Under the pieces are notes generated by a model, which saw only the letters and a program-made list of their open reading frames with translations, did not search any database and was not told the DNA's origin. Shown one piece after another: positions 1 through 64,000 of a stretch of 64,000 nucleotides of DNA. Each line of letters starts with the position of its first letter. The first letter of the stretch is position 1. Both the position numbers and the translations under genes were made by a program. The DNA is from an uncultured Bacteroidales bacterium (lineage in GTDB: Bacteria > Bacteroidota > Bacteroidia > Bacteroidales > Paludibacteraceae): contig CADAZU010000011.1 of assembly GCA_902792535.1 (NCBI GenBank), forward strand, positions 35,706 to 99,705, in the 5' to 3' direction.

Positions 1-282
1 GCAAGCCGCAGACCAATGTTTGGGAAAATGGTAGGTATATAGTTCAAAGAGGCCGTTCCGAAAACGTGAAGGGCGGACGACGATGCGCTTTTTGTAGTGT
101 TGACCTTCTTTAAGTGCATCCATCGCACCCCATAATGTTTTCACTTCAATAGGAGGATGAAAATAGTGCACACCCCGTTTATGAGGCGTGGCTGTCCGCG
201 GAAGTGAGATGAAATCGAATCCATCCCATTTCAAACGGTTAATTACTATGGTTTTCAAGTGCATTGACATATGCATCGACAT
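1..282 (-). CDS. Unknown repeated-family protein, partial (copy 1, runs off left edge)
   Basis: The frame is open on the minus strand from 282 to the left edge; only the N-terminal part is in the window. ATG codons in frame lie at 282, 276, 270 and 264; 264 or 270 is likeliest because the second copy (near 35.8 kb) begins at the same place, with MxMHLKT. About 88 residues can be compared, and most are identical to the second copy, including the stretches LKWDGFDF, PHKRGVHYFH and KKRIVVRPSRF. The protein is basic and aromatic-rich with no signal peptide. I do not recognise the family. A minus-strand promoter at 466-497 gives a leader of about 180-200 bases. Confidence is good that it is coding; its function is unknown. 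Confidence 0.6.
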   Translation of the reverse strand, partial: MSMHMSMHLKTIVINRLKWDGFDFISLPRTATPHKRGVHYFHPPIEVKTLWGAMDALKEGQHYKKRIVVRPSRFRNGLFELYTYHFPKHWSAAC

Positions 283-337
283 ATTTTTTTGCTTTCATTT
301 CAAATGCATTGACATATTTTTTTGCTTTCATTTTCAA
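271..337. repeat. Two-copy 33-bp direct repeat in the leader of the partial left-edge gene
   Basis: ATGCATCGACATATTTTTTT at 271 and ATGCATTGACATATTTTTTT at 304 are followed by near-identical GCTTTCATTT sequence, with a period of 33 bases. The left unit overlaps the possible upstream starts of the minus-strand gene, so the duplication supplies extra in-frame ATG codons there. The second gene copy at 35.8 kb lacks this duplication. Confidence 0.7.
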
Positions 338-465
338 CCCTGAATAAGGGGCGCGCAGGGGTACTTTCAGGGTAGTTCTAGACTTTGTATTGCATATATA
401 CGGCACAAATACCACATTTTCAACTACTTACAAGCAAATTAGCGAGATTGAATTTAATTCCGCTG

Positions 466-497
466 CAAAGGTACAAAAAATAGTTGGAATATGCAAA
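466..497 (-). promoter_or_regulatory. Bacteroidota-type promoter for the left-edge gene
   Basis: Read on the minus strand it has TTTG (494-497), about 20 bases, then TACCTTTG (466-473), the phylum's -33/-7 pattern. The same arrangement precedes the second copy of this gene. Confidence 0.6.
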
Positions 498-535
498 TTT
501 TAGAGAGCAAAAATAGAAATATTTGCCATCGGGGC

Positions 536-566
536 TTGCACATCTCAAAAAAATGTTGTACCTTTG
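536..566 (+). promoter_or_regulatory. Bacteroidota-type promoter for the MORN-DUF1963 gene
   Basis: TTG at 536-538, a 20-base spacer, and TACCTTTG at 559-566. It lies 51 bases upstream of the ATG at 617 and rules out the longer in-frame start at 491. Confidence 0.65.
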
Positions 567-616
567 CCGCGGAAAATCTACAATACTATATTAACCATAT
601 ATTAACCACGGATGTT

Positions 617-1726
617 ATGGATGAGATCAGATTTGTTTCCTGTTCGTACGAGGGAGAAGTGGACGAGCAGGGATTGCCGCACGGAAAAGGGACGATGACT
701 TATATCGCGGACAAAAGCGAGAATGCGGACGCGCGCGATTATAAATATGAAGGTGAGTTCGTGCACGGCGTGCGGAATGGAGAGGGATGTATATGCAGGG
801 ATAGTTTTTTCCCTAATCCGAAAACGGAATATGAATGGTATAGCGAGGGCGATTATGACAGTTGCGGCAGGTTGATTCATCCGAGTCATCCGGCAGGCAC
901 GTATAGCCGCTATTTGAGTGGCTGGTGCATTGTATGGGAAGGGACATGGGAAAACGATATGCCTGTTAAACCCAAGCGCGATTACAAAGATCAATATCCC
1001 GACGCCCGCGATATGGCTTTGGCTCGCGCTACGGCTTGGGAGTCGCTGAAAGACACAGTCCGGCACGCAGGAAACAGCGCGATCCGCCTATGCCACGAAC
1101 CCACCGACCGGGACCTGAAAGGACATAGTAAGTTCGGAGGAAGACCTGATCTGCCGCAAGGAGTGGCATATCCCATGATTGAACTGACAGACGAACAAGG
1201 AGAGAGGTACGAAGATCCGATGTTTTTCGTTTGCCAACTGCGGTGCGAAGAGTTAGCGGCGCACGACCCGATGAACTTGTTACCCCACTCGGGAATGATA
1301 TATGTCTTTGCCGAAATAGACTATTTCCTCGGGCATTTCGAATCGGAGTCTCCGGGCATGGGAAAATGGGAAAAGAAGTATTTTCGGGTAATGCACTACG
1401 ACGCCATAGCCTGCACGCATTTGGAAACGCATACCGTCTATGTGGAGCGAGACGGCAAACAGGAGTTGTATGGACTGCCGGAGGAGAAAATTACATTTGA
1501 GCCAGGCGCAGACCCTTGCGGCGACGGATTAAGACTGCTGGGAATGCCTTATATCGAAGACGTGCGGGAGGAAATGCCGAGGTATATCAATCTTCTGCAG
1601 ATCGACGAAGTGGACGAGTGGAATCTGAGTTTCTTCGACTGCGGCACGCTTAATTTCCTCATCCGACCGGAGGACCTAAAAGAAAAACGCTTCCAGCACG
1701 TTGAATGTTACCTGCATTCGTTCTAA
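617..1726 (+). CDS. MORN-repeat / DUF1963 (YwqG-like) protein
   Basis: 369 residues from ATG 617, chosen because the promoter box at 559-566 lies inside any longer frame. The N-terminal 75 residues hold two MORN-like units (YEGEVDEQGLPHGKG and YEGEFVHGVRNGEG). The C-terminal two thirds match the DUF1963/YwqG type: KFGGRPDLP, an FVCQL strand, and near the end YINLLQID, FFDCGTLNFLI and DLKEKRF. There is no signal peptide, so it is probably cytoplasmic. YwqG-like proteins have no settled biochemical role and MORN units often bind lipids or proteins; joining the two is what I see, not a known function. It has its own promoter and is followed by a separate promoter for pdxJ. Confidence 0.75.
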   Translation: MDEIRFVSCSYEGEVDEQGLPHGKGTMTYIADKSENADARDYKYEGEFVHGVRNGEGCICRDSFFPNPKTEYEWYSEGDYDSCGRLIHPSHPAGTYSRYLSGWCIVWEGTWENDMPVKPKRDYKDQYPDARDMALARATAWESLKDTVRHAGNSAIRLCHEPTDRDLKGHSKFGGRPDLPQGVAYPMIELTDEQGERYEDPMFFVCQLRCEELAAHDPMNLLPHSGMIYVFAEIDYFLGHFESESPGMGKWEKKYFRVMHYDAIACTHLETHTVYVERDGKQELYGLPEEKITFEPGADPCGDGLRLLGMPYIEDVREEMPRYINLLQIDEVDEWNLSFFDCGTLNFLIRPEDLKEKRFQHVECYLHSF

Positions 1727-1770
1727 AAACAAGTAAGAACAAGGAAAGTTCAATTTTTTATGCGGAACTC

Positions 1771-1801
1771 TTGCATATCTCAAAAAAATGTTGTACCTTT
1801 G
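1771..1801 (+). promoter_or_regulatory. Bacteroidota-type promoter for pdxJ
   Basis: TTG at 1771-1773, 20 bases, TACCTTTG at 1794-1801. The leader to the ATG at 1817 is under 15 bases. About 30 bases here repeat the promoter at 536-566 almost exactly. Confidence 0.65.
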
Positions 1802-1816
1802 CAGCGGATTTAGAAT

Positions 1817-2536
1817 ATGAGTATGACGAGACTGAGTGTAAATATCAATAAAGTGGCTACGCTTCGCAATGCGCGCGGAGGTAACTTGCCGGACGTGGAG
1901 CGTTTTGCGGTGGATTGCGAGTTGTTCGGTGCGCAGGGGATTACGGTTCATCCGCGTCCCGACGAGCGGCATATACGCAAAGAGGACGTCTATCAGTTGA
2001 AATCGATGGTGAAGACGGAGCTGAACGTGGAGGGCAATCCGACGGAGGAGTTTATGGCGCTGGTGACGGACATCCGTCCGACGCAAGTGACGCTGGTGCC
2101 GGACGACCCGAATCAGCTGACCTCTAATCACGGTTGGGACACCAAGCGGCATCTGGATTTTCTGAAGGGCGTGGTGAATGAATTGCACTCGCATCGTATA
2201 CGCGTGAGCATTTTTGTGGATCCGGATCCGGTGATGGTGGAGTATGCGCTGCGCACGGGTGCCGACCGCGTGGAGCTGTACACGGGACCTTATGCGGAGC
2301 TGTTTAACGAGGACCCGAAGAAGGCGATCGAGAAATACCGTCCGGCGGCGGAGAAAGCGCACGAACTGGGTCTGGGTATGAATGCCGGACACGACTTGAA
2401 CCTGAAGAACCTGAAACCGTTTATCCAAGCATTCCCTTGGACCGCGGAGGTGTCGATCGGACATGCCATCGTCTGCGACGCGCTCTATCTGGGCATCCAG
2501 GAGACGATACAGGAATACTTGGACTTACTGAAGTAA
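1817..2536 (+). CDS. pdxJ: Pyridoxine 5'-phosphate synthase
   Basis: 239 residues, normal for PdxJ. The enzyme condenses 1-deoxyxylulose 5-phosphate with 3-amino-2-oxopropyl phosphate to pyridoxine 5'-phosphate, the last ring-forming step of the DXP-dependent vitamin B6 route, in the cytoplasm. Characteristic segments are [13 protein letters not shown] at the N-terminus, [12 protein letters not shown] (phosphate and substrate loop), NPTEEF, TLVPD and [10 protein letters not shown]. It is a TIM-barrel fold. ATG 1817 is used; an ATG two codons later (1823) is also possible. It is followed by a 94-base spacer of repeated words before exbB. Confidence 0.96.
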
Positions 2537-2630
2537 GTCATTTGATATTTGATATTTCTTATCTCGGCAAAGCCTCGAACGATCGGCTGAAGCCGTATGG
2601 ACATTTGATATTTGATATTTGAAAATTAAT
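2537..2630. repeat. Spacer made of TTTGATAT words and small hairpins
   Basis: Two blocks of CATTTGATATTTGATATTT flank a 45-base core with short inverted repeats with 3-base loops (GGC-AAA-GCC and CGGCTGAAGCCG). There is no coding potential. It belongs to the spacer-word family seen throughout the window. Confidence 0.65.
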
Positions 2631-3320
2631 ATGTTATTACAAATTGACACAATTGCCCTCGCGGAGGACATGGTAGCACAGGAAGAGGCTGTGCAGGAAT
2701 CAATCAACTTATGGGAAATGGCGCAATACGGCGGCTGGATCATGGTCATTCTGGCGATCCTGCTGGCGATTGCATGTTATATTTTTATCGCTCGTCTGGT
2801 GGTGATCAAGCAAGCCACGCGCGAGGATAAATCGTTCATGGACCGCATTCGCGACTACATCCATGACGGCAAGATCGACTCGGCGCTGAACCTCTGCAAG
2901 CAGACCGACACTCCGTCCGCGCACATGATAGAGAAAGGTATCACGCGTATAGGCCGTCCGATGCAGGACGTGCAGGTGGCGGTTGAGAACGTCGGAAACC
3001 TGGAGGTCGGACGTCTGGAGAAAGGGCTGGTGATCATGGCGACGATCGCAGCCGGTGCTCCGATGCTGGGTTTCCTCGGAACGGTGCTCGGTATGGTGCA
3101 GACCTTCTATAACATGGCGCAGACCTCCGGCGGCGTGATCGAGATGAGCGCGCTGTCCACCGGTATGTACCAGGCGATGGTGACCACGATCGGCGGTCTG
3201 ATCGTCGGTATTCTGGCGATGTTTGCGTACAACTATCTGGTGTCGCGTATCGACCGCGTGGTACGTCTGCTGGAGAGCCGTACGCTGGAGTTTATGGACC
3301 TTTTGAATGAGCCCGCATAA
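2631..3320 (+). CDS. exbB: ExbB/TolQ/MotA-family proton channel subunit
   Basis: 229 residues from ATG 2631; the TTG 12 bases earlier lies in repeat-word DNA and is unlikely. There is a membrane segment near residues 35-55 (MVILAILLAIACYIFIARLV), a cytoplasmic part, then two segments typical of the family around IMATIAAGAPMLGFLGTVLG and VTTIGGLIVGILAMFAYNYL. With ExbD it forms the inner-membrane motor that uses the proton gradient to energise TonB and outer-membrane transport. It is the first gene of a tight operon: exbD starts three bases after its stop, and tonB follows. Confidence 0.93.
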   Translation: MLLQIDTIALAEDMVAQEEAVQESINLWEMAQYGGWIMVILAILLAIACYIFIARLVVIKQATREDKSFMDRIRDYIHDGKIDSALNLCKQTDTPSAHMIEKGITRIGRPMQDVQVAVENVGNLEVGRLEKGLVIMATIAAGAPMLGFLGTVLGMVQTFYNMAQTSGGVIEMSALSTGMYQAMVTTIGGLIVGILAMFAYNYLVSRIDRVVRLLESRTLEFMDLLNEPA

Positions 3321-3322
3321 GT

Positions 3323-3730
3323 ATGGCATTAAAGAGACGCAATAGGGTAGAAGCGACGTTCGCGATGAGCTCCATGACGGACTTGGTGTTCCTGCTGCTG
3401 CTGTTCTTCGTCATGGCGTCCACGATGTCTTCGCCCAATGATATCAAGATCAACCTGCCGACTTCGCGTTCGCAGAAAGCGACCCGTCCGCAGGTAGCCA
3501 AAGTGTCGATTGACAACCTCGGCAACTATTATGTGGCGATCGGCAAAGCCAAACCGGTCGCAATCGATCCGGAGAGTCTGGAGGGATACCTGAGCGGTAT
3601 TCAGGCTTCGGACAGCACGATGTACATTGCGCTGCATGCCGACGAGGATGTGGCGTACAAGGAAGTGGTGCGCGTGCTGGACATAGCGAACGAACACCAC
3701 ATGCGGCTGGTAGTGGCGACTAAGAAATGA
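3323..3730 (+). CDS. exbD: ExbD/TolR-family biopolymer transport protein
   Basis: 135 residues. It has a short basic N-terminus, one membrane helix holding the conserved channel aspartate (SSMTDLVFLLLLFFVMAST), then a periplasmic domain of about 85 residues ending VRVLDIANEHHMRLVVATKK. This is the normal ExbD layout. It works with the ExbB protein upstream to drive TonB. Its last codons overlap the next start (ATGA at 3727-3730), which indicates translational coupling. Confidence 0.94.
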   Translation: MALKRRNRVEATFAMSSMTDLVFLLLLFFVMASTMSSPNDIKINLPTSRSQKATRPQVAKVSIDNLGNYYVAIGKAKPVAIDPESLEGYLSGIQASDSTMYIALHADEDVAYKEVVRVLDIANEHHMRLVVATKK

Positions 3731-4539
3731 CCAAAAAACAAGAGCGACATATTGTAGCGACGACAGGCACGATCCTGTTTCTGCTTCTGGTATTCCTGCT
3801 GCTTTGGTTCATTCGCTTGACTGCCGTAGTGCCGGAAGAGGAAGAAGGCGTGGAGGTAGCGTTCGGCGAAGTGATGGAAGCCGGAGGCTACATGGCGGAG
3901 CAATCGGAGGCGGTTCCTTTGGAGCAGCCGTCTGCAGCCGCTCCTGTGCAGCCTTCCGCTCCTTCGAATAATGACCTGATGACGCAGGAGGACGAGGAGT
4001 CGCTTGCGTTGCAGAAAGAGCAGGAACGCAAAGAGCGCGAGCGCAAGCAGGCAGAAGCGGCGGAGAAACAGCGCCAGCGCGAAGAGCAAGCCCGATTAGA
4101 GGCGGAGCGCAAAGCCCGTGAAGCAGCCGAAGCGGCAGAGCGGGCCAAACAAGCGGAAGCGATCGCCAAAGCCAACCAGATGGGTTCGTTGTTCGGTCAA
4201 TCCGGCAACACGACCGGTTCGGGCAACAGCCAAGGAGCCGGACAGAAAGGCAATCCTGTGGGACACGGTTCGCAAGGCGGCAACAGCTGGTCGCTCGGAG
4301 GACGAAGCATCAAAGGCACTTTGCCGCAGCCGTCCAATACGTTTAATCAAGAGGGACGCGTGATCGTAGAGATCCGCGTGAATGCTGCCGGACAAGTGAT
4401 CTCGGCGACCCACAAAGGCGGCACTATTTCGGATAAACAAACTATCCAACTCGCTCTCGACGCCGCCAAAAAGGCGAAGTTTACCGAGGGCGACCATGAC
4501 CAGATCGGAACAATTACCTATAATTTCAAGTTTAACTAA
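3727..4539 (+). CDS. tonB: TonB/TolA-like energy transducer
   Basis: 270 residues. A single N-terminal membrane segment (about 13-34), then a Pro/Glu/Gln-rich stretch, a long charged helix (about 95-145, rich in Lys, Glu, Arg, Ala) and a Gly/Ser/Asn linker. The C-terminal domain of about 65 residues (from EGRVIVEIRVNAAGQV to AKFTEGDHDQIGTITYNFKF) has the TonB fold signature. The helical arm looks TolA-like, but the C-terminus and the exbB-exbD context favour TonB. It spans the periplasm and transfers energy to outer-membrane receptors such as the one at 19.2 kb. Confidence 0.88.
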   Translation: MTKKQERHIVATTGTILFLLLVFLLLWFIRLTAVVPEEEEGVEVAFGEVMEAGGYMAEQSEAVPLEQPSAAAPVQPSAPSNNDLMTQEDEESLALQKEQERKERERKQAEAAEKQRQREEQARLEAERKAREAAEAAERAKQAEAIAKANQMGSLFGQSGNTTGSGNSQGAGQKGNPVGHGSQGGNSWSLGGRSIKGTLPQPSNTFNQEGRVIVEIRVNAAGQVISATHKGGTISDKQTIQLALDAAKKAKFTEGDHDQIGTITYNFKFN

Positions 4540-4569
4540 ATTGTAAATTACTAAATTGTAAATTACGTT

Positions 4570-5097
4570 ATGAACTACTTGTTTCTTGACAATGGTTTCG
4601 AGGAGATCGAAGCAGTTACCACGATTGATTTACTGCGTCGCGCAAAGATCGCATTGACGACAGTGTCTGTTACCGGCAATCCGATGGTTCTCGGCGCACA
4701 TAACATCGCCGTGGAAGCACACGGACTGATCGAAAAGATTGATTTCTCGGACGCCGAGATGCTGATCCTTCCGGGCGGACAGACCAAATTAGGCGAATGT
4801 TCCGCATTGTGCGAGCTGCTCGTCGAGCATAACAAAGCCGACAAGCTGATTGCGGCGATCTGTGCTGCTCCGACCGTACTGGCTAAATTAGGCATTCTGG
4901 AGGGCAAACAGGCTACTTGTTATCCCGGTCTGCAAGCTGCGCTGGGAGAGAGTTATGTCGGCGGACTGGTCGTTGAAAGCAAGAATATTATCACCGGCAA
5001 AGGTCCCGGATTGAGTTCCGACTTTGCCTTCTGTATCATAGAACGTCTAGCGGGCGCCGAGACAGCGGACGCCGTATATGACGCTGCTCAATATTAA
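4570..5097 (+). CDS. DJ-1/PfpI (YajL-like) family protein
   Basis: 175 residues, the size of a single-domain DJ-1 protein. The N-terminus has FLDNGFEEIEAVTTIDLLRRA with the conserved acidic residue that sits beside the reactive cysteine. LPGG lies near 68-70 and the nucleophile elbow AAICAAPTVL places the reactive Cys at 98. The C-terminus has ITGKGPGLSSDFAF. Family members act as protein or nucleotide deglycase/chaperone-like enzymes or are linked to thiamine and oxidative stress; the exact substrate cannot be read here. It is preceded by a 30-base spacer of AAATTGTAAATTAC words after tonB. Confidence 0.88.
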   Translation: MNYLFLDNGFEEIEAVTTIDLLRRAKIALTTVSVTGNPMVLGAHNIAVEAHGLIEKIDFSDAEMLILPGGQTKLGECSALCELLVEHNKADKLIAAICAAPTVLAKLGILEGKQATCYPGLQAALGESYVGGLVVESKNIITGKGPGLSSDFAFCIIERLAGAETADAVYDAAQY

Positions 5098-5119
5098 TTA
5101 ACCACAAATTTTTACAATT

Positions 5120-5509
5120 ATGACAAGAGAACAAATTTTTGCTGCTTTTGCCACGAACATCGCATTGGTAGATGGCAATCTGTATGACTCTGAGGTAGAG
5201 CGTATCGGCGATTTGGCTGCCGCTAACGGTTTGGACCGTAGTGCTGTGCTCCGCGCTTGCGCTGCCGAGGTAGATCATCCGACCAACCTGGCTGCTCTTA
5301 CTCCGCTGATGAGCGAGGATGACAAAGACTTGGCTATCTTCGGTATGGTACGTATTTCGATCGCTGACAACCGCATCGCTATCAAAGAGATGCAACGCGT
5401 TCACACCGCTTGCGAGAACTTCGGTTGGGGTGCGCAGTACGTGACGATCAAGTTCCTGCAGCAGCTGAAGAAAGATCCGTCGCTGCTCGTAGAAGGTGTA
5501 GATTTCTAA
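5120..5509 (+). CDS. Small TerB-like helical protein
   Basis: 129 residues, acidic, with no signal peptide or membrane segment. The pattern ALVDGNLYDSEVERIGDLA (acidic residues in an early helix pair) and FGMVRISIADNRIAIKEMQ resembles the TerB/DUF533-type helical bundle, in which acidic residues can bind metal. This is an inference from pattern only. It is the last gene before a strong terminator facing queE. Confidence 0.55.
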   Translation: MTREQIFAAFATNIALVDGNLYDSEVERIGDLAAANGLDRSAVLRACAAEVDHPTNLAALTPLMSEDDKDLAIFGMVRISIADNRIAIKEMQRVHTACENFGWGAQYVTIKFLQQLKKDPSLLVEGVDF

Positions 5510-5527
5510 TTCACCCACGAGGATATG

Positions 5528-5560
5528 AAAAACAGACGCTCGAAGGCGTCTGTTTTTTTT
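5528..5560. terminator. Intrinsic terminator between the TerB-like gene and queE
   Basis: ACAGACGC (5532-5539), loop TCGAAG, GCGTCTGT (5546-5553) followed by T8 on the plus strand and flanked by A-rich sequence on the other side, so it can stop transcription in both directions between convergent genes. Confidence 0.9.
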
Positions 5561-6215
5561 ATCGAAGTCCAATGATTTTATGGAGTTGGACGCTGAGTCG
5601 CCAGAAGGGGTGCGCCAGAATATATCGGACGGTCTCGTCCAAGTTGTCATTGTTGTCCTCCGACCATTCGTCGATGCCGCTCTCCATGAGCAGATCGCCG
5701 TTGTAACGTAGAGGCTGCAACATCCAATGCTCCGCTTCTATCTGTGAGCGCCAGATCTCCGGATCGTACGTGCCGGTGAAGACCACCTTCACTTCGTTCA
5801 CCTTTTTGAGCGCCAAAGGCGGCTGATGGCTGAGGACTGCATGTCGGAGACTTAGCTCTTTGGGAGAACAAGTGATCCAGTCGATCCCTTCGGGCAGCGG
5901 GTGTGTGCCGTTGGTCTCTATACAGATATAGAATCCCGCTTCGTGGAGGGCGTCAATAAGCGGTTTGTCCACCTGCAGACTCGGTTCGCCGCCGGTAAGG
6001 ACGCACATCTTACGCCGCTCGTTGGGCGCGTCGTAGAGCGTGCGCATCTCCGCTATGATCTCCGATGCACTCATCTCGGTGAACTCCGCAAAGTCGGTGT
6101 CGCACCAAGGGCAGCGTAGATTGCAGCCGCTAAAGCGAACGAACACAGCGGGAATGCCGCTGTGTGCTCCCTCGCCCTGCAAGGTAAAGAATATTTCGTT
6201 AACTCTATATAGCAT
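5559..6215 (-). CDS. queE: 7-carboxy-7-deazaguanine synthase (radical SAM)
   Basis: 218 residues from ATG 6215 (MLYRVNEIFFTLQGEG, the usual QueE start); an ATG at 6245 is also in frame. It carries CNLRCPWC, the CX3CX2C cluster motif binding 4Fe-4S and S-adenosylmethionine, then VLTGGEPSLQ, an ETNGT motif and a C-terminal NDNLDETVRYILAHPFWRLS. It converts 6-carboxy-tetrahydropterin to 7-carboxy-7-deazaguanine in the preQ1/queuosine pathway. It is the last gene of the minus-strand queF-queC-queD-queE cluster and ends inside the tail of a shared terminator. Confidence 0.94.
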   Translation of the reverse strand: MLYRVNEIFFTLQGEGAHSGIPAVFVRFSGCNLRCPWCDTDFAEFTEMSASEIIAEMRTLYDAPNERRKMCVLTGGEPSLQVDKPLIDALHEAGFYICIETNGTHPLPEGIDWITCSPKELSLRHAVLSHQPPLALKKVNEVKVVFTGTYDPEIWRSQIEAEHWMLQPLRYNGDLLMESGIDEWSEDNNDNLDETVRYILAHPFWRLSVQLHKIIGLR

Positions 6216-6253
6216 AGGATGGACTAGGTTGACCTGGGACGACATAGGAAGCC

Positions 6254-6586
6254 CTAGTCTCTCTCGTAAATAGCGGTGTTGCCTTCGGATTCTTGGACGG
6301 AGACCTTGTAGCAATTCTCCACATGGTCGCAAATCCAGCGGGCGATGTTTTCTGCGGACGGATTGACGTCCAGCACTTCGTTGATATATTTATGGTCAAA
6401 GGTGTCCTTCACTACTTTTTTGATGTGCGTGAAGTCAGTCACCATACCGTCTTTGTTCAACTCCTTGGCTTTGCAATAAACCACAATGATCCAGTTGTGG
6501 CCATGGAGGTTCTCGCATTTGCTTTCGTACGACAGCATCAAGTTATGCGCCGCCGAGATCTCTATTTTCTTTTCTACGTAGTACAC
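6254..6586 (-). CDS. queD: 6-carboxytetrahydropterin synthase
   Basis: 110 residues, typical of compact QueD. Zinc-ligand histidines appear in SAAHNL and HGHNW, the catalytic cysteine in SKCENLHGHN, and the C-terminal ESEGNTAIYE gives the conserved glutamate. It converts dihydroneopterin triphosphate to 6-carboxy-tetrahydropterin, the substrate of QueE next door. About 36 bases of AATTAAAAATTA words separate it from queC. Confidence 0.94.
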   Translation of the reverse strand: MYYVEKKIEISAAHNLMLSYESKCENLHGHNWIIVVYCKAKELNKDGMVTDFTHIKKVVKDTFDHKYINEVLDVNPSAENIARWICDHVENCYKVSVQESEGNTAIYERD

Positions 6587-6621
6587 GGGGTAATTAAAAA
6601 TTAAAAATTACGAATTAAAAA

Positions 6622-7275
6622 TTAATTATCATAGATCGTGTTATCCTCAATGCCGGCTTGCGCGAGGGCTTCTTTGCGCTCGCGGCAGGTGCCGCATACA
6701 CCGCAGTGGTGCTCGCCGCCTTTGTAGCAACTCCAGGTCTCGGAGTAGTCAATATTCAGTTCTTTGCCTTTGGAGGCTATCTCCGCCTTGGTGAGTTTGG
6801 TATAAGGCGTGAGGAGCTGGACGCCATTCCAGGTGCCGAAATGGATCGCTTGGTTCATCGCTTCCACGAACTCCGGCCGGCAGTCCGGATAGATTGTATG
6901 GTCTCCGGCATGGTTCGCCAGCATGACGTACTGCATCTTGTTGTTCTCCGCAATGCCTGCGGCGATAGAGAGCATAATGCCGTTGCGGAAAGGCACAACG
7001 GTCGATTTCATGTTCTCTTCGTCGTAATTGCCTTCGGGTATCGCTTCGGCTCCTTCGAGCAACGAGGATTTGAAGAATTGCTTGATAAACGGCAGGCGAA
7101 TGACCAGATGGGGTATTCCGAGCCGTTCGCAATGCAGCTTGGCAAACTCTAACTCGCGGTCATTATGGTTGCTGCCATAGTGAAACGAGACCGCCATGCC
7201 GATGCGAAAGCGGTACTCGTAAAGCATTGTGGTGGAGTCCAATCCACCGGAAAGGACGATAAGGGTATCTTTCAT
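6622..7275 (-). CDS. queC: 7-cyano-7-deazaguanine synthase
   Basis: 217 residues. PP-loop ATPase motif LSGGLDSTT at the N-terminus, and a C-terminal zinc-binding cluster SCYKGGEHHCGVCGTC. NHAGDHTIYPDCRPEF is the family's substrate region. It uses ATP and ammonia to turn 7-carboxy-7-deazaguanine into preQ0. It lies between queF and queD in the same direction. Confidence 0.96.
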   Translation of the reverse strand: MKDTLIVLSGGLDSTTMLYEYRFRIGMAVSFHYGSNHNDRELEFAKLHCERLGIPHLVIRLPFIKQFFKSSLLEGAEAIPEGNYDEENMKSTVVPFRNGIMLSIAAGIAENNKMQYVMLANHAGDHTIYPDCRPEFVEAMNQAIHFGTWNGVQLLTPYTKLTKAEIASKGKELNIDYSETWSCYKGGEHHCGVCGTCRERKEALAQAGIEDNTIYDN

Positions 7276-7281
7276 AAATGT

Positions 7282-7758
7282 TTAATGCTTAGTGTTTAGG
7301 GAGAATTGTTCTCTCAGCCGTTGTGCCTTCAGTTCCTCGTGCTCCTTGTCAGCATAATTGGCAAAGGGATAGATGCTGATTCCGCCGCGAGGCATGAAAT
7401 AACCGATGACCTCCAAGTATTTGGGATCCATCAACTTGACCAGATCTTTCATGATAATATTGACGCAATCCTCATGGAAGTCCCCATGGTTGCGGAAGGA
7501 GAAGAGGTATAGTTTGAGACTCTTGCTCTCTACCATCCGTTCGCGCGGGATATAACTGATGTACAGATGTCCGAAATCCGGTTGCCCTGTCTTGGGGCAA
7601 AGGGTGGTGAACTCCGGACAATTGAAAGTAACGAGGTATTCGTTCTCGGGGTGTTTGTTCGGGAATGTCTCCAGCACGGAGGGGTTATAGTTGTCGCTAT
7701 ATTGCACGTGCTGGTTTCCCAAGAGGGTAACTCCTTCTAATTCGTTTTCAGTTCGCAT
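7282..7758 (-). CDS. queF: NADPH-dependent 7-cyano-7-deazaguanine reductase
   Basis: 158 residues, the one-domain (YkvM) form. It has [14 protein letters not shown] with the reactive cysteine and the QueF signature [20 protein letters not shown]. It reduces preQ0 to preQ1, the base that is put into tRNA. The start at 7758 is only 7 bases after the stop of the large Ig-like surface gene, so read-through transcription is likely and there is no room for a preQ1 riboswitch directly ahead. The last residues (FSLNTKH) and the following bases are made of a spacer word (TTTAATGCTTAGTGTTTAG). Confidence 0.96.
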
Positions 7759-7765
7759 GTCTGTT

Positions 7766-10700
7766 TTAACGCATAATTTTGAGGGTCTCGCCGCTTTCGG
7801 TCACAATGATGTACATTCCTCTCGGCAGATCCATCGTATAAATATTCTCGTTCGTCGTAGCTACTTTGCGACCATAAATATCAAAGATATTCACCCATTC
7901 GCCGGCTTCATATACATTCTCTATTCCTTCCGGATCATAGACATCGATGGTCAAGTTGTACGCCCGGCGGTTGATATAGTCGGTCACCACGTAAGTCTTC
8001 GGGGTATAGAGCGCATATTTCAAAGGCACGGAAGAAGTAGTGACATGGGTGTTGACTTCATCTGCTATTTTGATCGTGGGTTCCGCTCCCTCCAGCTGTT
8101 CGCTTTGCTCTATCGAGAGCGCCAAAGAGATCGTGTTATTGCGCTGGTCGATAGTAGCTTGCACTCCCAGGAGTTCGAAACTTTCGATTTTCAACTCCGG
8201 TAACTCAATGATTGCTTGTTCCGGGCTCAGCAAGTAAGAGACAATACCGTTCAGCAAGTTCTTTCCCTGCTGGGTGAGAGTTACTCCTTTTGCCATCGGC
8301 AGGCAGATGTATTTATTTCCGTTGCGCATGTCTGCCGGCACTTCGTGGAGAACCGTTTGCAGTTCGCCGTTTTTGTAGTAGTCGTTGATGTCGCGGGTAT
8401 ATGCGGTCGCCAAGCAATATGTGCCGAGCAGGTTGATGTTGATCGGCATGAGACCGTTCGACTCATAGTTGCTCAGGATCTGGATTGAGTCGCCTTTCTT
8501 CAGGCTGCCACCCATTTGTGTAAAAATGGGGTGGGTGGGTTGCTCAATGTATAGTTTGGTACCTTTGTTCTTCGTGTTTTGGGTAGTGTCGATTGCTCCG
8601 TTGTCGGGGTCTCCCCATCCCAAACGTCCCTGCGAATAGGTAAAGCCCTTCATGTTCAAAACAGGCAAGTTAGCTGCGCCTTGGACGACATCCAATACCT
8701 CCAAGTTATCCGCATCGGCGTCTTCGGAGATCAAAATCCATTGGTAGTTAGCGTATTGGTTAGCGGGACGCGAACCGTCTTCTTTCTGTTTGCGAGGGAT
8801 GAGTTCCCATTGGTTGGAACCGGTACCATTCAATGCCTGATATACCGCGTCCCGGTTGAAATCCTTGACATTCTTGCATAGATACATAACGGATTTGGGA
8901 CCGTAGTTCGGAGTAATGACAGAGATCGTACCGGTGAACGTCGTGTCGCCGCCGACAGTAGTGATCGAGTAGGGGTACGTGCCCGTAGAGACAGTCGGAG
9001 TTCCTCCAATGATATACTTGCCTTTGCTGCCGGAGCCGCTAATGCCCGTCGGCTGCTGACCATTGAGCCATTTCAGCCGGACACTATCAGGAGATAGTGC
9101 GTAATAAGAGAAGATGATTTGATCCATATCTTCGCCCGTATAAGCAACTACATCCAATTCGGATCTGGCAGCAATAGAAGAATTAACCGTGAATTTACCG
9201 GAGACGCGGTTGATTTCTCCACCGTTATAGAAAGCCGCTATATGGTAGTTGTATTCGCCTATTTGGCAATTGGCTTGTCCGCTCAGGATCAGTGTGTCGC
9301 TCAGTCCGCCCTCATGTATCGTCGGACTAATTCCGTCGGCTGCCGGTCCATCCCACACCAAGACAGTCTCTGCGCCCGGGATGTTATTGTACTTGGTGGT
9401 GTACGTGATCGGAGTGATAGAGCCTGTTTGGTAAACGACCTGGGTAGAGTCGTTTCCTCTCAACCATTTTGTGCGCGGTTCTTGCGGCAGACGGAGGGAG
9501 AAGGCACGCAAGCGGTTCGCATCAGATCCTTTTCCTGAAACCTTTATCACATATTCTTGCCGCGGATTCAGGTCAAAACGCCATATTGTCCAGTCCGTAG
9601 CTGAATGAGTGATCGTTTTCGTTTCATCATTGATGGTTACAACAAATTGTTTATTAACATCAGAAGCGCTATTATCACGTCCAGAGAAAGAGAATTGGTC
9701 ATATCCCTTAATGTGGATGGAGAAAGTTCCTGAACTGGTTATTTCCGCGTAGTGTGTGCTATTTGCGGCATCAGAAACAGCAAACTCATCTTTGGGAGAC
9801 GTGTTACTACCGCTATATTTGCCGGCAGAGATAGCAAGCCATCCGTCATCAGATTTCAAGTTACCAGCACTTACACCGTCAATTCCGGGTAAAAGAGGGA
9901 CGGTACTATTCGTGGTATACGATCCTCCCAAACCTAAATAGACCAAGTTACTTTTGTAGCTAAAGAAATAGGTCTCATATTCATGTTGGTTATAGTTGGT
10001 GAGTGAGGCACCATAGCCGGCAGGTGCTTTTTCTTCGTAGACTCCGGGTTCATGGAGCGTCAGATTGGTCGCAGGCACAAGTTCGCCGTCAGTGATATTT
10101 ACAGTACAAGTAGCGGTTTTATTGCCATCGACGGTTTTGACGGTAATAGTGGCAGTACCTTCGGCAATACCTTTAACTTGTCCGTTCGTAACCGTTGCTA
10201 TAGCGGCATTGCTACTTTCCCAAGTAACTCTTGTATCGGTAGCGTCGGTCGGAGCAACAGTAGCCACAAGAGTTTCACTTTGTCCTATTTTGAGGGAGAG
10301 TGCATGCTTGTTCAGGCTGACGCCGGAAACAGCAACAGCTTGTACGGAGACGTTACAAGTAGCGGTAAAGCCTCCTGTTGAGGTTGCGGTAATTGTGGCG
10401 GTACCTGCTGTAACACCGGTAACCACACCATCGGCTACCGTGGCAACATTTTCATTGGAAGAAGTCCAAGTGATACCTAAACCTTGGTTTGCGTCCGCCG
10501 GTGTATAGTTGACGGTGAGCGACTTAGTAGCGCCAACATTAATGGTGGCACTTGATTCGCTTAAACCAATTCCGGTTACATCTTTCGGAGTCGGAGGAGC
10601 GGTGACGGTAACTGTACAAGAGGCTGTTTTGCTGCCGTCGGTAGTAGTTACCGTAATTGTTGCCTGACCCTCAGCAAGCGCACTGATATTACCATTTTGA

Positions 10701-11410
10701 TCAACCGTAGCGACATTCGTGTTGTCGCTGGACCAAGAGACGGAAGTATCGTCTGCGTTTGCGGGCTGTACCGTTGCGGTCAGTTGTTCCGTTTGACCGG
10801 CAACAATAGAAGTTGTCGTTTTATTGAGCGTGACCCCCGTAACAGCAACTGGGCCTGCAACTCCTTCAATTAAAAACACAATGACATTGTATTCTTTACC
10901 TGAGGAATTGGCTATTTGGATTTGATTAGTGAAAGTACCTTCTACAACCTTAACAAAAGAATTTTTATTATTGGTAGAAACGGTCTCGCCTGCTACATTC
11001 AGCGTGCACGGATCATTACTAGCACATCTTCCACCAACTATAATTTTGCTAATTGCAATAGAACCAAGACCAATAGTCATTGTCTCACTTCCTGTTATCT
11101 TAAATCCTCGCATTGTACGAGCAGAAGAACTTGACGATGAATAATTGCTTGCATTCGTTATGTCTGCATATGCCAAGGAAGTGGAATTGTAATAAAATCC
11201 TGCGGTTGCAGTGATGTTACAAGTGACAGCGGTTGTTAAAGTAGCAGTAGAGCCGTCCCATTTGAAAAATTGCGTTTTTGCATTGTTCATCCCGGCAGTA
11301 AGAGGTACATTACACTGACCGCTGAGTACATACATGGTTTCAGCCGAAGCAGAAATGACCATCAAGCAGGCTGCGATGAAAAGAAGACTTTTCTTAAATG
11401 TGTTTGTCAT
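7766..11410 (-). CDS. Large secreted surface protein with three Ig-like (BIG2) domains and a T9SS-type tail
   Basis: 1214 residues. Signal peptide at about 1-23 ([13 protein letters not shown]). Three bacterial Ig-like group 2 domains lie near residues 188-270, 277-357 and 359-440, each ending in a pattern such as GTATITV followed by a CTV strand. Then come a probable carbohydrate-binding or beta-sandwich part and a region with [13 protein letters not shown]. The C-terminal 60 residues ([30 protein letters not shown]) are a type IX secretion sorting domain, so it is expected at the cell surface or released. Role is likely adhesion or glycan binding; the ligand is unknown. It is followed directly by the que cluster. 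Confidence 0.85.
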
Positions 11411-11513
11411 ATGTGTTGTTTATTTTGATTCTATCGTCTCGTATGTGTCTCGTATCCGTCTCGTAAATCAGCCGTAGCGAAAAGTACGTTTTAGCGGATA
11501 TTAATTCACGCTG

Positions 11514-11521
11514 CAAAATTA
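11514..11521 (-). promoter_or_regulatory. Probable -7 element for the Ig-like surface gene
   Basis: Minus strand TAATTTTG followed by CAGCG. No clean TTTG lies 20 bases further up, so only the -7 part is supported. It is divergent from the promoter at 11615-11646. Confidence 0.45.
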
Positions 11522-11614
11522 CTGCTTTTTTTGCATATGCGTGTGTATATATTGAAAAAAAATGTGTAAAAATTGACACATTTGTCGAAAAAAGTCTCAT
11601 ATGTACACTATTTA

Positions 11615-11646
11615 TTTGCGTATATGAGAAATTTTTTGTAATTTTG
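11615..11646 (+). promoter_or_regulatory. Bacteroidota-type promoter for the DUF3078 gene
   Basis: TTTG at 11615-11618, 20 bases, TAATTTTG at 11639-11646, giving a leader of about 45 bases to ATG 11695. Confidence 0.65.
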
Positions 11647-11694
11647 TGCCCGAATTTTTAAAAATTATTGTATAACAAACAATTTCGAATAAAA

Positions 11695-12957
11695 ATGAAG
11701 AAAACTATTTTATCTGTAGCGCTGGCGCTTTTGACTGTGCTGAGTGTGTCTGCGCAGACCGTGGATAAAGCTACGGTCACAAGCAATGCAGAAGCAGCTG
11801 CAAAAGCAGGAGCGGATTTGAAGAAGCTGGATTCGGCTGACAAGGCTTGGAAATTTGATGGAACAGTGGGACTGAATGCCGCTGCGACCGGTTTGGTGAA
11901 CTGGGCTGCCGGTGGTAAGAACAACGTGAACGGTATTGTATATGCCAAGTTGCACTTGCTGTACCACAAGAATGCGATTGCATGGGAGACCAACTTCGAC
12001 ACCGATTTCGGTATGACCTGGATTGACCAGAAAGAGGATGCATTCCAGAAATCGAGCGATAATATCAAGCTGGCTACCAAGTTCGGTTGGGAGTTCAAAG
12101 AGAGTTGGTATTTGACCGTTTTAGGAAGTTTCCAAAGCCAGTATGCGCTGGGTCGCAACTACGTGGACGGCTACAACAACATCATTTCCAAATGGCTTGC
12201 TCCTTCTTACACCGATATCTCAGTCGGTATTGACTGGAAGAAGAGTTACAAGGGCGCAGACTTCTCTATCTATCTGTCTCCGATTGCGGGTCGTATTACA
12301 ACGGCTTACACCGGCGATGCCTGGAATAGAAAAAACAGCCGCGAGGCAGCTTTGGGTGCCTTCCAATATGCACTGGATCAGGCAAAAACAGCTGCAGAGC
12401 GCACCGCTGCGCAGACCGCATATGATGCTGCTGCTTTAGCATATGATAATGGCGGCGGTTTTGATTTGCAGACCGCAGCAGGAGAGGATTTGCGCTCCAA
12501 AATGCAGAAAGCATATGGTACTTATGTGTATGACGCAGCCGGAAACAAAGTTTATCGCAACGCACGTGCTGAGTTCGGTTTGAGTTTCAAGGGCGGTATT
12601 GCTTATACCTACAAAGATTTGAAACTGAGTACGACTCTGGCTCTCTTCTCTCCGTATCAGGGCAAGGGCTTCAGTCTGAAGGACCTCTATGAGAATACGT
12701 ACGGCGCAGGTTCATGGGAGACTCGCGACAAGAACGAGAATTACTACGAGTATTCGAACAACAACCGTTATTTCGGTCATTTCGATGTAGACTGGGACTG
12801 CGCGTTGAGCTATCAGTTCCTGAAATGCCTGCAAATTACTCTTCAGACCAGCCTGAAATACTACAACGGAACTCTGATTGCAGACAAAGAAGGCAATCTG
12901 AGCGAGCGTTGCCAGTTCAAGGGCGTGATCGGTCTGGGTGTCGGATATAGTTTCTAA
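11695..12957 (+). CDS. DUF3078-family outer-membrane protein
   Basis: 420 residues from ATG 11695 (MKKTILSVALALLTVLSVSA, a clear signal peptide); an earlier in-frame ATG at 11668 would spoil it. After a helical lead of about 30 residues comes VNWAAGGKNNVNGI and then alternating aromatic strands (AWETNFDTDFGMTW, SWYLTVLGSFQSQ). It ends in a terminal aromatic strand GLGVGYSF, as expected for a beta-barrel. This matches the DUF3078 type of Bacteroidota. Residues about 210-265 are Ala/Gln-rich (YALDQAKTAAERTAAQTAYD) and probably form a helical insert in a loop. Function unknown. A spacer of GTACCAAG words follows. Confidence 0.8.
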   Translation: MKKTILSVALALLTVLSVSAQTVDKATVTSNAEAAAKAGADLKKLDSADKAWKFDGTVGLNAAATGLVNWAAGGKNNVNGIVYAKLHLLYHKNAIAWETNFDTDFGMTWIDQKEDAFQKSSDNIKLATKFGWEFKESWYLTVLGSFQSQYALGRNYVDGYNNIISKWLAPSYTDISVGIDWKKSYKGADFSIYLSPIAGRITTAYTGDAWNRKNSREAALGAFQYALDQAKTAAERTAAQTAYDAAALAYDNGGGFDLQTAAGEDLRSKMQKAYGTYVYDAAGNKVYRNARAEFGLSFKGGIAYTYKDLKLSTTLALFSPYQGKGFSLKDLYENTYGAGSWETRDKNENYYEYSNNNRYFGHFDVDWDCALSYQFLKCLQITLQTSLKYYNGTLIADKEGNLSERCQFKGVIGLGVGYSF

Positions 12958-12989
12958 GTACCAAGGGACAAAGTACCAAGTACCAACTC

Positions 12990-13265
12990 ATGCAGGCTCT
13001 CAACGACCTTTCGCAAAACGTACATCTGTTGCTGGAGCGCTATCAGGCGTTGCTGCAGGAGAATGTGCGGCTGCGGGAGGACATAGAGCGGCAACGGGGA
13101 GAACTGATCCGAACGCATAGTGAACTGCTGGAGTTGCAGCAACAGAACCGCCGGATGGCTACCGCGAACGCCATGACGGCGGCAGAAGGAGCCGAAGAAG
13201 CAACGAAACGGATCAATGCGCTGATAGCACAAGTGGATCGGGCGATAGGTGCGCTGAAGCGCTGA
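12990..13265 (+). CDS. ZapB-like coiled-coil protein
   Basis: 91 residues, almost all helix: heptads from LLLERYQALLQENVRLRED to ELLELQQQNRRM, then an Ala-rich helix. Small coiled-coil genes of this kind sit just ahead of zapA in Bacteroidota and are thought to act with it at the division ring. The assignment rests on shape and position, not on a unique motif. It is followed by a 36-base spacer of TTTGATAA words. Confidence 0.6.
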   Translation: MQALNDLSQNVHLLLERYQALLQENVRLREDIERQRGELIRTHSELLELQQQNRRMATANAMTAAEGAEEATKRINALIAQVDRAIGALKR

Positions 13266-13301
13266 TTTGAGGATTTGATAATTTGAAGATTTGATAATTT
13301 G

Positions 13302-13592
13302 ATGTCCGGCAAGCAACATATTAACCTGCATCTGGATGCACATACAGTGGGACTGGATGTGCCGCGCGAGGCGGAACCGAACTACCGCAACGCGGCGGAG
13401 TTGCTGAACAGACGCTATCAGTATTATCTGAAATTACGTCCAAACGCTTCGGCAGAGCAGCTATGGATGTACACGGCGCTCGAAGTAGCGGTGGCGCTGC
13501 AATCCGATGCACGGGAGAAGAGTCTGGAACCCGTGGAGAAAGAACTGAAAGAACTAAACGAAGCTTTGCTTCGAGCCTTAAATAATAACTAA
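13302..13592 (+). CDS. zapA: Cell division protein ZapA
   Basis: 96 residues from ATG 13302. The N-terminal half gives the small beta-containing ZapA domain (INLHLDAHTVGLDVPREAEP, then YRNAAELLNRRYQYYLKL), followed by a long helix (TALEVAVALQSDAREKSLEP) that forms the dimer coiled coil. ZapA cross-links FtsZ filaments. Its position between the coiled-coil gene and rny matches the usual Bacteroidota order. Confidence 0.82.
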   Translation: MSGKQHINLHLDAHTVGLDVPREAEPNYRNAAELLNRRYQYYLKLRPNASAEQLWMYTALEVAVALQSDAREKSLEPVEKELKELNEALLRALNNN

Positions 13593-13607
13593 ATGGTAAA
13601 TTAATTT

Positions 13608-15140
13608 ATGAACACAGCAATCCTTATTGTTATTTGCATAGTTGCCGGTCTCCTGGTCGGAGCAGGCGGCTACTACTTTATCGCCAAGCTTGTCGGCGCC
13701 GGAATTATTCAGAAAGCGACCGAAGAAGCGGAGGTGGTGAAGAAAAATAAGATTGTTGAGGCAAAGGAGAAATTTATCGCTCTGAAACTGGAGCACGACA
13801 ATGCCGTGCGCGAGCAGGAGAAACGTATACAACAACAAGAACAACGTTTACAGCAGCGCGAGCAACAGTTGAACCAGAGACAGGGAGATATTCAACGGAC
13901 CCTCAATGAGACGAATCAGAAGATGCAGGTGATAGAGCAACGTCAGCAGGCGTTGGACTATCGTCAGCAAGAGATTGAGAAAATGCACCACGAGGCACAG
14001 CGTCAGTTGGAGCAACTAAGCGGCATGAGTGCCGAGGAAGCAAAAGTGCAACTGGTGGAAGCGCTGAAAGATGAAGCGAAGACCGCAGCCATGTCTTATG
14101 TGAACGAGATCATGGACAATGCGCGTCTGGAGGCGAACAAGGAGGCGAAGAAGATCATTATTCAGACCATCCAGCGTGTGGCTTCCGAGACCGCAGCCGA
14201 GAGCACCGTGTCTGTTTTCCATATCGAGAACGACGAGGTGAAAGGTCGTATCATCGGCCGCGAGGGACGTAATATCCGTGCGCTGGAGGCGGCTACGGGT
14301 GTGGAGATCGTTGTGGATGACACGCCGGAGGCTATCACCCTTTCCGCTTTCGATCCGGTACGCCGCGAGATCGCGCGTCTGTCGTTGCACCAGTTGGTAC
14401 AAGACGGTCGTATCCACCCTGCGCGTATTGAGGAAGTGGTAGCGAAAGTGACCAAACAGGTAGAGGAAGAGATCGTTGAGACGGGTAAGCGTACGACGAT
14501 CGATCTCGGTATTCATGGTCTGCATCCAGAGTTGATCCGCTTGGTAGGAAAGATGAAATACCGCTCTTCGTACGGTCAGAACCTGTTGCAGCACGCCCGC
14601 GAGACCGCAAACCTCTGTGCCGCTATGGCAGGTGAGTTGGGACTGAACGTCAAGGCGGCAAAGCGCGCCGGACTGCTGCACGATATTGGTAAAGTGGCGG
14701 ACGACGATGTCGAGCTGCCGCACGCAGAGCTGGGTATGAAACTTTGTGAGAAATACGGCGAGAAGCCGGATATATGCAATGCGGTGGGTGCTCACCACGA
14801 CGAGTGCGAGATGAAGACGCTGATTGCTCCGATCGTACAGGCGTGTGATGCAATCTCCGGTGCACGGCCGGGAGCTCGTCGGGAGATCGTCGAGAGTTAC
14901 GTGAAGCGACTGAATGACCTGGAGAACCTCGCTATGTCGTTCCCCGGTGTCGTGAAGACGTACGCGCTGCAGGCAGGTCGTGAGTTGCGCGTGATCGTGG
15001 GAGCAGACAAAGTGTCCGACAAGGATGTCGAGCTGCTGTCGTTCGATCTCGCCAAACGAATCCAAGACGAGATGACGTATCCGGGTCAGATCAAGGTGAC
15101 CGTCATCCGCGAGGTGCGCGCGATCAATGTAGCCAAATAA
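13608..15140 (+). CDS. rny: Ribonuclease Y
   Basis: 510 residues, standard length. A membrane anchor at about 3-25, a long Gln/Glu/Arg-rich coiled coil at 40-150, a KH RNA-binding domain at about 200-265 ([15 protein letters not shown]) and an HD phosphohydrolase domain with the metal-binding HD pair at 358-359 ([11 protein letters not shown]). It is a membrane-bound endonuclease that starts mRNA decay. It is the last gene of the zapB-like/zapA/rny group and is closed by terminator hairpins. Confidence 0.96.
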
Positions 15141-15195
15141 TCAGCCATACATGGCTGATACAAAAAGGACTTCCGCCTATAGGTAGAAGTCCTTT
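15141..15195. terminator. Tandem hairpins ending rny, shared with the converging methyltransferase gene
   Basis: First hairpin TCAGCCA-TACA-TGGCTGA (15141-15158). Second: AAGGACTTC (15165-15173) pairs with GAAGTCCTT (15186-15194), followed by a short T-containing run. The second hairpin overlaps the last codons of the minus-strand gene, so it can serve both sides. Confidence 0.65.
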
Positions 15196-15980
15196 GTTAT
15201 TTCCCTATAGGCGGCGGAACGGCCGCCTTTTTCGTCCTCAAGGACGAGGGCGTCTTCGGAAAATTGAGAATTGAGAGTTCTTAGCCCCGAAGGGGCACGA
15301 TTATCAGAGAATTGAGAATTGGAAAAGCATAGTAGAATTCTCCGTGCGGGTTTCGAGTCCTTGCTATACACGCGTGTGATGCGCGTGAGATATAAGGAGT
15401 GTTGAGCGGCAAGGGAGCATATTTCTTGTTCCGCTTCCGCCGGCAGAACGAGCGCCAGAATGCCGTTTTCGGTCAAAAGGCGTACGCTATGATGGATTAA
15501 CTCGCTGAAACTCAATGTGTCCGTATGGCGTGCGGTCTGTCGTCCTTTGTCCGGATTCTTGAGACTGTTCTGGAAATAAGGCGGGTTGGAGACGATGAGG
15601 GAGTAAGGTAATGTACGAGGGGACGATGTACGATGTACGATTTGCCAGTCTTGCAGGCGTGCATGGAATGCATGCAGACGGTCGGACCAAGGCGAAGCGG
15701 CGAAATTCTCTGCGGCTTGCTCTACGGCGGCTTTGTCTATGTCGATTGCGTCAATAAGCGCGTCGGGAAAACGCTGGGCGAGCATGAGCGCGATTAAGCC
15801 GGAACCGGTGCCAATGTCAAGGCACCTTGCGTAGTGGTAACGATGTGGTATTGTAGGTGACCCGGCAGCGGCTGCATCATAGCCACTCCAGCAGCCCAAC
15901 AACACCCCGTCGGTTCCCACTTTCATGGCACAACGGTCATGCCGGACGAAGAATTGCTTGAACTGAAAACCCAAGTTCAT
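15177..15980 (-). CDS. tRNA1(Val) adenine-N6 methyltransferase-like protein with repeat-word insertions
   Basis: 267 residues. Class I methyltransferase: SAM-binding DIGTGSGLIALMLAQ at 55-69, an acidic strand end IDAIDID, the N6-adenine motif SNPPYF at 131-136, and a C-terminal YREITKDFYL typical of the TrmN6/YfiC type. It is about 25-35 residues longer than usual. The excess falls in three places that look like spacer DNA read in frame: residues 41-51, 114-124 (VHRTSSPRTLP) and 220-241, where NSQF appears twice around a GCCCC-GAA-GGGGC hairpin. The core motifs are intact, so it may still be active. Confidence 0.82.
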   Translation of the reverse strand: MNLGFQFKQFFVRHDRCAMKVGTDGVLLGCWSGYDAAAAGSPTIPHRYHYARCLDIGTGSGLIALMLAQRFPDALIDAIDIDKAAVEQAAENFAASPWSDRLHAFHARLQDWQIVHRTSSPRTLPYSLIVSNPPYFQNSLKNPDKGRQTARHTDTLSFSELIHHSVRLLTENGILALVLPAEAEQEICSLAAQHSLYLTRITRVYSKDSKPARRILLCFSNSQFSDNRAPSGLRTLNSQFSEDALVLEDEKGGRSAAYREITKDFYL

Positions 15981-15998
15981 TGACGATTTACGATAAGG

Positions 15999-16730
15999 TT
16001 ATTTGACCAATTCTGTATGCTCATGGTGGCAGCAGTCTCCGTGGGCATGTTCGTGCGCTTCGATCACGCAATGGATACACAGATAGATACCGATACCGAT
16101 GAAAAGGACGGCACAAATATGCCGGAACCACTTCTCGAAATGGGTCATTTTCTGGGTCAGATTGCCGATGCTGACTGCGCTGTAACTTACGAGCCAAGCA
16201 ATGAGCATGATCGGCAGACCTGTTCCGAGACCGAAGATTACCGGCATAAGCCAGTTCCACGTGCTCGGCAGCGTCAGGGTAATATCTATCATGGTCAGGA
16301 AATAGACCAAGCGATGCGGACAGAAGGCGATTGCGAAGAAGATACCGAGGATGAACGACCACAGCCAGCTGGCGTTGGAGTCCGCATTTTGGAGAAATTT
16401 GCTGACACCATGGTCGTGCGTGTGGTGGTGATGTCCGCTGAAGAGCAGCACAATACCACAGACGAGCATGAATCCCGCCAAGATCGGTTCGCCCCAATGA
16501 CTCAGCACATGCTGAATACCGTCGGTCTGCGCACCCATTAGGAAGGGAATACTGAGCAGAACGTACGTCGCCAGTTTACCCAGCACGAACATAGCGCCGT
16601 TGCTCAGAACTTTGCGTTTATTATTGATTTCCTTGTCGATATAGCTGATGGCGGTAATACTTGTCACCAGCGTGCAAGGGTCCAATATTGTGAGCAATCC
16701 TAATAGAAAAGCCGTTAAAATTTGTACCAT
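15999..16730 (-). CDS. CcdA/DsbD-like (ArsG-type) polytopic membrane protein
   Basis: 243 residues from ATG 16730; the longer frame to 16769 is excluded because the promoter box at 16759-16766 lies in it. There are about six membrane segments. LTILDPCTLVTSITAISYID at the N-terminus and FAIAFCPHRLVYFL in the middle each hold a helix-embedded cysteine next to proline, the arrangement of CcdA/DsbD thiol transporters and of ArsG-type permeases. Histidine-rich stretches (SGHHHHTHDHG and the C-terminal HEHAHGDCCHHEHTE) suggest metal binding. Either thiol or reductant transfer, or metal(loid) export, is possible. Confidence 0.7.
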   Translation of the reverse strand: MVQILTAFLLGLLTILDPCTLVTSITAISYIDKEINNKRKVLSNGAMFVLGKLATYVLLSIPFLMGAQTDGIQHVLSHWGEPILAGFMLVCGIVLLFSGHHHHTHDHGVSKFLQNADSNASWLWSFILGIFFAIAFCPHRLVYFLTMIDITLTLPSTWNWLMPVIFGLGTGLPIMLIAWLVSYSAVSIGNLTQKMTHFEKWFRHICAVLFIGIGIYLCIHCVIEAHEHAHGDCCHHEHTELVK

Positions 16731-16758
16731 AATGTATATTTTGTACCAAAAAAGCGTG

Positions 16759-16790
16759 CAAAGGTACAAAATTATTTTGACATGTGCAAA
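16759..16790 (-). promoter_or_regulatory. Promoter for the CcdA/ArsG-like gene, overlapping a divergent promoter
   Basis: Minus strand TTTG (16787-16790), about 20 bases, TACCTTTG (16759-16766). Its span overlaps the plus-strand promoter at 16776-16806. Confidence 0.65.
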
Positions 16791-16806
16791 AATTGTTGTA
16801 ATTTTG
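16776..16806 (+). promoter_or_regulatory. Promoter for the histidine kinase gene
   Basis: TTTG ending at 16779, 19 bases, TAATTTTG at 16799-16806, leaving a leader of about 25 bases to ATG 16837. Confidence 0.65.
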
Positions 16807-16836
16807 CAACCGAAAAATGTTTATTCGCTCGTTCGG

Positions 16837-18276
16837 ATGAAAAAATCTTTGCGAAACATACCTATTACGTCTCGAATCCTGGTGGTCGTTTTGACGTGCG
16901 TGACTATGATTTTTATCTTCACGCTGTTCATGTCGATCCGCTATGTCTATTCCAGCGTGGAGGAGCAGCAGCGTCGGGATCTGATCACGAAGGCGGAGTA
17001 TATCCAGTCGTATCTGCGGTCGCTTTATTACTGGGATGTGACGTTGACTCCGTTGCAGTCGGACGGACTGACCATTGACCTGCGTGACCTGAGTATTGAT
17101 ATGCACCAAGATATCCATGTCTATGCGATGAATGGCGAGTTACTGGCTTCTTCTTCGCCGCAGTTGTTTGACGGCGGCATCCTGTCGCGTAACATGAATC
17201 CCAGCAAGCCTTTCTTCAGCGACGACCATATTGCGCTTTTCTATGAGCAGATCAAGGAACAGCCTTACCTCATTGCTTATCTGCCGTTTCATAATGGTGC
17301 GTTCGTCACGATCGGGTATATTGCGGTTCCTTATTTCTTGAGCGAACAGACGCGTCAGGCGGAGGTGCAGTCCCTGCTCAAACGGCTTGTCCCGGCATAT
17401 TTGCTGGCGCTTCTTTTTTCGCTTTTTGTCTCGTATTTCGCCACGCGGTCCATGACGGCGCCAATATCCATGCTTGCGGACAAGATGCGTCGGTTCGAGA
17501 TCGGCGGTCGGGACAATCATATCGAGTACCCTTATCACGATGAATTGGGTGCACTCGTGGAGCGGTATAACATGCTGGTCGATCGGGTAGAGGAGAGTGC
17601 GGAGCAGTTGGCTCGCGCGGAGCGCGAAGGAGCTTGGCGGACGATGGCGAGACAGATAGCACATGAGATCAATAATCCGCTTACACCCATGAAACTGTCC
17701 GTCCAGAAACTGCAACTCAAACGCGGCAAAGAGGGATTTGACGAGTATTTCGACAAGACCACTAAGATGCTGATAGCTGAGATCGACAATCTGGCGCATA
17801 TAGCGCAGTCTTTCTCCGCTTTTGCCAAGCAGCCGGAGGTAATAACGACAGAAGTGGACGTAGCCGAAAAACTGTCGAATGTCATTACGCTCCAGCGTGC
17901 GAATGACGAACAGATCCCTGTGCGGTATGTGGGAGCCGACTCCGGTGTCATGGTACGTGCGGACAACGAGCAGATCAGCCAGGTCTTCGTCAATATTATC
18001 CGCAATGCCTTGCAGGCTTCGCCGACCGATATTATTGTGGTGCTCAACGCCGCTTATTCGGACCGCGAAGTGCAGATCTCGATCTCCGACGACGGAACAG
18101 GAATACCGAAGGATATTCAGGCGCGTATTTTCCAGCCGAACTTCACTACCAAGTCCAACGGAAACGGACTCGGTTTGGCGATCTCGAAGCATATCGTGGA
18201 AGGTTCCGGCGGACGAATCGAGTTCGCGACTTCGTCCAAAGGGACGACTTTCTTTATCTACTTGCGCAAAAAGTAA
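16837..18276 (+). CDS. NtrY-like membrane sensor histidine kinase
   Basis: 479 residues from ATG 16837; earlier ATGs in frame lie upstream of the promoter. Membrane helix near 15-40, a periplasmic sensing part, and a second helix near 185-210 (LVPAYLLALLFSLFVSYFAT). Then a HAMP segment and the phospho-acceptor helix ARQIAHEINNPLTPMKLSVQ (His in AHEINN). The ATPase domain has N box NIIRNALQAS, G1 ISDDGTGIPKDIQ and G2 GNGLGLAISKHIVE. No receiver-domain partner is adjacent; the following gene is an AraC-type regulator, so its response regulator must lie elsewhere. Confidence 0.9.
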   Translation: MKKSLRNIPITSRILVVVLTCVTMIFIFTLFMSIRYVYSSVEEQQRRDLITKAEYIQSYLRSLYYWDVTLTPLQSDGLTIDLRDLSIDMHQDIHVYAMNGELLASSSPQLFDGGILSRNMNPSKPFFSDDHIALFYEQIKEQPYLIAYLPFHNGAFVTIGYIAVPYFLSEQTRQAEVQSLLKRLVPAYLLALLFSLFVSYFATRSMTAPISMLADKMRRFEIGGRDNHIEYPYHDELGALVERYNMLVDRVEESAEQLARAEREGAWRTMARQIAHEINNPLTPMKLSVQKLQLKRGKEGFDEYFDKTTKMLIAEIDNLAHIAQSFSAFAKQPEVITTEVDVAEKLSNVITLQRANDEQIPVRYVGADSGVMVRADNEQISQVFVNIIRNALQASPTDIIVVLNAAYSDREVQISISDDGTGIPKDIQARIFQPNFTTKSNGNGLGLAISKHIVEGSGGRIEFATSSKGTTFFIYLRKK

Positions 18277-18280
18277 ACTA

Positions 18281-19141
18281 ATGTTTTTTCAAATCATTCA
18301 TCCCGCAGCGTTTCTGCGACCGTATATATCCCGCTATGTGTTCGTGCGCGCGGAGGGTTCGACCGATACGATGACGCCTCCTGCAGACGATCCGCGGTTT
18401 GTGAACGGGAAGCATGTGCAGCCGATGTTACCCAACTACGGCAGTCTGATCTTTGTCCGGAATGCCGTTGTGGAAATAGGCGGCAAGCAATCCGATGAGT
18501 TGCTGTTGCTCGGCGCGAATCAGACCACTTTGGGGCTTACTACTGTCAGCGGTTGGTTCGAAGGAATGATGATGGATTTTGAGCCGGGAGGCATGCATAT
18601 ATTAACCGGTGTGGATCTGCAGCAGTTATCCGGCAAAGTGTTGAGGGCAAGCGAATCGGGCGATGAAGGTTTGGCGCACTTGGATCAGATCTTCAAATCA
18701 ACACTCAAGGCGGAAGATATTGCGCCGCAAATGGATGCTTTTTTCTTGGGGCGTATTCCTGTAAAGGAAGATATCAACTATGCGCGGATAAGAAAAGTGA
18801 TTGCCGCTTGTGATGAAGCGAAAGGCAATATCTCGGCGGCAGAGATGGCTTCCGTGGCTTGTTTGGGTGAAAGGCAGTTTTTGCGGGTTTTCCGTAATTA
18901 TGTGGGTATTCCGCCGAAGCAGTATGTGCGTCTGAGGCGTTTTCATCGTGCGATACAAGCCATGCAGATCCAGGCTGCGCAAGGCAAACCGATTGATTTG
19001 CTGGCAACGGTTTTGGAGCATGGTTATTATGATTTGAGTCACGCCGCGATGGAGTTTCAGCAGATGGGGTGTGTCTCGCCGGGGCAGTTCCGAATGCTCG
19101 GTATTCCTTTGACGGACGATTTTTCGGTCTTTTTTGCATAA
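18281..19141 (+). CDS. AraC-family transcriptional regulator
   Basis: 286 residues from ATG 18281, four bases after the kinase stop. The N-terminal 150 residues match the cupin-like sensing part often seen ahead of AraC domains in Bacteroidota (AAFLRPYISRYVFVR near the start). The C-terminal 105 residues hold two helix-turn-helix units, the first in AEMASVACLGERQFLRVFRN and the second around HGYYDLSHAAMEFQQM. It may control the receptor gene downstream, which has its own promoter 48 bases further on. The effector is unknown. Confidence 0.87.
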   Translation: MFFQIIHPAAFLRPYISRYVFVRAEGSTDTMTPPADDPRFVNGKHVQPMLPNYGSLIFVRNAVVEIGGKQSDELLLLGANQTTLGLTTVSGWFEGMMMDFEPGGMHILTGVDLQQLSGKVLRASESGDEGLAHLDQIFKSTLKAEDIAPQMDAFFLGRIPVKEDINYARIRKVIAACDEAKGNISAAEMASVACLGERQFLRVFRNYVGIPPKQYVRLRRFHRAIQAMQIQAAQGKPIDLLATVLEHGYYDLSHAAMEFQQMGCVSPGQFRMLGIPLTDDFSVFFA

Positions 19142-19188
19142 AAACATATAATGTCCGTTTTTTCATATACCGGGCGCAAGAAAAGCAG

Positions 19189-19196
19189 TACTTTTG
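19189..19196 (+). promoter_or_regulatory. Probable -7 element for the TonB-type receptor gene
   Basis: TACTTTTG followed by CACCGG, 22 bases before the ATG at 19219. The -33 half is poorly defined. Confidence 0.45.
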
Positions 19197-19218
19197 CACC
19201 GGATTTGAAATTTGAGTT

Positions 19219-21702
19219 ATGAAAAAGCTAGTTTTATTATTTGCTCTGTTAGTCTCTGTAGCAGCAAAAGCAGAGACGATTAAAGGAAGTGTGGTGGATA
19301 GCCGCGGCGAAGCCATGCCGTATGTGACGATTTCTGTGCTTGCGCCCGATTCCAGTCTGGTAACCGGTGCTATTACCGATGAGGAGGGAAAGTACGAAGT
19401 AGAAGTGACTAAGGGACTAAGTACCAAGGGACTAATTATTCAGGCTTCGTATGTGGGTTATCAAACGGCGTTCGGCGGACCGGATTTTGTGCTGCGCGAA
19501 GAGACAGAGCGGCTCAAAGAGGTGGAGGTGAAAGCCAAGAAACCGCTTATTGAGCGACAGATGGACAAGTTGGTGGTGAATGTCTCTGCTTCGCCGCTCG
19601 CGGCGGGTTCTAACGGAAATGATATTCTCCGCCGTTCGCCGGGTGTGCGGATCGACAAGGACGGCAATATTACCGTGAACGGTAAATCGGTGGAGATCTA
19701 TGTCGATGGCAAGCCTTCGTACCTCAGCGGTCAGCAGCTCAAAGCCATGTTGGACGGAACGGACGGAAACACGATCGAGAAGATTGAAATTATCTCGAAT
19801 CCTTCTGCTAAATACGACGCTTCGGGTCAAGGTGGAATCATCAATATCAAGACCAAGCGGAATATGATGAAAGGTCTGAACGGAATGCTTTCTGCCGGTT
19901 ATGGAGGAATGTATTTCGGCGATGTGAGGCGGTGGCTGAACACAGAAATGGTGTCACTCAACCTCAATTACCGGAGCGATAAGACGTACACTTTCGGCCA
20001 GTTCACGCAGGTCTTTGCGCAGAATGACATTGACTTTGAGTCCTACCGCGAGACGCCGGCGCTGAAGAACTACTCCTATTCGGATTACAACATCAATTTC
20101 CAGTACTACATGCTGAAGGTCGGTAACGACTGGTATGTGGATTCGCTCAACACGCTCGGTTTTATCCTTCAGGTGCCGTTCATGGACGTGGACCAGTATA
20201 TCGTGCCGGGGCTCAATGCCGCTTATATGATCCAAGGAACGGACACGACGAACAGTACGACCAATTCGCAGAATCGTCTGAAAGCTCCGCAGCACACGGC
20301 GAACCTCAACTATACGCACACGTTCTCGGAGGATCTGGAGCGCGAGCTGACCGTTAATGTCGATTACAACCGCTACAACAACGGTTCCGTGAATTTCCAA
20401 GAGACGCGATACGACAAGCCTTTTAATGGTATTAGTGCGCTTGGAATTGACATTAGAAGCAGGCAGATTGTCAATATTTATTCTGCCAAGATGGACTTCC
20501 AGACCAAGTTCTGGAAAACCGGTATGATTGAAGCCGGCGTCAAGTATGCGCTCTCTTCGACCGACAATAACATGACGACCGATTCGACGCGCAACGGAGA
20601 TGTGCGTCCGACGGATCATAACGCTTTCCGTTATGACGAGCACGTGGCGGCGGCATATATCTCTGTCGGCAAACAGTTCGGCGAACATTGGTCGGTTAAG
20701 CTGGGTCTGCGCGGCGAATATACGTTTTCGCACGGCGACTGGAAAGACGACGGCTTGGATTCGGTCATCAACAAGTCTTATTTTGACCCGTTCCCGACCG
20801 CTTATATCGGCTATACGACGAAGCCGCTGGGTAAGTTGCAGCAGCCGATAGCCGTTTCTGCGAGCTATACGCGGCGTATCAAACGTCCGAACTACTGGAT
20901 GCTGAATCCGTTTACTTCGTACGTGGACGCCTATTCGATCCAGAAAGGAAATACCAACCTCACGCCGGAGTTTAACAACGATGTGGAGGTGCATTTCAGC
21001 TGGACGCAGTACCTCAATATGACTTTCAATTTTGCGCACACGCAGGATATGTTCTCCTCCAAAGTGACGATTCTGCCGAACGGAATCGGTCTCTCTCAAT
21101 GGTCGAATTTCGGTACGTGCACTACGCATGGTGCGAATATATCGCTGACGGAGTTGCCGCTGGTGCCGAAGTATGTTAAGGCGGAGGACGGTTCCAAGTC
21201 GATGCAGGGCGCATGGCTGGCGCTTACGGTCAATGCCGGATGGCTGCATTTCATCAACAAGTCGTACGAGAAACAAGCGGACGGCACGCCGGTGTATGAG
21301 AATAGGAGCCATTACGGCTATGTGGGAGGCACGCTCTCGGCGTATCTGCCGCAGGACTGGACGCTGACGATCGACGGCAACTGGTCGTCCCCGATGACTA
21401 CGGGTTATAACCGCTCGGGGAGTACTTATTTTGCAAGCTTCGGCGTGCGTAAGATGTGGATGAAGAAAGGACTGATTTTCAATCTCAATGTGCAGGATCT
21501 GCTTCGTTCGCTCAGTTTCCAAAGTGACGATTTAGGTCAGCAGCCGGGCTATCGTTCGTGGTATAAGAATACCGTCCGCCAGCAGCGTGTGATGCTGTCC
21601 GTGACATGGATGTTCGGTCAGTACCAGCAGCACAAGAACCGCAAAGTGGGCGATCTCGATGAATCGTCCCGTCTCGGCGGCGGTGGCGGAGTGGGGCAGT
21701 AA
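19219..21702 (+). CDS. TonB-dependent receptor-like outer-membrane beta-barrel protein
   Basis: 827 residues. Signal peptide 1-19 (LVLLFALLVSVAAKA). A carboxypeptidase-regulatory-like domain at about 20-105 (IKGSVVDSRGEAMPYVTISV), a plug domain with NDILRRSPGVRIDKDG and PSAKYDASGQGGIINIKTK, then a barrel of about 600 residues of the OMP_b-brl_3 type ending SVTWMFGQYQQH. Such receptors import or sense ligands using TonB energy; no substrate can be read here. Residues 64-72 (TKGLSTKGL) are spelled by the GGGACTAAGTACCAAG spacer word inserted in the first domain. The AraC gene upstream is a candidate regulator. Confidence 0.88.
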   Translation: MKKLVLLFALLVSVAAKAETIKGSVVDSRGEAMPYVTISVLAPDSSLVTGAITDEEGKYEVEVTKGLSTKGLIIQASYVGYQTAFGGPDFVLREETERLKEVEVKAKKPLIERQMDKLVVNVSASPLAAGSNGNDILRRSPGVRIDKDGNITVNGKSVEIYVDGKPSYLSGQQLKAMLDGTDGNTIEKIEIISNPSAKYDASGQGGIINIKTKRNMMKGLNGMLSAGYGGMYFGDVRRWLNTEMVSLNLNYRSDKTYTFGQFTQVFAQNDIDFESYRETPALKNYSYSDYNINFQYYMLKVGNDWYVDSLNTLGFILQVPFMDVDQYIVPGLNAAYMIQGTDTTNSTTNSQNRLKAPQHTANLNYTHTFSEDLERELTVNVDYNRYNNGSVNFQETRYDKPFNGISALGIDIRSRQIVNIYSAKMDFQTKFWKTGMIEAGVKYALSSTDNNMTTDSTRNGDVRPTDHNAFRYDEHVAAAYISVGKQFGEHWSVKLGLRGEYTFSHGDWKDDGLDSVINKSYFDPFPTAYIGYTTKPLGKLQQPIAVSASYTRRIKRPNYWMLNPFTSYVDAYSIQKGNTNLTPEFNNDVEVHFSWTQYLNMTFNFAHTQDMFSSKVTILPNGIGLSQWSNFGTCTTHGANISLTELPLVPKYVKAEDGSKSMQGAWLALTVNAGWLHFINKSYEKQADGTPVYENRSHYGYVGGTLSAYLPQDWTLTIDGNWSSPMTTGYNRSGSTYFASFGVRKMWMKKGLIFNLNVQDLLRSLSFQSDDLGQQPGYRSWYKNTVRQQRVMLSVTWMFGQYQQHKNRKVGDLDESSRLGGGGGVGQ

Positions 21703-21760
21703 GGCGTTTTTCCCTGTTTGAGTATAGTGTAACCATAGTGTGATTCGCTTACTAACCTAC

Positions 21761-21911
21761 GAATCACCTATGAATCACCTATGAATCACCTATGAATCAC
21801 CTATGAATCACCTAAGAATCACCTAAGAATCACCTAAGAATCACCTAAGAATCACCTAAGAATCACCTAAGAATCACCTAAGAATCACCTAAGAATCACC
21901 TAAGAATCACC
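21761..21911. repeat. 11-bp tandem array, 13 full units and a partial
   Basis: Four units of GAATCACCTAT (21761-21804), nine of GAATCACCTAA (21805-21903) and a partial GAATCACC. The two unit types are blocked, not mixed. The 11-bp period is close to one helical turn. It is non-coding, between the receptor stop and the Nudix promoter. On the opposite strand the unit reads GATTCTTAGGT, 9 of 11 bases equal to the unit of the array at 60167. Confidence 0.95.
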
Positions 21912-21929
21912 AATAGATTACTGCATGCA

Positions 21930-21958
21930 AAGCCCCCCAACCCCCTAAAGGGGGAGAG
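21930..21958. repeat. G-rich palindromic element between the receptor and Nudix genes
   Basis: On the minus strand CCCCCTTTAGGGGG followed by TTGGGGGGCTT. It has the same form as the elements inside the two YitT genes and at 59.8 kb. It may also act as a terminator for the receptor gene, though no T-run follows. Confidence 0.75.
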
Positions 21959-21998
21959 AGGTGAAAGGTGAGAAAATTAGGAAAAAACGCGCGCGCAC

Positions 21999-22029
21999 TT
22001 GCATATATGAAAAAAAAGTAGTAATTTTG
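21999..22029 (+). promoter_or_regulatory. Promoter for the Nudix gene
   Basis: TTG 21999-22001, 20 bases, TAATTTTG 22022-22029; the leader to ATG 22053 is about 17 bases. Confidence 0.65.
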
Positions 22030-22052
22030 CAGGCAAAATTGGAAGAATAGCA

Positions 22053-22610
22053 ATGTATCCGAAAATTGATAATCGTCCTTGGAAGGTGGTGCACAGCGAG
22101 AATATACTGCGGTTGGGACCGTGGCTTTCTGTGCGTCAGGAGTGTGTGGAGTTGCCTTCGGGCAAGCAGATTCCGACTTGGTTCATATTGGAGTTTCCCG
22201 ACTGGATCAACGTGATTGCCATTACCAAAGACGGCAAGATGGTGATGGAGGATCAATACCGTCACGCGCTGGGTGAGACGCACTATGAGTTAGTGGCAGG
22301 CGTGATTGATCCGGGCGAGACGCCGCTGGAAGCAGCCAAGCGCGAGTTGAGCGAAGAGACCGGATATGAGGGCGGGGAATGGAGTCTTTTCATGACCCTT
22401 TCGCCGAATCCGACGAATCATAACAACTTGTCTTATACCTTTTTAGCAACGGGCGTGGAGAAACGCCGCGAACAACACCAGGAGGCGACAGAGGACATTC
22501 ATGTGGATATCATGGAGAAGGAGCAGGTTCGAGAAATGCTGGAGGACGGCGAGATCATCCAAGCGCTGCATGCCGCGCCGCTGTGGAAATACTTTGCGAT
22601 GCATAATTAA
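22053..22610 (+). CDS. Nudix hydrolase, ADP-ribose pyrophosphatase-like
   Basis: 185 residues. The Nudix box is complete: G at the start of GVIDPGETPLEAAKRELSEE, then TGYEG, with the two metal-binding glutamates of REL-SEE. The upstream strand MVMEDQYRHALGETHYELVAG fits the ADP-ribose/nucleotide-sugar branch. It likely hydrolyses an X-linked nucleoside diphosphate in the cytoplasm. It stands alone between non-coding stretches on both sides. Confidence 0.88.
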   Translation: MYPKIDNRPWKVVHSENILRLGPWLSVRQECVELPSGKQIPTWFILEFPDWINVIAITKDGKMVMEDQYRHALGETHYELVAGVIDPGETPLEAAKRELSEETGYEGGEWSLFMTLSPNPTNHNNLSYTFLATGVEKRREQHQEATEDIHVDIMEKEQVREMLEDGEIIQALHAAPLWKYFAMHN

Positions 22611-22653
22611 ATAAATTGTTACGATAATTTTAAGAAAAAAAACATATAAAACC

Positions 22654-22775
22654 CTTTTGAAGGCTTTAGCGCAAAGCGCCATGCGTATTTTGCCGGTAAA
22701 AACTCCTCGCAAGCAAGCTTTCGGATAGTTTTTACCAACAAACTCCGCAACTCTGCGAGTAAAAGCCTTCAAAAG
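22654..22775. other. Branched inverted-repeat element of unknown function
   Basis: An outer 14-bp perfect stem (CTTTTGAAGGCTTT at 22654-22667 with its complement at 22762-22775) encloses three smaller hairpins: GCGC-AAA-GCGC (22669-22679), GGTAAAAACT with AGTTTTTACC (22695-22704 with 22727-22736), and CTCCGCA with TGCGAG near 22743-22759. It is not a tRNA: there is no T-loop sequence or acceptor end. It could be a small RNA, a terminator complex or a mobile palindrome. Confidence 0.6.
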
Positions 22776-22837
22776 CAATAAACATTAAAAACATTTTTAT
22801 TGGTCAACAATTATCCACAATTACCAACAATTTATTA

Positions 22838-22990
22838 AACGGCGAATTACGCGAATTAAACGAATTTTTAAGGTTCACAAATTAAACAGATTTTTTAAAA
22901 CGGCGAATTACGCGAATTAAACGAATTTTTAAGGTTCACAAATTAAACAGATTTTTTAAAACGGCGAATTACGCGAATTAAACGAATTTA
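22838..22990. repeat. 61-bp tandem repeat, about 2.5 copies, upstream of gdhA
   Basis: GGCGAATTACGCGAATTAAA occurs at 22841, 22902 and 22963, with the intervening AGGTTCACAAATTAAACAGA also repeated; the copies are nearly identical. It is AT-rich and non-coding and ends 68 bases before the gdhA start. No promoter of the usual pattern was found between it and gdhA, so the repeat may hold or influence the gdhA control region. Confidence 0.92.
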
Positions 22991-23058
22991 CGTAACGCGG
23001 AACTTAAAATATCGCAACAATAGTAAGAAAAAAATTCTAACCATAAAAACACAAAATA

Positions 23059-24402
23059 ATGAAAGTACAAGACATTATGCAGCGTTTGGCTGCGAAACAC
23101 CCGGGGGAAGCAGAGTACCTGCAGGCGGTTCAGGAAGTATTGGAGTCGATTGAAGAGGTGTACAACCAACACCCGGAGTTTGAGCAAGCCAAAATCGTAG
23201 AGCGGATGGTGGAGCCGGATCGAATCTTCACGTTCCGCGTGACATGGATTGACGATCAGGGCGAAGTGCAGACGAACCTCGGTTACCGCGTTCAGTTCAA
23301 CAGCGCGATCGGTCCGTACAAAGGCGGTCTGCGTTTCCACAGAGCGGTCACGCCGTCGATGCTGAAGTTCTTAGGCTTCGAGCAGACGTTCAAGAACGCG
23401 CTGACGACGCTGCCGATGGGTGGCGCGAAAGGCGGTTCGGACTTTGATCCGGTGGGAAAGAGTGATGCGGAGATTATGCGATTCTGCCAAGCGTTCATGT
23501 TGGAATTGTGGCGTTGCATCGGTCCGGATCAGGATATTCCGGCAGGCGATGTGGGCGTCGGCGGACGTGAGATCGGTTTCCTGAACGGAATGTATCAGAA
23601 ACTCGCGCGCGAATACCATACAGGTGTTTTGACAGGCAAAGGCATGACTTGGGGCGGAAGTATTCTGCGACCGGAAGCCACCGGTTTCGGCGCACTCTAT
23701 TTCACGCAACACCTGCTGCACAAAGCCGGCAAAGATATCAAGGGAAAGAAAGTGGCTATTTCGGGCTTCGGTAATGTGGCTTGGGGAGCTGCGACGAAAG
23801 CGGTTGAGTTGGGCGCACAAGTAGTGGCGATCAGCGGACCGGACGGCGTAGTAGAAATTAAGGACGGTATTACGAAAGAGATGATTGATTACATGCTCGT
23901 TATGCGTGCTTCGAACCGCAATAAAGTGCAAGACATGGCGGACAAGTTCCCGGAGCTCTGTGCGTTTACCGCGGGCAAGAAGGCATGGTCGGTACCGTGC
24001 GACATTGCGCTACCATGTGCGTTCCAGAACGAGTTGAGCGAAGAGGACGCGAAGGAGCTGAAGGCAAACGGTTGCTGGTGTTGCTGCGAGGTTTCGAACA
24101 TGGGCTGCCAACCGGGAGCGATCCATTTCTTCCAGCATAACGGAGTGCTCTTTGCACCGGGCAAGGCGGTCAACGCAGGCGGCGTGGCTACAAGCGGTCT
24201 GGAAATGACCCAGAACGCCGAGCACCTGAGTTGGACAGGAAAAGAGGTGGATGAGCGTCTGCATCATATCATGGAGTCGATTCACGAACAATGTGTCCGT
24301 TACGGCACGCAGAAAGACGGCACGATCGACTACGTGAAGGGCGCGAACATCGCCGGATTCATGAAAGTGGCGACGGCTATGTTGGAGCAGGGAATCATTT
24401 AA
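23059..24402 (+). CDS. gdhA: NADP-type glutamate dehydrogenase
   Basis: 447 residues, the hexameric bacterial form. The family's signatures are present: GPYKGGLRFHRAVTPSMLKF with the substrate-binding lysine, LPMGGAKGGSDFDP with the catalytic lysine, GDVGVGGREIGF, and a nucleotide-binding ISGFGNVAWGAA. It interconverts 2-oxoglutarate plus ammonia and glutamate. The neighbouring kbl and tdh suggest a role in amino-acid catabolism here, with nitrogen assimilation equally possible. NADP preference is inferred from family type. Confidence 0.95.
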   Translation: MKVQDIMQRLAAKHPGEAEYLQAVQEVLESIEEVYNQHPEFEQAKIVERMVEPDRIFTFRVTWIDDQGEVQTNLGYRVQFNSAIGPYKGGLRFHRAVTPSMLKFLGFEQTFKNALTTLPMGGAKGGSDFDPVGKSDAEIMRFCQAFMLELWRCIGPDQDIPAGDVGVGGREIGFLNGMYQKLAREYHTGVLTGKGMTWGGSILRPEATGFGALYFTQHLLHKAGKDIKGKKVAISGFGNVAWGAATKAVELGAQVVAISGPDGVVEIKDGITKEMIDYMLVMRASNRNKVQDMADKFPELCAFTAGKKAWSVPCDIALPCAFQNELSEEDAKELKANGCWCCCEVSNMGCQPGAIHFFQHNGVLFAPGKAVNAGGVATSGLEMTQNAEHLSWTGKEVDERLHHIMESIHEQCVRYGTQKDGTIDYVKGANIAGFMKVATAMLEQGII

Positions 24403-24439
24403 AGTGACAAAGGGACAAAGTACTAAGCGACAAACAACT

Positions 24440-25630
24440 ATGTATCAGGAATTTCAGAAACACCTGCAGCAGACCTTGGCGGAGATCAAGGAGGCAGGAC
24501 TTTATAAGAACGAGCGGGTGATCATCACCCCGCAGTCAAGCGGAATCAAAGTAGAAGGCGGACAGGAAGTGATTAACTTCTGTGCGAATAACTATCTGGG
24601 TTTGGCGGACAATAAAGAGTTGATCGAAGCTGCGAAGGCGCGTATGGACGCACGCGGTTACGGCATGGCTTCCGTGCGTTTCATCTGCGGCACGCAGGAC
24701 ACGCACAAAGAGCTGGAGAAGGTGATCTCGGACTTCTTCGGAACAGAGGATACGATCCTTTATGCGGCTTGTTTTGACGCGAACGGCGGTCTGTTTGAAC
24801 CGCTGCTGACCGAAGAAGATGCTATCATCTCCGATGCGCTCAACCACGCTTCTATCATCGACGGCGTGCGGCTTTGCAAGGCGGTTCGTTACCGTTATGC
24901 GAACGGAGACATGGCGGATCTGGAGGAGCAGCTGAAGAAAGCGCAGGCACAGCGTTTCCGAATTATTGCAACGGACGGTGTGTTCTCCATGGATGGTAAC
25001 GTCTGTCCGCTGGATAAGATCTATGAGTTGGCGCAGAAATACAACGCGCTGGTCATGGTGGATGAGAGCCACTCGGCAGGCGTGGTCGGCAAGACCGGAC
25101 ACGGCGTGACCGAACTATACAACATGCGCGGCAAGGTGGAGATCATCACCGGCACGCTCGGCAAAGCGTTCGGCGGATCGGTTGGCGGTTTCACTACGGG
25201 TAAGAAAGAGATCATTGACCTCTTGCGTCAGCGCAGCCGTCCGTATCTGTTCTCGAACTCGATCCCGCCGATGATTGCCGCGGCAGGAATCAAGACGTTT
25301 GAGATCTTGACGCGGAGCAACGAGCTGCAGGATCGTCTGCACGAGAACACGGCGTACTTCGTAGAGAAGATGAAAGCGGCAGGATTCGATATCAAGCCGA
25401 CGCAGTCTGCTATCTGCGCAGTTATGCTGTATGACGCACGGCTGAGTCAGGAGTTCGCTGCGGCGCTCCAGAAAGAAGGAATATACGTAACGGGCTTTTA
25501 TTATCCGGTCGTTCCGAAAGGACAGGCGCGTATCCGCGTGCAGGTTTCCGCCGCGCATACACGCGAACAATTGGATAAATGTATCGCCGCCTTTACGAAG
25601 ATTGGCACGATTCTTGGTGTATTGAAGTGA
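24440..25630 (+). CDS. kbl: Glycine C-acetyltransferase (2-amino-3-ketobutyrate CoA ligase)
   Basis: 396 residues from ATG 24440. A GTG at 24404 is in frame but the 12 extra codons are spelled by the spacer word GTGACAAAGGGACAAAG and are not expected in the enzyme. It is a PLP enzyme of the alpha-oxoamine synthase family: NFCANNYLGLADN, DALNHASIIDG, VMVDESHSAGVVG and the PLP lysine in TGTLGKAFGGSVGG. It splits 2-amino-3-oxobutyrate with CoA into glycine and acetyl-CoA. tdh, the gene that makes its substrate, follows after a short spacer of the same words. Confidence 0.96.
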   Translation: MYQEFQKHLQQTLAEIKEAGLYKNERVIITPQSSGIKVEGGQEVINFCANNYLGLADNKELIEAAKARMDARGYGMASVRFICGTQDTHKELEKVISDFFGTEDTILYAACFDANGGLFEPLLTEEDAIISDALNHASIIDGVRLCKAVRYRYANGDMADLEEQLKKAQAQRFRIIATDGVFSMDGNVCPLDKIYELAQKYNALVMVDESHSAGVVGKTGHGVTELYNMRGKVEIITGTLGKAFGGSVGGFTTGKKEIIDLLRQRSRPYLFSNSIPPMIAAAGIKTFEILTRSNELQDRLHENTAYFVEKMKAAGFDIKPTQSAICAVMLYDARLSQEFAAALQKEGIYVTGFYYPVVPKGQARIRVQVSAAHTREQLDKCIAAFTKIGTILGVLK

Positions 25631-25660
25631 CAAAGTGACAAAGTACAAGGGACAAAGGAA

Positions 25661-26686
25661 ATGAAAGCATTAGTTAAGAAATATGCGGAGCCGGGCATTT
25701 GGATGGAAGAAGTTCCGATGCCGGAAGTGGGCGTGAACGACGTGCTGATCAAGGTCATCAAAGCCGCTATTTGCGGAACGGATTTGCACATGTACAAATG
25801 GGACGCATGGTCGCAAAGCCACTGCAAACCGCCTTATACGATGGGTCATGAGTTCGTGGGAATAGTAGCCGAAGTGGGCGCAGGTGTGCGCAATTTCAAG
25901 GTTGGCGAGCGCGTCACGGCGGAAGGGCATATCGTTTGCGGACATTGCCGCAACTGCCGCAGAGGCATGGGACATGTGTGCGAGAATACGATCTCGGTCG
26001 GAATAATGGGCAAAGACGGTTGTTTCGCAGAGTACGTGACGATTCCGGAGAGTAATGTGGTTAAGTTGCGTCCGGAGATACCTGACGATTTCGCAGCGAT
26101 CATGGATCCGTTCGGCAATGCCACCCATACGGCACTTGCTTTTCCTCTTTTGGGCGAAGATGTGCTGATCACGGGCGCAGGGCTGATCGGAACGATGGCA
26201 GCAGGAATCTGCCGCTATGCGGGAGCCAAACATATCGTGGTGACGGACATCAATCCGCTGCGGCTGGAGATCGCCAAGAAGATGGGTGCGACGCTGACAG
26301 TAGATGGCAGCAAGGGCGAGACGGTAGAAGGCGCGATGAAGCAATTAGGCATCAAAGGTTTCGATGTGGGACTGGAGATGTCCGGCGCACCTGCTGCCTT
26401 CAATGAGATGATCGAGCATATGTACAAAGGTGCCAACATCGCCCAGCTCGGTATCCTCCCTTCTGACACCCAGGTCAACTGGTCGGATGTGATCTTCAAT
26501 GCCTTGACAATCAAAGGAATCACGGGTCGCCGCATGTGGGAGACTTGGTATCAGATGGAGCAGATGCTGCTCGGAGGACTGGACCTCAGTCCGGTGATCA
26601 CCCACCGCTTCCAGTTCGAGGACTTCCAAAAGGGCTTCGACGTCATGGTAAGCGGTCAATGCGGCAAAGTTCTCCTCGAATGGTAA
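25661..26686 (+). CDS. tdh: L-threonine 3-dehydrogenase
   Basis: 341 residues, zinc-dependent medium-chain dehydrogenase. Catalytic zinc site in ICGTDLHMYKWDAW and MGHEFVG, structural zinc cysteines in CGHCRNCRRGMGHVC, and the NAD-binding turn in ITGAGLIGTMAAGI. It oxidises threonine to 2-amino-3-oxobutyrate with NAD+, feeding Kbl immediately upstream. The 5' spacer is GTGACAAAGTGACAAAG-type repeat DNA. Confidence 0.96.
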   Translation: MKALVKKYAEPGIWMEEVPMPEVGVNDVLIKVIKAAICGTDLHMYKWDAWSQSHCKPPYTMGHEFVGIVAEVGAGVRNFKVGERVTAEGHIVCGHCRNCRRGMGHVCENTISVGIMGKDGCFAEYVTIPESNVVKLRPEIPDDFAAIMDPFGNATHTALAFPLLGEDVLITGAGLIGTMAAGICRYAGAKHIVVTDINPLRLEIAKKMGATLTVDGSKGETVEGAMKQLGIKGFDVGLEMSGAPAAFNEMIEHMYKGANIAQLGILPSDTQVNWSDVIFNALTIKGITGRRMWETWYQMEQMLLGGLDLSPVITHRFQFEDFQKGFDVMVSGQCGKVLLEW

Positions 26687-26692
26687 GAAAAC

Positions 26693-26728
26693 CTAGATAA
26701 ACTAGTACAACTAGTTAAACTAGATAAA
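26693..26728. repeat. Four 9-bp CTAG words between tdh and the M16 protease gene
   Basis: CTAGATAAA, CTAGTACAA, CTAGTTAAA and CTAGATAAA stand head to tail. It is a spacer-word array of a different word class from its neighbours. Confidence 0.75.
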
Positions 26729-26755
26729 ATAGAACAAACTAAATAATTAACAACA

Positions 26756-29665
26756 ATGAGAAAGTATTTACTTAGCGCTCTGCTGCTGGTATGCAGCATC
26801 GCATTTCTCTCTGCTCAGACCCGTGAGGGTTTGACTGAGTACAAGTTGGAAAATGGTCTCACTGTGCTTTTGTGGGAAGACCACGATGCGCCGGATGTAA
26901 CGGGCTATGTAGTAGTTCGCGCCGGAGCTGTGGACGAGCCGTCCGAGTACACCGGTTTGGCTCACTATCTGGAGCATATGCTCTTCAAGGGTACGCAACG
27001 TATCGGTGCATTGGATTGGGAGAAAGAGAAACCGATCTATGATTCGATCATTGCTTTGTATGACCAGTACAGCGACGCAACGGATCCGAAAGTGCGCGAG
27101 GAACTCGCAACGAAGATCAACGAGTGCTCCATGCGTGAGGCGAAGATCTCTTCGACCGAAGATTTCTTCAACATGCTGGACCTCATCGGAGCTGAGGGCG
27201 TGAACGCGTACACGTCCTATGACCTGACAGCGTATCATAACTCGTTCCCAGCAGCAGAGATGTACCGCTGGTTGACGATCTTCTCCGACCGTCTGATTAA
27301 TCCTGTGTTCCGTACGTTCCAAGCCGAGCTGGAGAACGTGTTCGAGGAGTATAACATGTACGCCAACGAGCCTTCTTCGCAGGCGCAAAAACAGCTGATG
27401 GAAGATATCTACAAAGGTTCTCCGTACGAGCGCGACGTGATCGGTCTGCCGGAGCACCTGAAGAATCCGCGTCTGAGCCGTCTGATCGAGTTCTACAACA
27501 CATGGTATGTGCCGAACAACATGGCATTGATCATCGTGGGTGATTTCGACACCGAGAGCACCAAGCCGATGATTGCGCAGACTTTCGGTCGTTTGGAGCC
27601 GAAAGAGTTGCCTGCTCGTCCGAGCTATCCGGAGGTTAAGCTGACCGGAAAGAAGCACTACAATCTGGGTTACAACCCGCAGGTAGCTTGGGTTTATCAG
27701 GGTGTCAAAGAGGGCGATCCGGATCAGGATGTACTGGAGTTCGTTTGCGAACTGCTCTACAACGGTCAGACCGGTCTGCTGGATCAAGTGAACACCAAGG
27801 GTGATGTTTCCGCAGCATATGCCTTCTCCGACACCCGTCGTAATGACGGACGTGTGATCGTGATGGCAGTTCCGTACTATGACGCAAACCAGCAGATGTT
27901 CGAGTCCGACAAGGCTACCGAGGCAATCGTAATGCGCGAGATCGACAAGATCAAACGCGGCGAGATCTCGGATGAGCTGATCGCGAACGTAAAACATATG
28001 TATGCCCAGAGCTACAAGGGCTTCAACGAATCGCCTTCGACCAAGATGAGCGTGCTCGTGGATGCATTCACATATGCAAAACCGGTAGATGACATCTTCA
28101 CGGCAAACGAGAAGATTCAGAACCTCACCAAAGAGGAGATTGCACGCGTGGCAAAGAAATATTTCGATGCTGACCATATGACCATCTCCTTTGACGAGGA
28201 CACCAAGAACATGAAGGCAAAGACGCTGCCGAAGCCGAATATCAAACCGCTTGATCCGGTGAAGAATGCGAAGACCGCTTATGCCGAGGAGTTCATGAAA
28301 CTGCCGAAGGGTGAGCTGAAACAGACCTTCAATGACTTCAACGACGTGAAAGTCAGCTCACTGGGCGAGAACGTGACGCTGCGTTATACACCGAACACGA
28401 AGAATGACATTTTCACGCTGACGCTCCGTTATGGTGTGGGCGAGCACGAGATGCCGCTTCTGCCGTACGCTGCTTCGTTGATGAACAACGCAGGTATCAT
28501 GGGCGCTCCGGCTACCGAAGGTAAGGATTTCAAACAGCAGATGGCTGAACTGGGAGCTTCGGTTGCCTATGGTTGCAATGACTCCTATTTCTATATCTCC
28601 ATCTCCGGTGAGGACGGCAATATCAACAAGATCATGAATCTGGTAAACCGCCAGCTCCTCATGCCGTACCTGGAGCAGAAACAGTTGGATGCGGTCAAGG
28701 GTAGTGAGTTCTTCTCCCGTCTGAGCCGCCAGAAACGTACGGCTGTACAGAAATCGGCGCTCATGCAATATGCTATGTACGGCAAGAAATCTGCCTTCTT
28801 GGACGAAGTGAAGTTTATTGATATCTGGAATATGGACGGCGTACAAGTGCAACGTCTGGTAGCTTCGGCTCGTACTTACGCGCTCGATGTGTTCTATTGC
28901 GGTACACTTCCTGCGGACAAACTGAAAGACGAACTGCCGTTGACCGAGGGTATGAAACCGTCCAAGTCTCCGTTCGTACAGGACCGTCAGAAATACGACA
29001 AACCGACCGTGCTCTTCTTGCCGAACAGCAATGTACAGCAGGCGGATCTCTATTTCTACATCAACGGTCGTCCGTATGACATTGCTTCGGATGTACAATC
29101 TGACGCTTTCAACCAGTATATGTCCGGCGGTTTCACGGGTATTATCATGAATGAGATCCGTGTAAAACGCTCCATGGCTTATTCCGCTTACGGTGTGGAT
29201 GCAACTCCGGAGCTGCCGGGTAAGGACTGCTACTTCATCGGTTATGTGGGAACGCAGAGCGACAAGGTCAACGACGCGATCAGCGTGTATATGGATATCT
29301 TGAATGACATGCCGAAGGACTCGACTCAGTTGGTTGCTCTCAAGGCTGCCCTCAAGCAGGCTGCGCAGACCGCTAAGCCGTCGATGCGCTCCAAAGCCGC
29401 TACGTACGAGTACTGGCAGCGTCTGGGTTACAAAGATGACCCGGCGAAAGTGAATGCTGCGGCTATCGACGCACTCACGTTCAACGACATCGAGAAGTTC
29501 TACCAAGAGAACATACAGGGCAAGCCGGTAACGATCATCCTCATGGGCGATCCGAAGAAGATCGACCTGAAGGCAATCGAGAAGAAGATGGGTTGCAAGG
29601 TAACCAAACTCTCGCCGGCTAAACTCTTCAACTCCGTAGATGAGCTGTATGACGCAGTCATGTAA
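26756..29665 (+). CDS. M16 family zinc metallopeptidase (insulinase-like), exported
   Basis: 969 residues: signal peptide 1-20 (SALLLVCSIAFLSA), then two M16 halves. The inverted zinc motif HYLEH is at 70-74 (GLAHYLEHMLFKGT), with the downstream glutamate in ENVFEEYNMY. The C-terminal half lacks the motif, as usual for the inactive partner half. It is expected in the periplasm or outer-membrane space, degrading peptides. Its 3' end overlaps the proposed era start by 26 bases. Confidence 0.92.
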   Translation: MRKYLLSALLLVCSIAFLSAQTREGLTEYKLENGLTVLLWEDHDAPDVTGYVVVRAGAVDEPSEYTGLAHYLEHMLFKGTQRIGALDWEKEKPIYDSIIALYDQYSDATDPKVREELATKINECSMREAKISSTEDFFNMLDLIGAEGVNAYTSYDLTAYHNSFPAAEMYRWLTIFSDRLINPVFRTFQAELENVFEEYNMYANEPSSQAQKQLMEDIYKGSPYERDVIGLPEHLKNPRLSRLIEFYNTWYVPNNMALIIVGDFDTESTKPMIAQTFGRLEPKELPARPSYPEVKLTGKKHYNLGYNPQVAWVYQGVKEGDPDQDVLEFVCELLYNGQTGLLDQVNTKGDVSAAYAFSDTRRNDGRVIVMAVPYYDANQQMFESDKATEAIVMREIDKIKRGEISDELIANVKHMYAQSYKGFNESPSTKMSVLVDAFTYAKPVDDIFTANEKIQNLTKEEIARVAKKYFDADHMTISFDEDTKNMKAKTLPKPNIKPLDPVKNAKTAYAEEFMKLPKGELKQTFNDFNDVKVSSLGENVTLRYTPNTKNDIFTLTLRYGVGEHEMPLLPYAASLMNNAGIMGAPATEGKDFKQQMAELGASVAYGCNDSYFYISISGEDGNINKIMNLVNRQLLMPYLEQKQLDAVKGSEFFSRLSRQKRTAVQKSALMQYAMYGKKSAFLDEVKFIDIWNMDGVQVQRLVASARTYALDVFYCGTLPADKLKDELPLTEGMKPSKSPFVQDRQKYDKPTVLFLPNSNVQQADLYFYINGRPYDIASDVQSDAFNQYMSGGFTGIIMNEIRVKRSMAYSAYGVDATPELPGKDCYFIGYVGTQSDKVNDAISVYMDILNDMPKDSTQLVALKAALKQAAQTAKPSMRSKAATYEYWQRLGYKDDPAKVNAAAIDALTFNDIEKFYQENIQGKPVTIILMGDPKKIDLKAIEKKMGCKVTKLSPAKLFNSVDELYDAVM

Positions 29666-30554
29666 TCATAAATCAGGATTTGTCAACATTGTGGGCAACC
29701 CCAATGTTGGCAAATCTACGTTAATGAACGCGCTGGTGGGGGAGCGTCTGTCGATCATCACATCGAAGGCGCAAACGACCCGCCACCGCATTCTTGGTAT
29801 CGTCAACGGCGAGGATTTCCAGATGGTCTATTCCGACACTCCGGGCGTGCTTTCGCCTAATTATCGGTTGCAGGAGAAGATGCTGGAGTTCAGCCGTTCG
29901 GCGTTGGTGGATGCGGATGTGTTGCTCTATGTGACCGAACCGCAGGACACAGCCGACCGTAATGCCGACTTTCTGGAGAAAGTGAAGCGGATGTCGGCTG
30001 CGGGGACGAGAGTTTTCCTCATCATTAACAAGATTGACCTGACGACCCAAGAGACCCTTGAGTCGCTTGTGGCTTTCTGGCATAGCCAACTGCCCGAAGC
30101 GGAGATCTTTCCTATTTCGGCGCAAGAACGTTTCGGCGTAGCGCAACTCTTCGACGCCATCAAAGAGGCGCTTCCTGTCGGACCTCCTTTCTTCCCGAAA
30201 GATCAGCTGACCGACAAGTCGGAGCGGTTCTTTGTGAACGAGATCATCCGCGAGAAAGTGCTGCTCAATTACGACAAGGAGATTCCTTATTCGGTGGAGG
30301 TTGAGGTGGAGTCGTTCCAAGAGGAAGAGCATCTTATCCGTATCTCCGCGGTGATCTACTGCGAGCGGGAGAGCCAGAAGGGTATCATCATCGGCAAAGC
30401 CGGGGCGGCGCTCAAACGCGTCGGTTCGCAGGCACGCAAGGATATAGAGGATTTCTTCCAGAAACAAGTGTTCCTGCAGCTCTTCGTCAAGGTGGATCGC
30501 GATTGGCGGTCCAATACCGGGCGTTTGCGGCATTATGGGTATGATCTGACCTGA
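29640..30554 (+). CDS. era: GTPase Era
   Basis: 304 residues from ATG 29640, with 29649 as an alternative; both overlap the end of the protease gene. G1 GNPNVGKST, G2 region TSKAQTTRHRI, G3 DTPG, G4 NKID, and a C-terminal KH domain (GIIIGKAGAALKRVGSQARK). Era binds the 3' end of 16S rRNA and helps assemble the 30S subunit at the membrane. The overlap suggests translation coupled to the upstream gene. Confidence 0.95.
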   Translation: MSCMTQSCNHKSGFVNIVGNPNVGKSTLMNALVGERLSIITSKAQTTRHRILGIVNGEDFQMVYSDTPGVLSPNYRLQEKMLEFSRSALVDADVLLYVTEPQDTADRNADFLEKVKRMSAAGTRVFLIINKIDLTTQETLESLVAFWHSQLPEAEIFPISAQERFGVAQLFDAIKEALPVGPPFFPKDQLTDKSERFFVNEIIREKVLLNYDKEIPYSVEVEVESFQEEEHLIRISAVIYCERESQKGIIIGKAGAALKRVGSQARKDIEDFFQKQVFLQLFVKVDRDWRSNTGRLRHYGYDLT

Positions 30555-30561
30555 TTGTATT

Positions 30562-31662
30562 ATGCGAAGTGAGTTTTCTGCTTATTTTTCACTTGTTCGC
30601 GCTGCATTATGGGGCGAGCAAGTGCAATGGACGGAGGAGCATACACAGCTCCTTCCGGCGCTTCATGCGCACCAAGGAACAGGTGCGCTGGTCTTTCCTT
30701 TTGTGTTGGGACTAGAGACGTTTTCTGCTGCCGTGCGTGCGCAGATGAAGAGTGTTTGTATGGCGACGATGCAGAACCAAGTGGCGCTTCAATATACCTT
30801 GGAGAAAGCTTGGAAAGCGTTGCAGGACGCAGGCATCCACGCCGTACTGATGAAGGGAGCAGGGCTCGCGGCGCTCTATCCCGAACCTTATTATCGCGCG
30901 TGGGGGGATATAGACCTCTATGTCGGTCCCGCGCAATACCACCCGGCGTGCGCGGTGATGCGAGAGACTTTTCCTACCGCGCTTAAGTTCGACGAAGAGC
31001 TGGACCATTACAAGCATTATAACCTCATCGCCGACGGGGTGTCAATAGAGGTACACCGCGTGACGGTCAGCCTGCAACACCCGCGGGACGAACGGCTCTA
31101 TGCCGCTTATGAGCGCGAAGGAATGGAGAAGGCGGAACCGCTTATGCTGAATGGGGTAGAGGTGCGTGTGCCGGAGCCGACCTTCAATGCGCTGTTGATC
31201 TTCCTTCATTCGTGGGAACATATGCTCTCTACAGGAGCGAACGTGCGCCAGATATGCGATCTGACGCTGCTGCTGCATCATTATAAGGACCGGATCGATG
31301 TGGCTCGTCTGCGCAAGTATCTGCGTTCGCTGCGGCTCATGGACGCATGGAAGTTGTATGCCTATGTGATGCATACGTATCTGGGGTTGCCGCGGGAAGA
31401 AGCGCTATTCTATACCGATGCAGTAGCAGCCCGTGCGGAGCGAATGACGGAAGATTTGCTCTCCGGACAGATGCGCACGCCAAAAGATGAGCAGCAAGCG
31501 CCGAAAGGGCGTCTCGCACGCAAGATTTATACGATGCGTTCCCGTGTAGCGAACGCGCAACGAATAGCGCCATATAGCCCCGCTTATGCCCGCCATATGG
31601 TGTGGACCACTTGGCTCCATGGCGCACGAAGACTCTTTGCGCCCGATAGACACTGGGAGTAA
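30562..31662 (+). CDS. Nucleotidyltransferase-like protein (NTP_transf_5 type)
   Basis: 366 residues. The MKGAGLAALYPEPYYRAWGD stretch followed by IDLYV is the signature of the uncharacterised nucleotidyltransferase family, with the GDIDLYV acidic pair as likely metal ligands. ISIEVHR-type residues follow near 155 (VSIEVHRVTV). Related proteins occur near polysaccharide and exopolysaccharide genes, but here it is between era and holA. Substrate unknown. It starts seven bases after era and is probably in the same transcript. Confidence 0.75.
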   Translation: MRSEFSAYFSLVRAALWGEQVQWTEEHTQLLPALHAHQGTGALVFPFVLGLETFSAAVRAQMKSVCMATMQNQVALQYTLEKAWKALQDAGIHAVLMKGAGLAALYPEPYYRAWGDIDLYVGPAQYHPACAVMRETFPTALKFDEELDHYKHYNLIADGVSIEVHRVTVSLQHPRDERLYAAYEREGMEKAEPLMLNGVEVRVPEPTFNALLIFLHSWEHMLSTGANVRQICDLTLLLHHYKDRIDVARLRKYLRSLRLMDAWKLYAYVMHTYLGLPREEALFYTDAVAARAERMTEDLLSGQMRTPKDEQQAPKGRLARKIYTMRSRVANAQRIAPYSPAYARHMVWTTWLHGARRLFAPDRHWE

Positions 31663-31693
31663 GGAACAAGCCATCAGAAATCAGTTATCAGTA

Positions 31694-32737
31694 ATGACTT
31701 CCAAATATTCCGACATAATGGCGGCTTTGAGAGCCGACAAGTACGCACCGGTTTATATTCTCTGCGGCGAGGAACCGTATTATATCGACCGCGTGTACGA
31801 GTATATCGCTACGCACGCCCTGGACGAGATGGCGCGTGAGTTTGACCAGCAGACGGTGTATGGCCGTGATCTGCAGGGAGCGGATATTGCGCCGGTGATC
31901 TCTGCGGCGCGCGGGTATGCGATGATGGGAGGAAGAAAGGTGGTCATCGTGCGCGAAGCGCAAGCGGTCAAGAAATGGGAGGCTTTGGAGGCGTATCTGA
32001 ATGTCATTATGCCCCAAACGGTCTTGGTCATTTGTTACAACGGCAAGCCGGACAAGCGGCAGAACCTCTGGAAGAAAGTAGCGGAGCACCCGCAGGTCGT
32101 CTGGCTGCAGTCCGACAAACTGCGTGACTATGAGGTGGAGAAATGGATTCTGAATTATATCGCCGAATACAACTCATCCCACGGAAGAAACGGAGGAGGA
32201 CTTACTATTGATCCGAAGGTCGCTCCGCTGCTGGCGGACCATTTAGGAACAGACCTGTCGGCGATCGTTGGCGCATTGGATAAACTTATCGCGGGTCGTC
32301 CGGAAGGGGTGAACACGATCGACGCAGCGCTGGTGGAGCGCAATATCGGAATATCGAAGGACTATAATATCATGGAACTTCAGTCTGCGCTTATCCGCGG
32401 CGATGTAGCGAAAGCGAACCGCATCGCGCAGTATTTCGGCGGCAGCAAGGATCATCCTATGATTCGCGAGATGGCACCTCTGTTCACTTTCTTTTCTAAC
32501 CTGCTGATGTACCACTATCTGCCGAATAAGACGCAGGCTGTGGTGGCAAAGGAATTGGGTATTAACCCTTATTTTGTCAAGGATTACGAGATGGCTGCCA
32601 GGCGTTATTCTGCCGGTAAGACTTTCCTTATTATCGGCTATCTGCGTGAGACCGACGCGCGTCTGAAGGGTATCAATAACCCTTCCGCGAAAGATCCAGA
32701 TCTATGGAAGGAGCTGATCTATAAGATCATGCACTAA
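31694..32737 (+). CDS. holA: DNA polymerase III subunit delta
   Basis: 347 residues from ATG 31694; the frame is open further up but only through the previous gene's 3' end and a spacer of ATCAGAAATCAGTTATCAG words. The typical HolA start is YAPVYILCGEEPYYIDRVYE, with a P-loop-like region lacking Walker function, then ALVERNIGISKDYNIMELQ and the C-terminal collar domain. It opens the sliding clamp within the clamp-loader complex, of which the dnaX product encoded at 49.4 kb is another part. Confidence 0.92.
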   Translation: MTSKYSDIMAALRADKYAPVYILCGEEPYYIDRVYEYIATHALDEMAREFDQQTVYGRDLQGADIAPVISAARGYAMMGGRKVVIVREAQAVKKWEALEAYLNVIMPQTVLVICYNGKPDKRQNLWKKVAEHPQVVWLQSDKLRDYEVEKWILNYIAEYNSSHGRNGGGLTIDPKVAPLLADHLGTDLSAIVGALDKLIAGRPEGVNTIDAALVERNIGISKDYNIMELQSALIRGDVAKANRIAQYFGGSKDHPMIREMAPLFTFFSNLLMYHYLPNKTQAVVAKELGINPYFVKDYEMAARRYSAGKTFLIIGYLRETDARLKGINNPSAKDPDLWKELIYKIMH

Positions 32738-32738
32738 T

Positions 32739-33260
32739 TTATTTTTCGCTTCTGTAAGGAGGAGTGGGGAGCGGTCTTTCCCATCGGTTCCATGAGTTTC
32801 CGTATCCGTTCTGCATCACCCAAAGCACGCTGTCCAGATCGGTTCGGCTGAAGGCTGAATGCTGAGGCAGGTCTGATATGGTTGACTTCTTATTGCTTGT
32901 CCCTGCCAGCTCTTCGGCGTGTAGCTCGTTGAAGGCTTCTTCCTCCGCCTCCAGTTCTTTGAGCACTTTCGGATATATCTTATTGAAGAACTGCGGGTGG
33001 GCGGTGTACCAGACGAGGGACGAATCGAACTGCGCTTGGGTCACATTATGTTTCGCCAGCACTTGCGCGTAATACATGTCTCGATCTTCAAATTCCATGT
33101 TCCGCATGCCTCTTATCTGCAACATTCCGTCGGTCTTATGCAGATCGACCAGCACTTGGCGCATCTCCCGCGAACTCAAAATCCCTTTCGGGCGGCAGCC
33201 GGATAGAGTAAAGAGTAAGGAATAAAGAATAAGGACGAATATGTATTTATTGAGCTTCAT
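32739..33260 (-). CDS. DUF4296 lipoprotein
   Basis: 173 residues with a lipoprotein signal ending in LSGC (Cys about 22). The body has the DUF4296 pattern: VLVDLHKTDGML, an AQVLAKHNVTQAQFDSSLVW segment and PQFFNKIYPKVL. It is a small periplasm-facing lipoprotein of unknown role common in Bacteroidota. The hydrophobic core ILYSLLFTLS is spelled by a spacer word (GGAATAAAGAATAAGG type, antisense). It overlaps the end of lspA, whose enzyme processes lipoproteins, by 14 bases. Confidence 0.8.
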   Translation of the reverse strand: MKLNKYIFVLILYSLLFTLSGCRPKGILSSREMRQVLVDLHKTDGMLQIRGMRNMEFEDRDMYYAQVLAKHNVTQAQFDSSLVWYTAHPQFFNKIYPKVLKELEAEEEAFNELHAEELAGTSNKKSTISDLPQHSAFSRTDLDSVLWVMQNGYGNSWNRWERPLPTPPYRSEK

Positions 33261-33837
33261 TTTTGTCCTGATTCTTGACTCTTGAATCCGTGTTCAGCTC
33301 TTTGAGATAGAAGAGCAGGATGACCGCCACGGCGCATGTGATACAGCTGTCCGCGAAGTTGAACACCGGGCGGAAGAAGATCACTTCTCCGGCGCTATTA
33401 TGGATGAGCGGGAAATAGAACATGTCCACCACGCGTCCGTAGAACCATCCGGCGTAGCCGAAGAGTTTGCCGTAGAAGACGCAGTCGATGATGTTTCCTA
33501 ATGCGCCGGCGATGATGAACGCGATGGTTGCTATATAGCCTGTTTTCGCCTGCTGCTTGTAGATCAGCGTGTGTACGTACCATCCCAGCAGCCCCACAGC
33601 CACGAGCCGGAAGAGGGTCAGGGCTAACTTGCTGAACCATTCGATGCCGAACGCCATTCCGTTGTTCTCCACATAGCAGAGCCAGAACCACGAGAAGACC
33701 TCGCGGCTCTCGCCCAGCGCAAAATGCGTAGCGATATAGAGTTTGATCGCTTGGTCAATGACCAGCGACAGGACTACGATCGCTATTACAAGCCAAACTT
33801 GGCTTTTACTTCTTCTAATCGATTCAGTTTCTCCCAT
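33247..33837 (-). CDS. lspA: Lipoprotein signal peptidase II
   Basis: 196 residues with four membrane segments. Aspartic-protease residues lie in [11 protein letters not shown] and [23 protein letters not shown] is the conserved NxG-F region. It cleaves signal peptides from prolipoproteins in the inner membrane. The start at 33837 overlaps the end of metK by 52 bases; no other ATG gives a full first helix, so the overlap may be real or a GTG downstream may be used. Confidence 0.93.
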
Positions 33838-35039
33838 GTGAATAATTCTACTTGGCGTGTAAATTCTTTGCCGTCTGCGTCGAAGAAGGTCTTGGTGACC
33901 ACTTCGTTCGTGCGTCCGACATGACCGTATTTGGCGGTCTCTTCGTACATCGGTTGCGTCAGTTTGAGGTCGCGTATGATGGCTGCCGGACGGAGGTCGA
34001 AGAGTTCGTTCACTTTGGCGGCTATCTCTGCGTCGCTCATCGGCACTTGCGCGGTCCCGTACGTGTTGACATAGAGCGAGACGGGTTTGGCTACGCCTAT
34101 GGCGTAACTGACCTGAACCAGCGCTTCGTGCGCCACTCCGGCGGCTACCAGATGTTTGGCGATCCACCGTGCGGCATAAGCTGCCGAACGGTCCACTTTG
34201 GACGGGTCTTTGCCGCTGAAAGCGCCGCCTCCGTGTGCGCCGCGGCCGCCGTACGTATCCACGATGATCTTACGTCCCGTCAGACCCGTGTCGCCGTGAG
34301 GACCACCGATGACGAAATTGCCCGTCGGGTTCACCAGCAGCTTGGCGTTCTTGTCCTCCAGAAAATCGTGCAACAGGTGTCCGTAACGGCTGTCACGCGT
34401 TGCTACACGCGGCAGAAGGATGTCGATCACATCCTGTTTGATCAACTCCGAAGTAACTCCCTCGTCGTGCTGCGTGCTCAATACGATCGTGTCGATGCGG
34501 ACGGGGCGGTTCTGCTCGTCGTATTCGATGGTCACTTGGCTCTTGCTGTCCGGACGGAGATAAAGCATCTGTTTGCCTTCCTTGCGAATGCGCGCGAGCG
34601 TATAGACTAAGGTGTGCGCCAGGTCGAGCGTCAGAGGCATGAAATTGTCCGTCTCGTCGGTCGCATAACCGAACATCATTCCCTGATCACCGGCTCCTTG
34701 TTCGTCCGCTTCCGCACGCGAAACGCCCATGTTGATGTCTTGGCTTTGGGCATGCAGCGCGGTCAGAATACCGCAACTCTCCGCCTCGAATTTGTATTCC
34801 GCTTTGGTGTAACCGATCTCGGCAATGGTCTTGCGGGCGATCTGCTGAATGTCCACCCAGCCCTTGCAACTCACTTCTCCGGCTATCACCACTTGCCCGG
34901 TCGTACACAGGGTCTCGCACGCCACATGAGCCTGCGGATCTTGCGCCAACATATTATCCAGTATCGCGTCCGATATCTGGTCACTCACTTTGTCCGGGTG
35001 TCCTTCGGACACCGATTCACTTGTAAATAAATAATGCAT
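33786..35039 (-). CDS. metK: S-adenosylmethionine synthase
   Basis: 417 residues from ATG 35039 ([20 protein letters not shown]). The ATP and methionine motifs include [12 protein letters not shown] and [20 protein letters not shown]. It makes SAM from ATP and methionine; SAM is used by QueE, YgiQ and the TrmN-like enzyme encoded in this window. It has its own promoter and a leader with a hairpin, so it probably heads the metK-lspA-DUF4296 operon. It is slightly longer than the E. coli enzyme, as in other Bacteroidota. Confidence 0.96.
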
Positions 35040-35061
35040 AAAGTAATTTACTAAAATAAAA

Positions 35062-35087
35062 CCGCAAGTGACTGTTTGGTCTTGCGG
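35062..35087 (-). promoter_or_regulatory. Leader hairpin of metK
   Basis: On the transcript CCGCAAG-loop of 12-CTTGCGG followed by TTTTATTTT, inside the leader of about 58 bases before the metK start. Its shape is that of a small attenuator or terminator. It does not fit any SAM riboswitch I can recall in detail. Confidence 0.5.
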
Positions 35088-35103
35088 CACAAGTAATCGG
35101 GTG

Positions 35104-35135
35104 CAAAGATAATACATTTTTTTTGTATGTGCAAA
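35104..35135 (-). promoter_or_regulatory. Promoter for metK
   Basis: Minus strand TTTG (35132-35135), 20 bases, TATCTTTG (35104-35111). Confidence 0.65.
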
Positions 35136-35150
35136 TTTTAGAGCGATTTT

Positions 35151-35790
35151 TTATATTGGAGGCGGTAAATTGGCTTGCCAATAGTGCTCGTTTGGGTGGG
35201 AAAAGGCGTTGTTTGGGGTGGAAAAGGCATTCAGAACCGTGTTTGAGGCGGTTTTGAAGGTGGGTTGCCGGAGACGGAAAGGTTGGTCCGCGGAGACAGG
35301 TTCAAAAGAGACGGGTTCCGGTTCGGCGGCTTTCTTGCGCTCGGCTTGGAGTTGGCGGTAGATGGAGACGTATGTGTATTGGTAGAAACGGGCAGCCTTT
35401 GACGACCGTAAAATAATGGTTGAAGAAGCGTACGCGCCAAGTGAGTGCCTCCAAGGAATGGTCATGCTCGATGGCGTGCGCCAGCTTTTGCGCCTCTTTG
35501 ATCAACTCGCGGTTGGCGATACAGGCGGCTGACCAATGGGTCGGGAAATGGTACGTATAGAGTTCGAAGAGTCCGTCACGGAAGCGCGAAGGGCGAACGA
35601 CGATGCGCTTTTTGTAGTGCTGTCCTTCTTTTCGTGTGTCCATGGCGCCCCACAGGGCTTTCACTCCCACGCAGGCATGAAAATAGTGCACACCCCGTTT
35701 GTGAGGCGTGGCTGACCGCGGAAGTGAGACAAAATCGAATCCATCCCATTTCAAGCAGCTAATTACCTTTGTTTTCAAGTGCATTGCCAT
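35151..35790 (-). pseudogene. Unknown repeated-family gene, copy 2, with a frameshift
   Basis: The first reading frame runs from ATG 35790 to 35302 and is nearly the same as the left-edge gene over its first 88 residues. Near 35400 the sensible sequence moves to another frame: after NHYFTVV the continuation KAARFYQYTYVSIYRQLQAE and a Pro/Glu-rich tail lies in the frame ending at 35151. One missing base in an A-run would explain this. The restored protein would have about 213 residues. It could be a decayed copy or a sequencing error. Function unknown; neighbouring sequence is repeat-rich. Confidence 0.6.
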
Positions 35791-35935
35791 GGCGCGTAAT
35801 GTGCTGTGTTTCAGTCTTTTGTGTCGTAGTATAAATTAACAAAGTCTAGGACACCCACGAAGGTACCCTTATGCGGACCTTATTTAGGGTCGATTTGGAC
35901 TTCATTTCGGACTTATTCGGACTTCATTTCGGGTG

Positions 35936-35967
35936 CAAAGGTACAAAAAATATTTGACATATGCAAA
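35936..35967 (-). promoter_or_regulatory. Promoter for the frameshifted repeated gene
   Basis: Minus strand TTTG (35964-35967), about 20 bases, TACCTTTG (35936-35943). The leader to ATG 35790 is about 140 bases; the promoter closely resembles the one ahead of copy 1. Confidence 0.6.
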
Positions 35968-36032
35968 TTTTTGGGGATGAAAAATGTCAAAAAAGGAAGG
36001 GCGGTGGATAACATCCACCTGAAATAGACATA

Positions 36033-36260
36033 GAGGACGGCAGAGCCGTGTCCGGATTAGATCCGGACGTAATGGACGAAGGGCTCGTGCAAGAATGCGC
36101 GAGAAATGCAAAGAGAGGACGGCGGAGCCGTGTCCGGATCAAATCCGGACGTAATGGACGAAGGGCTCGCGCAAGAATGCGCGAGAAATGCAAAGAGAGG
36201 ACGGCAAAGCCGTGTCCAAATAAAATTTGGACGCAATGGACAAAGTACGAACCGGCGGAA
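36033..36260. repeat. 82-bp tandem repeat with hairpins and compensatory stem changes
   Basis: Units start at 36033, 36115 and 36197 (the last partial). Each has GGC-NNN-GCC, then an 8-bp stem with a 3-base loop: GTCCGGAT/ATCCGGAC in units 1 and 2 (36050-36068, 36132-36150) but GTCCAAAT/ATTTGGAC in unit 3 (36214-36232), so both arms changed together. Units 1 and 2 also carry CTCGYGCA-AGAA-TGCGCGAG. It is not plausibly coding. It lies between the frameshifted gene and the raiA promoter. Confidence 0.92.
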
Positions 36261-36309
36261 AGAATCTTACAAAAAAAATCGTAATATATACAAATTTTTC
36301 AGATGTTTA

Positions 36310-36341
36310 TTTGCATAAATGCAAAAAAAGTTGTATCTTTG
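36310..36341 (+). promoter_or_regulatory. Promoter for raiA
   Basis: TTTG 36310-36313, 20 bases, TATCTTTG 36334-36341. The leader to ATG 36411 is about 60 bases. Confidence 0.65.
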
Positions 36342-36410
36342 CAGCCGATTTTGAAACTTTTGTTGAAAGTATAAAATAAATCTTGTTTAACCTTTAAAAT
36401 AAATCGTATT

Positions 36411-36686
36411 ATGAATCTGACAATTAATGCAGTAAATTTCGAGATGGCAGAGAAACTCGAACAGTTTATCGAGAAGAAAATGAATCGCTTTGAGCGTCAT
36501 TTGAACGCCGACGACAAAGTGGAGGTCCGCATGAGCGTGATCAAACCGCAGACCAACGCCAACAAAGAGGTGAAAATCCGTATCGCAGGTATGTTCGCGG
36601 AGAAGACAGCCGACTCGTTTGAGGAGGGAATCGACGCTTGCTTGGCAGCCCTGGAGGGACAATTAGAGAAACGTAAAAATGCTTAA
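36411..36686 (+). CDS. raiA: Ribosome hibernation promoting factor (short form)
   Basis: 91 residues, the short HPF/YfiA form. The pattern MNLTINAVNFEMAEKLEQFIEKKMNRFERH, a central V-VRMSVIKP strand and C-terminal DSFEEGIDACLAALEGQLEK helix is the usual beta-alpha-beta-alpha fold. It binds the 30S decoding region to silence or dimerise ribosomes in stationary phase. It has a clear promoter and is the first gene of a run that continues into a lipoprotein and two pectinesterases with almost no gaps. Confidence 0.88.
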   Translation: MNLTINAVNFEMAEKLEQFIEKKMNRFERHLNADDKVEVRMSVIKPQTNANKEVKIRIAGMFAEKTADSFEEGIDACLAALEGQLEKRKNA

Positions 36687-36687
36687 T

Positions 36688-37089
36688 ATGAAGAAAATTC
36701 AAATTGTATTGATGGCTATAATAGCCATGACGATGAGTTCCTGTCTGTTCAAGACAGAAGCGACTGTAGATGTGACCGTCAAGAACCCGCTTGGGAGCAC
36801 GGTGGGCGCAGGCGAGTTGGTATATAAATTTGTCGGAACGGACAAGAGTACGTTGTACAGCAGCAATGCGGACGGCAGCGTGGCAACCAATGCGTCAGGA
36901 GTGGCTCATTTCGAGCTCAAGTCTCCGGGTGATTTTGTGCCGAGCGGAGTGGGGTATGACGAGCAGCAGACCTTTATCTTCTGCACGTACGACAAGAACG
37001 GAAAGCGCAATGGACAGATGGCAGTGACCTTGAAACCGGGTGACAAGAACGTGCCGGTGGAGATCAAGCAGACCATCATTGATGAATAA
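36688..37089 (+). CDS. Small lipoprotein with an Ig-like body
   Basis: 133 residues from ATG 36688, one base after the raiA stop. Lipoprotein signal MAIIAMTMSSC (Cys at about 19), then a beta-rich body of about 110 residues (VDVTVKNPLGSTVGAGELVY, ASGVAHFELKSPG) resembling prealbumin/CNA-B-like or carboxypeptidase-regulatory folds. I do not recognise a named family. Its stop overlaps the start of the first pectinesterase (37082), so it may belong functionally with that gene. Confidence 0.72.
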   Translation: MKKIQIVLMAIIAMTMSSCLFKTEATVDVTVKNPLGSTVGAGELVYKFVGTDKSTLYSSNADGSVATNASGVAHFELKSPGDFVPSGVGYDEQQTFIFCTYDKNGKRNGQMAVTLKPGDKNVPVEIKQTIIDE

Positions 37090-38593
37090 TTTGAAGCGAA
37101 AAATAGGAATTATTTTGGCAGCCATGCTTCTGGTGGTCAGGAGCGTTGCTGCCGGCAGTTATGATTTGTTGTGGGATTTTAGCGCAAGCGTTCCCACGAC
37201 AAATCCTGACCGAGGCTTGTCTTATTCGGGTTTGGTGAATGACGCAGAGGGCGTGAAGAACGGTCTGAAAGGCATCAAACTGAATAGTTCCGGTTGGTGT
37301 TCGTTTACCAAAGGTCCTGTTGCAGGTGAGTTGCGTTTGACTTTTGGTCCCCGCAACGGTCGCAACGCTGCTTCATTGCAGGTTTATGCCGGTGAAAGCG
37401 ACGAAGCGGATACGTATCATTTGGTCGATACGACTTGCGAGGTGGATATGCTTCAGACGCAGACGATTCCTTTGCGCGCGAACCAAAACAAGATTTATAT
37501 CACCCGTTTGCGGAATATGGAGACCGTGTTGACGCGGATTGAGTTTGTTGAAGGCGTGTACGCGCATAAGGAGGCGTGTGCGCCTATTCCGAGTCCTGTG
37601 CGGGTGTATAGTGCGGATATGCGTGTGGATACGATGAGTGTGAGTGCTACCTTTTTTATACGCGCGCTTATGGACGCGAACAAAACGGGACATAAGACCA
37701 TCTATCTGCCGAACGGCGTTTATGACCTGGGCGAGTTGGCTTTGACCGCCATCGAGGCAAACGGAATAGCTATCATTGGCGAGTCGATGGAAGGAACTGT
37801 GATCGTGAATGCGCCGGACTACCGCTACGAATCGATCGACAAGAGCGCGACGCTGCGCATCCTGCCTGGAGTGCAGGGAACGTACTTGGCGAACCTGACA
37901 ATCCGAAATGAGTTGGACTATTATCACGATAATAACGGACGGGCTGTGGCACTATGGGATCAAGGCACGAAAACGGTTTGCCGGAACGTGCGGCTCATGA
38001 GCCACCAAGACACCTATTATGCGGATTGCGAAGGAGGCCTGAAGTATTTTGAGCAATGCGAGATATACGGCACGGTGGATTTTATCTGCGGTAACGGAAA
38101 TGTGTATTTCAAGGAATGCTTGCTCCATTGCCTTCCTCGCAGCAAGGACGGTTCCGGAACAGACGCTTTGACGGCATCCGGAGCGGGAAAAGAGGACAAA
38201 GGATTTGTGTTCGAATCCTGTGTAGTACGAAGCGAATGTCCGGTGGTGAGTCTCGGCAGGAGTTGGAAGAATTACCCCCGGTGTGTGTTCCTGAATACCA
38301 GACTGGATGCCAGCAAAGGCAAGTACGAGTTGGAGAATCGCGATATTCGGCGTTGGACGACCAAAGGAATGACGACCTTGCCGGAGCGATTCGGCGAATA
38401 TCGGACGACGGATACAGAGGGCAACGTGGTTTCGCCGGATGAGCAGATCGTGGAGTTTACCTATCGCAACGAGCAAAAAACGATGAACACCATTCTGACC
38501 GAGGAGGAAGCGTCGCACTACACGATGGAGCAAGTCCTCGGCGAATGGGCAAAAGAAGCAATCCAAACAACCCCAAATATTAACAAACATTAA
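37082..38593 (+). CDS. Pectinesterase (CE8), exported
   Basis: 503 residues from ATG 37082, overlapping the lipoprotein stop. Signal peptide 1-24. A beta-sandwich-like N-terminal part of about 165 residues precedes the right-handed beta-helix catalytic domain. Catalytic motifs: HQDTYY at 308-313 (aspartate acid/base), GTVDFICGNG at 330-339 (nucleophilic aspartate) and SLGRSWKNYPR with the conserved Arg and Trp. It removes methyl esters from pectin. No T9SS tail is seen, so it may be periplasmic. It pairs with the larger paralogue downstream. Confidence 0.9.
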   Translation: MNNLKRKIGIILAAMLLVVRSVAAGSYDLLWDFSASVPTTNPDRGLSYSGLVNDAEGVKNGLKGIKLNSSGWCSFTKGPVAGELRLTFGPRNGRNAASLQVYAGESDEADTYHLVDTTCEVDMLQTQTIPLRANQNKIYITRLRNMETVLTRIEFVEGVYAHKEACAPIPSPVRVYSADMRVDTMSVSATFFIRALMDANKTGHKTIYLPNGVYDLGELALTAIEANGIAIIGESMEGTVIVNAPDYRYESIDKSATLRILPGVQGTYLANLTIRNELDYYHDNNGRAVALWDQGTKTVCRNVRLMSHQDTYYADCEGGLKYFEQCEIYGTVDFICGNGNVYFKECLLHCLPRSKDGSGTDALTASGAGKEDKGFVFESCVVRSECPVVSLGRSWKNYPRCVFLNTRLDASKGKYELENRDIRRWTTKGMTTLPERFGEYRTTDTEGNVVSPDEQIVEFTYRNEQKTMNTILTEEEASHYTMEQVLGEWAKEAIQTTPNINKH

Positions 38594-38605
38594 ATTTTAA
38601 TCACA

Positions 38606-41536
38606 ATGAAAAAAACACTACTATTGGCTTTAGGTGCCTTGTTGAGCATCAACGCGTGGTCTTATGAAAACGTGGCAGCCACGGTGAAATGGGCAGTAGG
38701 AAACGAGTCTGCAGCGACCATTGAATCAGACGCGGCAGCCGGCGTGAAAGAAACCAAAGTGGCTGTCGGCGCAGGCCTGACAGTCGTGGGAACGAAGAGT
38801 AACTACGACGCGAATAGCGGTAACGAGATGGTTCAGTACCAACCGGCTGAATCCAATGCCGGCGCGGCAGCGACCGTGATGATTGAGTATTCCGTAAAGA
38901 TGAAGAAAGGCGTTACGTTCACTCTGACGAGCCTCAGTTACGATGCCCTCAAAGACGGAACGGATAATGCTTCCTATAGTTGGAGTTATGCCGTGGACGG
39001 GGTAGAGTCGGCTATCACTGAAGTTTCGAAAGATGATCTGTTGCGAAACAACAATACCTCAGGTGCTCCGGCGTTGAATCACGCAGAGACCATCACCGCA
39101 ACAGCAGGTCAGAATGTAGCTCTGCGTATCTATGTTTCCGGTTTCGCGAATAACAAGAAACTCGCGCTGTCGAATATCATCCTCAATGGTACGATCAACG
39201 GCGAAGAAGAAGTACGTACCTTCACGGATTTCAAGATTGATTTCCGTTCGGAGACTCCGACCTTCGTTTTGCCGGAGAATGGTGAGCAGCCGAGCAACGT
39301 AAGTTTTGCAAACCTGAACTATAAGGATTCTCAACATGGTCTTCAGGGCGGTACAATCACGGTAAACGTGGACGGTCCGGTCAAATTCACCCTCGGCGGA
39401 TGCCAGTATGGCAATAACATCGCTGTGAAAAAAGACGGCGAAGATTTGACGACAATCAATAATAAGGTAGGTTGCGACAACAGCGGCGTAGGAAGCGGTT
39501 ACACGAAATTCGTAACTTGGACTTATAATGTAGAAGAGGCAGCCGTACTGACATTTACGGTAAACGGTTACCTGCCGTATTTCTTCGCAGAGGCATGTGA
39601 TTTCGTGCCGCAGGTAGAGGTTCGCTATTACGATGTAGATGGCAAGACTCTGATCGGCGAACCACAAATCGTAGATGGCGGATCGGCTCTGGCATTCGCA
39701 TACCATGCATCGGATGTAACGGTAGCAGACGGAATGGCTTTCCGCGGATGGTTTAACGGCACAACGCCTACTTCAACAAAGGTAGCAGAGGGCTTGGCAC
39801 TGACCGAAAATTTGAATCTCTATGCGAAGACCAGCGAGATAGAGGTGGCAGAGCAAGGTAAGATTTTTGACTATGATTTCCGTCTGAATAATTTCTATCC
39901 GGAGGATCATGAGTTGCTGACCATCTCCGGAGGTAACTCTCGCAACGGCTCTCAGCACGGCTGGGCATTCAGCAGCGGTAGCACGCTCGGTATCGAGGTG
40001 GCAGGCAACGCGTTGCTGGCAATCGATGTATGTACTTACACCACCACAGGTGAGACTGAGATCAAGGATGCAGAGGGTAACGTCGTAGGTTCCGTTGCCG
40101 TAGAGCGCGAAGTAACGGGCGACGGTACCAAGCAGACGGTTTATTATGAGGGTCCGGCTACCACGCTGACGTTCCATTTCACAGCAACTGCGTATATCCA
40201 TCATATCAAGGTTTATAACATCGCTGCTCTGCCGACCAAGAATGAGGAGACAGGTTATTATATCCTCGCTGCGGGTGACGGCGCAGGTTTGAAACTGGTT
40301 CTTGAATCACTCGAGGATGGCGACAAGATATTCCTGCCGAATGGTATATATGATTTCGGAACAGACGTACTGACCCAGATCAGCAAGAGCAATATCTCTA
40401 TCATCGGTCAGTCCATGGAAGGAACGATTATTAAGAATGCTCCGGATTGGCATAACGAGGGAATCGGCACAACGGCTACTTTCTTCATCCCGAAGGGGGT
40501 TAGCAGCACTTATTTCCAAGACCTGACGATTCAAAATGCAATGGATTATTACGGAGCTATCGCAGGCGGTATGCAAGGCGGTCGCGCCGTGTGTCTGCAG
40601 GATGAAGGTACTCAGACTGTGCTGAAGAACGTGCGCATGCTGAGCTATCAGGACACGTATTACAGCAAGACTGCCGGTGCTAAGCACTACTTCGAGGATT
40701 GCGAGGTACACGGAACAGTTGATTTCATCTGCGGCGGTGCCAGCGTTTATTTCAAGAACAACGTGCTCTATTGCGAGAAACGCAATCTGAACGGCAGCGG
40801 CAGCGACTGTATAACGGCGCATACCGGTAAGGACGCGAGCGGTGACAAGGGGTATGTATTCGAAGGCTGTACGATCAAGAGTGAATGTCCGATCGTTTCG
40901 CTCGGTCGCGCTTGGGGTGATCAGGCTCGTACGTATTTCCTCAATACGCTTGTGGATTACAGTGCAGGCGAGTTCAGCTTATCCGGCAACGGTATCCAGC
41001 GTTGGTCGCAGACGGGTATCAATACCAACCCGACTGAGTTTGGCGAGTACAACACGCATCTGGCAGACGGAACGGTTCTGACTCCGGCAAGCAACGTCGT
41101 GACCTTCAACAAGGGCAGCGAAGTGCAGATGGAGACCGTACTGAGCGCAGAGCGCGCAGCTGAGCTGACGATGGAATATACCCTCGGCGCATGGGCTGCA
41201 ACGGCTGCGGCTGACGCTACGCAGGCTGTCGCCGAACAAGAAGCGAAAGATTTCGAAGCGGACGGTCTCTATCTTGTAGAGGCGGATGGCAAGTTCGAGG
41301 CTATTATCAAAGGCAGCGAGTACATGGACCGTTTCGCAATTTATGACGGAAAGACTTATACCGTACGCAAGGCGAACGGTCGCGGCGGTTTCGGTCCCAA
41401 AGCCGAAACAGAGCAGAAAGAAGGCATTGACAATACCTCTGCCTGTAATTGCAAGGTAGAGAAAATCGTTCGCGACGGACAAGTGATCATTGTTCGCGAC
41501 GGACGTGAATTCAATACCCTCGGTGCGGAGCTATAA
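38606..41536 (+). CDS. Multidomain pectinesterase with T9SS-type C-terminus
   Basis: 976 residues; signal peptide 1-18 (LLLALGALLSINAWS). The N-terminal about 550 residues hold several beta-sandwich and possible carbohydrate-binding parts, including an InlB/listeria-type repeat (MAFRGWFNGTTPTSTKVAEG). The CE8 domain follows with YQDTYYSK, HGTVDFICGGASVYF and VSLGRAWGDQAR. The end (KIVRDGQVIIVRDGREFNTL) is the short T9SS-linked tail common in Bacteroidales. It probably acts on the cell surface or is released, complementing the smaller pectinesterase. It starts 12 bases after the first. Confidence 0.9.
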   Translation: MKKTLLLALGALLSINAWSYENVAATVKWAVGNESAATIESDAAAGVKETKVAVGAGLTVVGTKSNYDANSGNEMVQYQPAESNAGAAATVMIEYSVKMKKGVTFTLTSLSYDALKDGTDNASYSWSYAVDGVESAITEVSKDDLLRNNNTSGAPALNHAETITATAGQNVALRIYVSGFANNKKLALSNIILNGTINGEEEVRTFTDFKIDFRSETPTFVLPENGEQPSNVSFANLNYKDSQHGLQGGTITVNVDGPVKFTLGGCQYGNNIAVKKDGEDLTTINNKVGCDNSGVGSGYTKFVTWTYNVEEAAVLTFTVNGYLPYFFAEACDFVPQVEVRYYDVDGKTLIGEPQIVDGGSALAFAYHASDVTVADGMAFRGWFNGTTPTSTKVAEGLALTENLNLYAKTSEIEVAEQGKIFDYDFRLNNFYPEDHELLTISGGNSRNGSQHGWAFSSGSTLGIEVAGNALLAIDVCTYTTTGETEIKDAEGNVVGSVAVEREVTGDGTKQTVYYEGPATTLTFHFTATAYIHHIKVYNIAALPTKNEETGYYILAAGDGAGLKLVLESLEDGDKIFLPNGIYDFGTDVLTQISKSNISIIGQSMEGTIIKNAPDWHNEGIGTTATFFIPKGVSSTYFQDLTIQNAMDYYGAIAGGMQGGRAVCLQDEGTQTVLKNVRMLSYQDTYYSKTAGAKHYFEDCEVHGTVDFICGGASVYFKNNVLYCEKRNLNGSGSDCITAHTGKDASGDKGYVFEGCTIKSECPIVSLGRAWGDQARTYFLNTLVDYSAGEFSLSGNGIQRWSQTGINTNPTEFGEYNTHLADGTVLTPASNVVTFNKGSEVQMETVLSAERAAELTMEYTLGAWAATAAADATQAVAEQEAKDFEADGLYLVEADGKFEAIIKGSEYMDRFAIYDGKTYTVRKANGRGGFGPKAETEQKEGIDNTSACNCKVEKIVRDGQVIIVRDGREFNTLGAEL

Positions 41537-41543
41537 ATAAAAA

Positions 41544-41580
41544 CCCCACCCCGACCCTCCCCACAAGGGGAGGGGATAGG
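41544..41580. repeat. C/G-rich palindromic element after the pectinesterase gene
   Basis: CCCTCCCC (41555-41562), loop ACAA, GGGGAGGG (41567-41574), with a further C-rich arm to its left. Same design as the G-rich palindromes in the YitT genes but with different bases; may serve as terminator. Confidence 0.7.
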
Positions 41581-41598
41581 GAAATAATTATTATAAAA

Positions 41599-43263
41599 GT
41601 GAATTGGTTTAGTAGTTTATTTTTTGGTACAGGCATAGCACATTCGATTTTTGTGCTAGCGTTGGCGATCGCCGTGGGTATTTTCTTGGGCGCGAAACTC
41701 AAGTTCAAGGGAATCACCCTCGGCATCACCTGGATTCTATTCTGCGCGATCGCGTGCAGCCATTTCGGCATGACGCTTGATCCGCTGGTGGAATCGTTTG
41801 CAAAAGACCTGGGTCTCATCCTGTTTGTCTATTCTATAGGCTTACAGGTGGGACCGGGTTTCTTTTCGTCGTTCGGCAAAGGCGGTTTGCGCCTGAATAT
41901 GCTGGCGGCAAGTATAGTGGTATTAGGCTGCGCAACGGCGTACGTCATTCACCTGCTGAGCGGAACGGACATCGCTACGATGACCGGTGTGCTCTTCGGA
42001 GCGGTGACGAACACGCCCGGTCTGGGTGCTGCGCAACAGACTTTTCAGGATCTGACGGGAGTGTCGAATCCGGATATTGCGTCCGGATATGCGATGGCTT
42101 ATCCGCTGGGTGTTGTGGGAATTCTGTTCTCCATGCTCGTCATCCGATGGGTGTTCCGTATCAAGATGGAAAAGGAGGAAGAGCAGGTGAAAGCGGAGAA
42201 AGGCGAAGTGCAGCAAGTGGAGCATTATGACATGAAGCTGACCAACCCGCAGATCGACGGACTGCATGTACGCGATTTGGGTCTGCTGACGCATGTGACG
42301 ATCGTAGTCAGCCGTGTGCTGGACAAAGACGGCAATGAGTTTATGCCCGACGCGGAGACGCTGCTGCATGTGGGCGACCAGGTGCGGCTCGTGACGGACA
42401 AGAAAAACGAGCGGACGGTGTTGCTGCTCGGCGAGAAAGCGGAGATCAAATGGGAAGAGAAAGAGAAGAATATTCACCTGGTGAACCAGCATATCGTGGT
42501 CACCAAAGACAAGATAAACGGCAAACAGATCTGTGATCTGAAGGTGCGCGACGCGTTCCATATTACGATCACGCGTGTGCGCCGTGCCGGTATTGAGCTG
42601 CTGGCAACGCCGGATCTGCGGCTGCAGCTGGGCGACCGACTGACCGTAGTGGGCGAGAAAGAGGCGGTGGACAAGATCGCAAAGGCGTTCGGTAACTCCA
42701 GCAAGAAACTGGACGCGCCGAACCTGGCGTCGCTGTTCTTCGGAATTATCTTAGGCGTGACATTGGGTTCGATCCCGTTTGCGCTGCCGGGTCTGTCGCA
42801 GCCGTTCAAATTAGGAATCGCAGGCGGTTCGCTGATCGTGGCTATTCTGATGGGCGCGTTCGGCACGAAATGGCATTTAGTGACCTATACGACCACTTCG
42901 GCAAACCTCATGATCCGCGAGATCGGTATATCGCTCTTCTTGGCGGCGGTGGGTTTCGGAGCCGGTAAGAGCTTTATTCCGACCCTCCTCGGAGGAGGTT
43001 ATGTATGGATCGGTTACGGCGTGATCATTACGTTGCTGCCGCTGCTGCTGATCGGTATTGTGGCGCGGTATTGGATGAAGTTGGATTACTTCACCGTAAT
43101 GGGTCTGATCGCCGGTTCGACGACCGATCCTCCTGCGCTGGCTTATGCTACTGCGCAGAGTTCTGCCAATGACCGCGCAGCGGTGGCTTACTCGACGGTT
43201 TATCCGCTGACGATGTTCCTGCGCGTGCTGACCGGACAGCTGATGATTTTGCTATTCCTATAG
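41599..43263 (+). CDS. AspT/YidE/YbjL-family transporter with two TrkA-C domains
   Basis: 554 residues, GTG start at 41599. Two membrane halves of about five to six helices each, repeating the motif FAKDLGLILFVYSIGLQVGP in the first half and GISLFLAAVGFGAGKSF in the second. Between them are two regulatory RCK/TrkA-C domains (for example LRLQLGDRLTVVGEKEAVDK). The AspT type are antiporters for amino or carboxylic acids; the substrate here is unknown. It is about 60 bases after the pectinesterase gene, separated by the G-rich palindrome. Confidence 0.88.
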   Translation: MNWFSSLFFGTGIAHSIFVLALAIAVGIFLGAKLKFKGITLGITWILFCAIACSHFGMTLDPLVESFAKDLGLILFVYSIGLQVGPGFFSSFGKGGLRLNMLAASIVVLGCATAYVIHLLSGTDIATMTGVLFGAVTNTPGLGAAQQTFQDLTGVSNPDIASGYAMAYPLGVVGILFSMLVIRWVFRIKMEKEEEQVKAEKGEVQQVEHYDMKLTNPQIDGLHVRDLGLLTHVTIVVSRVLDKDGNEFMPDAETLLHVGDQVRLVTDKKNERTVLLLGEKAEIKWEEKEKNIHLVNQHIVVTKDKINGKQICDLKVRDAFHITITRVRRAGIELLATPDLRLQLGDRLTVVGEKEAVDKIAKAFGNSSKKLDAPNLASLFFGIILGVTLGSIPFALPGLSQPFKLGIAGGSLIVAILMGAFGTKWHLVTYTTTSANLMIREIGISLFLAAVGFGAGKSFIPTLLGGGYVWIGYGVIITLLPLLLIGIVARYWMKLDYFTVMGLIAGSTTDPPALAYATAQSSANDRAAVAYSTVYPLTMFLRVLTGQLMILLFL

Positions 43264-43276
43264 TAGAAAAAATATT

Positions 43277-44692
43277 GTGTCAAAACACCGACGAGATACC
43301 GACGGAAATAATATTGTGAAAGAAATAAACAAAGAGATATTGCGGCTGGCAATACCGAGCATTTTAGCCAATATCACGATCCCTTTGGTGGGGCTCGTGG
43401 ACACGGCTATCGTGGGTCACCTGAGTGACGCTGCGGCTATCGGCGGTATTGCGATCGGCACGATGCTCTTTGATCTGCTCTATTGGAACTTCGGTTTTCT
43501 GCGTATCGGCACCAGCGGTCTGACGGCGCAAGCCTATGGAAAGGGACAAAGTGACAAAGGACAAAGTGACCAAGGACCAAGTACTAATGTGCCGGACGAG
43601 TGCCGGAAGATACTGACCCAGAGCGTGTCTGTAGCGCTGATAGCGGCGGTAGTGATTTGGGCTATCCAATGGGTGTTCGTGACGGCGGTGTTAGCCATCG
43701 TGCCTTGTTCGGACGAAGTGGCGGCTGTGGCGCGCGAGTATTTCTATGTGCGTATCTGGGCGGCTCCGGCGACCTTATGTCTGTTCACCTTCAAAGGCTG
43801 GTTCATCGGCATGCAGGACACCAAAAGTCCGATGGCGGTGGATATACTGGTGAATGTGGTGAATATGGCGGCGAGTTACGCGCTGGCGGTTTATACGCCG
43901 CTGGGAGTGGTCGGTGTGGCATGGGGCACGCTCATCGCGCAATACAGCGGTCTGCTGCTGGCATTAACGATCTTGTTCACACGCTATTTCCATATCTCGG
44001 TATTGAGGAATTGGGAGGAATGGCGCGCGTCTATGCGCTGGTCCTCTATCCGGCGAATGATGTCGCTCAACGGCAATCTGTTTATCCGTTCGCTCTGTTT
44101 CATGGTGGTCTATGTGGGTTATACCATGTTAGCCAGCACATACGGGGACGCGGAGCTGGCGGTGAGCAGCATTATGATGAAGCTCTTTATGTTCTTCTCC
44201 TTCTTCGTGGACGGTTTTGCCTACGCGGGCGAAGCGCTGGTGGGCAAAGAGTGGGGGAAAGTACCAAGTGACCAAGTACCAAGTACCAAGGAGAAAGAAG
44301 TGAATGAAGTGGTACACTCTCTCTTCTATTGGGCATTGGGCGTGGGAGTTTTTTTTACGATCCTGTATGCCGTTTGGGGACAAGGAGCGATCGCTCTTCT
44401 GACTTCGGACGAAGTGGTCTTATCGGCTTCCACGAAATACATCGGGTGGCTGATTGCTATGCCGATCATTAGCACGCTGGCTTTTATGTGGGACGGCGTG
44501 TATGTGGGTGCTACGGCGGGCGTGCAGATCCGCAATTCCATGATCTGGGCAGCCGTGGGTTTTGTGCTGGGTTATGCGATCTCTTATCGTTTTGTAGGTG
44601 CGCAGGCACTTTATATCGGATATTTTGCGCACTTGATCGCCCGCGCAGTGTACCTGACCGCAGAGTGGGGAAAGGTGAAAGGAGGAAAATGA
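43277..44692 (+). CDS. MATE-family efflux transporter with two in-frame repeat-word insertions
   Basis: 471 residues, GTG start at 43277 (43316 also possible). Twelve-helix MATE architecture of the DinF-like branch (RLAIPSILANITIPLVGLVD, LYWNFGFLRIGTSGLTAQAY). Family members export drugs or metabolites using ion gradients. Residues about 89-103 (KGQSDKGQSDQGPST) and about 328-338 (KVPSDQVPSTK) are encoded by GGACAAAGTGACAAAG and GTACCAAGTGACCAAG spacer words in loops between helices, where they would do least harm. It overlaps the RND adaptor start (ATGA). Confidence 0.9.
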   Translation: MSKHRRDTDGNNIVKEINKEILRLAIPSILANITIPLVGLVDTAIVGHLSDAAAIGGIAIGTMLFDLLYWNFGFLRIGTSGLTAQAYGKGQSDKGQSDQGPSTNVPDECRKILTQSVSVALIAAVVIWAIQWVFVTAVLAIVPCSDEVAAVAREYFYVRIWAAPATLCLFTFKGWFIGMQDTKSPMAVDILVNVVNMAASYALAVYTPLGVVGVAWGTLIAQYSGLLLALTILFTRYFHISVLRNWEEWRASMRWSSIRRMMSLNGNLFIRSLCFMVVYVGYTMLASTYGDAELAVSSIMMKLFMFFSFFVDGFAYAGEALVGKEWGKVPSDQVPSTKEKEVNEVVHSLFYWALGVGVFFTILYAVWGQGAIALLTSDEVVLSASTKYIGWLIAMPIISTLAFMWDGVYVGATAGVQIRNSMIWAAVGFVLGYAISYRFVGAQALYIGYFAHLIARAVYLTAEWGKVKGGK

Positions 44693-45711
44693 AAGGAAAA
44701 CATATTATATTAGGATGTGTGGCGTTGGTTTTGCTCGCTTGTACGCATAGCGATAAGACGCCGCGCGAGGTGGCTCCGCTGCGCGTGAAAACGATGGTCG
44801 TTTCTCCGCAGGAGAACAGCGGTGCAACGCGTTATGTGGGTACGATCGAGCCGGTCCGCGAGACGCCGCTGAGCATGCAGAGCGCAGGGCGTGTGGTGAC
44901 GATTGAGGTGAAGAACGGCCAGAAGGTACGAGCCGGACAGACGATCCTGACGATCGATAACACCCAGGCGATGAATGCGCTTCGTTCGGCGGAGGCTTCT
45001 CTCAAGCACGCGCAGGACGGTTACAACCGTGTCAAATCGGTACACGCCAAGGGAGTCGTTTCCGACCAGAAGATGGTGGAGATCGAGAGCCAGTTAGCGC
45101 AAGCCAAATCGCTCTATGCCGCGGCGAAACAGCAGGTAGCGGAATGTACCCTCAAAGCTCCGTGCGACGGTGTGGTGGATGGTCTGAAGGCTGAGAAAGG
45201 ACAGACGCTGATTCCCGGCGCAAAGGTTTGTTCGATCTTGGATGTGTCTTCTTTCCAAGTGCGGTTTACAGTGCCGGAAGGAGAGATCAAGCGGTTTGAG
45301 GGAGCACAGATTGCGGGCATCGTGGAATGCGCCGCAGTCGATACCGTGCTGCCGATCGTGCTCTCCGAGAAGAGCGTTACCGCCAACCCTGTCACGCACA
45401 CGTATGACGTGGTGGCGCAGATCAAAGGCGGAAAAGAGATCCTGATGAACGGCATGGTGGCGAAGGTGCGGATGAAAAATGAAAGGATGAAGGAAGAAGA
45501 GATCGTTATTCCTGCCCAATGCGTGCTGCTCAAACCCGAAGGTCCGACTGTATGGGTGGTAGAGCAGGGCGAGGCTGTGCGGCGGGAGATCACCACCGGC
45601 GGCTATTTGTCTTCCGGCGTGCGGGTCACTTCGGGGCTCAATCCGGGCGACAGCCTGATCATTGAGGGCTACCAGAAATTGTACAAAGGATGCAAAGTAA
45701 TTGAGAATTGA
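44689..45711 (+). CDS. RND efflux periplasmic adaptor (membrane fusion protein)
   Basis: 340 residues from ATG 44689, with an unusually clear GGAGG ribosome site at 44681. Lipoprotein signal (VALVLLAC, Cys about 18). It has a biotin-lipoyl hairpin (GQKVRAGQTILTIDNTQAM), a coiled coil (NALRSAEASLKHAQDGYNRV) and barrel domains. It links the inner-membrane pump encoded downstream to an outer-membrane channel, not seen here. RMKNERMKEEE near 262-272 also resembles spacer-word DNA (ATGAAAGGATGAAGG). Confidence 0.92.
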   Translation: MKGKHIILGCVALVLLACTHSDKTPREVAPLRVKTMVVSPQENSGATRYVGTIEPVRETPLSMQSAGRVVTIEVKNGQKVRAGQTILTIDNTQAMNALRSAEASLKHAQDGYNRVKSVHAKGVVSDQKMVEIESQLAQAKSLYAAAKQQVAECTLKAPCDGVVDGLKAEKGQTLIPGAKVCSILDVSSFQVRFTVPEGEIKRFEGAQIAGIVECAAVDTVLPIVLSEKSVTANPVTHTYDVVAQIKGGKEILMNGMVAKVRMKNERMKEEEIVIPAQCVLLKPEGPTVWVVEQGEAVRREITTGGYLSSGVRVTSGLNPGDSLIIEGYQKLYKGCKVIEN

Positions 45712-45735
45712 GATTTGAGATTTGAAATTTGAGAT

Positions 45736-48700
45736 TTGAAGACAAGCAAACACATAGAATGGGCGATGCGACATCACGGGCTTGTGATGGCGTTGTTCTT
45801 GGGACTGATGGCTTTCGGCATCTGGTCTCTGCCGCGGATGAACAAGGATGAGTTTCCTCAGTTCACGATCCGTCAGGGGCTTGTCGTGGCGCTCTATCCG
45901 GGCGCGACTGCCAGCGAGGTGGAGCAACAAGTGACCATTCCGCTGGAGGACTACATCAATTCGTTTGAGACGGTGAACAAGTCGATGACTTATTCGGAGA
46001 GCCAGGACGGGATCGTGTATGTCTATGTGATGCTACGCAATGATGTGGAGGACGACGCGGGGGCGTGGACCAAGATCCGCGCCGGACTGCCGTTGCTGCA
46101 GAAAACCCAGATGCCGGCAGGTGTCCTCCAGACTGCCCTGATAGACGATTTCGGCAATACCTCGTCCATCCTGATAGCGGTGGAGAGCGACGAACGCAGT
46201 CCGCGTGAATTGGAGGAATATGCCAAGCAGATCTGTTCGTCGCTGCGCACGATTCCCGAGATGGGTAAACTGCGCATCATGGGCAAACAGACCGAGGAGA
46301 TTGCGATCACGATTGATATAGAGCAACTCTCGCGGTATGGCATCAACCCGACGGCTCTTCAGGCGCAGATGGCGCTGCAGGGGCTGCGAACCATAGGCGG
46401 CGAGAGCGATGCGCAGGGTGCGCTGCAGGTCGTCATTCCCTATCAGTCGGAATACGAGATGCAGGAGCAGATCGTGTGGTCCGACCCCGTCACAGGAGGT
46501 GTCATCCGGCTCAAAGATATCGCATCTATTGTGCGGCGGTACCAGGCGCCCAAACAATATGTCGAGTTTGACGGCGAGCCGTGTCTGATCCTGAATATGG
46601 AGATGGTGCCGGGTAATAATATCGTGGCTTTCGGCGAAGAAGTAGACCGTCAGTTAGAGCAAGCCGCTGCGCTGTTGCCGCCGGACATCCGTTTCCATCG
46701 GATCACCGACCAGCCGAAGGTGGTGAACGATTCGGTGATCTCTTTCCTGCGGGATATAGTTATTTCCATTCTGGTGGTGATTGCAGTCATGCTGGTTCTC
46801 TTCCCGCTTCGGACGGCGCTGGTGGCTTCTACCGGCGTGCCCGTTTGTACGGCGATCTGTATCGGACTGATGTACCTGACGGGCATAGAACTGAACACTG
46901 TGACGCTGGCGGCGCTGATCTTCGTACTCGGAATGATTGTGGACGATAGTGTGATCGTCATTGACGGTTATACCAACCAGCTGGCGAGACGTCATTCGCG
47001 CTGGTATTCGGCGGTGGTGAGTACCTCTCTTCTATTCGTACCGATGTCGCTGGCAACGATGGCGATTAGCGGTATGTTCTTCCCCATGACGCGAATCATT
47101 ACCGGTCCACTGGGTGAGTTCGTGCAACTCTTCCCATGGGCGGTTCTTTTTGCGCTGGTAGCCAGTATTTTCTATGCTTCGTGGGTGACGCCCTTCCTCG
47201 CGTTCCGTTATATACGCGAGCGCAAGGACGATGAGCTGACCCTTGTGGAGCGGGTGCAGAATAAGTTCTTCACGGGGCTGCAGAACGCGTATCGCCGTGC
47301 GTTGCAACTCTGTTTCGACCATCCGACTATTGTATGGACGCTTCTGATCACTACGACCGTGATCGGAGTCGTGCTGCTGACGCGCCTGAACTTGCAGCTC
47401 CTGCCGAAAGCGGAGCGTGAGTTCTTCGCCGTAGAGATCCACCTGCGCGACGGTGCTACGGAGAAAGAGAGCGCCGCGGTGGCGGATTCGCTGGCGTCTA
47501 TCTTGCGCAAAGATGAGCGGGTGACGAGTGTGACGGCTTTTATCGGTCAGTCCTCGCCGCGTTTCCATGCTACTTATACGCCGCAGACGCCTGCGCCTAA
47601 TTATGCCCAGTTGATCGTCAATACGACCTCCGGCAAGGCTACGGCGCAACTATTGCGCGAATATACGGGAGTGTATGAGAACTATTTCCCAAACGCCTAT
47701 GCACGTTTCAAACAGCTTGACTATCAAGCCGTTAAGAATCCTCTGGAGGTGCGCATACAGGGTGAGCAATGGGAGGAAATGGCGTCCTTTGCCGACTCGA
47801 TTCTTCAGTATATGTCTGCTCAGCCGGAACTGCAATGGGTTCATTGCGACTATAATAATATGGCTTCGTCCACGCGCATTGTGCTCGATCCGGATGAGGC
47901 AACGCGTCTCGGTATCACCCAGACGACGCTGTCTTTGTATCTGCGCCAAGTGACGCAAGGCGCAACGATCACGACGCTGTATGAGGGTAGTTACGGCGTG
48001 CCGGTCGTGCTCTATACGGCGCACTCGTCGGCGCTGTCGCCGGATGAGATGAATGCGATCCAAGTGCCGACGGCGATCCCCGGTGTGTGGGTGCCGTTGC
48101 GCCAAGTAGCGACCCTTGTGCCGGACTGGCATCATACTTCGCTGGAGCGGCGCAACGCCGTGCGTACCATCACCGTGGGAGCTGACCTGCGCGGCTCTGT
48201 CAGTCAGGTCTCGGCGGAGAAGAAAGTGAAAAAATGGGTGGAGACACATATAACGAACCTGCCCGCAGGCGTCTCTATCAGTTACGGAGGACTTTCCGAG
48301 ATCAACGGTATGCTCATTCCGCAGATCCTATGGTCCGTAGTGGCGGCGTTAGCGGTCATGCTGGTGTTGCTGCTGTACCATTTCGGCAAAGTCGGTTTGG
48401 CTTTGCTGACCCTCTCGTCCGCGATCCTCTGTGTGTTCGGTTCGATGCTGGGACTGTGGATCTTCGGACTGGATATTTCCATCACGGCGGTGCTGGGTAT
48501 CGTCAGTCTGATCGGAATTATTGTGCGGAACGCCATTATGATGTATGAGTACGCCGAGGACTGCCGCAAATACAAACACCTCTCGTACCGCGATGCGGCT
48601 TTCTATGCCGGTCTGCGGCGAATGCGGCCTGTGTTCCTGACCAGCGCCACAACGGCTTTAGGAGTGCTGCCGATGATCATTGCTGCAACCAGTCTCTGGA

Positions 48701-48816
48701 TGCCGATGGGCGTGGTGATCTGTTTCGGAACGATTTTCACCTTGCCGCTGACCGTAACGATCCTGCCGGTCGTTTATTGGAAAGTGTACGCGAAGAAGGA
48801 CGAAGGAGGAAATTGA
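45736..48816 (+). CDS. RND-family efflux pump, inner-membrane transporter
   Basis: 1026 residues, with the RND twelve-helix, two-periplasmic-loop plan. The start is a TTG at 45736 that lies in a GAGATTTGAGATTTGAAG spacer-word block; an ATG at 45766 is possible, but the residues before it (KHIEWAMRHH) look conserved. It carries FPQFTIRQGLVVALYPGATA, FVLGMIVDDSVIVIDGYTNQ with the proton-relay aspartates in helix 4, and GIVSLIGIIVRNAIMMYEYA in the second half. It acts with the adaptor upstream. Probably exports lipophilic compounds; ligand unknown. Confidence 0.93.
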   Translation: MKTSKHIEWAMRHHGLVMALFLGLMAFGIWSLPRMNKDEFPQFTIRQGLVVALYPGATASEVEQQVTIPLEDYINSFETVNKSMTYSESQDGIVYVYVMLRNDVEDDAGAWTKIRAGLPLLQKTQMPAGVLQTALIDDFGNTSSILIAVESDERSPRELEEYAKQICSSLRTIPEMGKLRIMGKQTEEIAITIDIEQLSRYGINPTALQAQMALQGLRTIGGESDAQGALQVVIPYQSEYEMQEQIVWSDPVTGGVIRLKDIASIVRRYQAPKQYVEFDGEPCLILNMEMVPGNNIVAFGEEVDRQLEQAAALLPPDIRFHRITDQPKVVNDSVISFLRDIVISILVVIAVMLVLFPLRTALVASTGVPVCTAICIGLMYLTGIELNTVTLAALIFVLGMIVDDSVIVIDGYTNQLARRHSRWYSAVVSTSLLFVPMSLATMAISGMFFPMTRIITGPLGEFVQLFPWAVLFALVASIFYASWVTPFLAFRYIRERKDDELTLVERVQNKFFTGLQNAYRRALQLCFDHPTIVWTLLITTTVIGVVLLTRLNLQLLPKAEREFFAVEIHLRDGATEKESAAVADSLASILRKDERVTSVTAFIGQSSPRFHATYTPQTPAPNYAQLIVNTTSGKATAQLLREYTGVYENYFPNAYARFKQLDYQAVKNPLEVRIQGEQWEEMASFADSILQYMSAQPELQWVHCDYNNMASSTRIVLDPDEATRLGITQTTLSLYLRQVTQGATITTLYEGSYGVPVVLYTAHSSALSPDEMNAIQVPTAIPGVWVPLRQVATLVPDWHHTSLERRNAVRTITVGADLRGSVSQVSAEKKVKKWVETHITNLPAGVSISYGGLSEINGMLIPQILWSVVAALAVMLVLLLYHFGKVGLALLTLSSAILCVFGSMLGLWIFGLDISITAVLGIVSLIGIIVRNAIMMYEYAEDCRKYKHLSYRDAAFYAGLRRMRPVFLTSATTALGVLPMIIAATSLWMPMGVVICFGTIFTLPLTVTILPVVYWKVYAKKDEGGN

Positions 48817-48820
48817 AAGG

Positions 48821-49417
48821 ATGAAGGTGGTTGTCTTTGACCGGATGGAGGAGTGTACGGAGGCGGAGGTGAACCGGATGGTTCCGCTCGTCTCTGACCA
48901 GCGGCGCGAACAGACGCTGCGATACAAACACACGATGGGACAATTTTGCTGCCTGAAGAGTTGGGTACTATTGCGGGATTTGCTTAAAACGACTGCAAAA
49001 CCACTACAAAACCACCGCCAAACCCCGATCGAGTGGCAGAAAATGGAATACAACGAGCATGGCAAACCTTTTTTGCCGGACGGACCGTTTTTCAGCATCA
49101 GTCATTGCAAGGCAGGGATTGCGGTCGCCGTGGACGAGCAGCCGATCGGCATTGACATAGAGTCCATCCGCCATGCCGATGAGGACTTGATTGAGCGGAC
49201 GATGAACGAGGAGGAGCAGCGGTTAATCCGTTCTGCGGCGCAACCGGACCGAATGTTCACCCGCCTATGGACCCAAAAAGAAGCAGTCGTGAAGGCGGAA
49301 GGCACCGGGATCTGTTCGTTCGAGCAACTGCAAACGCTTCTGCCGGAGAATAAGACATACCGGCTGGAGACCACGGAAAAAGAGAAATATATTTATACTA
49401 TCGCCTATAAAAACTAA
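48821..49417 (+). CDS. 4'-phosphopantetheinyl transferase
   Basis: 198 residues. The Sfp/AcpT signatures are clear: FFSISHCKAGIAVAV, IGIDIESI (metal-binding Asp/Glu) and RLWTQKEAVVKAEGTG. It moves phosphopantetheine from CoA onto carrier proteins. No polyketide, peptide or fatty-acid gene is next to it; it sits just after the RND pump and before dnaX. Residues about 56-68 (KTTAKPLQNHRQT) come from an AAAACCACTACAAAACCACC word and may be another in-frame spacer. Confidence 0.88.
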   Translation: MKVVVFDRMEECTEAEVNRMVPLVSDQRREQTLRYKHTMGQFCCLKSWVLLRDLLKTTAKPLQNHRQTPIEWQKMEYNEHGKPFLPDGPFFSISHCKAGIAVAVDEQPIGIDIESIRHADEDLIERTMNEEEQRLIRSAAQPDRMFTRLWTQKEAVVKAEGTGICSFEQLQTLLPENKTYRLETTEKEKYIYTIAYKN

Positions 49418-49422
49418 GAAAT

Positions 49423-51126
49423 ATGTCTGATTACATTGTTTCAGCGCGCAAGTACCGTCCTCAGACTTTTGAGACGGTGGTGGGACAAGGAACGCTCACG
49501 CAGACCTTGCAGAACTCCATTCGCCAGGGGCACTTGGCGCATGCGTATCTGTTCTGCGGACCGCGCGGAGTGGGTAAGACCACCTGTGCCCGTATCTTCG
49601 CCAAAACGATCAACTGTCTGAACCCGCAAAACGGGTTCGATGCCTGCAACGAGTGCGAGTCGTGCCGGGCGTTTAACGAGCAGCGGTCGTTTAATATCCA
49701 CGAACTGGACGCGGCGTCCAACAACTCGGTGGAGGACATCAAGTCAATCATAGACCAGGTGCGCATTCCGCCGCAGATCGGCAAGTACTCGGTCTATATC
49801 ATCGACGAGGTGCACATGCTCTCCACGGCGGCGTTCAATGCGCTGCTGAAGACGCTGGAGGAGCCGCCCTCATACGCGATCTTCATTCTGGCGACGACGG
49901 AGAAGCACAAGGTGCTGCCGACGATCCTGAGCCGCTGCCAAGTGTATGACTTCAACCGAATCACGGTGCCCGATATCATCGCTCACCTCCAAAAACTGGC
50001 GGCGAACGAAGGGATCACCGTCTCCGAAGAGGCGCTTAATGTGGTGGCGCAGAAAGCGGACGGAGGTATGCGTGACGCCCTCTCGATCTTTGACCAGCTG
50101 GTGGCTTTCTGCGGCACGACGATCACGTACGAGCGCACGATCGAGGTGCTCAATGTGCTGAATGTGGATTATTATTTCAGCCTGGTGGACAGCGCCCTTT
50201 CGCACGATGTCACCCGCGCGCTGCTGCTGCTCAACGAGGTGCTGAATCATGGTTTCGACGCCGGACATTTTGTCACCGGTTTTGCCCAACACCTGCGCGA
50301 TGTGCTGGTGAGTAAAGATCCGCAGACCCTTCCGCTCTTGGAGACCAGCGACGCGATCCGCGCGCGCTATTCCGCGCAGGCGCAGCATTGCGCGCCTATG
50401 TGGATCTTTCAAGCGCTGGATATCCTCAATACATGCGATATCAACTACCGCACGGCGCGCAATAAACGTCTGACGGTGGAGTTGGCGCTCGTCAAACTAT
50501 GCCAGTTGGGCGTGCCGCAGACTCTCCCGCAGACCGCTCCTGCTCCGGCTCCGCGACAAACGACTCCGGCTCCCTCTGCGGCTCCCAAACCCGCCCCTCA
50601 GCCGGCAGCACCGCAACCTGCCGCTCCGGCGCAAGCCGCTCAACCCGCTGCTCCGGCGGCTCCTTCTATTCCGAAGATGCCGAAGATCAGTCTCGGGCTG
50701 GGACCCAAACCTGCTCCCAAACCCGATGCCCCGGAGACACCCCAACCGCCCAAGGAGGAGCAGAATCGCCCTTTCACGGCTGACCAACTCAGAGACGCGT
50801 GGGTTGGTCTGGCTACCACCCATCATGAGGAATTGCGTCTGAAACAGTTGATCGAGAATTATACTCCCGTGTTGGTGAATGACGCTACGGCGGAGATCCA
50901 GATGCCGAATCCTTGGCAGATGAACCAGATGCGCGCAGCCATGCCTGCCCTTCTGGCGCAACTCCGAGCGGCGCTTCATAATGATCAGCTGACCATCCGT
51001 CTGGTCCTGGCGGAATACGACAGAGAGCAGCTGGCATACACGGCGGAGGAGAAATATGCGCTGATGCAGGAGGCAAATCCCGCGCTCGCTGTGCTCAAAG
51101 AGAAACTCGATTTGCAGATCGATTGA
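49423..51126 (+). CDS. dnaX: DNA polymerase III subunit gamma/tau
   Basis: 567 residues. Walker A GPRGVGKTT at 46-54, zinc cysteines at 65, 75, 78 and 81, Walker B YIIDEVHML, and an AAA+ lid. After about residue 365 is a Pro/Ala/Gln-rich linker of about 70 residues (APKPAPQPAAPQPAAPAQAA), then a C-terminal tau-like domain. It is the clamp-loader motor; whether a short gamma form is made by slippage cannot be told, though no obvious A-run slippery site was seen. It is followed seven bases on by ygiQ. Confidence 0.95.
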   Translation: MSDYIVSARKYRPQTFETVVGQGTLTQTLQNSIRQGHLAHAYLFCGPRGVGKTTCARIFAKTINCLNPQNGFDACNECESCRAFNEQRSFNIHELDAASNNSVEDIKSIIDQVRIPPQIGKYSVYIIDEVHMLSTAAFNALLKTLEEPPSYAIFILATTEKHKVLPTILSRCQVYDFNRITVPDIIAHLQKLAANEGITVSEEALNVVAQKADGGMRDALSIFDQLVAFCGTTITYERTIEVLNVLNVDYYFSLVDSALSHDVTRALLLLNEVLNHGFDAGHFVTGFAQHLRDVLVSKDPQTLPLLETSDAIRARYSAQAQHCAPMWIFQALDILNTCDINYRTARNKRLTVELALVKLCQLGVPQTLPQTAPAPAPRQTTPAPSAAPKPAPQPAAPQPAAPAQAAQPAAPAAPSIPKMPKISLGLGPKPAPKPDAPETPQPPKEEQNRPFTADQLRDAWVGLATTHHEELRLKQLIENYTPVLVNDATAEIQMPNPWQMNQMRAAMPALLAQLRAALHNDQLTIRLVLAEYDREQLAYTAEEKYALMQEANPALAVLKEKLDLQID

Positions 51127-51132
51127 TAAATA

Positions 51133-52830
51133 ATGGCAGACCTCTTAAAATACCTTCCGACCACCCGCAAGGAGACGGATCTCCGGGGATGGGATGAGTT
51201 AGACATCGTCTTTTTCACCGGCGATGCTTATATCGATCATCCCTCTTTCGGCGCGGCGGTGTTGGGGCGCGTGCTGGAGGCGGCGGGCTATCGCATAGCG
51301 ATCGTTCCCCAGCCGGACTGGCATGGCGACTACCGTGATTTTAAGAAGTTCGGTCGTCCGCGTCTCTATTTCGCCGTTTCGGCGGGTTCGATGGACTCGA
51401 TGGTGAACCATTATACGGCAGCCAAACGCAAGCGTTCGGACGATGCTTATACGCCGGAGGGACGCGCCGGAGCGAGACCGGATTACTGCACGACGGTCTA
51501 TTGCCGGATCCTGAAGCAACTCTATCCCGATGTGCCGGTCGTGATCGGAGGGATCGAGGCGTCCATGCGGCGGCTCACCCATTATGACTATTGGCAGGAC
51601 AAGCTGATGCCCTCTATTCTGGTGGACAGCGGAGCGGACCTGCTGGTCTATGGTATGGGCGAGCAAGCAATGACGGACATCGCGAATCGGATTGCTAACG
51701 ACCCTTCGCGCGTGCCGCACGACGTGCCCCAGACGGCATTTCTGACCTCCGACAAGAGCGAGATCCCGGAGAATGCTATTCGCTTGGCGAGCCACGAAGA
51801 GGCATTGCGGGACAAACGCGCGCACGCCGAGAACTTCCGTCTCATTGAAATCGAGTCCAATAAGATCCACCAGACGACGATCGTCCAGCCGGTCGGCAAG
51901 CAATGGGTGGTGGTCAACCCCTCTTATCTGCCGCTCTCGACCGAGCAGCTGGACGCGATATACGACCTGCCATACACCTATACGCCGCACCCCAAATACA
52001 AGGACAAACATATCCCCGCGTACGAGATGATCAAATGGTCGGTCTGCATGCATCGCGGCTGTTTCGGTGGCTGCTCGTTCTGCACGATCTCTGCCCATCA
52101 GGGCAAACAGATTGTCTCGCGGTCCAAAGCCTCCATCTTGCGTCAGATTGAGCGGTTGAGCCATCTGCCGGACTGGCATGGCGTGATCTCCGATCTGGGC
52201 GGTCCGTCGGCGAACATGTACGGCATGCATGGCAAGGATCGGTCGATTTGCGAGCAATGCGCCCGCCCCAGTTGCCTGCAACCGGCTATTTGCAAGAACT
52301 TGAACCAGGACTTTGGCGCGATTCTTGATATATACCGGACGGTGGATAAACTGCCGTACGTCAAGCATGCTTTTGTGGGTTCTGGCATCCGCTATGACCT
52401 GATGTCGGAGGCGTATGCGCGCCAGCTGATCACCCGCCATGTGTCGGGACGGCTCAAAGTGGCGCCGGAGCATTCGTCGGACGCGGTGCTCCGAATCATG
52501 CGCAAGCCCTCGTGGGCGAACTACTTGCGCTTCCGCGAACTATTTCTGCGGATCAACAAAGAAGCGGGACTGAACCAGCAACTGATCCCCTATTTTATCT
52601 CCTCCCACCCGGGTTGCACCAAACGCGACATGGCGCTGCTCGCCGAGGAGACCAAGAAGATGCACTACCGCCCGGAGCAGGTTCAGGACTTCACCCCGAC
52701 GCCCATGACCCTCTCCACCACGATGTTCTACACCGGCATCAACCCGTACACGCGCGAACCTATTTATGTCGCGCGCACACCCGAAGAGAAGAAATCCCAA
52801 AACCAGTACTTTTTCTGGTACAAGAAATAA
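51133..52830 (+). CDS. YgiQ-family radical SAM protein
   Basis: 565 residues. The radical SAM cluster CMHRGCFGGCSFC is at about 301-313 (C then CX3C-type spacing within the GCFGGCSFC core), with a B12-binding-like N-terminal part (VIGGIEASMRRLTHYDYW) and C-terminal YgiQ extension (YTGINPYTREPIYVARTPEE). YgiQ proteins are widespread radical SAM enzymes with no settled substrate. It is likely co-transcribed with dnaX. Confidence 0.92.
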   Translation: MADLLKYLPTTRKETDLRGWDELDIVFFTGDAYIDHPSFGAAVLGRVLEAAGYRIAIVPQPDWHGDYRDFKKFGRPRLYFAVSAGSMDSMVNHYTAAKRKRSDDAYTPEGRAGARPDYCTTVYCRILKQLYPDVPVVIGGIEASMRRLTHYDYWQDKLMPSILVDSGADLLVYGMGEQAMTDIANRIANDPSRVPHDVPQTAFLTSDKSEIPENAIRLASHEEALRDKRAHAENFRLIEIESNKIHQTTIVQPVGKQWVVVNPSYLPLSTEQLDAIYDLPYTYTPHPKYKDKHIPAYEMIKWSVCMHRGCFGGCSFCTISAHQGKQIVSRSKASILRQIERLSHLPDWHGVISDLGGPSANMYGMHGKDRSICEQCARPSCLQPAICKNLNQDFGAILDIYRTVDKLPYVKHAFVGSGIRYDLMSEAYARQLITRHVSGRLKVAPEHSSDAVLRIMRKPSWANYLRFRELFLRINKEAGLNQQLIPYFISSHPGCTKRDMALLAEETKKMHYRPEQVQDFTPTPMTLSTTMFYTGINPYTREPIYVARTPEEKKSQNQYFFWYKK

Positions 52831-52875
52831 ATTGTCAAATATCAAATGTCAATTGTCAAATTGTAAATAAATTTT
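52831..52875. repeat. Spacer of TGTCAAAT words between ygiQ and the M23 gene
   Basis: AATTGTCAAATATCAAATG, then TCAATTGTCAAATTGTAAAT, a mosaic of short overlapping words with no coding potential. Confidence 0.7.
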
Positions 52876-53841
52876 ATGTCCAAGAAGTATCGTATCAATC
52901 CCGAGACGCTCCAGCTGGAGCGCATAGAACACGGTTTTCGTTATTGGCTTCGCCGTTCTGGCGGATATATCATCGGAGGTATATGTCTGGGCGTGATTTT
53001 TTTCTATACCTTCCTTTATTTCTTCCCGTCTCCCCGCGAGGCGTCGCTCATGCAATACAACCGCAACCTCTCGGCGGAGTTGGAGGTCCTCTCGAAGCAG
53101 GTGGACCAGATGCAGATCGTGCTCTCCGACCTCTCGCAGCGCGACGACAACCTCTATCGCGCGATCCTCGGAGCGGAACCTATTCCTGTTTCTGTCCGTC
53201 TGGGCGCAACCCAGCAGATCAGTTATTATGACTCGCTTGCCCGCATGACCAATACTCAGCTGGCGGCGGACCTGCAGCGCAAGGTCGATGTGTTGGAGAA
53301 GGAGCTGTATGTCCAGGCGCGGTCGTACGATGAATTATTGGATTTGGAGAAAAAGCAGGAGACGCGTATGGAGAATATTCCGGCGATCCAGCCGGTCTTG
53401 AACCAGAACCTCAAGCGCATGGCTTCCGGCTATGGCTGGCGTGTCGATCCTGTCTATCATATCCGCCGTTTCCACGAGGGAATGGACTTCTCTGCGCCCG
53501 TCGGCACGGATATCTTCGCTACCGGAAACGGCGTGGTCACTTATTCCGGATGGCGCCAGGGGTACGGTGAGACGGTGGAGATCGACCATGGCTTCAACTA
53601 TGCCACCCTCTATGCCCATTGCTCCAAACGGCTCGTGCGGGTGGGGCAGAAAGTGAAACGAGGAGACGTGATCGCCCTCGTCGGTAACACTGGCAAGTCC
53701 ACCGGTCCGCATGTCCACTACGAGGTGCACTACCAGGGACGACCGATCGACCCGCGCAACTATTATTTCTATGACCTCTCGCCCGAGGAGTACGACCGGA
53801 TGGTACAGATGTCCTCCAATATGGGCAATATGATGGATTAA
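52876..53841 (+). CDS. M23-family membrane-anchored peptidoglycan endopeptidase
   Basis: 321 residues. One membrane helix near 28-52, a coiled coil about 60-110, and a LytM domain about 195-300. Zinc ligands: His and Asp of RRFHEGMDFSAPVG, and the HxH of GPHVHYEVH. It likely cuts or regulates cutting of cell-wall peptides during growth or division. The catalytic residues look complete, so it should be active. It is the last gene before a terminator shared with the regulator gene. Confidence 0.9.
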   Translation: MSKKYRINPETLQLERIEHGFRYWLRRSGGYIIGGICLGVIFFYTFLYFFPSPREASLMQYNRNLSAELEVLSKQVDQMQIVLSDLSQRDDNLYRAILGAEPIPVSVRLGATQQISYYDSLARMTNTQLAADLQRKVDVLEKELYVQARSYDELLDLEKKQETRMENIPAIQPVLNQNLKRMASGYGWRVDPVYHIRRFHEGMDFSAPVGTDIFATGNGVVTYSGWRQGYGETVEIDHGFNYATLYAHCSKRLVRVGQKVKRGDVIALVGNTGKSTGPHVHYEVHYQGRPIDPRNYYFYDLSPEEYDRMVQMSSNMGNMMD

Positions 53842-53875
53842 AAAATCGCGTCTCAACCGAGGCGCGATATTTTTT
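53841..53875. terminator. Two-way terminator between the M23 and Crp/Fnr genes
   Basis: ATCGCGTCTC (53845-53854), loop AACC, GAGGCGCGAT (53859-53868), with A6 before and T6 after, serving convergent genes. It overlaps the last codons of the regulator gene. Confidence 0.9.
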
Positions 53876-54548
53876 CTAACTCTTTCTCATTCAGGATACT
53901 GATCCTTCTGCCGTTGATGGCGACCAGTCCTTCTTGCGCAAACTGGCTCAGCGTCCGGATGGCGTTGCTGGTGGTCATATTGCTCATGTTTGCCAGATCC
54001 TCGCGCGGCAGAAGCATGGCTAATGTCTGACCGTCTTCCTCCACACCGTAATTATGCACGAGGTGCAGCAGGCTCTCTGCCAACCGTCCGCGGATATGTT
54101 TCTGCGTCAGGTTCACGGTCCGGATCTCCGAGATCGCAAGGTCCCGTGCCATCATCCGCATCACTCCGTAGCAGAAGGCGCCGTTCTCTTTCGCCAGACG
54201 GACGAACTCATCCCGTTGAAGCCGGTAAACCACGCTGTCCTCAAATGCACTGGCGTTGGAGTTATACGGACCATTCGCGATGCACGCGCGGTAACCGTAC
54301 ACGTCATATGGTTTGAGCAATCGGATAATCTGTTTCTGACCGATACCTTCTTTATAAATCCTGATCTTTCCGCTGATCAGCATGCCCATGTGGGATGATT
54401 CTTCGCCATCGGAATGGATCATCTCGTTCTTTGTGTATTGAACGACCTCGATTTTCCCGAGTACGCGTGTGCGTTCCTCTTCCGTCAACGTCTCCCATAG
54501 GGGATTCAGTTCCCAGATGGGGGCGATTTCTCCTGTCAGATTTGTCAT
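53853..54548 (-). CDS. Crp/Fnr-family transcriptional regulator
   Basis: 231 residues. A cyclic-nucleotide-binding-like beta-roll at about 15-125 (HMGMLISGKIRIYKEG, LKPYDVYGYRA), a dimer helix, and a winged helix-turn-helix at about 165-225 with LPREDLANMSNMTTSNAIRT as the recognition part. There are no clustered cysteines as in oxygen-sensing Fnr. Its promoter faces the gcvP promoter about 45 bases away, so it may control gcvP or itself; the signal is unknown. Confidence 0.9.
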   Translation of the reverse strand: MTNLTGEIAPIWELNPLWETLTEEERTRVLGKIEVVQYTKNEMIHSDGEESSHMGMLISGKIRIYKEGIGQKQIIRLLKPYDVYGYRACIANGPYNSNASAFEDSVVYRLQRDEFVRLAKENGAFCYGVMRMMARDLAISEIRTVNLTQKHIRGRLAESLLHLVHNYGVEEDGQTLAMLLPREDLANMSNMTTSNAIRTLSQFAQEGLVAINGRRISILNEKELEKISRLG

Positions 54549-54577
54549 GACTTTCGTTTACGTTTCGAAATATGCTG

Positions 54578-54609
54578 CAAATATACTACTTTTCTTTCAT
54601 ATGTGCAAA
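54578..54609 (-). promoter_or_regulatory. Promoter for the Crp/Fnr gene
   Basis: Minus strand TTTG (54606-54609), 20 bases, TATATTTG (54578-54585). It is divergent from the gcvP promoter at 54655-54686, leaving a shared control region of about 45 bases. Confidence 0.65.
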
Positions 54610-54654
54610 TTTAATTATGTTTTTTAGCATATTTCTTATTTATGCGCTCTTTTT

Positions 54655-54686
54655 TTTGCGTATATTAGAAAAAATGTGTACCTTTG
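54655..54686 (+). promoter_or_regulatory. Promoter for gcvP
   Basis: TTTG 54655-54658, 20 bases, TACCTTTG 54679-54686; the leader to ATG 54725 is about 30 bases. Confidence 0.65.
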
Positions 54687-54724
54687 CACTCGCAAAGGTT
54701 TTGAAAATAAAAATATCATACCAT

Positions 54725-57544
54725 ATGAAAGAAAATTATCTGGAGTCTCGTCATATCGGACTCACGCCTGAAGACGAAAAACACATGTTGGCTGCTGTGG
54801 GAGCCGAGTCGATGGAAGCGCTCATTAGAGAGACCATGCCGGCGGACATCTTGTTGCCGGAGCCGATTGAGTTGGACCAGCCTCTGACCGAGCAGATGCA
54901 TCTGGAGATAGCGGAAGCGGTGCTCTCGGCGAACACACCTGCCCGTTCCTATATCGGGCGCGGATGGTACGGCGCCATCACGCCTGCCGTCATTCGCCGT
55001 AATATGCTGGAGAACCCTGTGTGGTACACTTCTTACACGCCTTACCAGGCGGAGGTCAGCCAGGGACGGCTCGAAGCGCTTTTTGTCTTCCAGACCATGA
55101 TCTCCGACCTCACCGGGCTGCCTTTGGCGAACTGTTCGCTCCTTGACGAAGCTACTTCGGCGGCGGAGGCGGTGACCATGATGCGCAATTTGCGTTCGCG
55201 CGAGCAGGTCAAAGCGGACGTCCGCAAGGTCTTTGTGGATGAGAAAATCTGGCCCAACACCCTCTCTGTCTTGCGCACTCGTGCGGCGGGGCAGGGTATA
55301 GAGATCGTCCTCGGCTCCTATGCGGACTTCACGCCCGATAGCTCCTTCTTCGGTGCGCTCGTGCAGTGGCCCAACAGCGACGGCTCGATCGAAGAGTACG
55401 ACGCCTTCATCGACGACTGCCATGCGGCGGGGCTCAAAGTGACCGTCGTAGCGGACCTCATGGCGCTGGCGTTGCTCAAGCCGCTGGACGCGGATATCAT
55501 GTGCGGCACGGCGCAGCGTTTCGGCTTGCCGATGGGCTTTGGCGGTCCGACTGCCGGATATATGGCGACCCGCGATGAGTACAAACGTGAGATGCCGGGG
55601 CGCATCATCGGACTGAGCAAGGACGTGCACGAGCATCCGGCTTACCGCCTGGCGCTCCAGACCCGCGAACAGCATATCAAACGCGAACGAGCGACCTCGA
55701 ATATCTGTACCGCCGAAGCCCTCTCGGCTATGATGGCGGGCATGTACGGCGTCTATCATGGCGCAGAGGGCATCCGCTCGATCGCCGAAGGCATCCATGG
55801 CAAGGCGTCGTACCTCAATGAGATGTTGCAGGCGTACGGCTATACCCAGGAGAATGCGGAGTTCTTTGACACCCTCCGCATCACCCGCGAGGGCGACGAA
55901 GGATGGATCGAGCGCGTGCGCGAGAAAGCGGACGAACATAGTATCAATTTCTACTACGACCCTGCCGGATGGATCGGGCTGTCCATAGACGAAACGGTGG
56001 ACATCGACGATATGAACGAACTGATAGAGATCTTCGCTGAGGCTTCGGATAACATGCCGCAGTACGAGGAGTCCGACGAAGCCTTCGAGGGACTCTGGGC
56101 GATCGACGAGAGCCGTGTCCGCGACATCGATTACATGCAGGCGGAGGTCTTCAAACTCTATCATACTGAGACGGAGATGATGCGCTATCTCAAGCGCCTT
56201 GACCGCAAGGATATCAGCCTTGCTACCTCCATGATTCCGTTGGGTTCGTGCACGATGAAGCTCAACCCGGCGGCAGCAATGATCCCGGTTACCTATGGAG
56301 CTGCCATGGCGCCGCATCCGATGGCGCCGGCGGAGCAAGTGGCGGGTTACGAAGCGATCATGGAGCAGCTGCAGGAGCAGCTCTGCGCCATCACCGGCTT
56401 CGACGCGTGCACCCTCCAACCGACCTCCGGAGCCGCAGGCGAATACACCGGTCTGGTGGTCATTCGTGAGTACCTCCGCCGCTTGGGTCAGACCGACCGC
56501 AAGGTGCTGCTCATCCCGGCTTCCGCGCATGGCACCAACCCTGCCTCCTGCGTCCAAGCGGGCTTCATCCCTTGCGTCGTCAAATGCGACGAGCAGGGCA
56601 ACACCGACATCGCCGACTGGAAACAGAAAGCGGAGGAGAACAAAGACACCCTCGCCGGATGTATGATCACATATCCGTCCACCCACGGAATCTTCGAACA
56701 AGCGATCCGCGAAATGATCCAGATCGTCCACTCCAACGGCGGCTATGTCTATATGGACGGCGCGAACATGAATGCCCAGATCGGCTGGACTAATCCGGCG
56801 TTTATCGGAGCGGACGTGTGCCACCTCAACCTGCATAAATCCTTTGCTTCGCCTCACGGCGGCGGAGGTCCCGGTGTGGGGGCTGTCTGCTGTACCGAAG
56901 CCATGGCGGACTGCCTGCCGACCGAAGACGCCAACCGCGTCTCCTCGGCGCTCTACGGCAACGCCAACATGGCGCTTATCTCATGGGGCTACATCGCTAT
57001 GATGGGCGCAGAGGGACTCCGTCATGCGACTGCTGCGGCGATCCTCTCCGCGAACTATATGGCTTCGCGCCTCAAAGACGCTTACGGCGTCGTCTATACC
57101 GGTGCAACGGGTAGAGTGGGGCACGAACTGATCCTCGACTGCCGCCAGTTCCACGCCATCGGCATCACCGAAGCGGACATAGCCAAGCGTTTGATGGACT
57201 ACGGCTACCATGCGCCGACGCTCTCTTTCCCGGTTCATGGCACGCTCATGATCGAGCCGACCGAGAGCGAATCGCTGGTCGAGATAGACCGTTTCTGCGA
57301 CGTCCTGCTCCGGATCCGCCAAGAGATTGCCGACATCGAATCCGGCAAGGCGGACAAGACCGATAACCTCCTTCTCAATGCCCCGCACCCCGAGTACGAA
57401 GTGGTGGCGGACGAATGGACCCATCCTTATTCCCGCCAACAGGCGGCATACCCGACCGAATGGGTCGCGCAGAACAAGTTCTGGTGCCCCGTCGGCAGAG
57501 TGGACAATGGGTTCGGAGATCGTAATTTGGTAGCTAAATTCTAA
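54725..57544 (+). CDS. gcvP: Glycine dehydrogenase (decarboxylating), P protein
   Basis: 939 residues from ATG 54725, the single-chain (A plus B) form. The N-terminus has SRHIGLTPEDEKHML and YTPYQAEVSQGRLEALFVFQ; the C-terminal half has IPLGSCTMKLNPAAAM, QPTSGAAGEYTGL, HGTNPASC and the PLP lysine in HLNLHKSFASPHGGGGPGVG. It decarboxylates glycine and passes the aminomethyl group to H protein. Other glycine-cleavage genes (gcvT, gcvH) are not in the window. Glycine can be supplied by kbl/tdh. Confidence 0.96.
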   Translation: MKENYLESRHIGLTPEDEKHMLAAVGAESMEALIRETMPADILLPEPIELDQPLTEQMHLEIAEAVLSANTPARSYIGRGWYGAITPAVIRRNMLENPVWYTSYTPYQAEVSQGRLEALFVFQTMISDLTGLPLANCSLLDEATSAAEAVTMMRNLRSREQVKADVRKVFVDEKIWPNTLSVLRTRAAGQGIEIVLGSYADFTPDSSFFGALVQWPNSDGSIEEYDAFIDDCHAAGLKVTVVADLMALALLKPLDADIMCGTAQRFGLPMGFGGPTAGYMATRDEYKREMPGRIIGLSKDVHEHPAYRLALQTREQHIKRERATSNICTAEALSAMMAGMYGVYHGAEGIRSIAEGIHGKASYLNEMLQAYGYTQENAEFFDTLRITREGDEGWIERVREKADEHSINFYYDPAGWIGLSIDETVDIDDMNELIEIFAEASDNMPQYEESDEAFEGLWAIDESRVRDIDYMQAEVFKLYHTETEMMRYLKRLDRKDISLATSMIPLGSCTMKLNPAAAMIPVTYGAAMAPHPMAPAEQVAGYEAIMEQLQEQLCAITGFDACTLQPTSGAAGEYTGLVVIREYLRRLGQTDRKVLLIPASAHGTNPASCVQAGFIPCVVKCDEQGNTDIADWKQKAEENKDTLAGCMITYPSTHGIFEQAIREMIQIVHSNGGYVYMDGANMNAQIGWTNPAFIGADVCHLNLHKSFASPHGGGGPGVGAVCCTEAMADCLPTEDANRVSSALYGNANMALISWGYIAMMGAEGLRHATAAAILSANYMASRLKDAYGVVYTGATGRVGHELILDCRQFHAIGITEADIAKRLMDYGYHAPTLSFPVHGTLMIEPTESESLVEIDRFCDVLLRIRQEIADIESGKADKTDNLLLNAPHPEYEVVADEWTHPYSRQQAAYPTEWVAQNKFWCPVGRVDNGFGDRNLVAKF

Positions 57545-57550
57545 ATCCCA

Positions 57551-58507
57551 ATGACCAATCATAAATTCTTCCCCCCTTCACGGGGGGAGCGAGGGGGGCT
57601 TCACCTCCGCCAATACCGCCGCATGTTGCCGTGGATCACGATCAAGGAACTGCTGATGATCGTCATCAGCACGATTCCTTATGCCCTCACGGTCAACCAG
57701 CTTCTGGTGCCGCATGCCATCGTCGGCGGCGGAGTGACGGGTCTGTGCGAGATCATTTATTTTGCAACGAACACGTACGTGCCGATCTGGTTCTCCTCTG
57801 CGCTCATCAATGTCTTGCTGCTTGTTCTGGCGGCAATCACGGTGGGCTGGAGGTATGCCCTCCGCACGATATGGGGTGTCCTCTGGCTCACGATCTGGCT
57901 CAAAGTGATTCCGATTGCCACGATTCCGCTGCTCACGGATTCGTTCATGGCGGTCGTCATTGGAGGTCTCTTCACCGGCTGTTTCCTCGGCATCTGTTTC
58001 CTCAACAACGGCTCCACCGGAGGAACGGATATTATTGCCATGATTGTTAATAAATACCATCACCTGCCAATGGGACGAGTGCTGCTTATGGCGGACATGA
58101 CGGTCATCTCGTCGGCTTTCTTCCTCCCTACCATTCAGGCGGCGGGAACGCAGGGCGCAATAGAGAAGATTCTCTTCGGTCTTACATACACTTTCATGTC
58201 CTCTACGGCGGTGGATTGGGTCATGAATCGGATGAGGCAATCCGTCCAGTTCATGATCTTCACCCAGAAACCCGATGAGATTGCGGAAGCGATCATCACC
58301 CAGGCACACCGTGGTTGTACGATGCTGGAGGGATCTGGCGGTTATACCAAACGACCGATGAAGGTGGTCACGACCATCGCGCGGTCCTATGAATCGGCTA
58401 CGATCTTCCGTCTCGTCCGTGCGATCGACCCCAATGCGTTTGTCAGCCAAAGCCAAGTCCGAGGTGTCTTCGGCCAAGGCTTCGACCCCATGTCCAACGG
58501 CAAATAA
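57551..58507 (+). CDS. YitT-family membrane protein (paralogue 1), palindrome-derived N-terminus
   Basis: 318 residues. Five to six membrane segments (VVGG-type repeats IVGGGVTGLCEIIYF, VIGGLFTGCFLGICFL) then NNGSTGGTDIIAMI, and a C-terminal DUF2179 domain of about 85 residues (TMLEGSGGYTKRPMKVVTTI, then RAIDPNAFVSQSQVRGVFGQ). YitT proteins have no firm function. Residues 6-18 (FFPPSRGERGGLH) are encoded by a G-rich palindrome; a start at ATG 57623 (MLPWITIKEL) would leave it out. It forms a tandem pair with the next gene. Confidence 0.87.
   Translation: MTNHKFFPPSRGERGGLHLRQYRRMLPWITIKELLMIVISTIPYALTVNQLLVPHAIVGGGVTGLCEIIYFATNTYVPIWFSSALINVLLLVLAAITVGWRYALRTIWGVLWLTIWLKVIPIATIPLLTDSFMAVVIGGLFTGCFLGICFLNNGSTGGTDIIAMIVNKYHHLPMGRVLLMADMTVISSAFFLPTIQAAGTQGAIEKILFGLTYTFMSSTAVDWVMNRMRQSVQFMIFTQKPDEIAEAIITQAHRGCTMLEGSGGYTKRPMKVVTTIARSYESATIFRLVRAIDPNAFVSQSQVRGVFGQGFDPMSNGK
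57565..57601. repeat. G-rich palindromic element in the 5' end of the first YitT gene
   Basis: ATTCTTCCCCCCTTCAC, GGGGGG, AGCGA, GGGGGGCTT. It is almost the same as the element at 59136-59171 and read in frame in the same phase. Confidence 0.85.
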
Positions 58508-58521
58508 CAGTTTAACAAAAA

Positions 58522-59529
58522 ATGCGTTACAGCCATTTTTTCAACCCCCACAACGCGCCCAGCACTTCCCGCGTGCGTACCATATTTGAATACCTGGTTA
58601 TCATCATCGGCATCGCCCCCATGGCGCTGATGGTTAACTGGGTGCTCCTTCCGCACGCTTTCGTCGGCGGAGGGCTCACGGGTATCTGTTCGATCATTTA
58701 TTACCTCACGGGCGGTCTCTTTCCTTCGCTCTTCCCGGAGTACGGCGGAGCAATCCCGGTATGGCTTACCACCTTCGTTTTCAATGCGATACTGCTTCTG
58801 ATAGCCGGTTTGACGGTCGGCTGGCGGTTCACGATCCGGACGATGGTGGGAGTGGCGGCAATCACTTTCTGGTATCGCGTCATTCCGATCTTGCCGGAAC
58901 CTATTATTGAAGATCCGTGGTTGGGGGCTATCATCGGAGGTTTCGTCTTCGGGCTCTCGCTCGGATGTGTCTTGGCGGCGAACGGCTCCTCCGGAGGAAC
59001 GGACATCGTGGCGATGATCGTCAACCACTATCGTAATATATCTCTCGGAAATATCATGCTTGCGTGCGACGTAGTCATCATCGCCTCCGCCTTCTTCTTG
59101 CCGCTTCCGGAATCGATGTTGCAGGAATACACCCATTCTTCCCCCCTTCAGGGGGGGATTGAGGGGGGCTTGCTATTCCTTAAAATCAAGCGTGTCCTCT
59201 ACGGTGTGGCAATGACCCTCTCTTATACGGTCGCAGTGGATTGGCTCATGGCGCGCCTGCATCGTTCTGTCCATTTCTTGATTTATTCGTCTAAATACGA
59301 CGAGATCGCCACAGCGATCAATACGACCGTCAACCGCGGAGTGACCGTCTTGGACGGCACCGGCTGGTATTCGAAAAAACCGGTCAAAGTGATCTCCGTT
59401 CTCGTCCGCAAACCCGAGAGTTCGCTTGTCTTCAGTCTCATCCATTCCATTGACCCGGAAGCTTTGGTTTCCATTGCCGATGTCGGCGGTGTCTTCGGCT
59501 CCGGCTTTGACAAAATCAAACCCAAATAA
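58522..59529 (+). CDS. YitT-family membrane protein (paralogue 2) with an in-frame palindrome insertion
   Basis: 335 residues, same layout as the gene before it: membrane segments (FVGGGLTGICSIIYYLTGG), ANGSSGGTDIVAMIV and a DUF2179-type tail (VTVLDGTGWYSKKPVKVISV, ADVGGVFGSGFDKI). Aligned with paralogue 1, it has about 15 extra residues (SSPLQGGIEGGLLF) after SAFFLPLPESMLQEYTH, encoded by the G-rich palindrome at 59136-59171. The insertion lies just before a membrane segment (VLYGVAMTL) that matches ILFGLTYTF in paralogue 1. Confidence 0.88.
   Translation: MRYSHFFNPHNAPSTSRVRTIFEYLVIIIGIAPMALMVNWVLLPHAFVGGGLTGICSIIYYLTGGLFPSLFPEYGGAIPVWLTTFVFNAILLLIAGLTVGWRFTIRTMVGVAAITFWYRVIPILPEPIIEDPWLGAIIGGFVFGLSLGCVLAANGSSGGTDIVAMIVNHYRNISLGNIMLACDVVIIASAFFLPLPESMLQEYTHSSPLQGGIEGGLLFLKIKRVLYGVAMTLSYTVAVDWLMARLHRSVHFLIYSSKYDEIATAINTTVNRGVTVLDGTGWYSKKPVKVISVLVRKPESSLVFSLIHSIDPEALVSIADVGGVFGSGFDKIKPK
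59136..59171. repeat. G-rich palindromic element inside the second YitT gene
   Basis: ATTCTTCCCCCCTTCA, GGGGGGG, ATTGA, GGGGGGCTT; identical to the copy at 57565 over most of its length. The reading frame stays open through it. Confidence 0.9.
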
Positions 59530-59940
59530 CCCTCCCCCCTTAGGGGCTTCGTTGGCTTCGCGTGGCGTAAGCCCCGCGTTCTTTGTTTATTGTCGCGGCA
59601 TCGAATGCCGCGTTGTTATTAGCATTGTTTATTGTTCCGGCATATTATGCCGGCTTTTCCGTCCCGCGGTGTCCTGTGTCCGGCATCTCTGTGTCCGGCA
59701 TCTTTGTTGCCGGATCTCTCCCCCTTTCTCCTCCTCCCTTCCCCCTCTTCCCTTTCTCTCCCTTCCATGCCCCTCACCGTCCCCCTCTCTCCCCCCTTAG
59801 GGGGCCGGGGGGCTTTTCTTTGTCTCTTTCTGTCGCATTTTTGCGACCGGTGGTATAGCGTTTATGCCTCGCGCACCTTTGCGCGAGCCACTTTGTTTAT
59901 TGTGTCCAAATTGAATATGGACGCGGCGTAGCCGCCCTAA
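59530..59940. repeat. Palindrome-rich intergenic island
   Basis: Stems with short loops include CGCGGCAT-CGA-ATGCCGCG (59594-59612), CCGGCAT-ATT-ATGCCGG (59637-59653), GTCGCA-TTTT-TGCGAC (59832-59847), CTCGCGCA-CCTT-TGCGCGAG (59868-59887), GTCCAAAT-TGA-ATATGGAC (59904-59922, one mismatch) and GCGGC-GTA-GCCGC (59923-59935). TTTGTTTATTGT precedes the first and fifth, and ATTGTTTATTGT the second. A CCCCCCTTAGGGGG element with GGGGGGCTT follows at about 59790-59818. No gene is credible here. Confidence 0.85.
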
Positions 59941-60060
59941 ACAGCACCCCCGCTTGCCCTTTCTCTCCCTCCCATGCCCCTCCATCTCCCCTCCCTCCCT
60001 CTTCCCTCTCTCCCGCTTTTCTTCGTTCTGTTGGCGGGACTTTAGTTCCGCCCCCCCCAC
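59700..60060. other. C/T-rich tract with strong strand asymmetry
   Basis: Long runs of C and T on the plus strand (for example CTCCTCCCTTCCCCCTCTTC) broken only by the hairpins. Open frames here (Lys/Glu/Arg-rich on the minus strand) are by-products of this composition. Confidence 0.7.
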
Positions 60061-60109
60061 TAAGAAAAATCGCTCCAAAGACGATTTTTTCTCTTTTTTC
60101 TCTTTTTTC

Positions 60110-60140
60110 TTGCACAATTCAAAAAAAAGTACTACTTTTG
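60110..60140 (+). promoter_or_regulatory. Promoter for the small unknown gene
   Basis: TTG at 60110-60112, 20 bases, TACTTTTG 60133-60140. The leader to ATG 60335 is about 190 bases and contains an 11-bp array. Confidence 0.65.
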
Positions 60141-60166
60141 CACTCAACTTGCTTTCAACTCACCGT

Positions 60167-60232
60167 GATTAGTACAAAATTAGTATATAATCAGTAGGTA
60201 TTTAGTAGGTTATTAGTAGGTGATTAGTATGT
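60167..60232. repeat. 11-bp degenerate array (six units) in a leader
   Basis: Units GATTAGTACAA, AATTAGTATAT, AATCAGTAGGT, ATTTAGTAGGT, TATTAGTAGGT, GATTAGTATGT. The unit resembles the reverse complement of the array at 21761 (GATTCTTAGGT) at 9 of 11 positions. Confidence 0.85.
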
Positions 60233-60334
60233 TATAATCGGCATCATCCCCAGACCATCCTATAACGTACTTATAACGCCAATACCCCAAAAGAATGGCA
60301 AAAAAATGCGATAAACCCTCAAAAACCAAATAAT

Positions 60335-60772
60335 ATGGCTAAAATTTTTTATTCTCCTGGCATCGAGCTGATCAAGGGTGCCTTGGACAGCGACCACAAA
60401 CTCATTAATCGCCAGAAACATCTCCATGACACAGCGGGTGGCGTCTCCAAGAAATGTGCCCCCGAAGTCTATCTCCAGCGGCATAAACGCGACTATGAGC
60501 AAAATCCGCCCAAGGGAGCGGAACTCGCACATTTGCAACATTTTGGAGAAGCTGCCAAACGCACGACCCAATTGATCTATGCCTATAAGTTTCCGGACAC
60601 CGCTACGGAGGAGCAGAAGACCCTCTTGGAGCAATTCAGACGCCGCTTTGAAGCGCAGCTGAAAGGGAACCCGGATCCCCAAGCACCGGTCGATAAAAGT
60701 GGACGGAAGAAACATTATTTCCGCTTTGATAATTTCATTCGTGCTATGATCTATCAAGACCTCAAATCCTGA
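60335..60772 (+). CDS. Unknown small basic protein
   Basis: 145 residues, rich in Lys, Arg and His, without signal peptide or membrane segment. Visible patterns: KIFYSPGIELIKGALDSDHK at the start, several charged helices in the middle (EEQKTLLEQFRRRFEAQLKG) and KKHYFRFDNFIRAMIYQDLK at the end. I do not recognise it. It has a good promoter and a long leader with an 11-bp array, and stands alone between the palindrome island and the lipoprotein pair. DNA or RNA binding would fit its charge but is a guess. Confidence 0.6.
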   Translation: MAKIFYSPGIELIKGALDSDHKLINRQKHLHDTAGGVSKKCAPEVYLQRHKRDYEQNPPKGAELAHLQHFGEAAKRTTQLIYAYKFPDTATEEQKTLLEQFRRRFEAQLKGNPDPQAPVDKSGRKKHYFRFDNFIRAMIYQDLKS

Positions 60773-60800
60773 AAAAAATCAAATCAAAACGCCAAAATCC

Positions 60801-60831
60801 TTGCATATATCAAAAAAAAACAGTACCTTTG
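60801..60831 (+). promoter_or_regulatory. Promoter for the lipoprotein pair
   Basis: TTG at 60801-60803, 20 bases, TACCTTTG 60824-60831, then GCAAAATTG. Confidence 0.65.
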
Positions 60832-60837
60832 CAGCAA

Positions 60838-61131
60838 AATTGAACAACTTACCGCCTATGGCATAAAAACGAATTTTACTGACATACATAATTAAGCATT
60901 TGCTTTATTAGGATATTATCACTCTTCCACAAACAGTAATAGACTTCCGAAATATCGCGAATGTTCACGCTGCAAAGTGTGGACTTTCTGCATATATTGG
61001 AGTCTATGGGAGTGGAAGCCCGATAATACCAATATCAACAAGCGAGAGCCCATACTTTTTTTGTGGTATGGTAATAGCGCAGAAACCAAGCCCGGCGAAG
61101 GTGTAAGAGCCGGAATTAAATACCCATTTTT
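60838..61131 (+). other. Long (about 295 base) leader with possible secondary structure
   Basis: No open frame of note. Possible pairings include TATGGG near 61008 with CCCATA near 61047, and CCGGC (61092-61096) with GCCGG (61109-61113) shortly before the start codon. It does not match any RNA family I can name. Confidence 0.4.
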
Positions 61132-62667
61132 ATGAGAAAAAGCATTCTTTCAACACTTGGCATTGTAGTATGTGCCATGCTATTTCTCGTCTCCTGCGAA
61201 AGCGGTGGAGGCAAAGTCAGTTCCATGCAATTCAAACGGATGAATATTGCCGGCGCAAGAGCGCTGGCGTTGGCTTCAGATGGTAGTAATCAACAGAACG
61301 CACCGGCGCAAATGCCTACGGCATTGATGGATGAGGGAGATCCGGAGTATAATATCTCAAATCCCATTTTTACGGTTTCCGAGGATGGCACGTTGGTAGA
61401 AGTACACTATACCATCGAGGTGGTCGGTAACGGCGAAATCGTGGACATGATCAAGGCGAATATGCGCCTCAAAGCGCAGTACATCTACGCGATCGGTGAC
61501 GAATGGCTCTGGCTCGTCAACTGCGAGTACGACTACCCGGGTATTGATGAGGTCAAAGAGCCCTTGCGCGGTCAGATTCGTAATTTGATGCACGCTGGGT
61601 TTGAGTCGAATTTCCTTGTCCGCAGATCCGACGGTGCACTCTTTGAATGGACGCGTGAGCAAGGCCGTCCTGAACGCGGTCGAGGCTATTGGCGCCCGAG
61701 TGATGTGTATGGCGAAGTGGAAACAATGGGCAAAGATATTTTCTCCTGCCCTTCTATGGGTGGCTTGGATGACTACTACGGACGAGTCTATAAATTGGAG
61801 GACAAAGGCGACTACCTGAATGTAGTGAATATGCTTAACAGTACGCAACAAGCTGAATGTCTGCTCCCCGACAGCCGTGGCATATTCGGCTCTATTATCT
61901 ATGAACAGGGCGCATTCATTTTTCCTGACAAGCCGGGTGAAACCCAATTGGTTTGGTCCAAAACAGAAGAAGGGAAAGAGCCCTATGGCAATATCCATTT
62001 GGTCAGCATAAACAATACATTATATGCTATCGGTTTCAAATATACCGAAGATATGTATGTTACAGATGCTGCGTTATTAGCCATTGAGCATATCACAGAT
62101 CCACAGGATATGTGGATTGCAACAGATGTACTTGTTAATTTTGGTAAAACAACGGCCGAATCACTCCAACAGATATTATGGACTCCCACTGCCACATGGC
62201 CGTTCAAGAGACCGTATAAAACCTCTGTCATGACGTGGTGGCAAGGCAATGCCATCTATTCTGTTGACCCGATAGCCAAGACCGTTGCCAAACGTGTGCT
62301 GCCTGCACACTATCCCGGCGATGAGAATAGTTATTATGACGGCATAGCCTATTCCGTAGACGACCCGCAAAACCCGCTGCCGAGTTCGTTCTATATCTGC
62401 GACCTATCGAAAGATGCCGCCGAGGAAGTGACCGTTGATTACAGCGCTTTGGCTGAATATATGATGAAGATTGTTCCCGGTAAGAGCGGTTCTATCAGCT
62501 ACGATCCCAATACGCAATCGTTCAGATCGTCTCTCATGTTGACGGATGGCACTATGTTGAACATCTATATCTATGTATCCGGCGAATATAAAGGCAAGGC
62601 GCTCGTTTTCCGTGAGGGCGAAAACACCGCCGGACAAGTTATCTCCGTCATGGTGAGACTAAATTAA
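61132..62667 (+). CDS. Lipoprotein of unknown function (tandem paralogue 1)
   Basis: 511 residues. Lipoprotein signal ending VSCESGGG (Cys about 23). The body starts MQFKRMNIAGARALALASDG, then an acidic beta-rich region, IFTVSEDGTLVEVHYTIEVV, GDEWLWLVNCEYDYPG, and later repeated strand units resembling a beta-propeller (LVSINNTLYAIGF, GNAIYSVDPIAKTVAKRVLP). The protein encoded next shares the same plan. I cannot name a family. Expected on the periplasmic or outer face of a membrane. Long leader upstream. Confidence 0.75.
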   Translation: MRKSILSTLGIVVCAMLFLVSCESGGGKVSSMQFKRMNIAGARALALASDGSNQQNAPAQMPTALMDEGDPEYNISNPIFTVSEDGTLVEVHYTIEVVGNGEIVDMIKANMRLKAQYIYAIGDEWLWLVNCEYDYPGIDEVKEPLRGQIRNLMHAGFESNFLVRRSDGALFEWTREQGRPERGRGYWRPSDVYGEVETMGKDIFSCPSMGGLDDYYGRVYKLEDKGDYLNVVNMLNSTQQAECLLPDSRGIFGSIIYEQGAFIFPDKPGETQLVWSKTEEGKEPYGNIHLVSINNTLYAIGFKYTEDMYVTDAALLAIEHITDPQDMWIATDVLVNFGKTTAESLQQILWTPTATWPFKRPYKTSVMTWWQGNAIYSVDPIAKTVAKRVLPAHYPGDENSYYDGIAYSVDDPQNPLPSSFYICDLSKDAAEEVTVDYSALAEYMMKIVPGKSGSISYDPNTQSFRSSLMLTDGTMLNIYIYVSGEYKGKALVFREGENTAGQVISVMVRLN

Positions 62668-62702
62668 AAACTGAAAGGTGAAAAATTGAAAGGAAGAAAG
62701 AT

Positions 62703-64000
62703 ATGAAACCTCGTTTCATTTACACCCTTGCGGTCATAGTGGCTGCAATAGGCATGTCCTCCTGCGAAGGCGGAGGAGGTGGCAAAGTCCGCAATATTGA
62801 GTTCAAACGAATGCATTTAGATGGAGTGACCGCTTTGGCTCTTGCTTCCGATGGTTCCGACGAGCAGAAAGCCCCACGGCGTGCGCATACCGCAGAAGGA
62901 GACGGAGAAATAACCTACGAAACCCATCAACCTGTTTATTCCGTTTCCGAGGATGGCACACTCGTGGAAATAACCTATACCATCGAAGCAAGAGGAAATG
63001 GTGAAGTGGTCGATATGGTCAAAGCCAAAATGCGCCTCGTAATGGAGAATATCTTCACCATCGGTGATGAATGGCTGTGGCTCTATAATTGCTACTACGA
63101 TTTCCCCGATCTGGACGAACTCAAAGAGCCGTACTACTCCATGATCAAAGAGATAGTGGATAATTTCTATGGTAATTTCCTCGTGCGTAAACGCGATGGA
63201 GCACTCTTCTATTGGGACGGCAGAGACGGTCGGCCGCTTTATACGAACCAAGGTGTTCCGTTCTACCAGCAAAGCGACCTTAATTCCGTAGTGGAGTGTA
63301 TCAAAGGAGAGATTTATTCCAACTGTTGGCAACAATCACATTTAGCAGCCCCGGGGCTCTACCGTCTAAAGGACCAAGGCGACCAATTAGCGGTAACAAG
63401 GATGCATAACGAAACACTCTTTTCCACCTCTATCACGCCGGACGACCGCGGAATTATCGGTCTGGACATATTCTATGAAGGCACCAACGGTTCTTCGCCG
63501 GGTATCTTGTTCGTCAACAACCTGAATATCACTTCCATAGAGGTGCGCGAGAATAATCCGGTTCTGCCTTCGGGGCAAAATCTGAACTGGGCTTTCGTTT
63601 CCGTTAATAATACCCTTTATGCCGTTACTGATTTTAATAGCGAAGAGGGATGGTTTACGTATTTCTATACGGTGGATATAGACGAAGCACAATCAAGAGT
63701 CTTTGCCGGTGAGTTAGTGGCTAAATCGCAAGACAAACCGGATTTATCTACATTTGGTGTTTGCCGTGTGAGCCACAAAGAGACCTTCTCCTGGCTCAAC
63801 AACGGATACAAACATACCTTTGATCCGCAGGCTAAGAAAGTGACTTCTACCGCTCTCCCGGAGCACTATCCAAGTGACTATTACGAGTATTACAGCGATG
63901 TGGCATATGTCATGGGCGACGGCGAAAGAGCTTTCTATATCTGCGACATGGCGGCCGACCGCGCAGAAGAAGTGACAATCGACTGGAGCGAGTTCGATGC
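62703..64000 (+). CDS. Lipoprotein of unknown function (tandem paralogue 2), cut by window end
   Basis: The frame is open from ATG 62703 to the right edge, 432 codons, no stop seen. Signal MKPRFIYTLAVIVAAIGMSSC with Cys 21, then EGGGGGKVRNIEFKRMHLDG and VTALALASDGSD, YSVSEDGTLVEITYTIEA, FTIGDEWLWLYNCYYDFPD, NNTLYAVTDF and ALPEHYPSDYYEYYSDVAYV. These match the preceding gene block for block. The gap between the genes is 35 bases of CTGAAAGGTGAAAAATTG words, so they are probably co-transcribed after an old duplication. Function unknown. Confidence 0.75.
   Translation, partial: MKPRFIYTLAVIVAAIGMSSCEGGGGGKVRNIEFKRMHLDGVTALALASDGSDEQKAPRRAHTAEGDGEITYETHQPVYSVSEDGTLVEITYTIEARGNGEVVDMVKAKMRLVMENIFTIGDEWLWLYNCYYDFPDLDELKEPYYSMIKEIVDNFYGNFLVRKRDGALFYWDGRDGRPLYTNQGVPFYQQSDLNSVVECIKGEIYSNCWQQSHLAAPGLYRLKDQGDQLAVTRMHNETLFSTSITPDDRGIIGLDIFYEGTNGSSPGILFVNNLNITSIEVRENNPVLPSGQNLNWAFVSVNNTLYAVTDFNSEEGWFTYFYTVDIDEAQSRVFAGELVAKSQDKPDLSTFGVCRVSHKETFSWLNNGYKHTFDPQAKKVTSTALPEHYPSDYYEYYSDVAYVMGDGERAFYICDMAADRAEEVTIDWSEFD

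Follow-up and report, generated by a model that had tools for sequence, protein, structure and literature searches.

Rickettsia palindromic elements (RPEs) are about 100-150 bp long and insert in frame inside protein genes. Two of them, RPE-4 and RPE-6, were classed with the CGTC repeats, which, in the sections of the published description drawn on here, have stems of 8-9 bp with a C/TGTC tag at one end, loops of 4-5 nt, tails that are mostly CCA, and AT pairs at the first and second stem positions in that paper's numbering (PMC3733652, Di Nocera et al. 2013). These CGTC REPs comprise subsets with alternative complementary stem bases, occur as intragenic copies, rarely form clusters, have no associated transposase gene, and were reported also from Bacteroidetes (PMC3733652). 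Compensatory changes in the hairpins of REPINs have already been published (PMC3116915), patterns consistent with template switching were reported for RNA genes (PMC8794818), and palindromic RNA candidates were reported in human-gut Bacteroidetes (PMC8040213), in each case according to parts of the papers cited. A literature search, which had partial coverage and is weak evidence of absence, found no paper on hairpin repeats of the Paludibacteraceae.

We describe herein a family of hairpin repeats found in a window of 64,000 nucleotides (the whole stretch of DNA that was analyzed), which is part of contig 11 of a 2.37-Mb draft genome. With a probability of roughly two in three, these repeats are short, probably non-autonomous, REP-like palindromic mobile modules in Paludibacteraceae from the guts of ruminants and other animals, with the CGTC-type REPs and the RPEs as their nearest relatives in kind. 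Like the CGTC REPs as described in part of the source (PMC3733652), they are short palindromes with alternative complementary stems and intragenic copies, and no transposase gene was found with them when the Y1 family was searched; the 8-bp stem of hairpin H1 also fits the published range. Unlike the CGTC REPs, H1 has a loop of 3 nt (that of hairpin H3 is 4 nt), AT pairs close the loop, arrays are frequent, and YGTC lies within a longer tag about 7 nt outside the stem rather than at one end of it, the two being compared by description. CGTC-type REPs are the nearest published kind, but the modules are not filed as a member of it because loop length and tag position differ. The likeness to RPEs is one of insertion habit; the modules are about 33 bp and stack, whereas RPEs are longer. 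Compared with REPs and REPINs and their REP-associated tyrosine transposases (RAYTs), as portrayed in parts of PMC3116915 and PMC6006769, they are likewise dispersed hairpins and mainly intergenic, but no RAYT association was found, a GTAG/GTGG foot at the hairpin was not found in the aligned copies, and the tags in the window run in one direction rather than as inverted doublets.

Tandem Repeats Finder placed an 82-bp repeat (2.6 copies, 90% matches) at 36032-36245, in agreement with the three units described in the sequence-only reading. On the minus strand, each unit consists of a tag, TTYGTCCATT, followed by H1 (8 bp) and then by H2 (5 bp, ACGGCnnnGCCGT on that strand), which directly abuts H1; H3 lies between units (Table 1). 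The switch from GTCCGGAT/ATCCGGAC in units 1 and 2 to GTCCAAAT/ATTTGGAC in unit 3, and the different loop of each H1, are as that reading had them; H2 and a further, related module were absent from its list. It had also held that a C-to-T change in H3, whose consensus is CTCGYGCA/TGCGCGAG, would keep a G-U pair, which is true of the plus strand, whereas the minus strand has A-C instead. Folding the minus strand of 36030-36245 as single-stranded DNA gave -51.3 kcal/mol versus a shuffle mean of -22.4 (z -9.4), and none of 200 shuffles folded as well. The array is flanked by a broken, repeated open reading frame (ORF) on the minus strand and by an S30AE-domain gene on the plus strand, and these two genes point away from each other.

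Table 1. Positions of hairpins, tags and related modules in the window and, where a locus label is given, elsewhere
Feature	Position	Strand	Sequence	Remark
H1, unit 1	36050-36068	-	GTCCGGAT-3 nt-ATCCGGAC	loop TAG
H1, unit 2	36132-36150	-	GTCCGGAT-3 nt-ATCCGGAC	loop CAA; stem common in other species
H1, unit 3	36214-36232	-	GTCCAAAT-3 nt-ATTTGGAC	loop AAA; commonest H1 stem of this genome
H2, unit 1	36037-36049	-	ACGGCTCTGCCGT	
H2, unit 2	36119-36131	-	ACGGCTCCGCCGT	
H2, unit 3	36201-36213	-	ACGGCTTTGCCGT	
H3, first copy	36084-36103		CTCGTGCA/TGCGCGAG	one non-Watson-Crick pair
H3, second copy	36166-36185		CTCGCGCA/TGCGCGAG	perfect
Tag beside H1, unit 1	36071-36080	-	TTCGTCCATT	
Tag beside H1, unit 2	36153-36162	-	TTCGTCCATT	
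Tag beside H1, unit 3	36235-36244	-	TTTGTCCATT	
Further, related module	36003-36019	-	GGTGGAT-AAC-ATCCACC	
Tag of further module	36023-36032		TATGTCTATT	
Second H1-H2 module	59891-59939	+	H2 = GCGGC/GCCGC	H1 with one mismatch
H3-type hairpin beside second module	59868-59887		CTCGCGCA/TGCGCGAG	
Other stem family	L096:1789-1808		ATCCGCCA/TGGCGGAT	
Other stem family	L097:756-775		ATCCGCCA/TGGCGGAT	
Other stem family	L102:17489-17508		ATCCGCCA/TGGCGGAT	
Other stem family	L108:16002-16021		ATCCGCCA/TGGCGGAT	
Other stem family	L109:15842-15861		ATCCGCCA/TGGCGGAT	

Several other repeats were noted. An 11-bp tandem repeat, ACCTAAGAATC, is present in 14 copies at 21755-21911 of the window, and several hairpin modules in other parts of the genome (L004-L008) have similar 11-bp arrays (CACCTATGAAT...) upstream of them. 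Another hairpin, ATCCGCCA/TGGCGGAT, occurs in five copies, together with two that have ATCGACCA/TGGTCGAT, making a further stem family with paired change. Inverted repeats ACCTTTGC/GCAAAGGT are found at promoter-like TAnnTTTG regions (window 54680-54699, L105, L106 and L116); TAnnTTTG is the Bacteroidota -7 motif, and these are perhaps promoter-linked palindromes.

Searching the genome with the array by blastn returned 11 places, the array itself included. A covariance model, built from the 12 rows of a first alignment (A1) and covering one stem subfamily, found 19 matches in the same genome at E<=0.1. In a sample of the genus, 52 of 61 genomes (this one included) had a match at E<=0.1, with a best E<=0.001 in 47 and a maximum of 93 matches per genome, whereas in a sample of 120 genomes of the family only four matched at E<=0.001, three of the same genus (again including this one) and one of another genus. 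A DNA pattern search of named genomes yielded 88 stretches, whose record titles read Paludibacteraceae, Bacteroidales or Bacteroidia except for one Clostridia and one Acidobacteriota, many naming rumen or other animal gut samples. Carriage by phages was considered and rejected, as no match was obtained at E<=0.01 in 50,697 phage records. Over 396 kb of the richest genome, a stem of at least 6 bp was present at only 5 of 21 strict tag sites, a share that weighs against the mobile-module account, and over the same 396 kb the covariance model found 14 modules at E<=0.1; the tag test therefore misses copies. A general excess of hairpins was considered separately and rejected: perfect stems of at least 8 bp numbered 153 in 840 kb versus 84 in one first-order resample, which is modest.

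The sequence-only reading had proposed that covariation be tested on all copies of the repeat. Applied to copies from this genome and from relatives, such a test revealed paired changes far beyond chance. A1 comprised 11 modules of the genome itself (three of the array and eight from elsewhere) and one from a relative; the unit 3 stem of H1 is perfect in 6 of the 11 other rows and is present in one more with a mismatch in the 3' arm. Both sides had changed in 4 of 13 pairs (7 cells), and 2 of 156 cells were unpaired, while none of the 156 had reached a standard pair through a change in a single arm. The changes were AA/TT to GG/CC, T-A to C-G in one copy, and, in the H2 at 59.9 kb, A-T to G-C. 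None of 500 shuffles equaled the covariation score. On one measure, the number of further pair types, A1 fell below the shuffles (4 versus 4.9) because shuffling creates G-U types.

Stem bases were then left free. In one test, the pattern fixed the tag end, TCC/GGA, AT/AT and a 3-nt loop, leaving two bases free per arm; 80 of the 88 stretches gave 95 matches, or 89 after removal of duplicates. Both free pairs were Watson-Crick in 85 of the 89 copies, versus about 6 expected with random bases. Among these 85, GG/CC (30 copies, on which the entry for unit 2 in Table 1 is based), GA/TC (27) and AA/TT (25) prevailed, and GC/GC, GT/AC and TG/CA occurred once each, the last in a Clostridia-labeled record without the tag that may be a chance match. 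The four non-complementary copies were two G-T and two A-C. In another test, sites were required to have ATnnnAT after a tag carrying no more than one mismatch, and pairing was scored only afterwards. Of 338 distinct sites, 197 had all five outer pairs, 43 had four and 98 had three or fewer, whereas a reversed-tag control gave five pairs at 9 of 103 sites and four at 8. The 197 fully paired sites carried 39 distinct five-base stems; 108 of them, with 33 stems, started other than with TCC. Many loci had been retrieved through a match to the TCC..GGA subfamily (GTCC..GGAC), so the stem frequencies describe a non-random sample. Under a freer hairpin search, the loop was also 3 nt in nearly all stems of at least 6 bp. 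Among 62 tag sites with the closing form CT-nnn-AG, all five outer pairs were present at 7, a small number. Chance as the source of the paired change was rejected by the A1 shuffles, the free-base test, the reversed-tag control and the z-score of the fold. Comparison of these sequences supports the view that the palindrome itself is conserved across copies, its arms changing together.

This pattern can be read in more than one way. Template switching, in which replication transfers a mutation from one arm to the other, could maintain palindromes with no need for selection. As it predicts, intermediates are nearly absent (4 of 89, and none one-sided in A1) and mismatches have no strand bias, and the multibase compensatory change without G-U steps resembles that of template-switch RNA stems, although the cases in the sections of PMC8794818 considered are histories of RNA genes, whereas the change here is between dispersed copies. 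We regard this explanation as rather unlikely in view of 17 pairs of modules at different loci whose 60-base flanks were at least 75% alike (in two cases both copies came from one genome, and certain pairs have a copy in common). Their 85 stem pairs included six one-sided and two both-sided changes; differences were seen at 10 of 51 loop positions and at about 199 of 2040 flank positions. Both two-sided changes fell in one pair (L062/L173) at the 75% limit, which is probably not orthologous and is better seen as separate copies; apart from it, no in-place double change was found among the 17 pairs. Moreover, loop bases on the tag strand are skewed to T (265 of 591), which argues against free inversion of the loops. 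What is documented is paired change from copy to copy rather than within one site. Stems that are kept more than loops, with change across copies and not over time, speak for the spread of ready-made stem subfamilies.

Modules also occur inside protein genes. Perfect copies flanked by 400 bases on both sides numbered 168, and 21 of them lay well within frames of at least 200 codons, some of these frames being certainly spurious. The best example is a gene encoding a DUF3987 domain (E 5e-34), homologs of which were present in 28 of 61 genus genomes. From 33 loci (30 plus three found earlier), 27 were resolved and six were not, and as two pairs represented the same place, 25 distinct homologs remained. 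The spacer between two conserved blocks was 5 codons in three of them, 16 in eight, 27 in three, 38 in two, and of other lengths in nine; i.e., it followed 5+11k codons in 16 of 25, where chance would give about 2. A hairpin of at least 6 bp was present at this site in 18 of the 25 homologs, compared with 51 of 500 control windows taken from other parts of these genes. Stems at the site include GTCCGAAT, CCCGAAT, CCGGAAT, GCCGGAT, GGCGAAT, CCCGCAT and CTCCGCG, and tag and hairpin run along the gene direction in L137 and L269 and against it in L273 and L296. As with Rickettsia-type palindromic elements, in-frame copies thus have homologs in a short empty form, the three at 5 codons. In a second gene (L081, L153, L165 and L185), two variable places hold in-frame copies, and L185 lacks the insert at one of them.

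Movement of the modules is inferred because they are dispersed and because filled and empty sites exist; on the other side stand the nine lengths off 5+11k, two 16-codon inserts (L283 and L284) without a 6-bp hairpin, and the filled/empty pairs of the DUF3987 site, where a target-site duplication and an exact insertion boundary were not found, the best pair being 75% alike at the DNA level. Outside this site, the spacing of hairpins is sometimes other than 33 bp. The most similar pair of homologs, L278/L295 (86% in the flanks), has one stem in common, GCCGGAT, with most of the array different. L137:561-1841 and its homologs present the DUF3987 linker as a hot spot for modules, the array content of which turns over faster than its flanks; the insert of L295 also carries the ATCGACCA/TGGTCGAT hairpin. 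The number of matches to the DUF3987 gene was correlated with module copy number over 61 genomes (Spearman 0.40, p 0.001), which may reflect the load of mobile elements. Reading frames through the modules were 43-93% open per frame versus 53-66% in shuffled modules, and all six were open in 8% versus 3%; there is no clear case of a built-in coding property.

Alternatively, the repeats might be RNA elements under selection for structure, i.e., hairpins of transcripts such as 3'-end stabilizers, processing sites or weak terminators, whose fold is kept by compensatory mutation. Their position gives this idea some substance. In a survey based on crude gene calls, 124 perfect copies were placed in larger loci (1.79 Mb), with 73 in small loci, the window array among them, left out; 53 of the 124 were inside called ORFs and 71 outside, though only 12% of bases are outside. 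The 63 copies with a gene on each side lay in 36 co-directional, 16 convergent and 11 divergent gaps, the convergent ones being mildly enriched (16 of 63 versus 82 of 545, p 0.045). Of the 36 copies in co-directional gaps, 28 had the tag on the sense strand and 27 lay nearer to the upstream stop, preferences that weigh against mobile modules insofar as they also fit an RNA role. The greater divergence of loops than of stems in the similar-flank pairs points the same way. Placement relative to genes also resembles that of published REPs and is compatible with a role in RNA.

The types of mismatch argue otherwise. If one strand were under RNA selection, G-U should clearly outnumber A-C; single mismatches in the stems were 15 G-T/T-G, 10 A-C/C-A and 18 others, so that there was no strand-specific sign of RNA wobble (p 0.42 for 15:10 on the tag strand); only 15 of 1200 pairs were G-T. 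The absence of one-sided pair changes from A1, the copies within called ORFs (crude as the calling was), the two directions at the DUF3987 site, and the location of the window array between divergent genes likewise count against RNA elements, which we consider unlikely. In the window, no Rfam family matched at its gathering score, so a known RNA family was rejected; the three hits at 35900-36420 (E 0.98-2.2) were all far below it. A T run as in an intrinsic terminator was not found after H1 in the array, and weak terminator-like sites after H2 numbered two versus 0.6 expected. The sequence-only reading had taken paired change as a sign of selected structure or of a copying mechanism that regenerates palindromes. 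What stands of it is that the palindrome itself is kept, with arms that change together over many copies; selection at the RNA level is not supported by the wobble test, and regeneration in place was not seen in the 17 similar-flank pairs.

That reading had also suggested looking for a REP tyrosine transposase gene elsewhere in the genome. The sole PF01797 match there is below the cut-off (20.2 versus 23 bits). Over the genus, 23 of 61 genomes have PF01797 matches, which do not track copy number (Spearman 0.10, p 0.45, with copy numbers from a model of one subfamily and many genomes incomplete): there are none in the genomes with 93, 63, 33 and 25 hits, and the genomes with 30 and 28 hits have a single match apiece. 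No transposase gene tracking the family was thus found in this search of the Y1 family in 61 genomes. Mobilization by a RAYT is disfavored and appears very unlikely, although a RAYT too diverged for the PF01797 model, or one missing from the incomplete assemblies, may have escaped the search. In its favor, the modules share the general build of REPs, and the PF01797 match of this genome is a 398-aa ORF weakly like REP_Tyr_transpos (L079:2006-3202, G000 contig 62; 34 bits versus a cut-off of 80). Judging from translations, this ORF sits between apparent type I restriction genes. The hairpin at one end, CTTCGG/CCGAAG, and that at the other, CTCCGG/CCGGAG, differ by a paired change, but copies of the present family are absent from the flanks checked for this gene; the aligned copies lack the foot, and the two richest genomes have no Y1 match.

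Another candidate was the repeated ORF that lies upstream of the array (35151-35790, minus strand). It would encode about 230 aa if intact, is split between two frames in the window, and has no Pfam match above the cut-off and no NCBIfam match. Elsewhere in the genome there are a fragment and five further copies with 92-96% identity over 84 aa; the ORF is present in 20 of 61 genus genomes, its count being weakly correlated with copy number (Spearman 0.27, p 0.037). It was rejected as the mobilizer, since no match at E<=1e-6 occurs in the six genomes with most hits. For the modules, neither an enzyme nor a transposition intermediate was found in this analysis, which, like the lack of a target-site duplication, tells against mobility.

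In our preferred account, a module consists of a near-constant tag (TTYGTCCATT plus 2-3 nt) and then a hairpin usually closing with AT-nnn-AT, the stem letters of which are nearly free but complementary. The modules are dispersed, with many exactly complementary stems, lie between and inside genes, leave homologous sites filled or empty, and occur in either direction. They may spread as single-stranded DNA hairpins processed by some enzyme, each stem variant presumably traveling as a ready-made palindrome, so that a comparison of copies would give the impression of joint change in the two arms. At the DUF3987 coding site, lengths differ mostly in 33-nt steps. The array in the window would then be a tandemly repeated composite of three hairpins carrying two stem subfamilies. 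A bolder version, which we hold to be quite unlikely, is that only the tag and self-complementarity are strictly inherited, the second arm being made by fold-back synthesis on the first at copying. If so, one step would fix a mutation of either arm in both, and fresh stem subfamilies would keep arising, bypassing mismatched states.

The family seems unusual in how many stems share one tag, in how few wobble pairs it has, and in the stacking of in-frame modules with empty homologs. The protein linker provides an example of a hairpin array turning over faster than the surrounding gene. Covariation of paired bases usually counts as strong support for a functional RNA. Dozens of exactly complementary stems in dispersed DNA repeats, part of them in frame within proteins, with few wobbles and no strand bias, thus provide a natural test of paired change without RNA selection.
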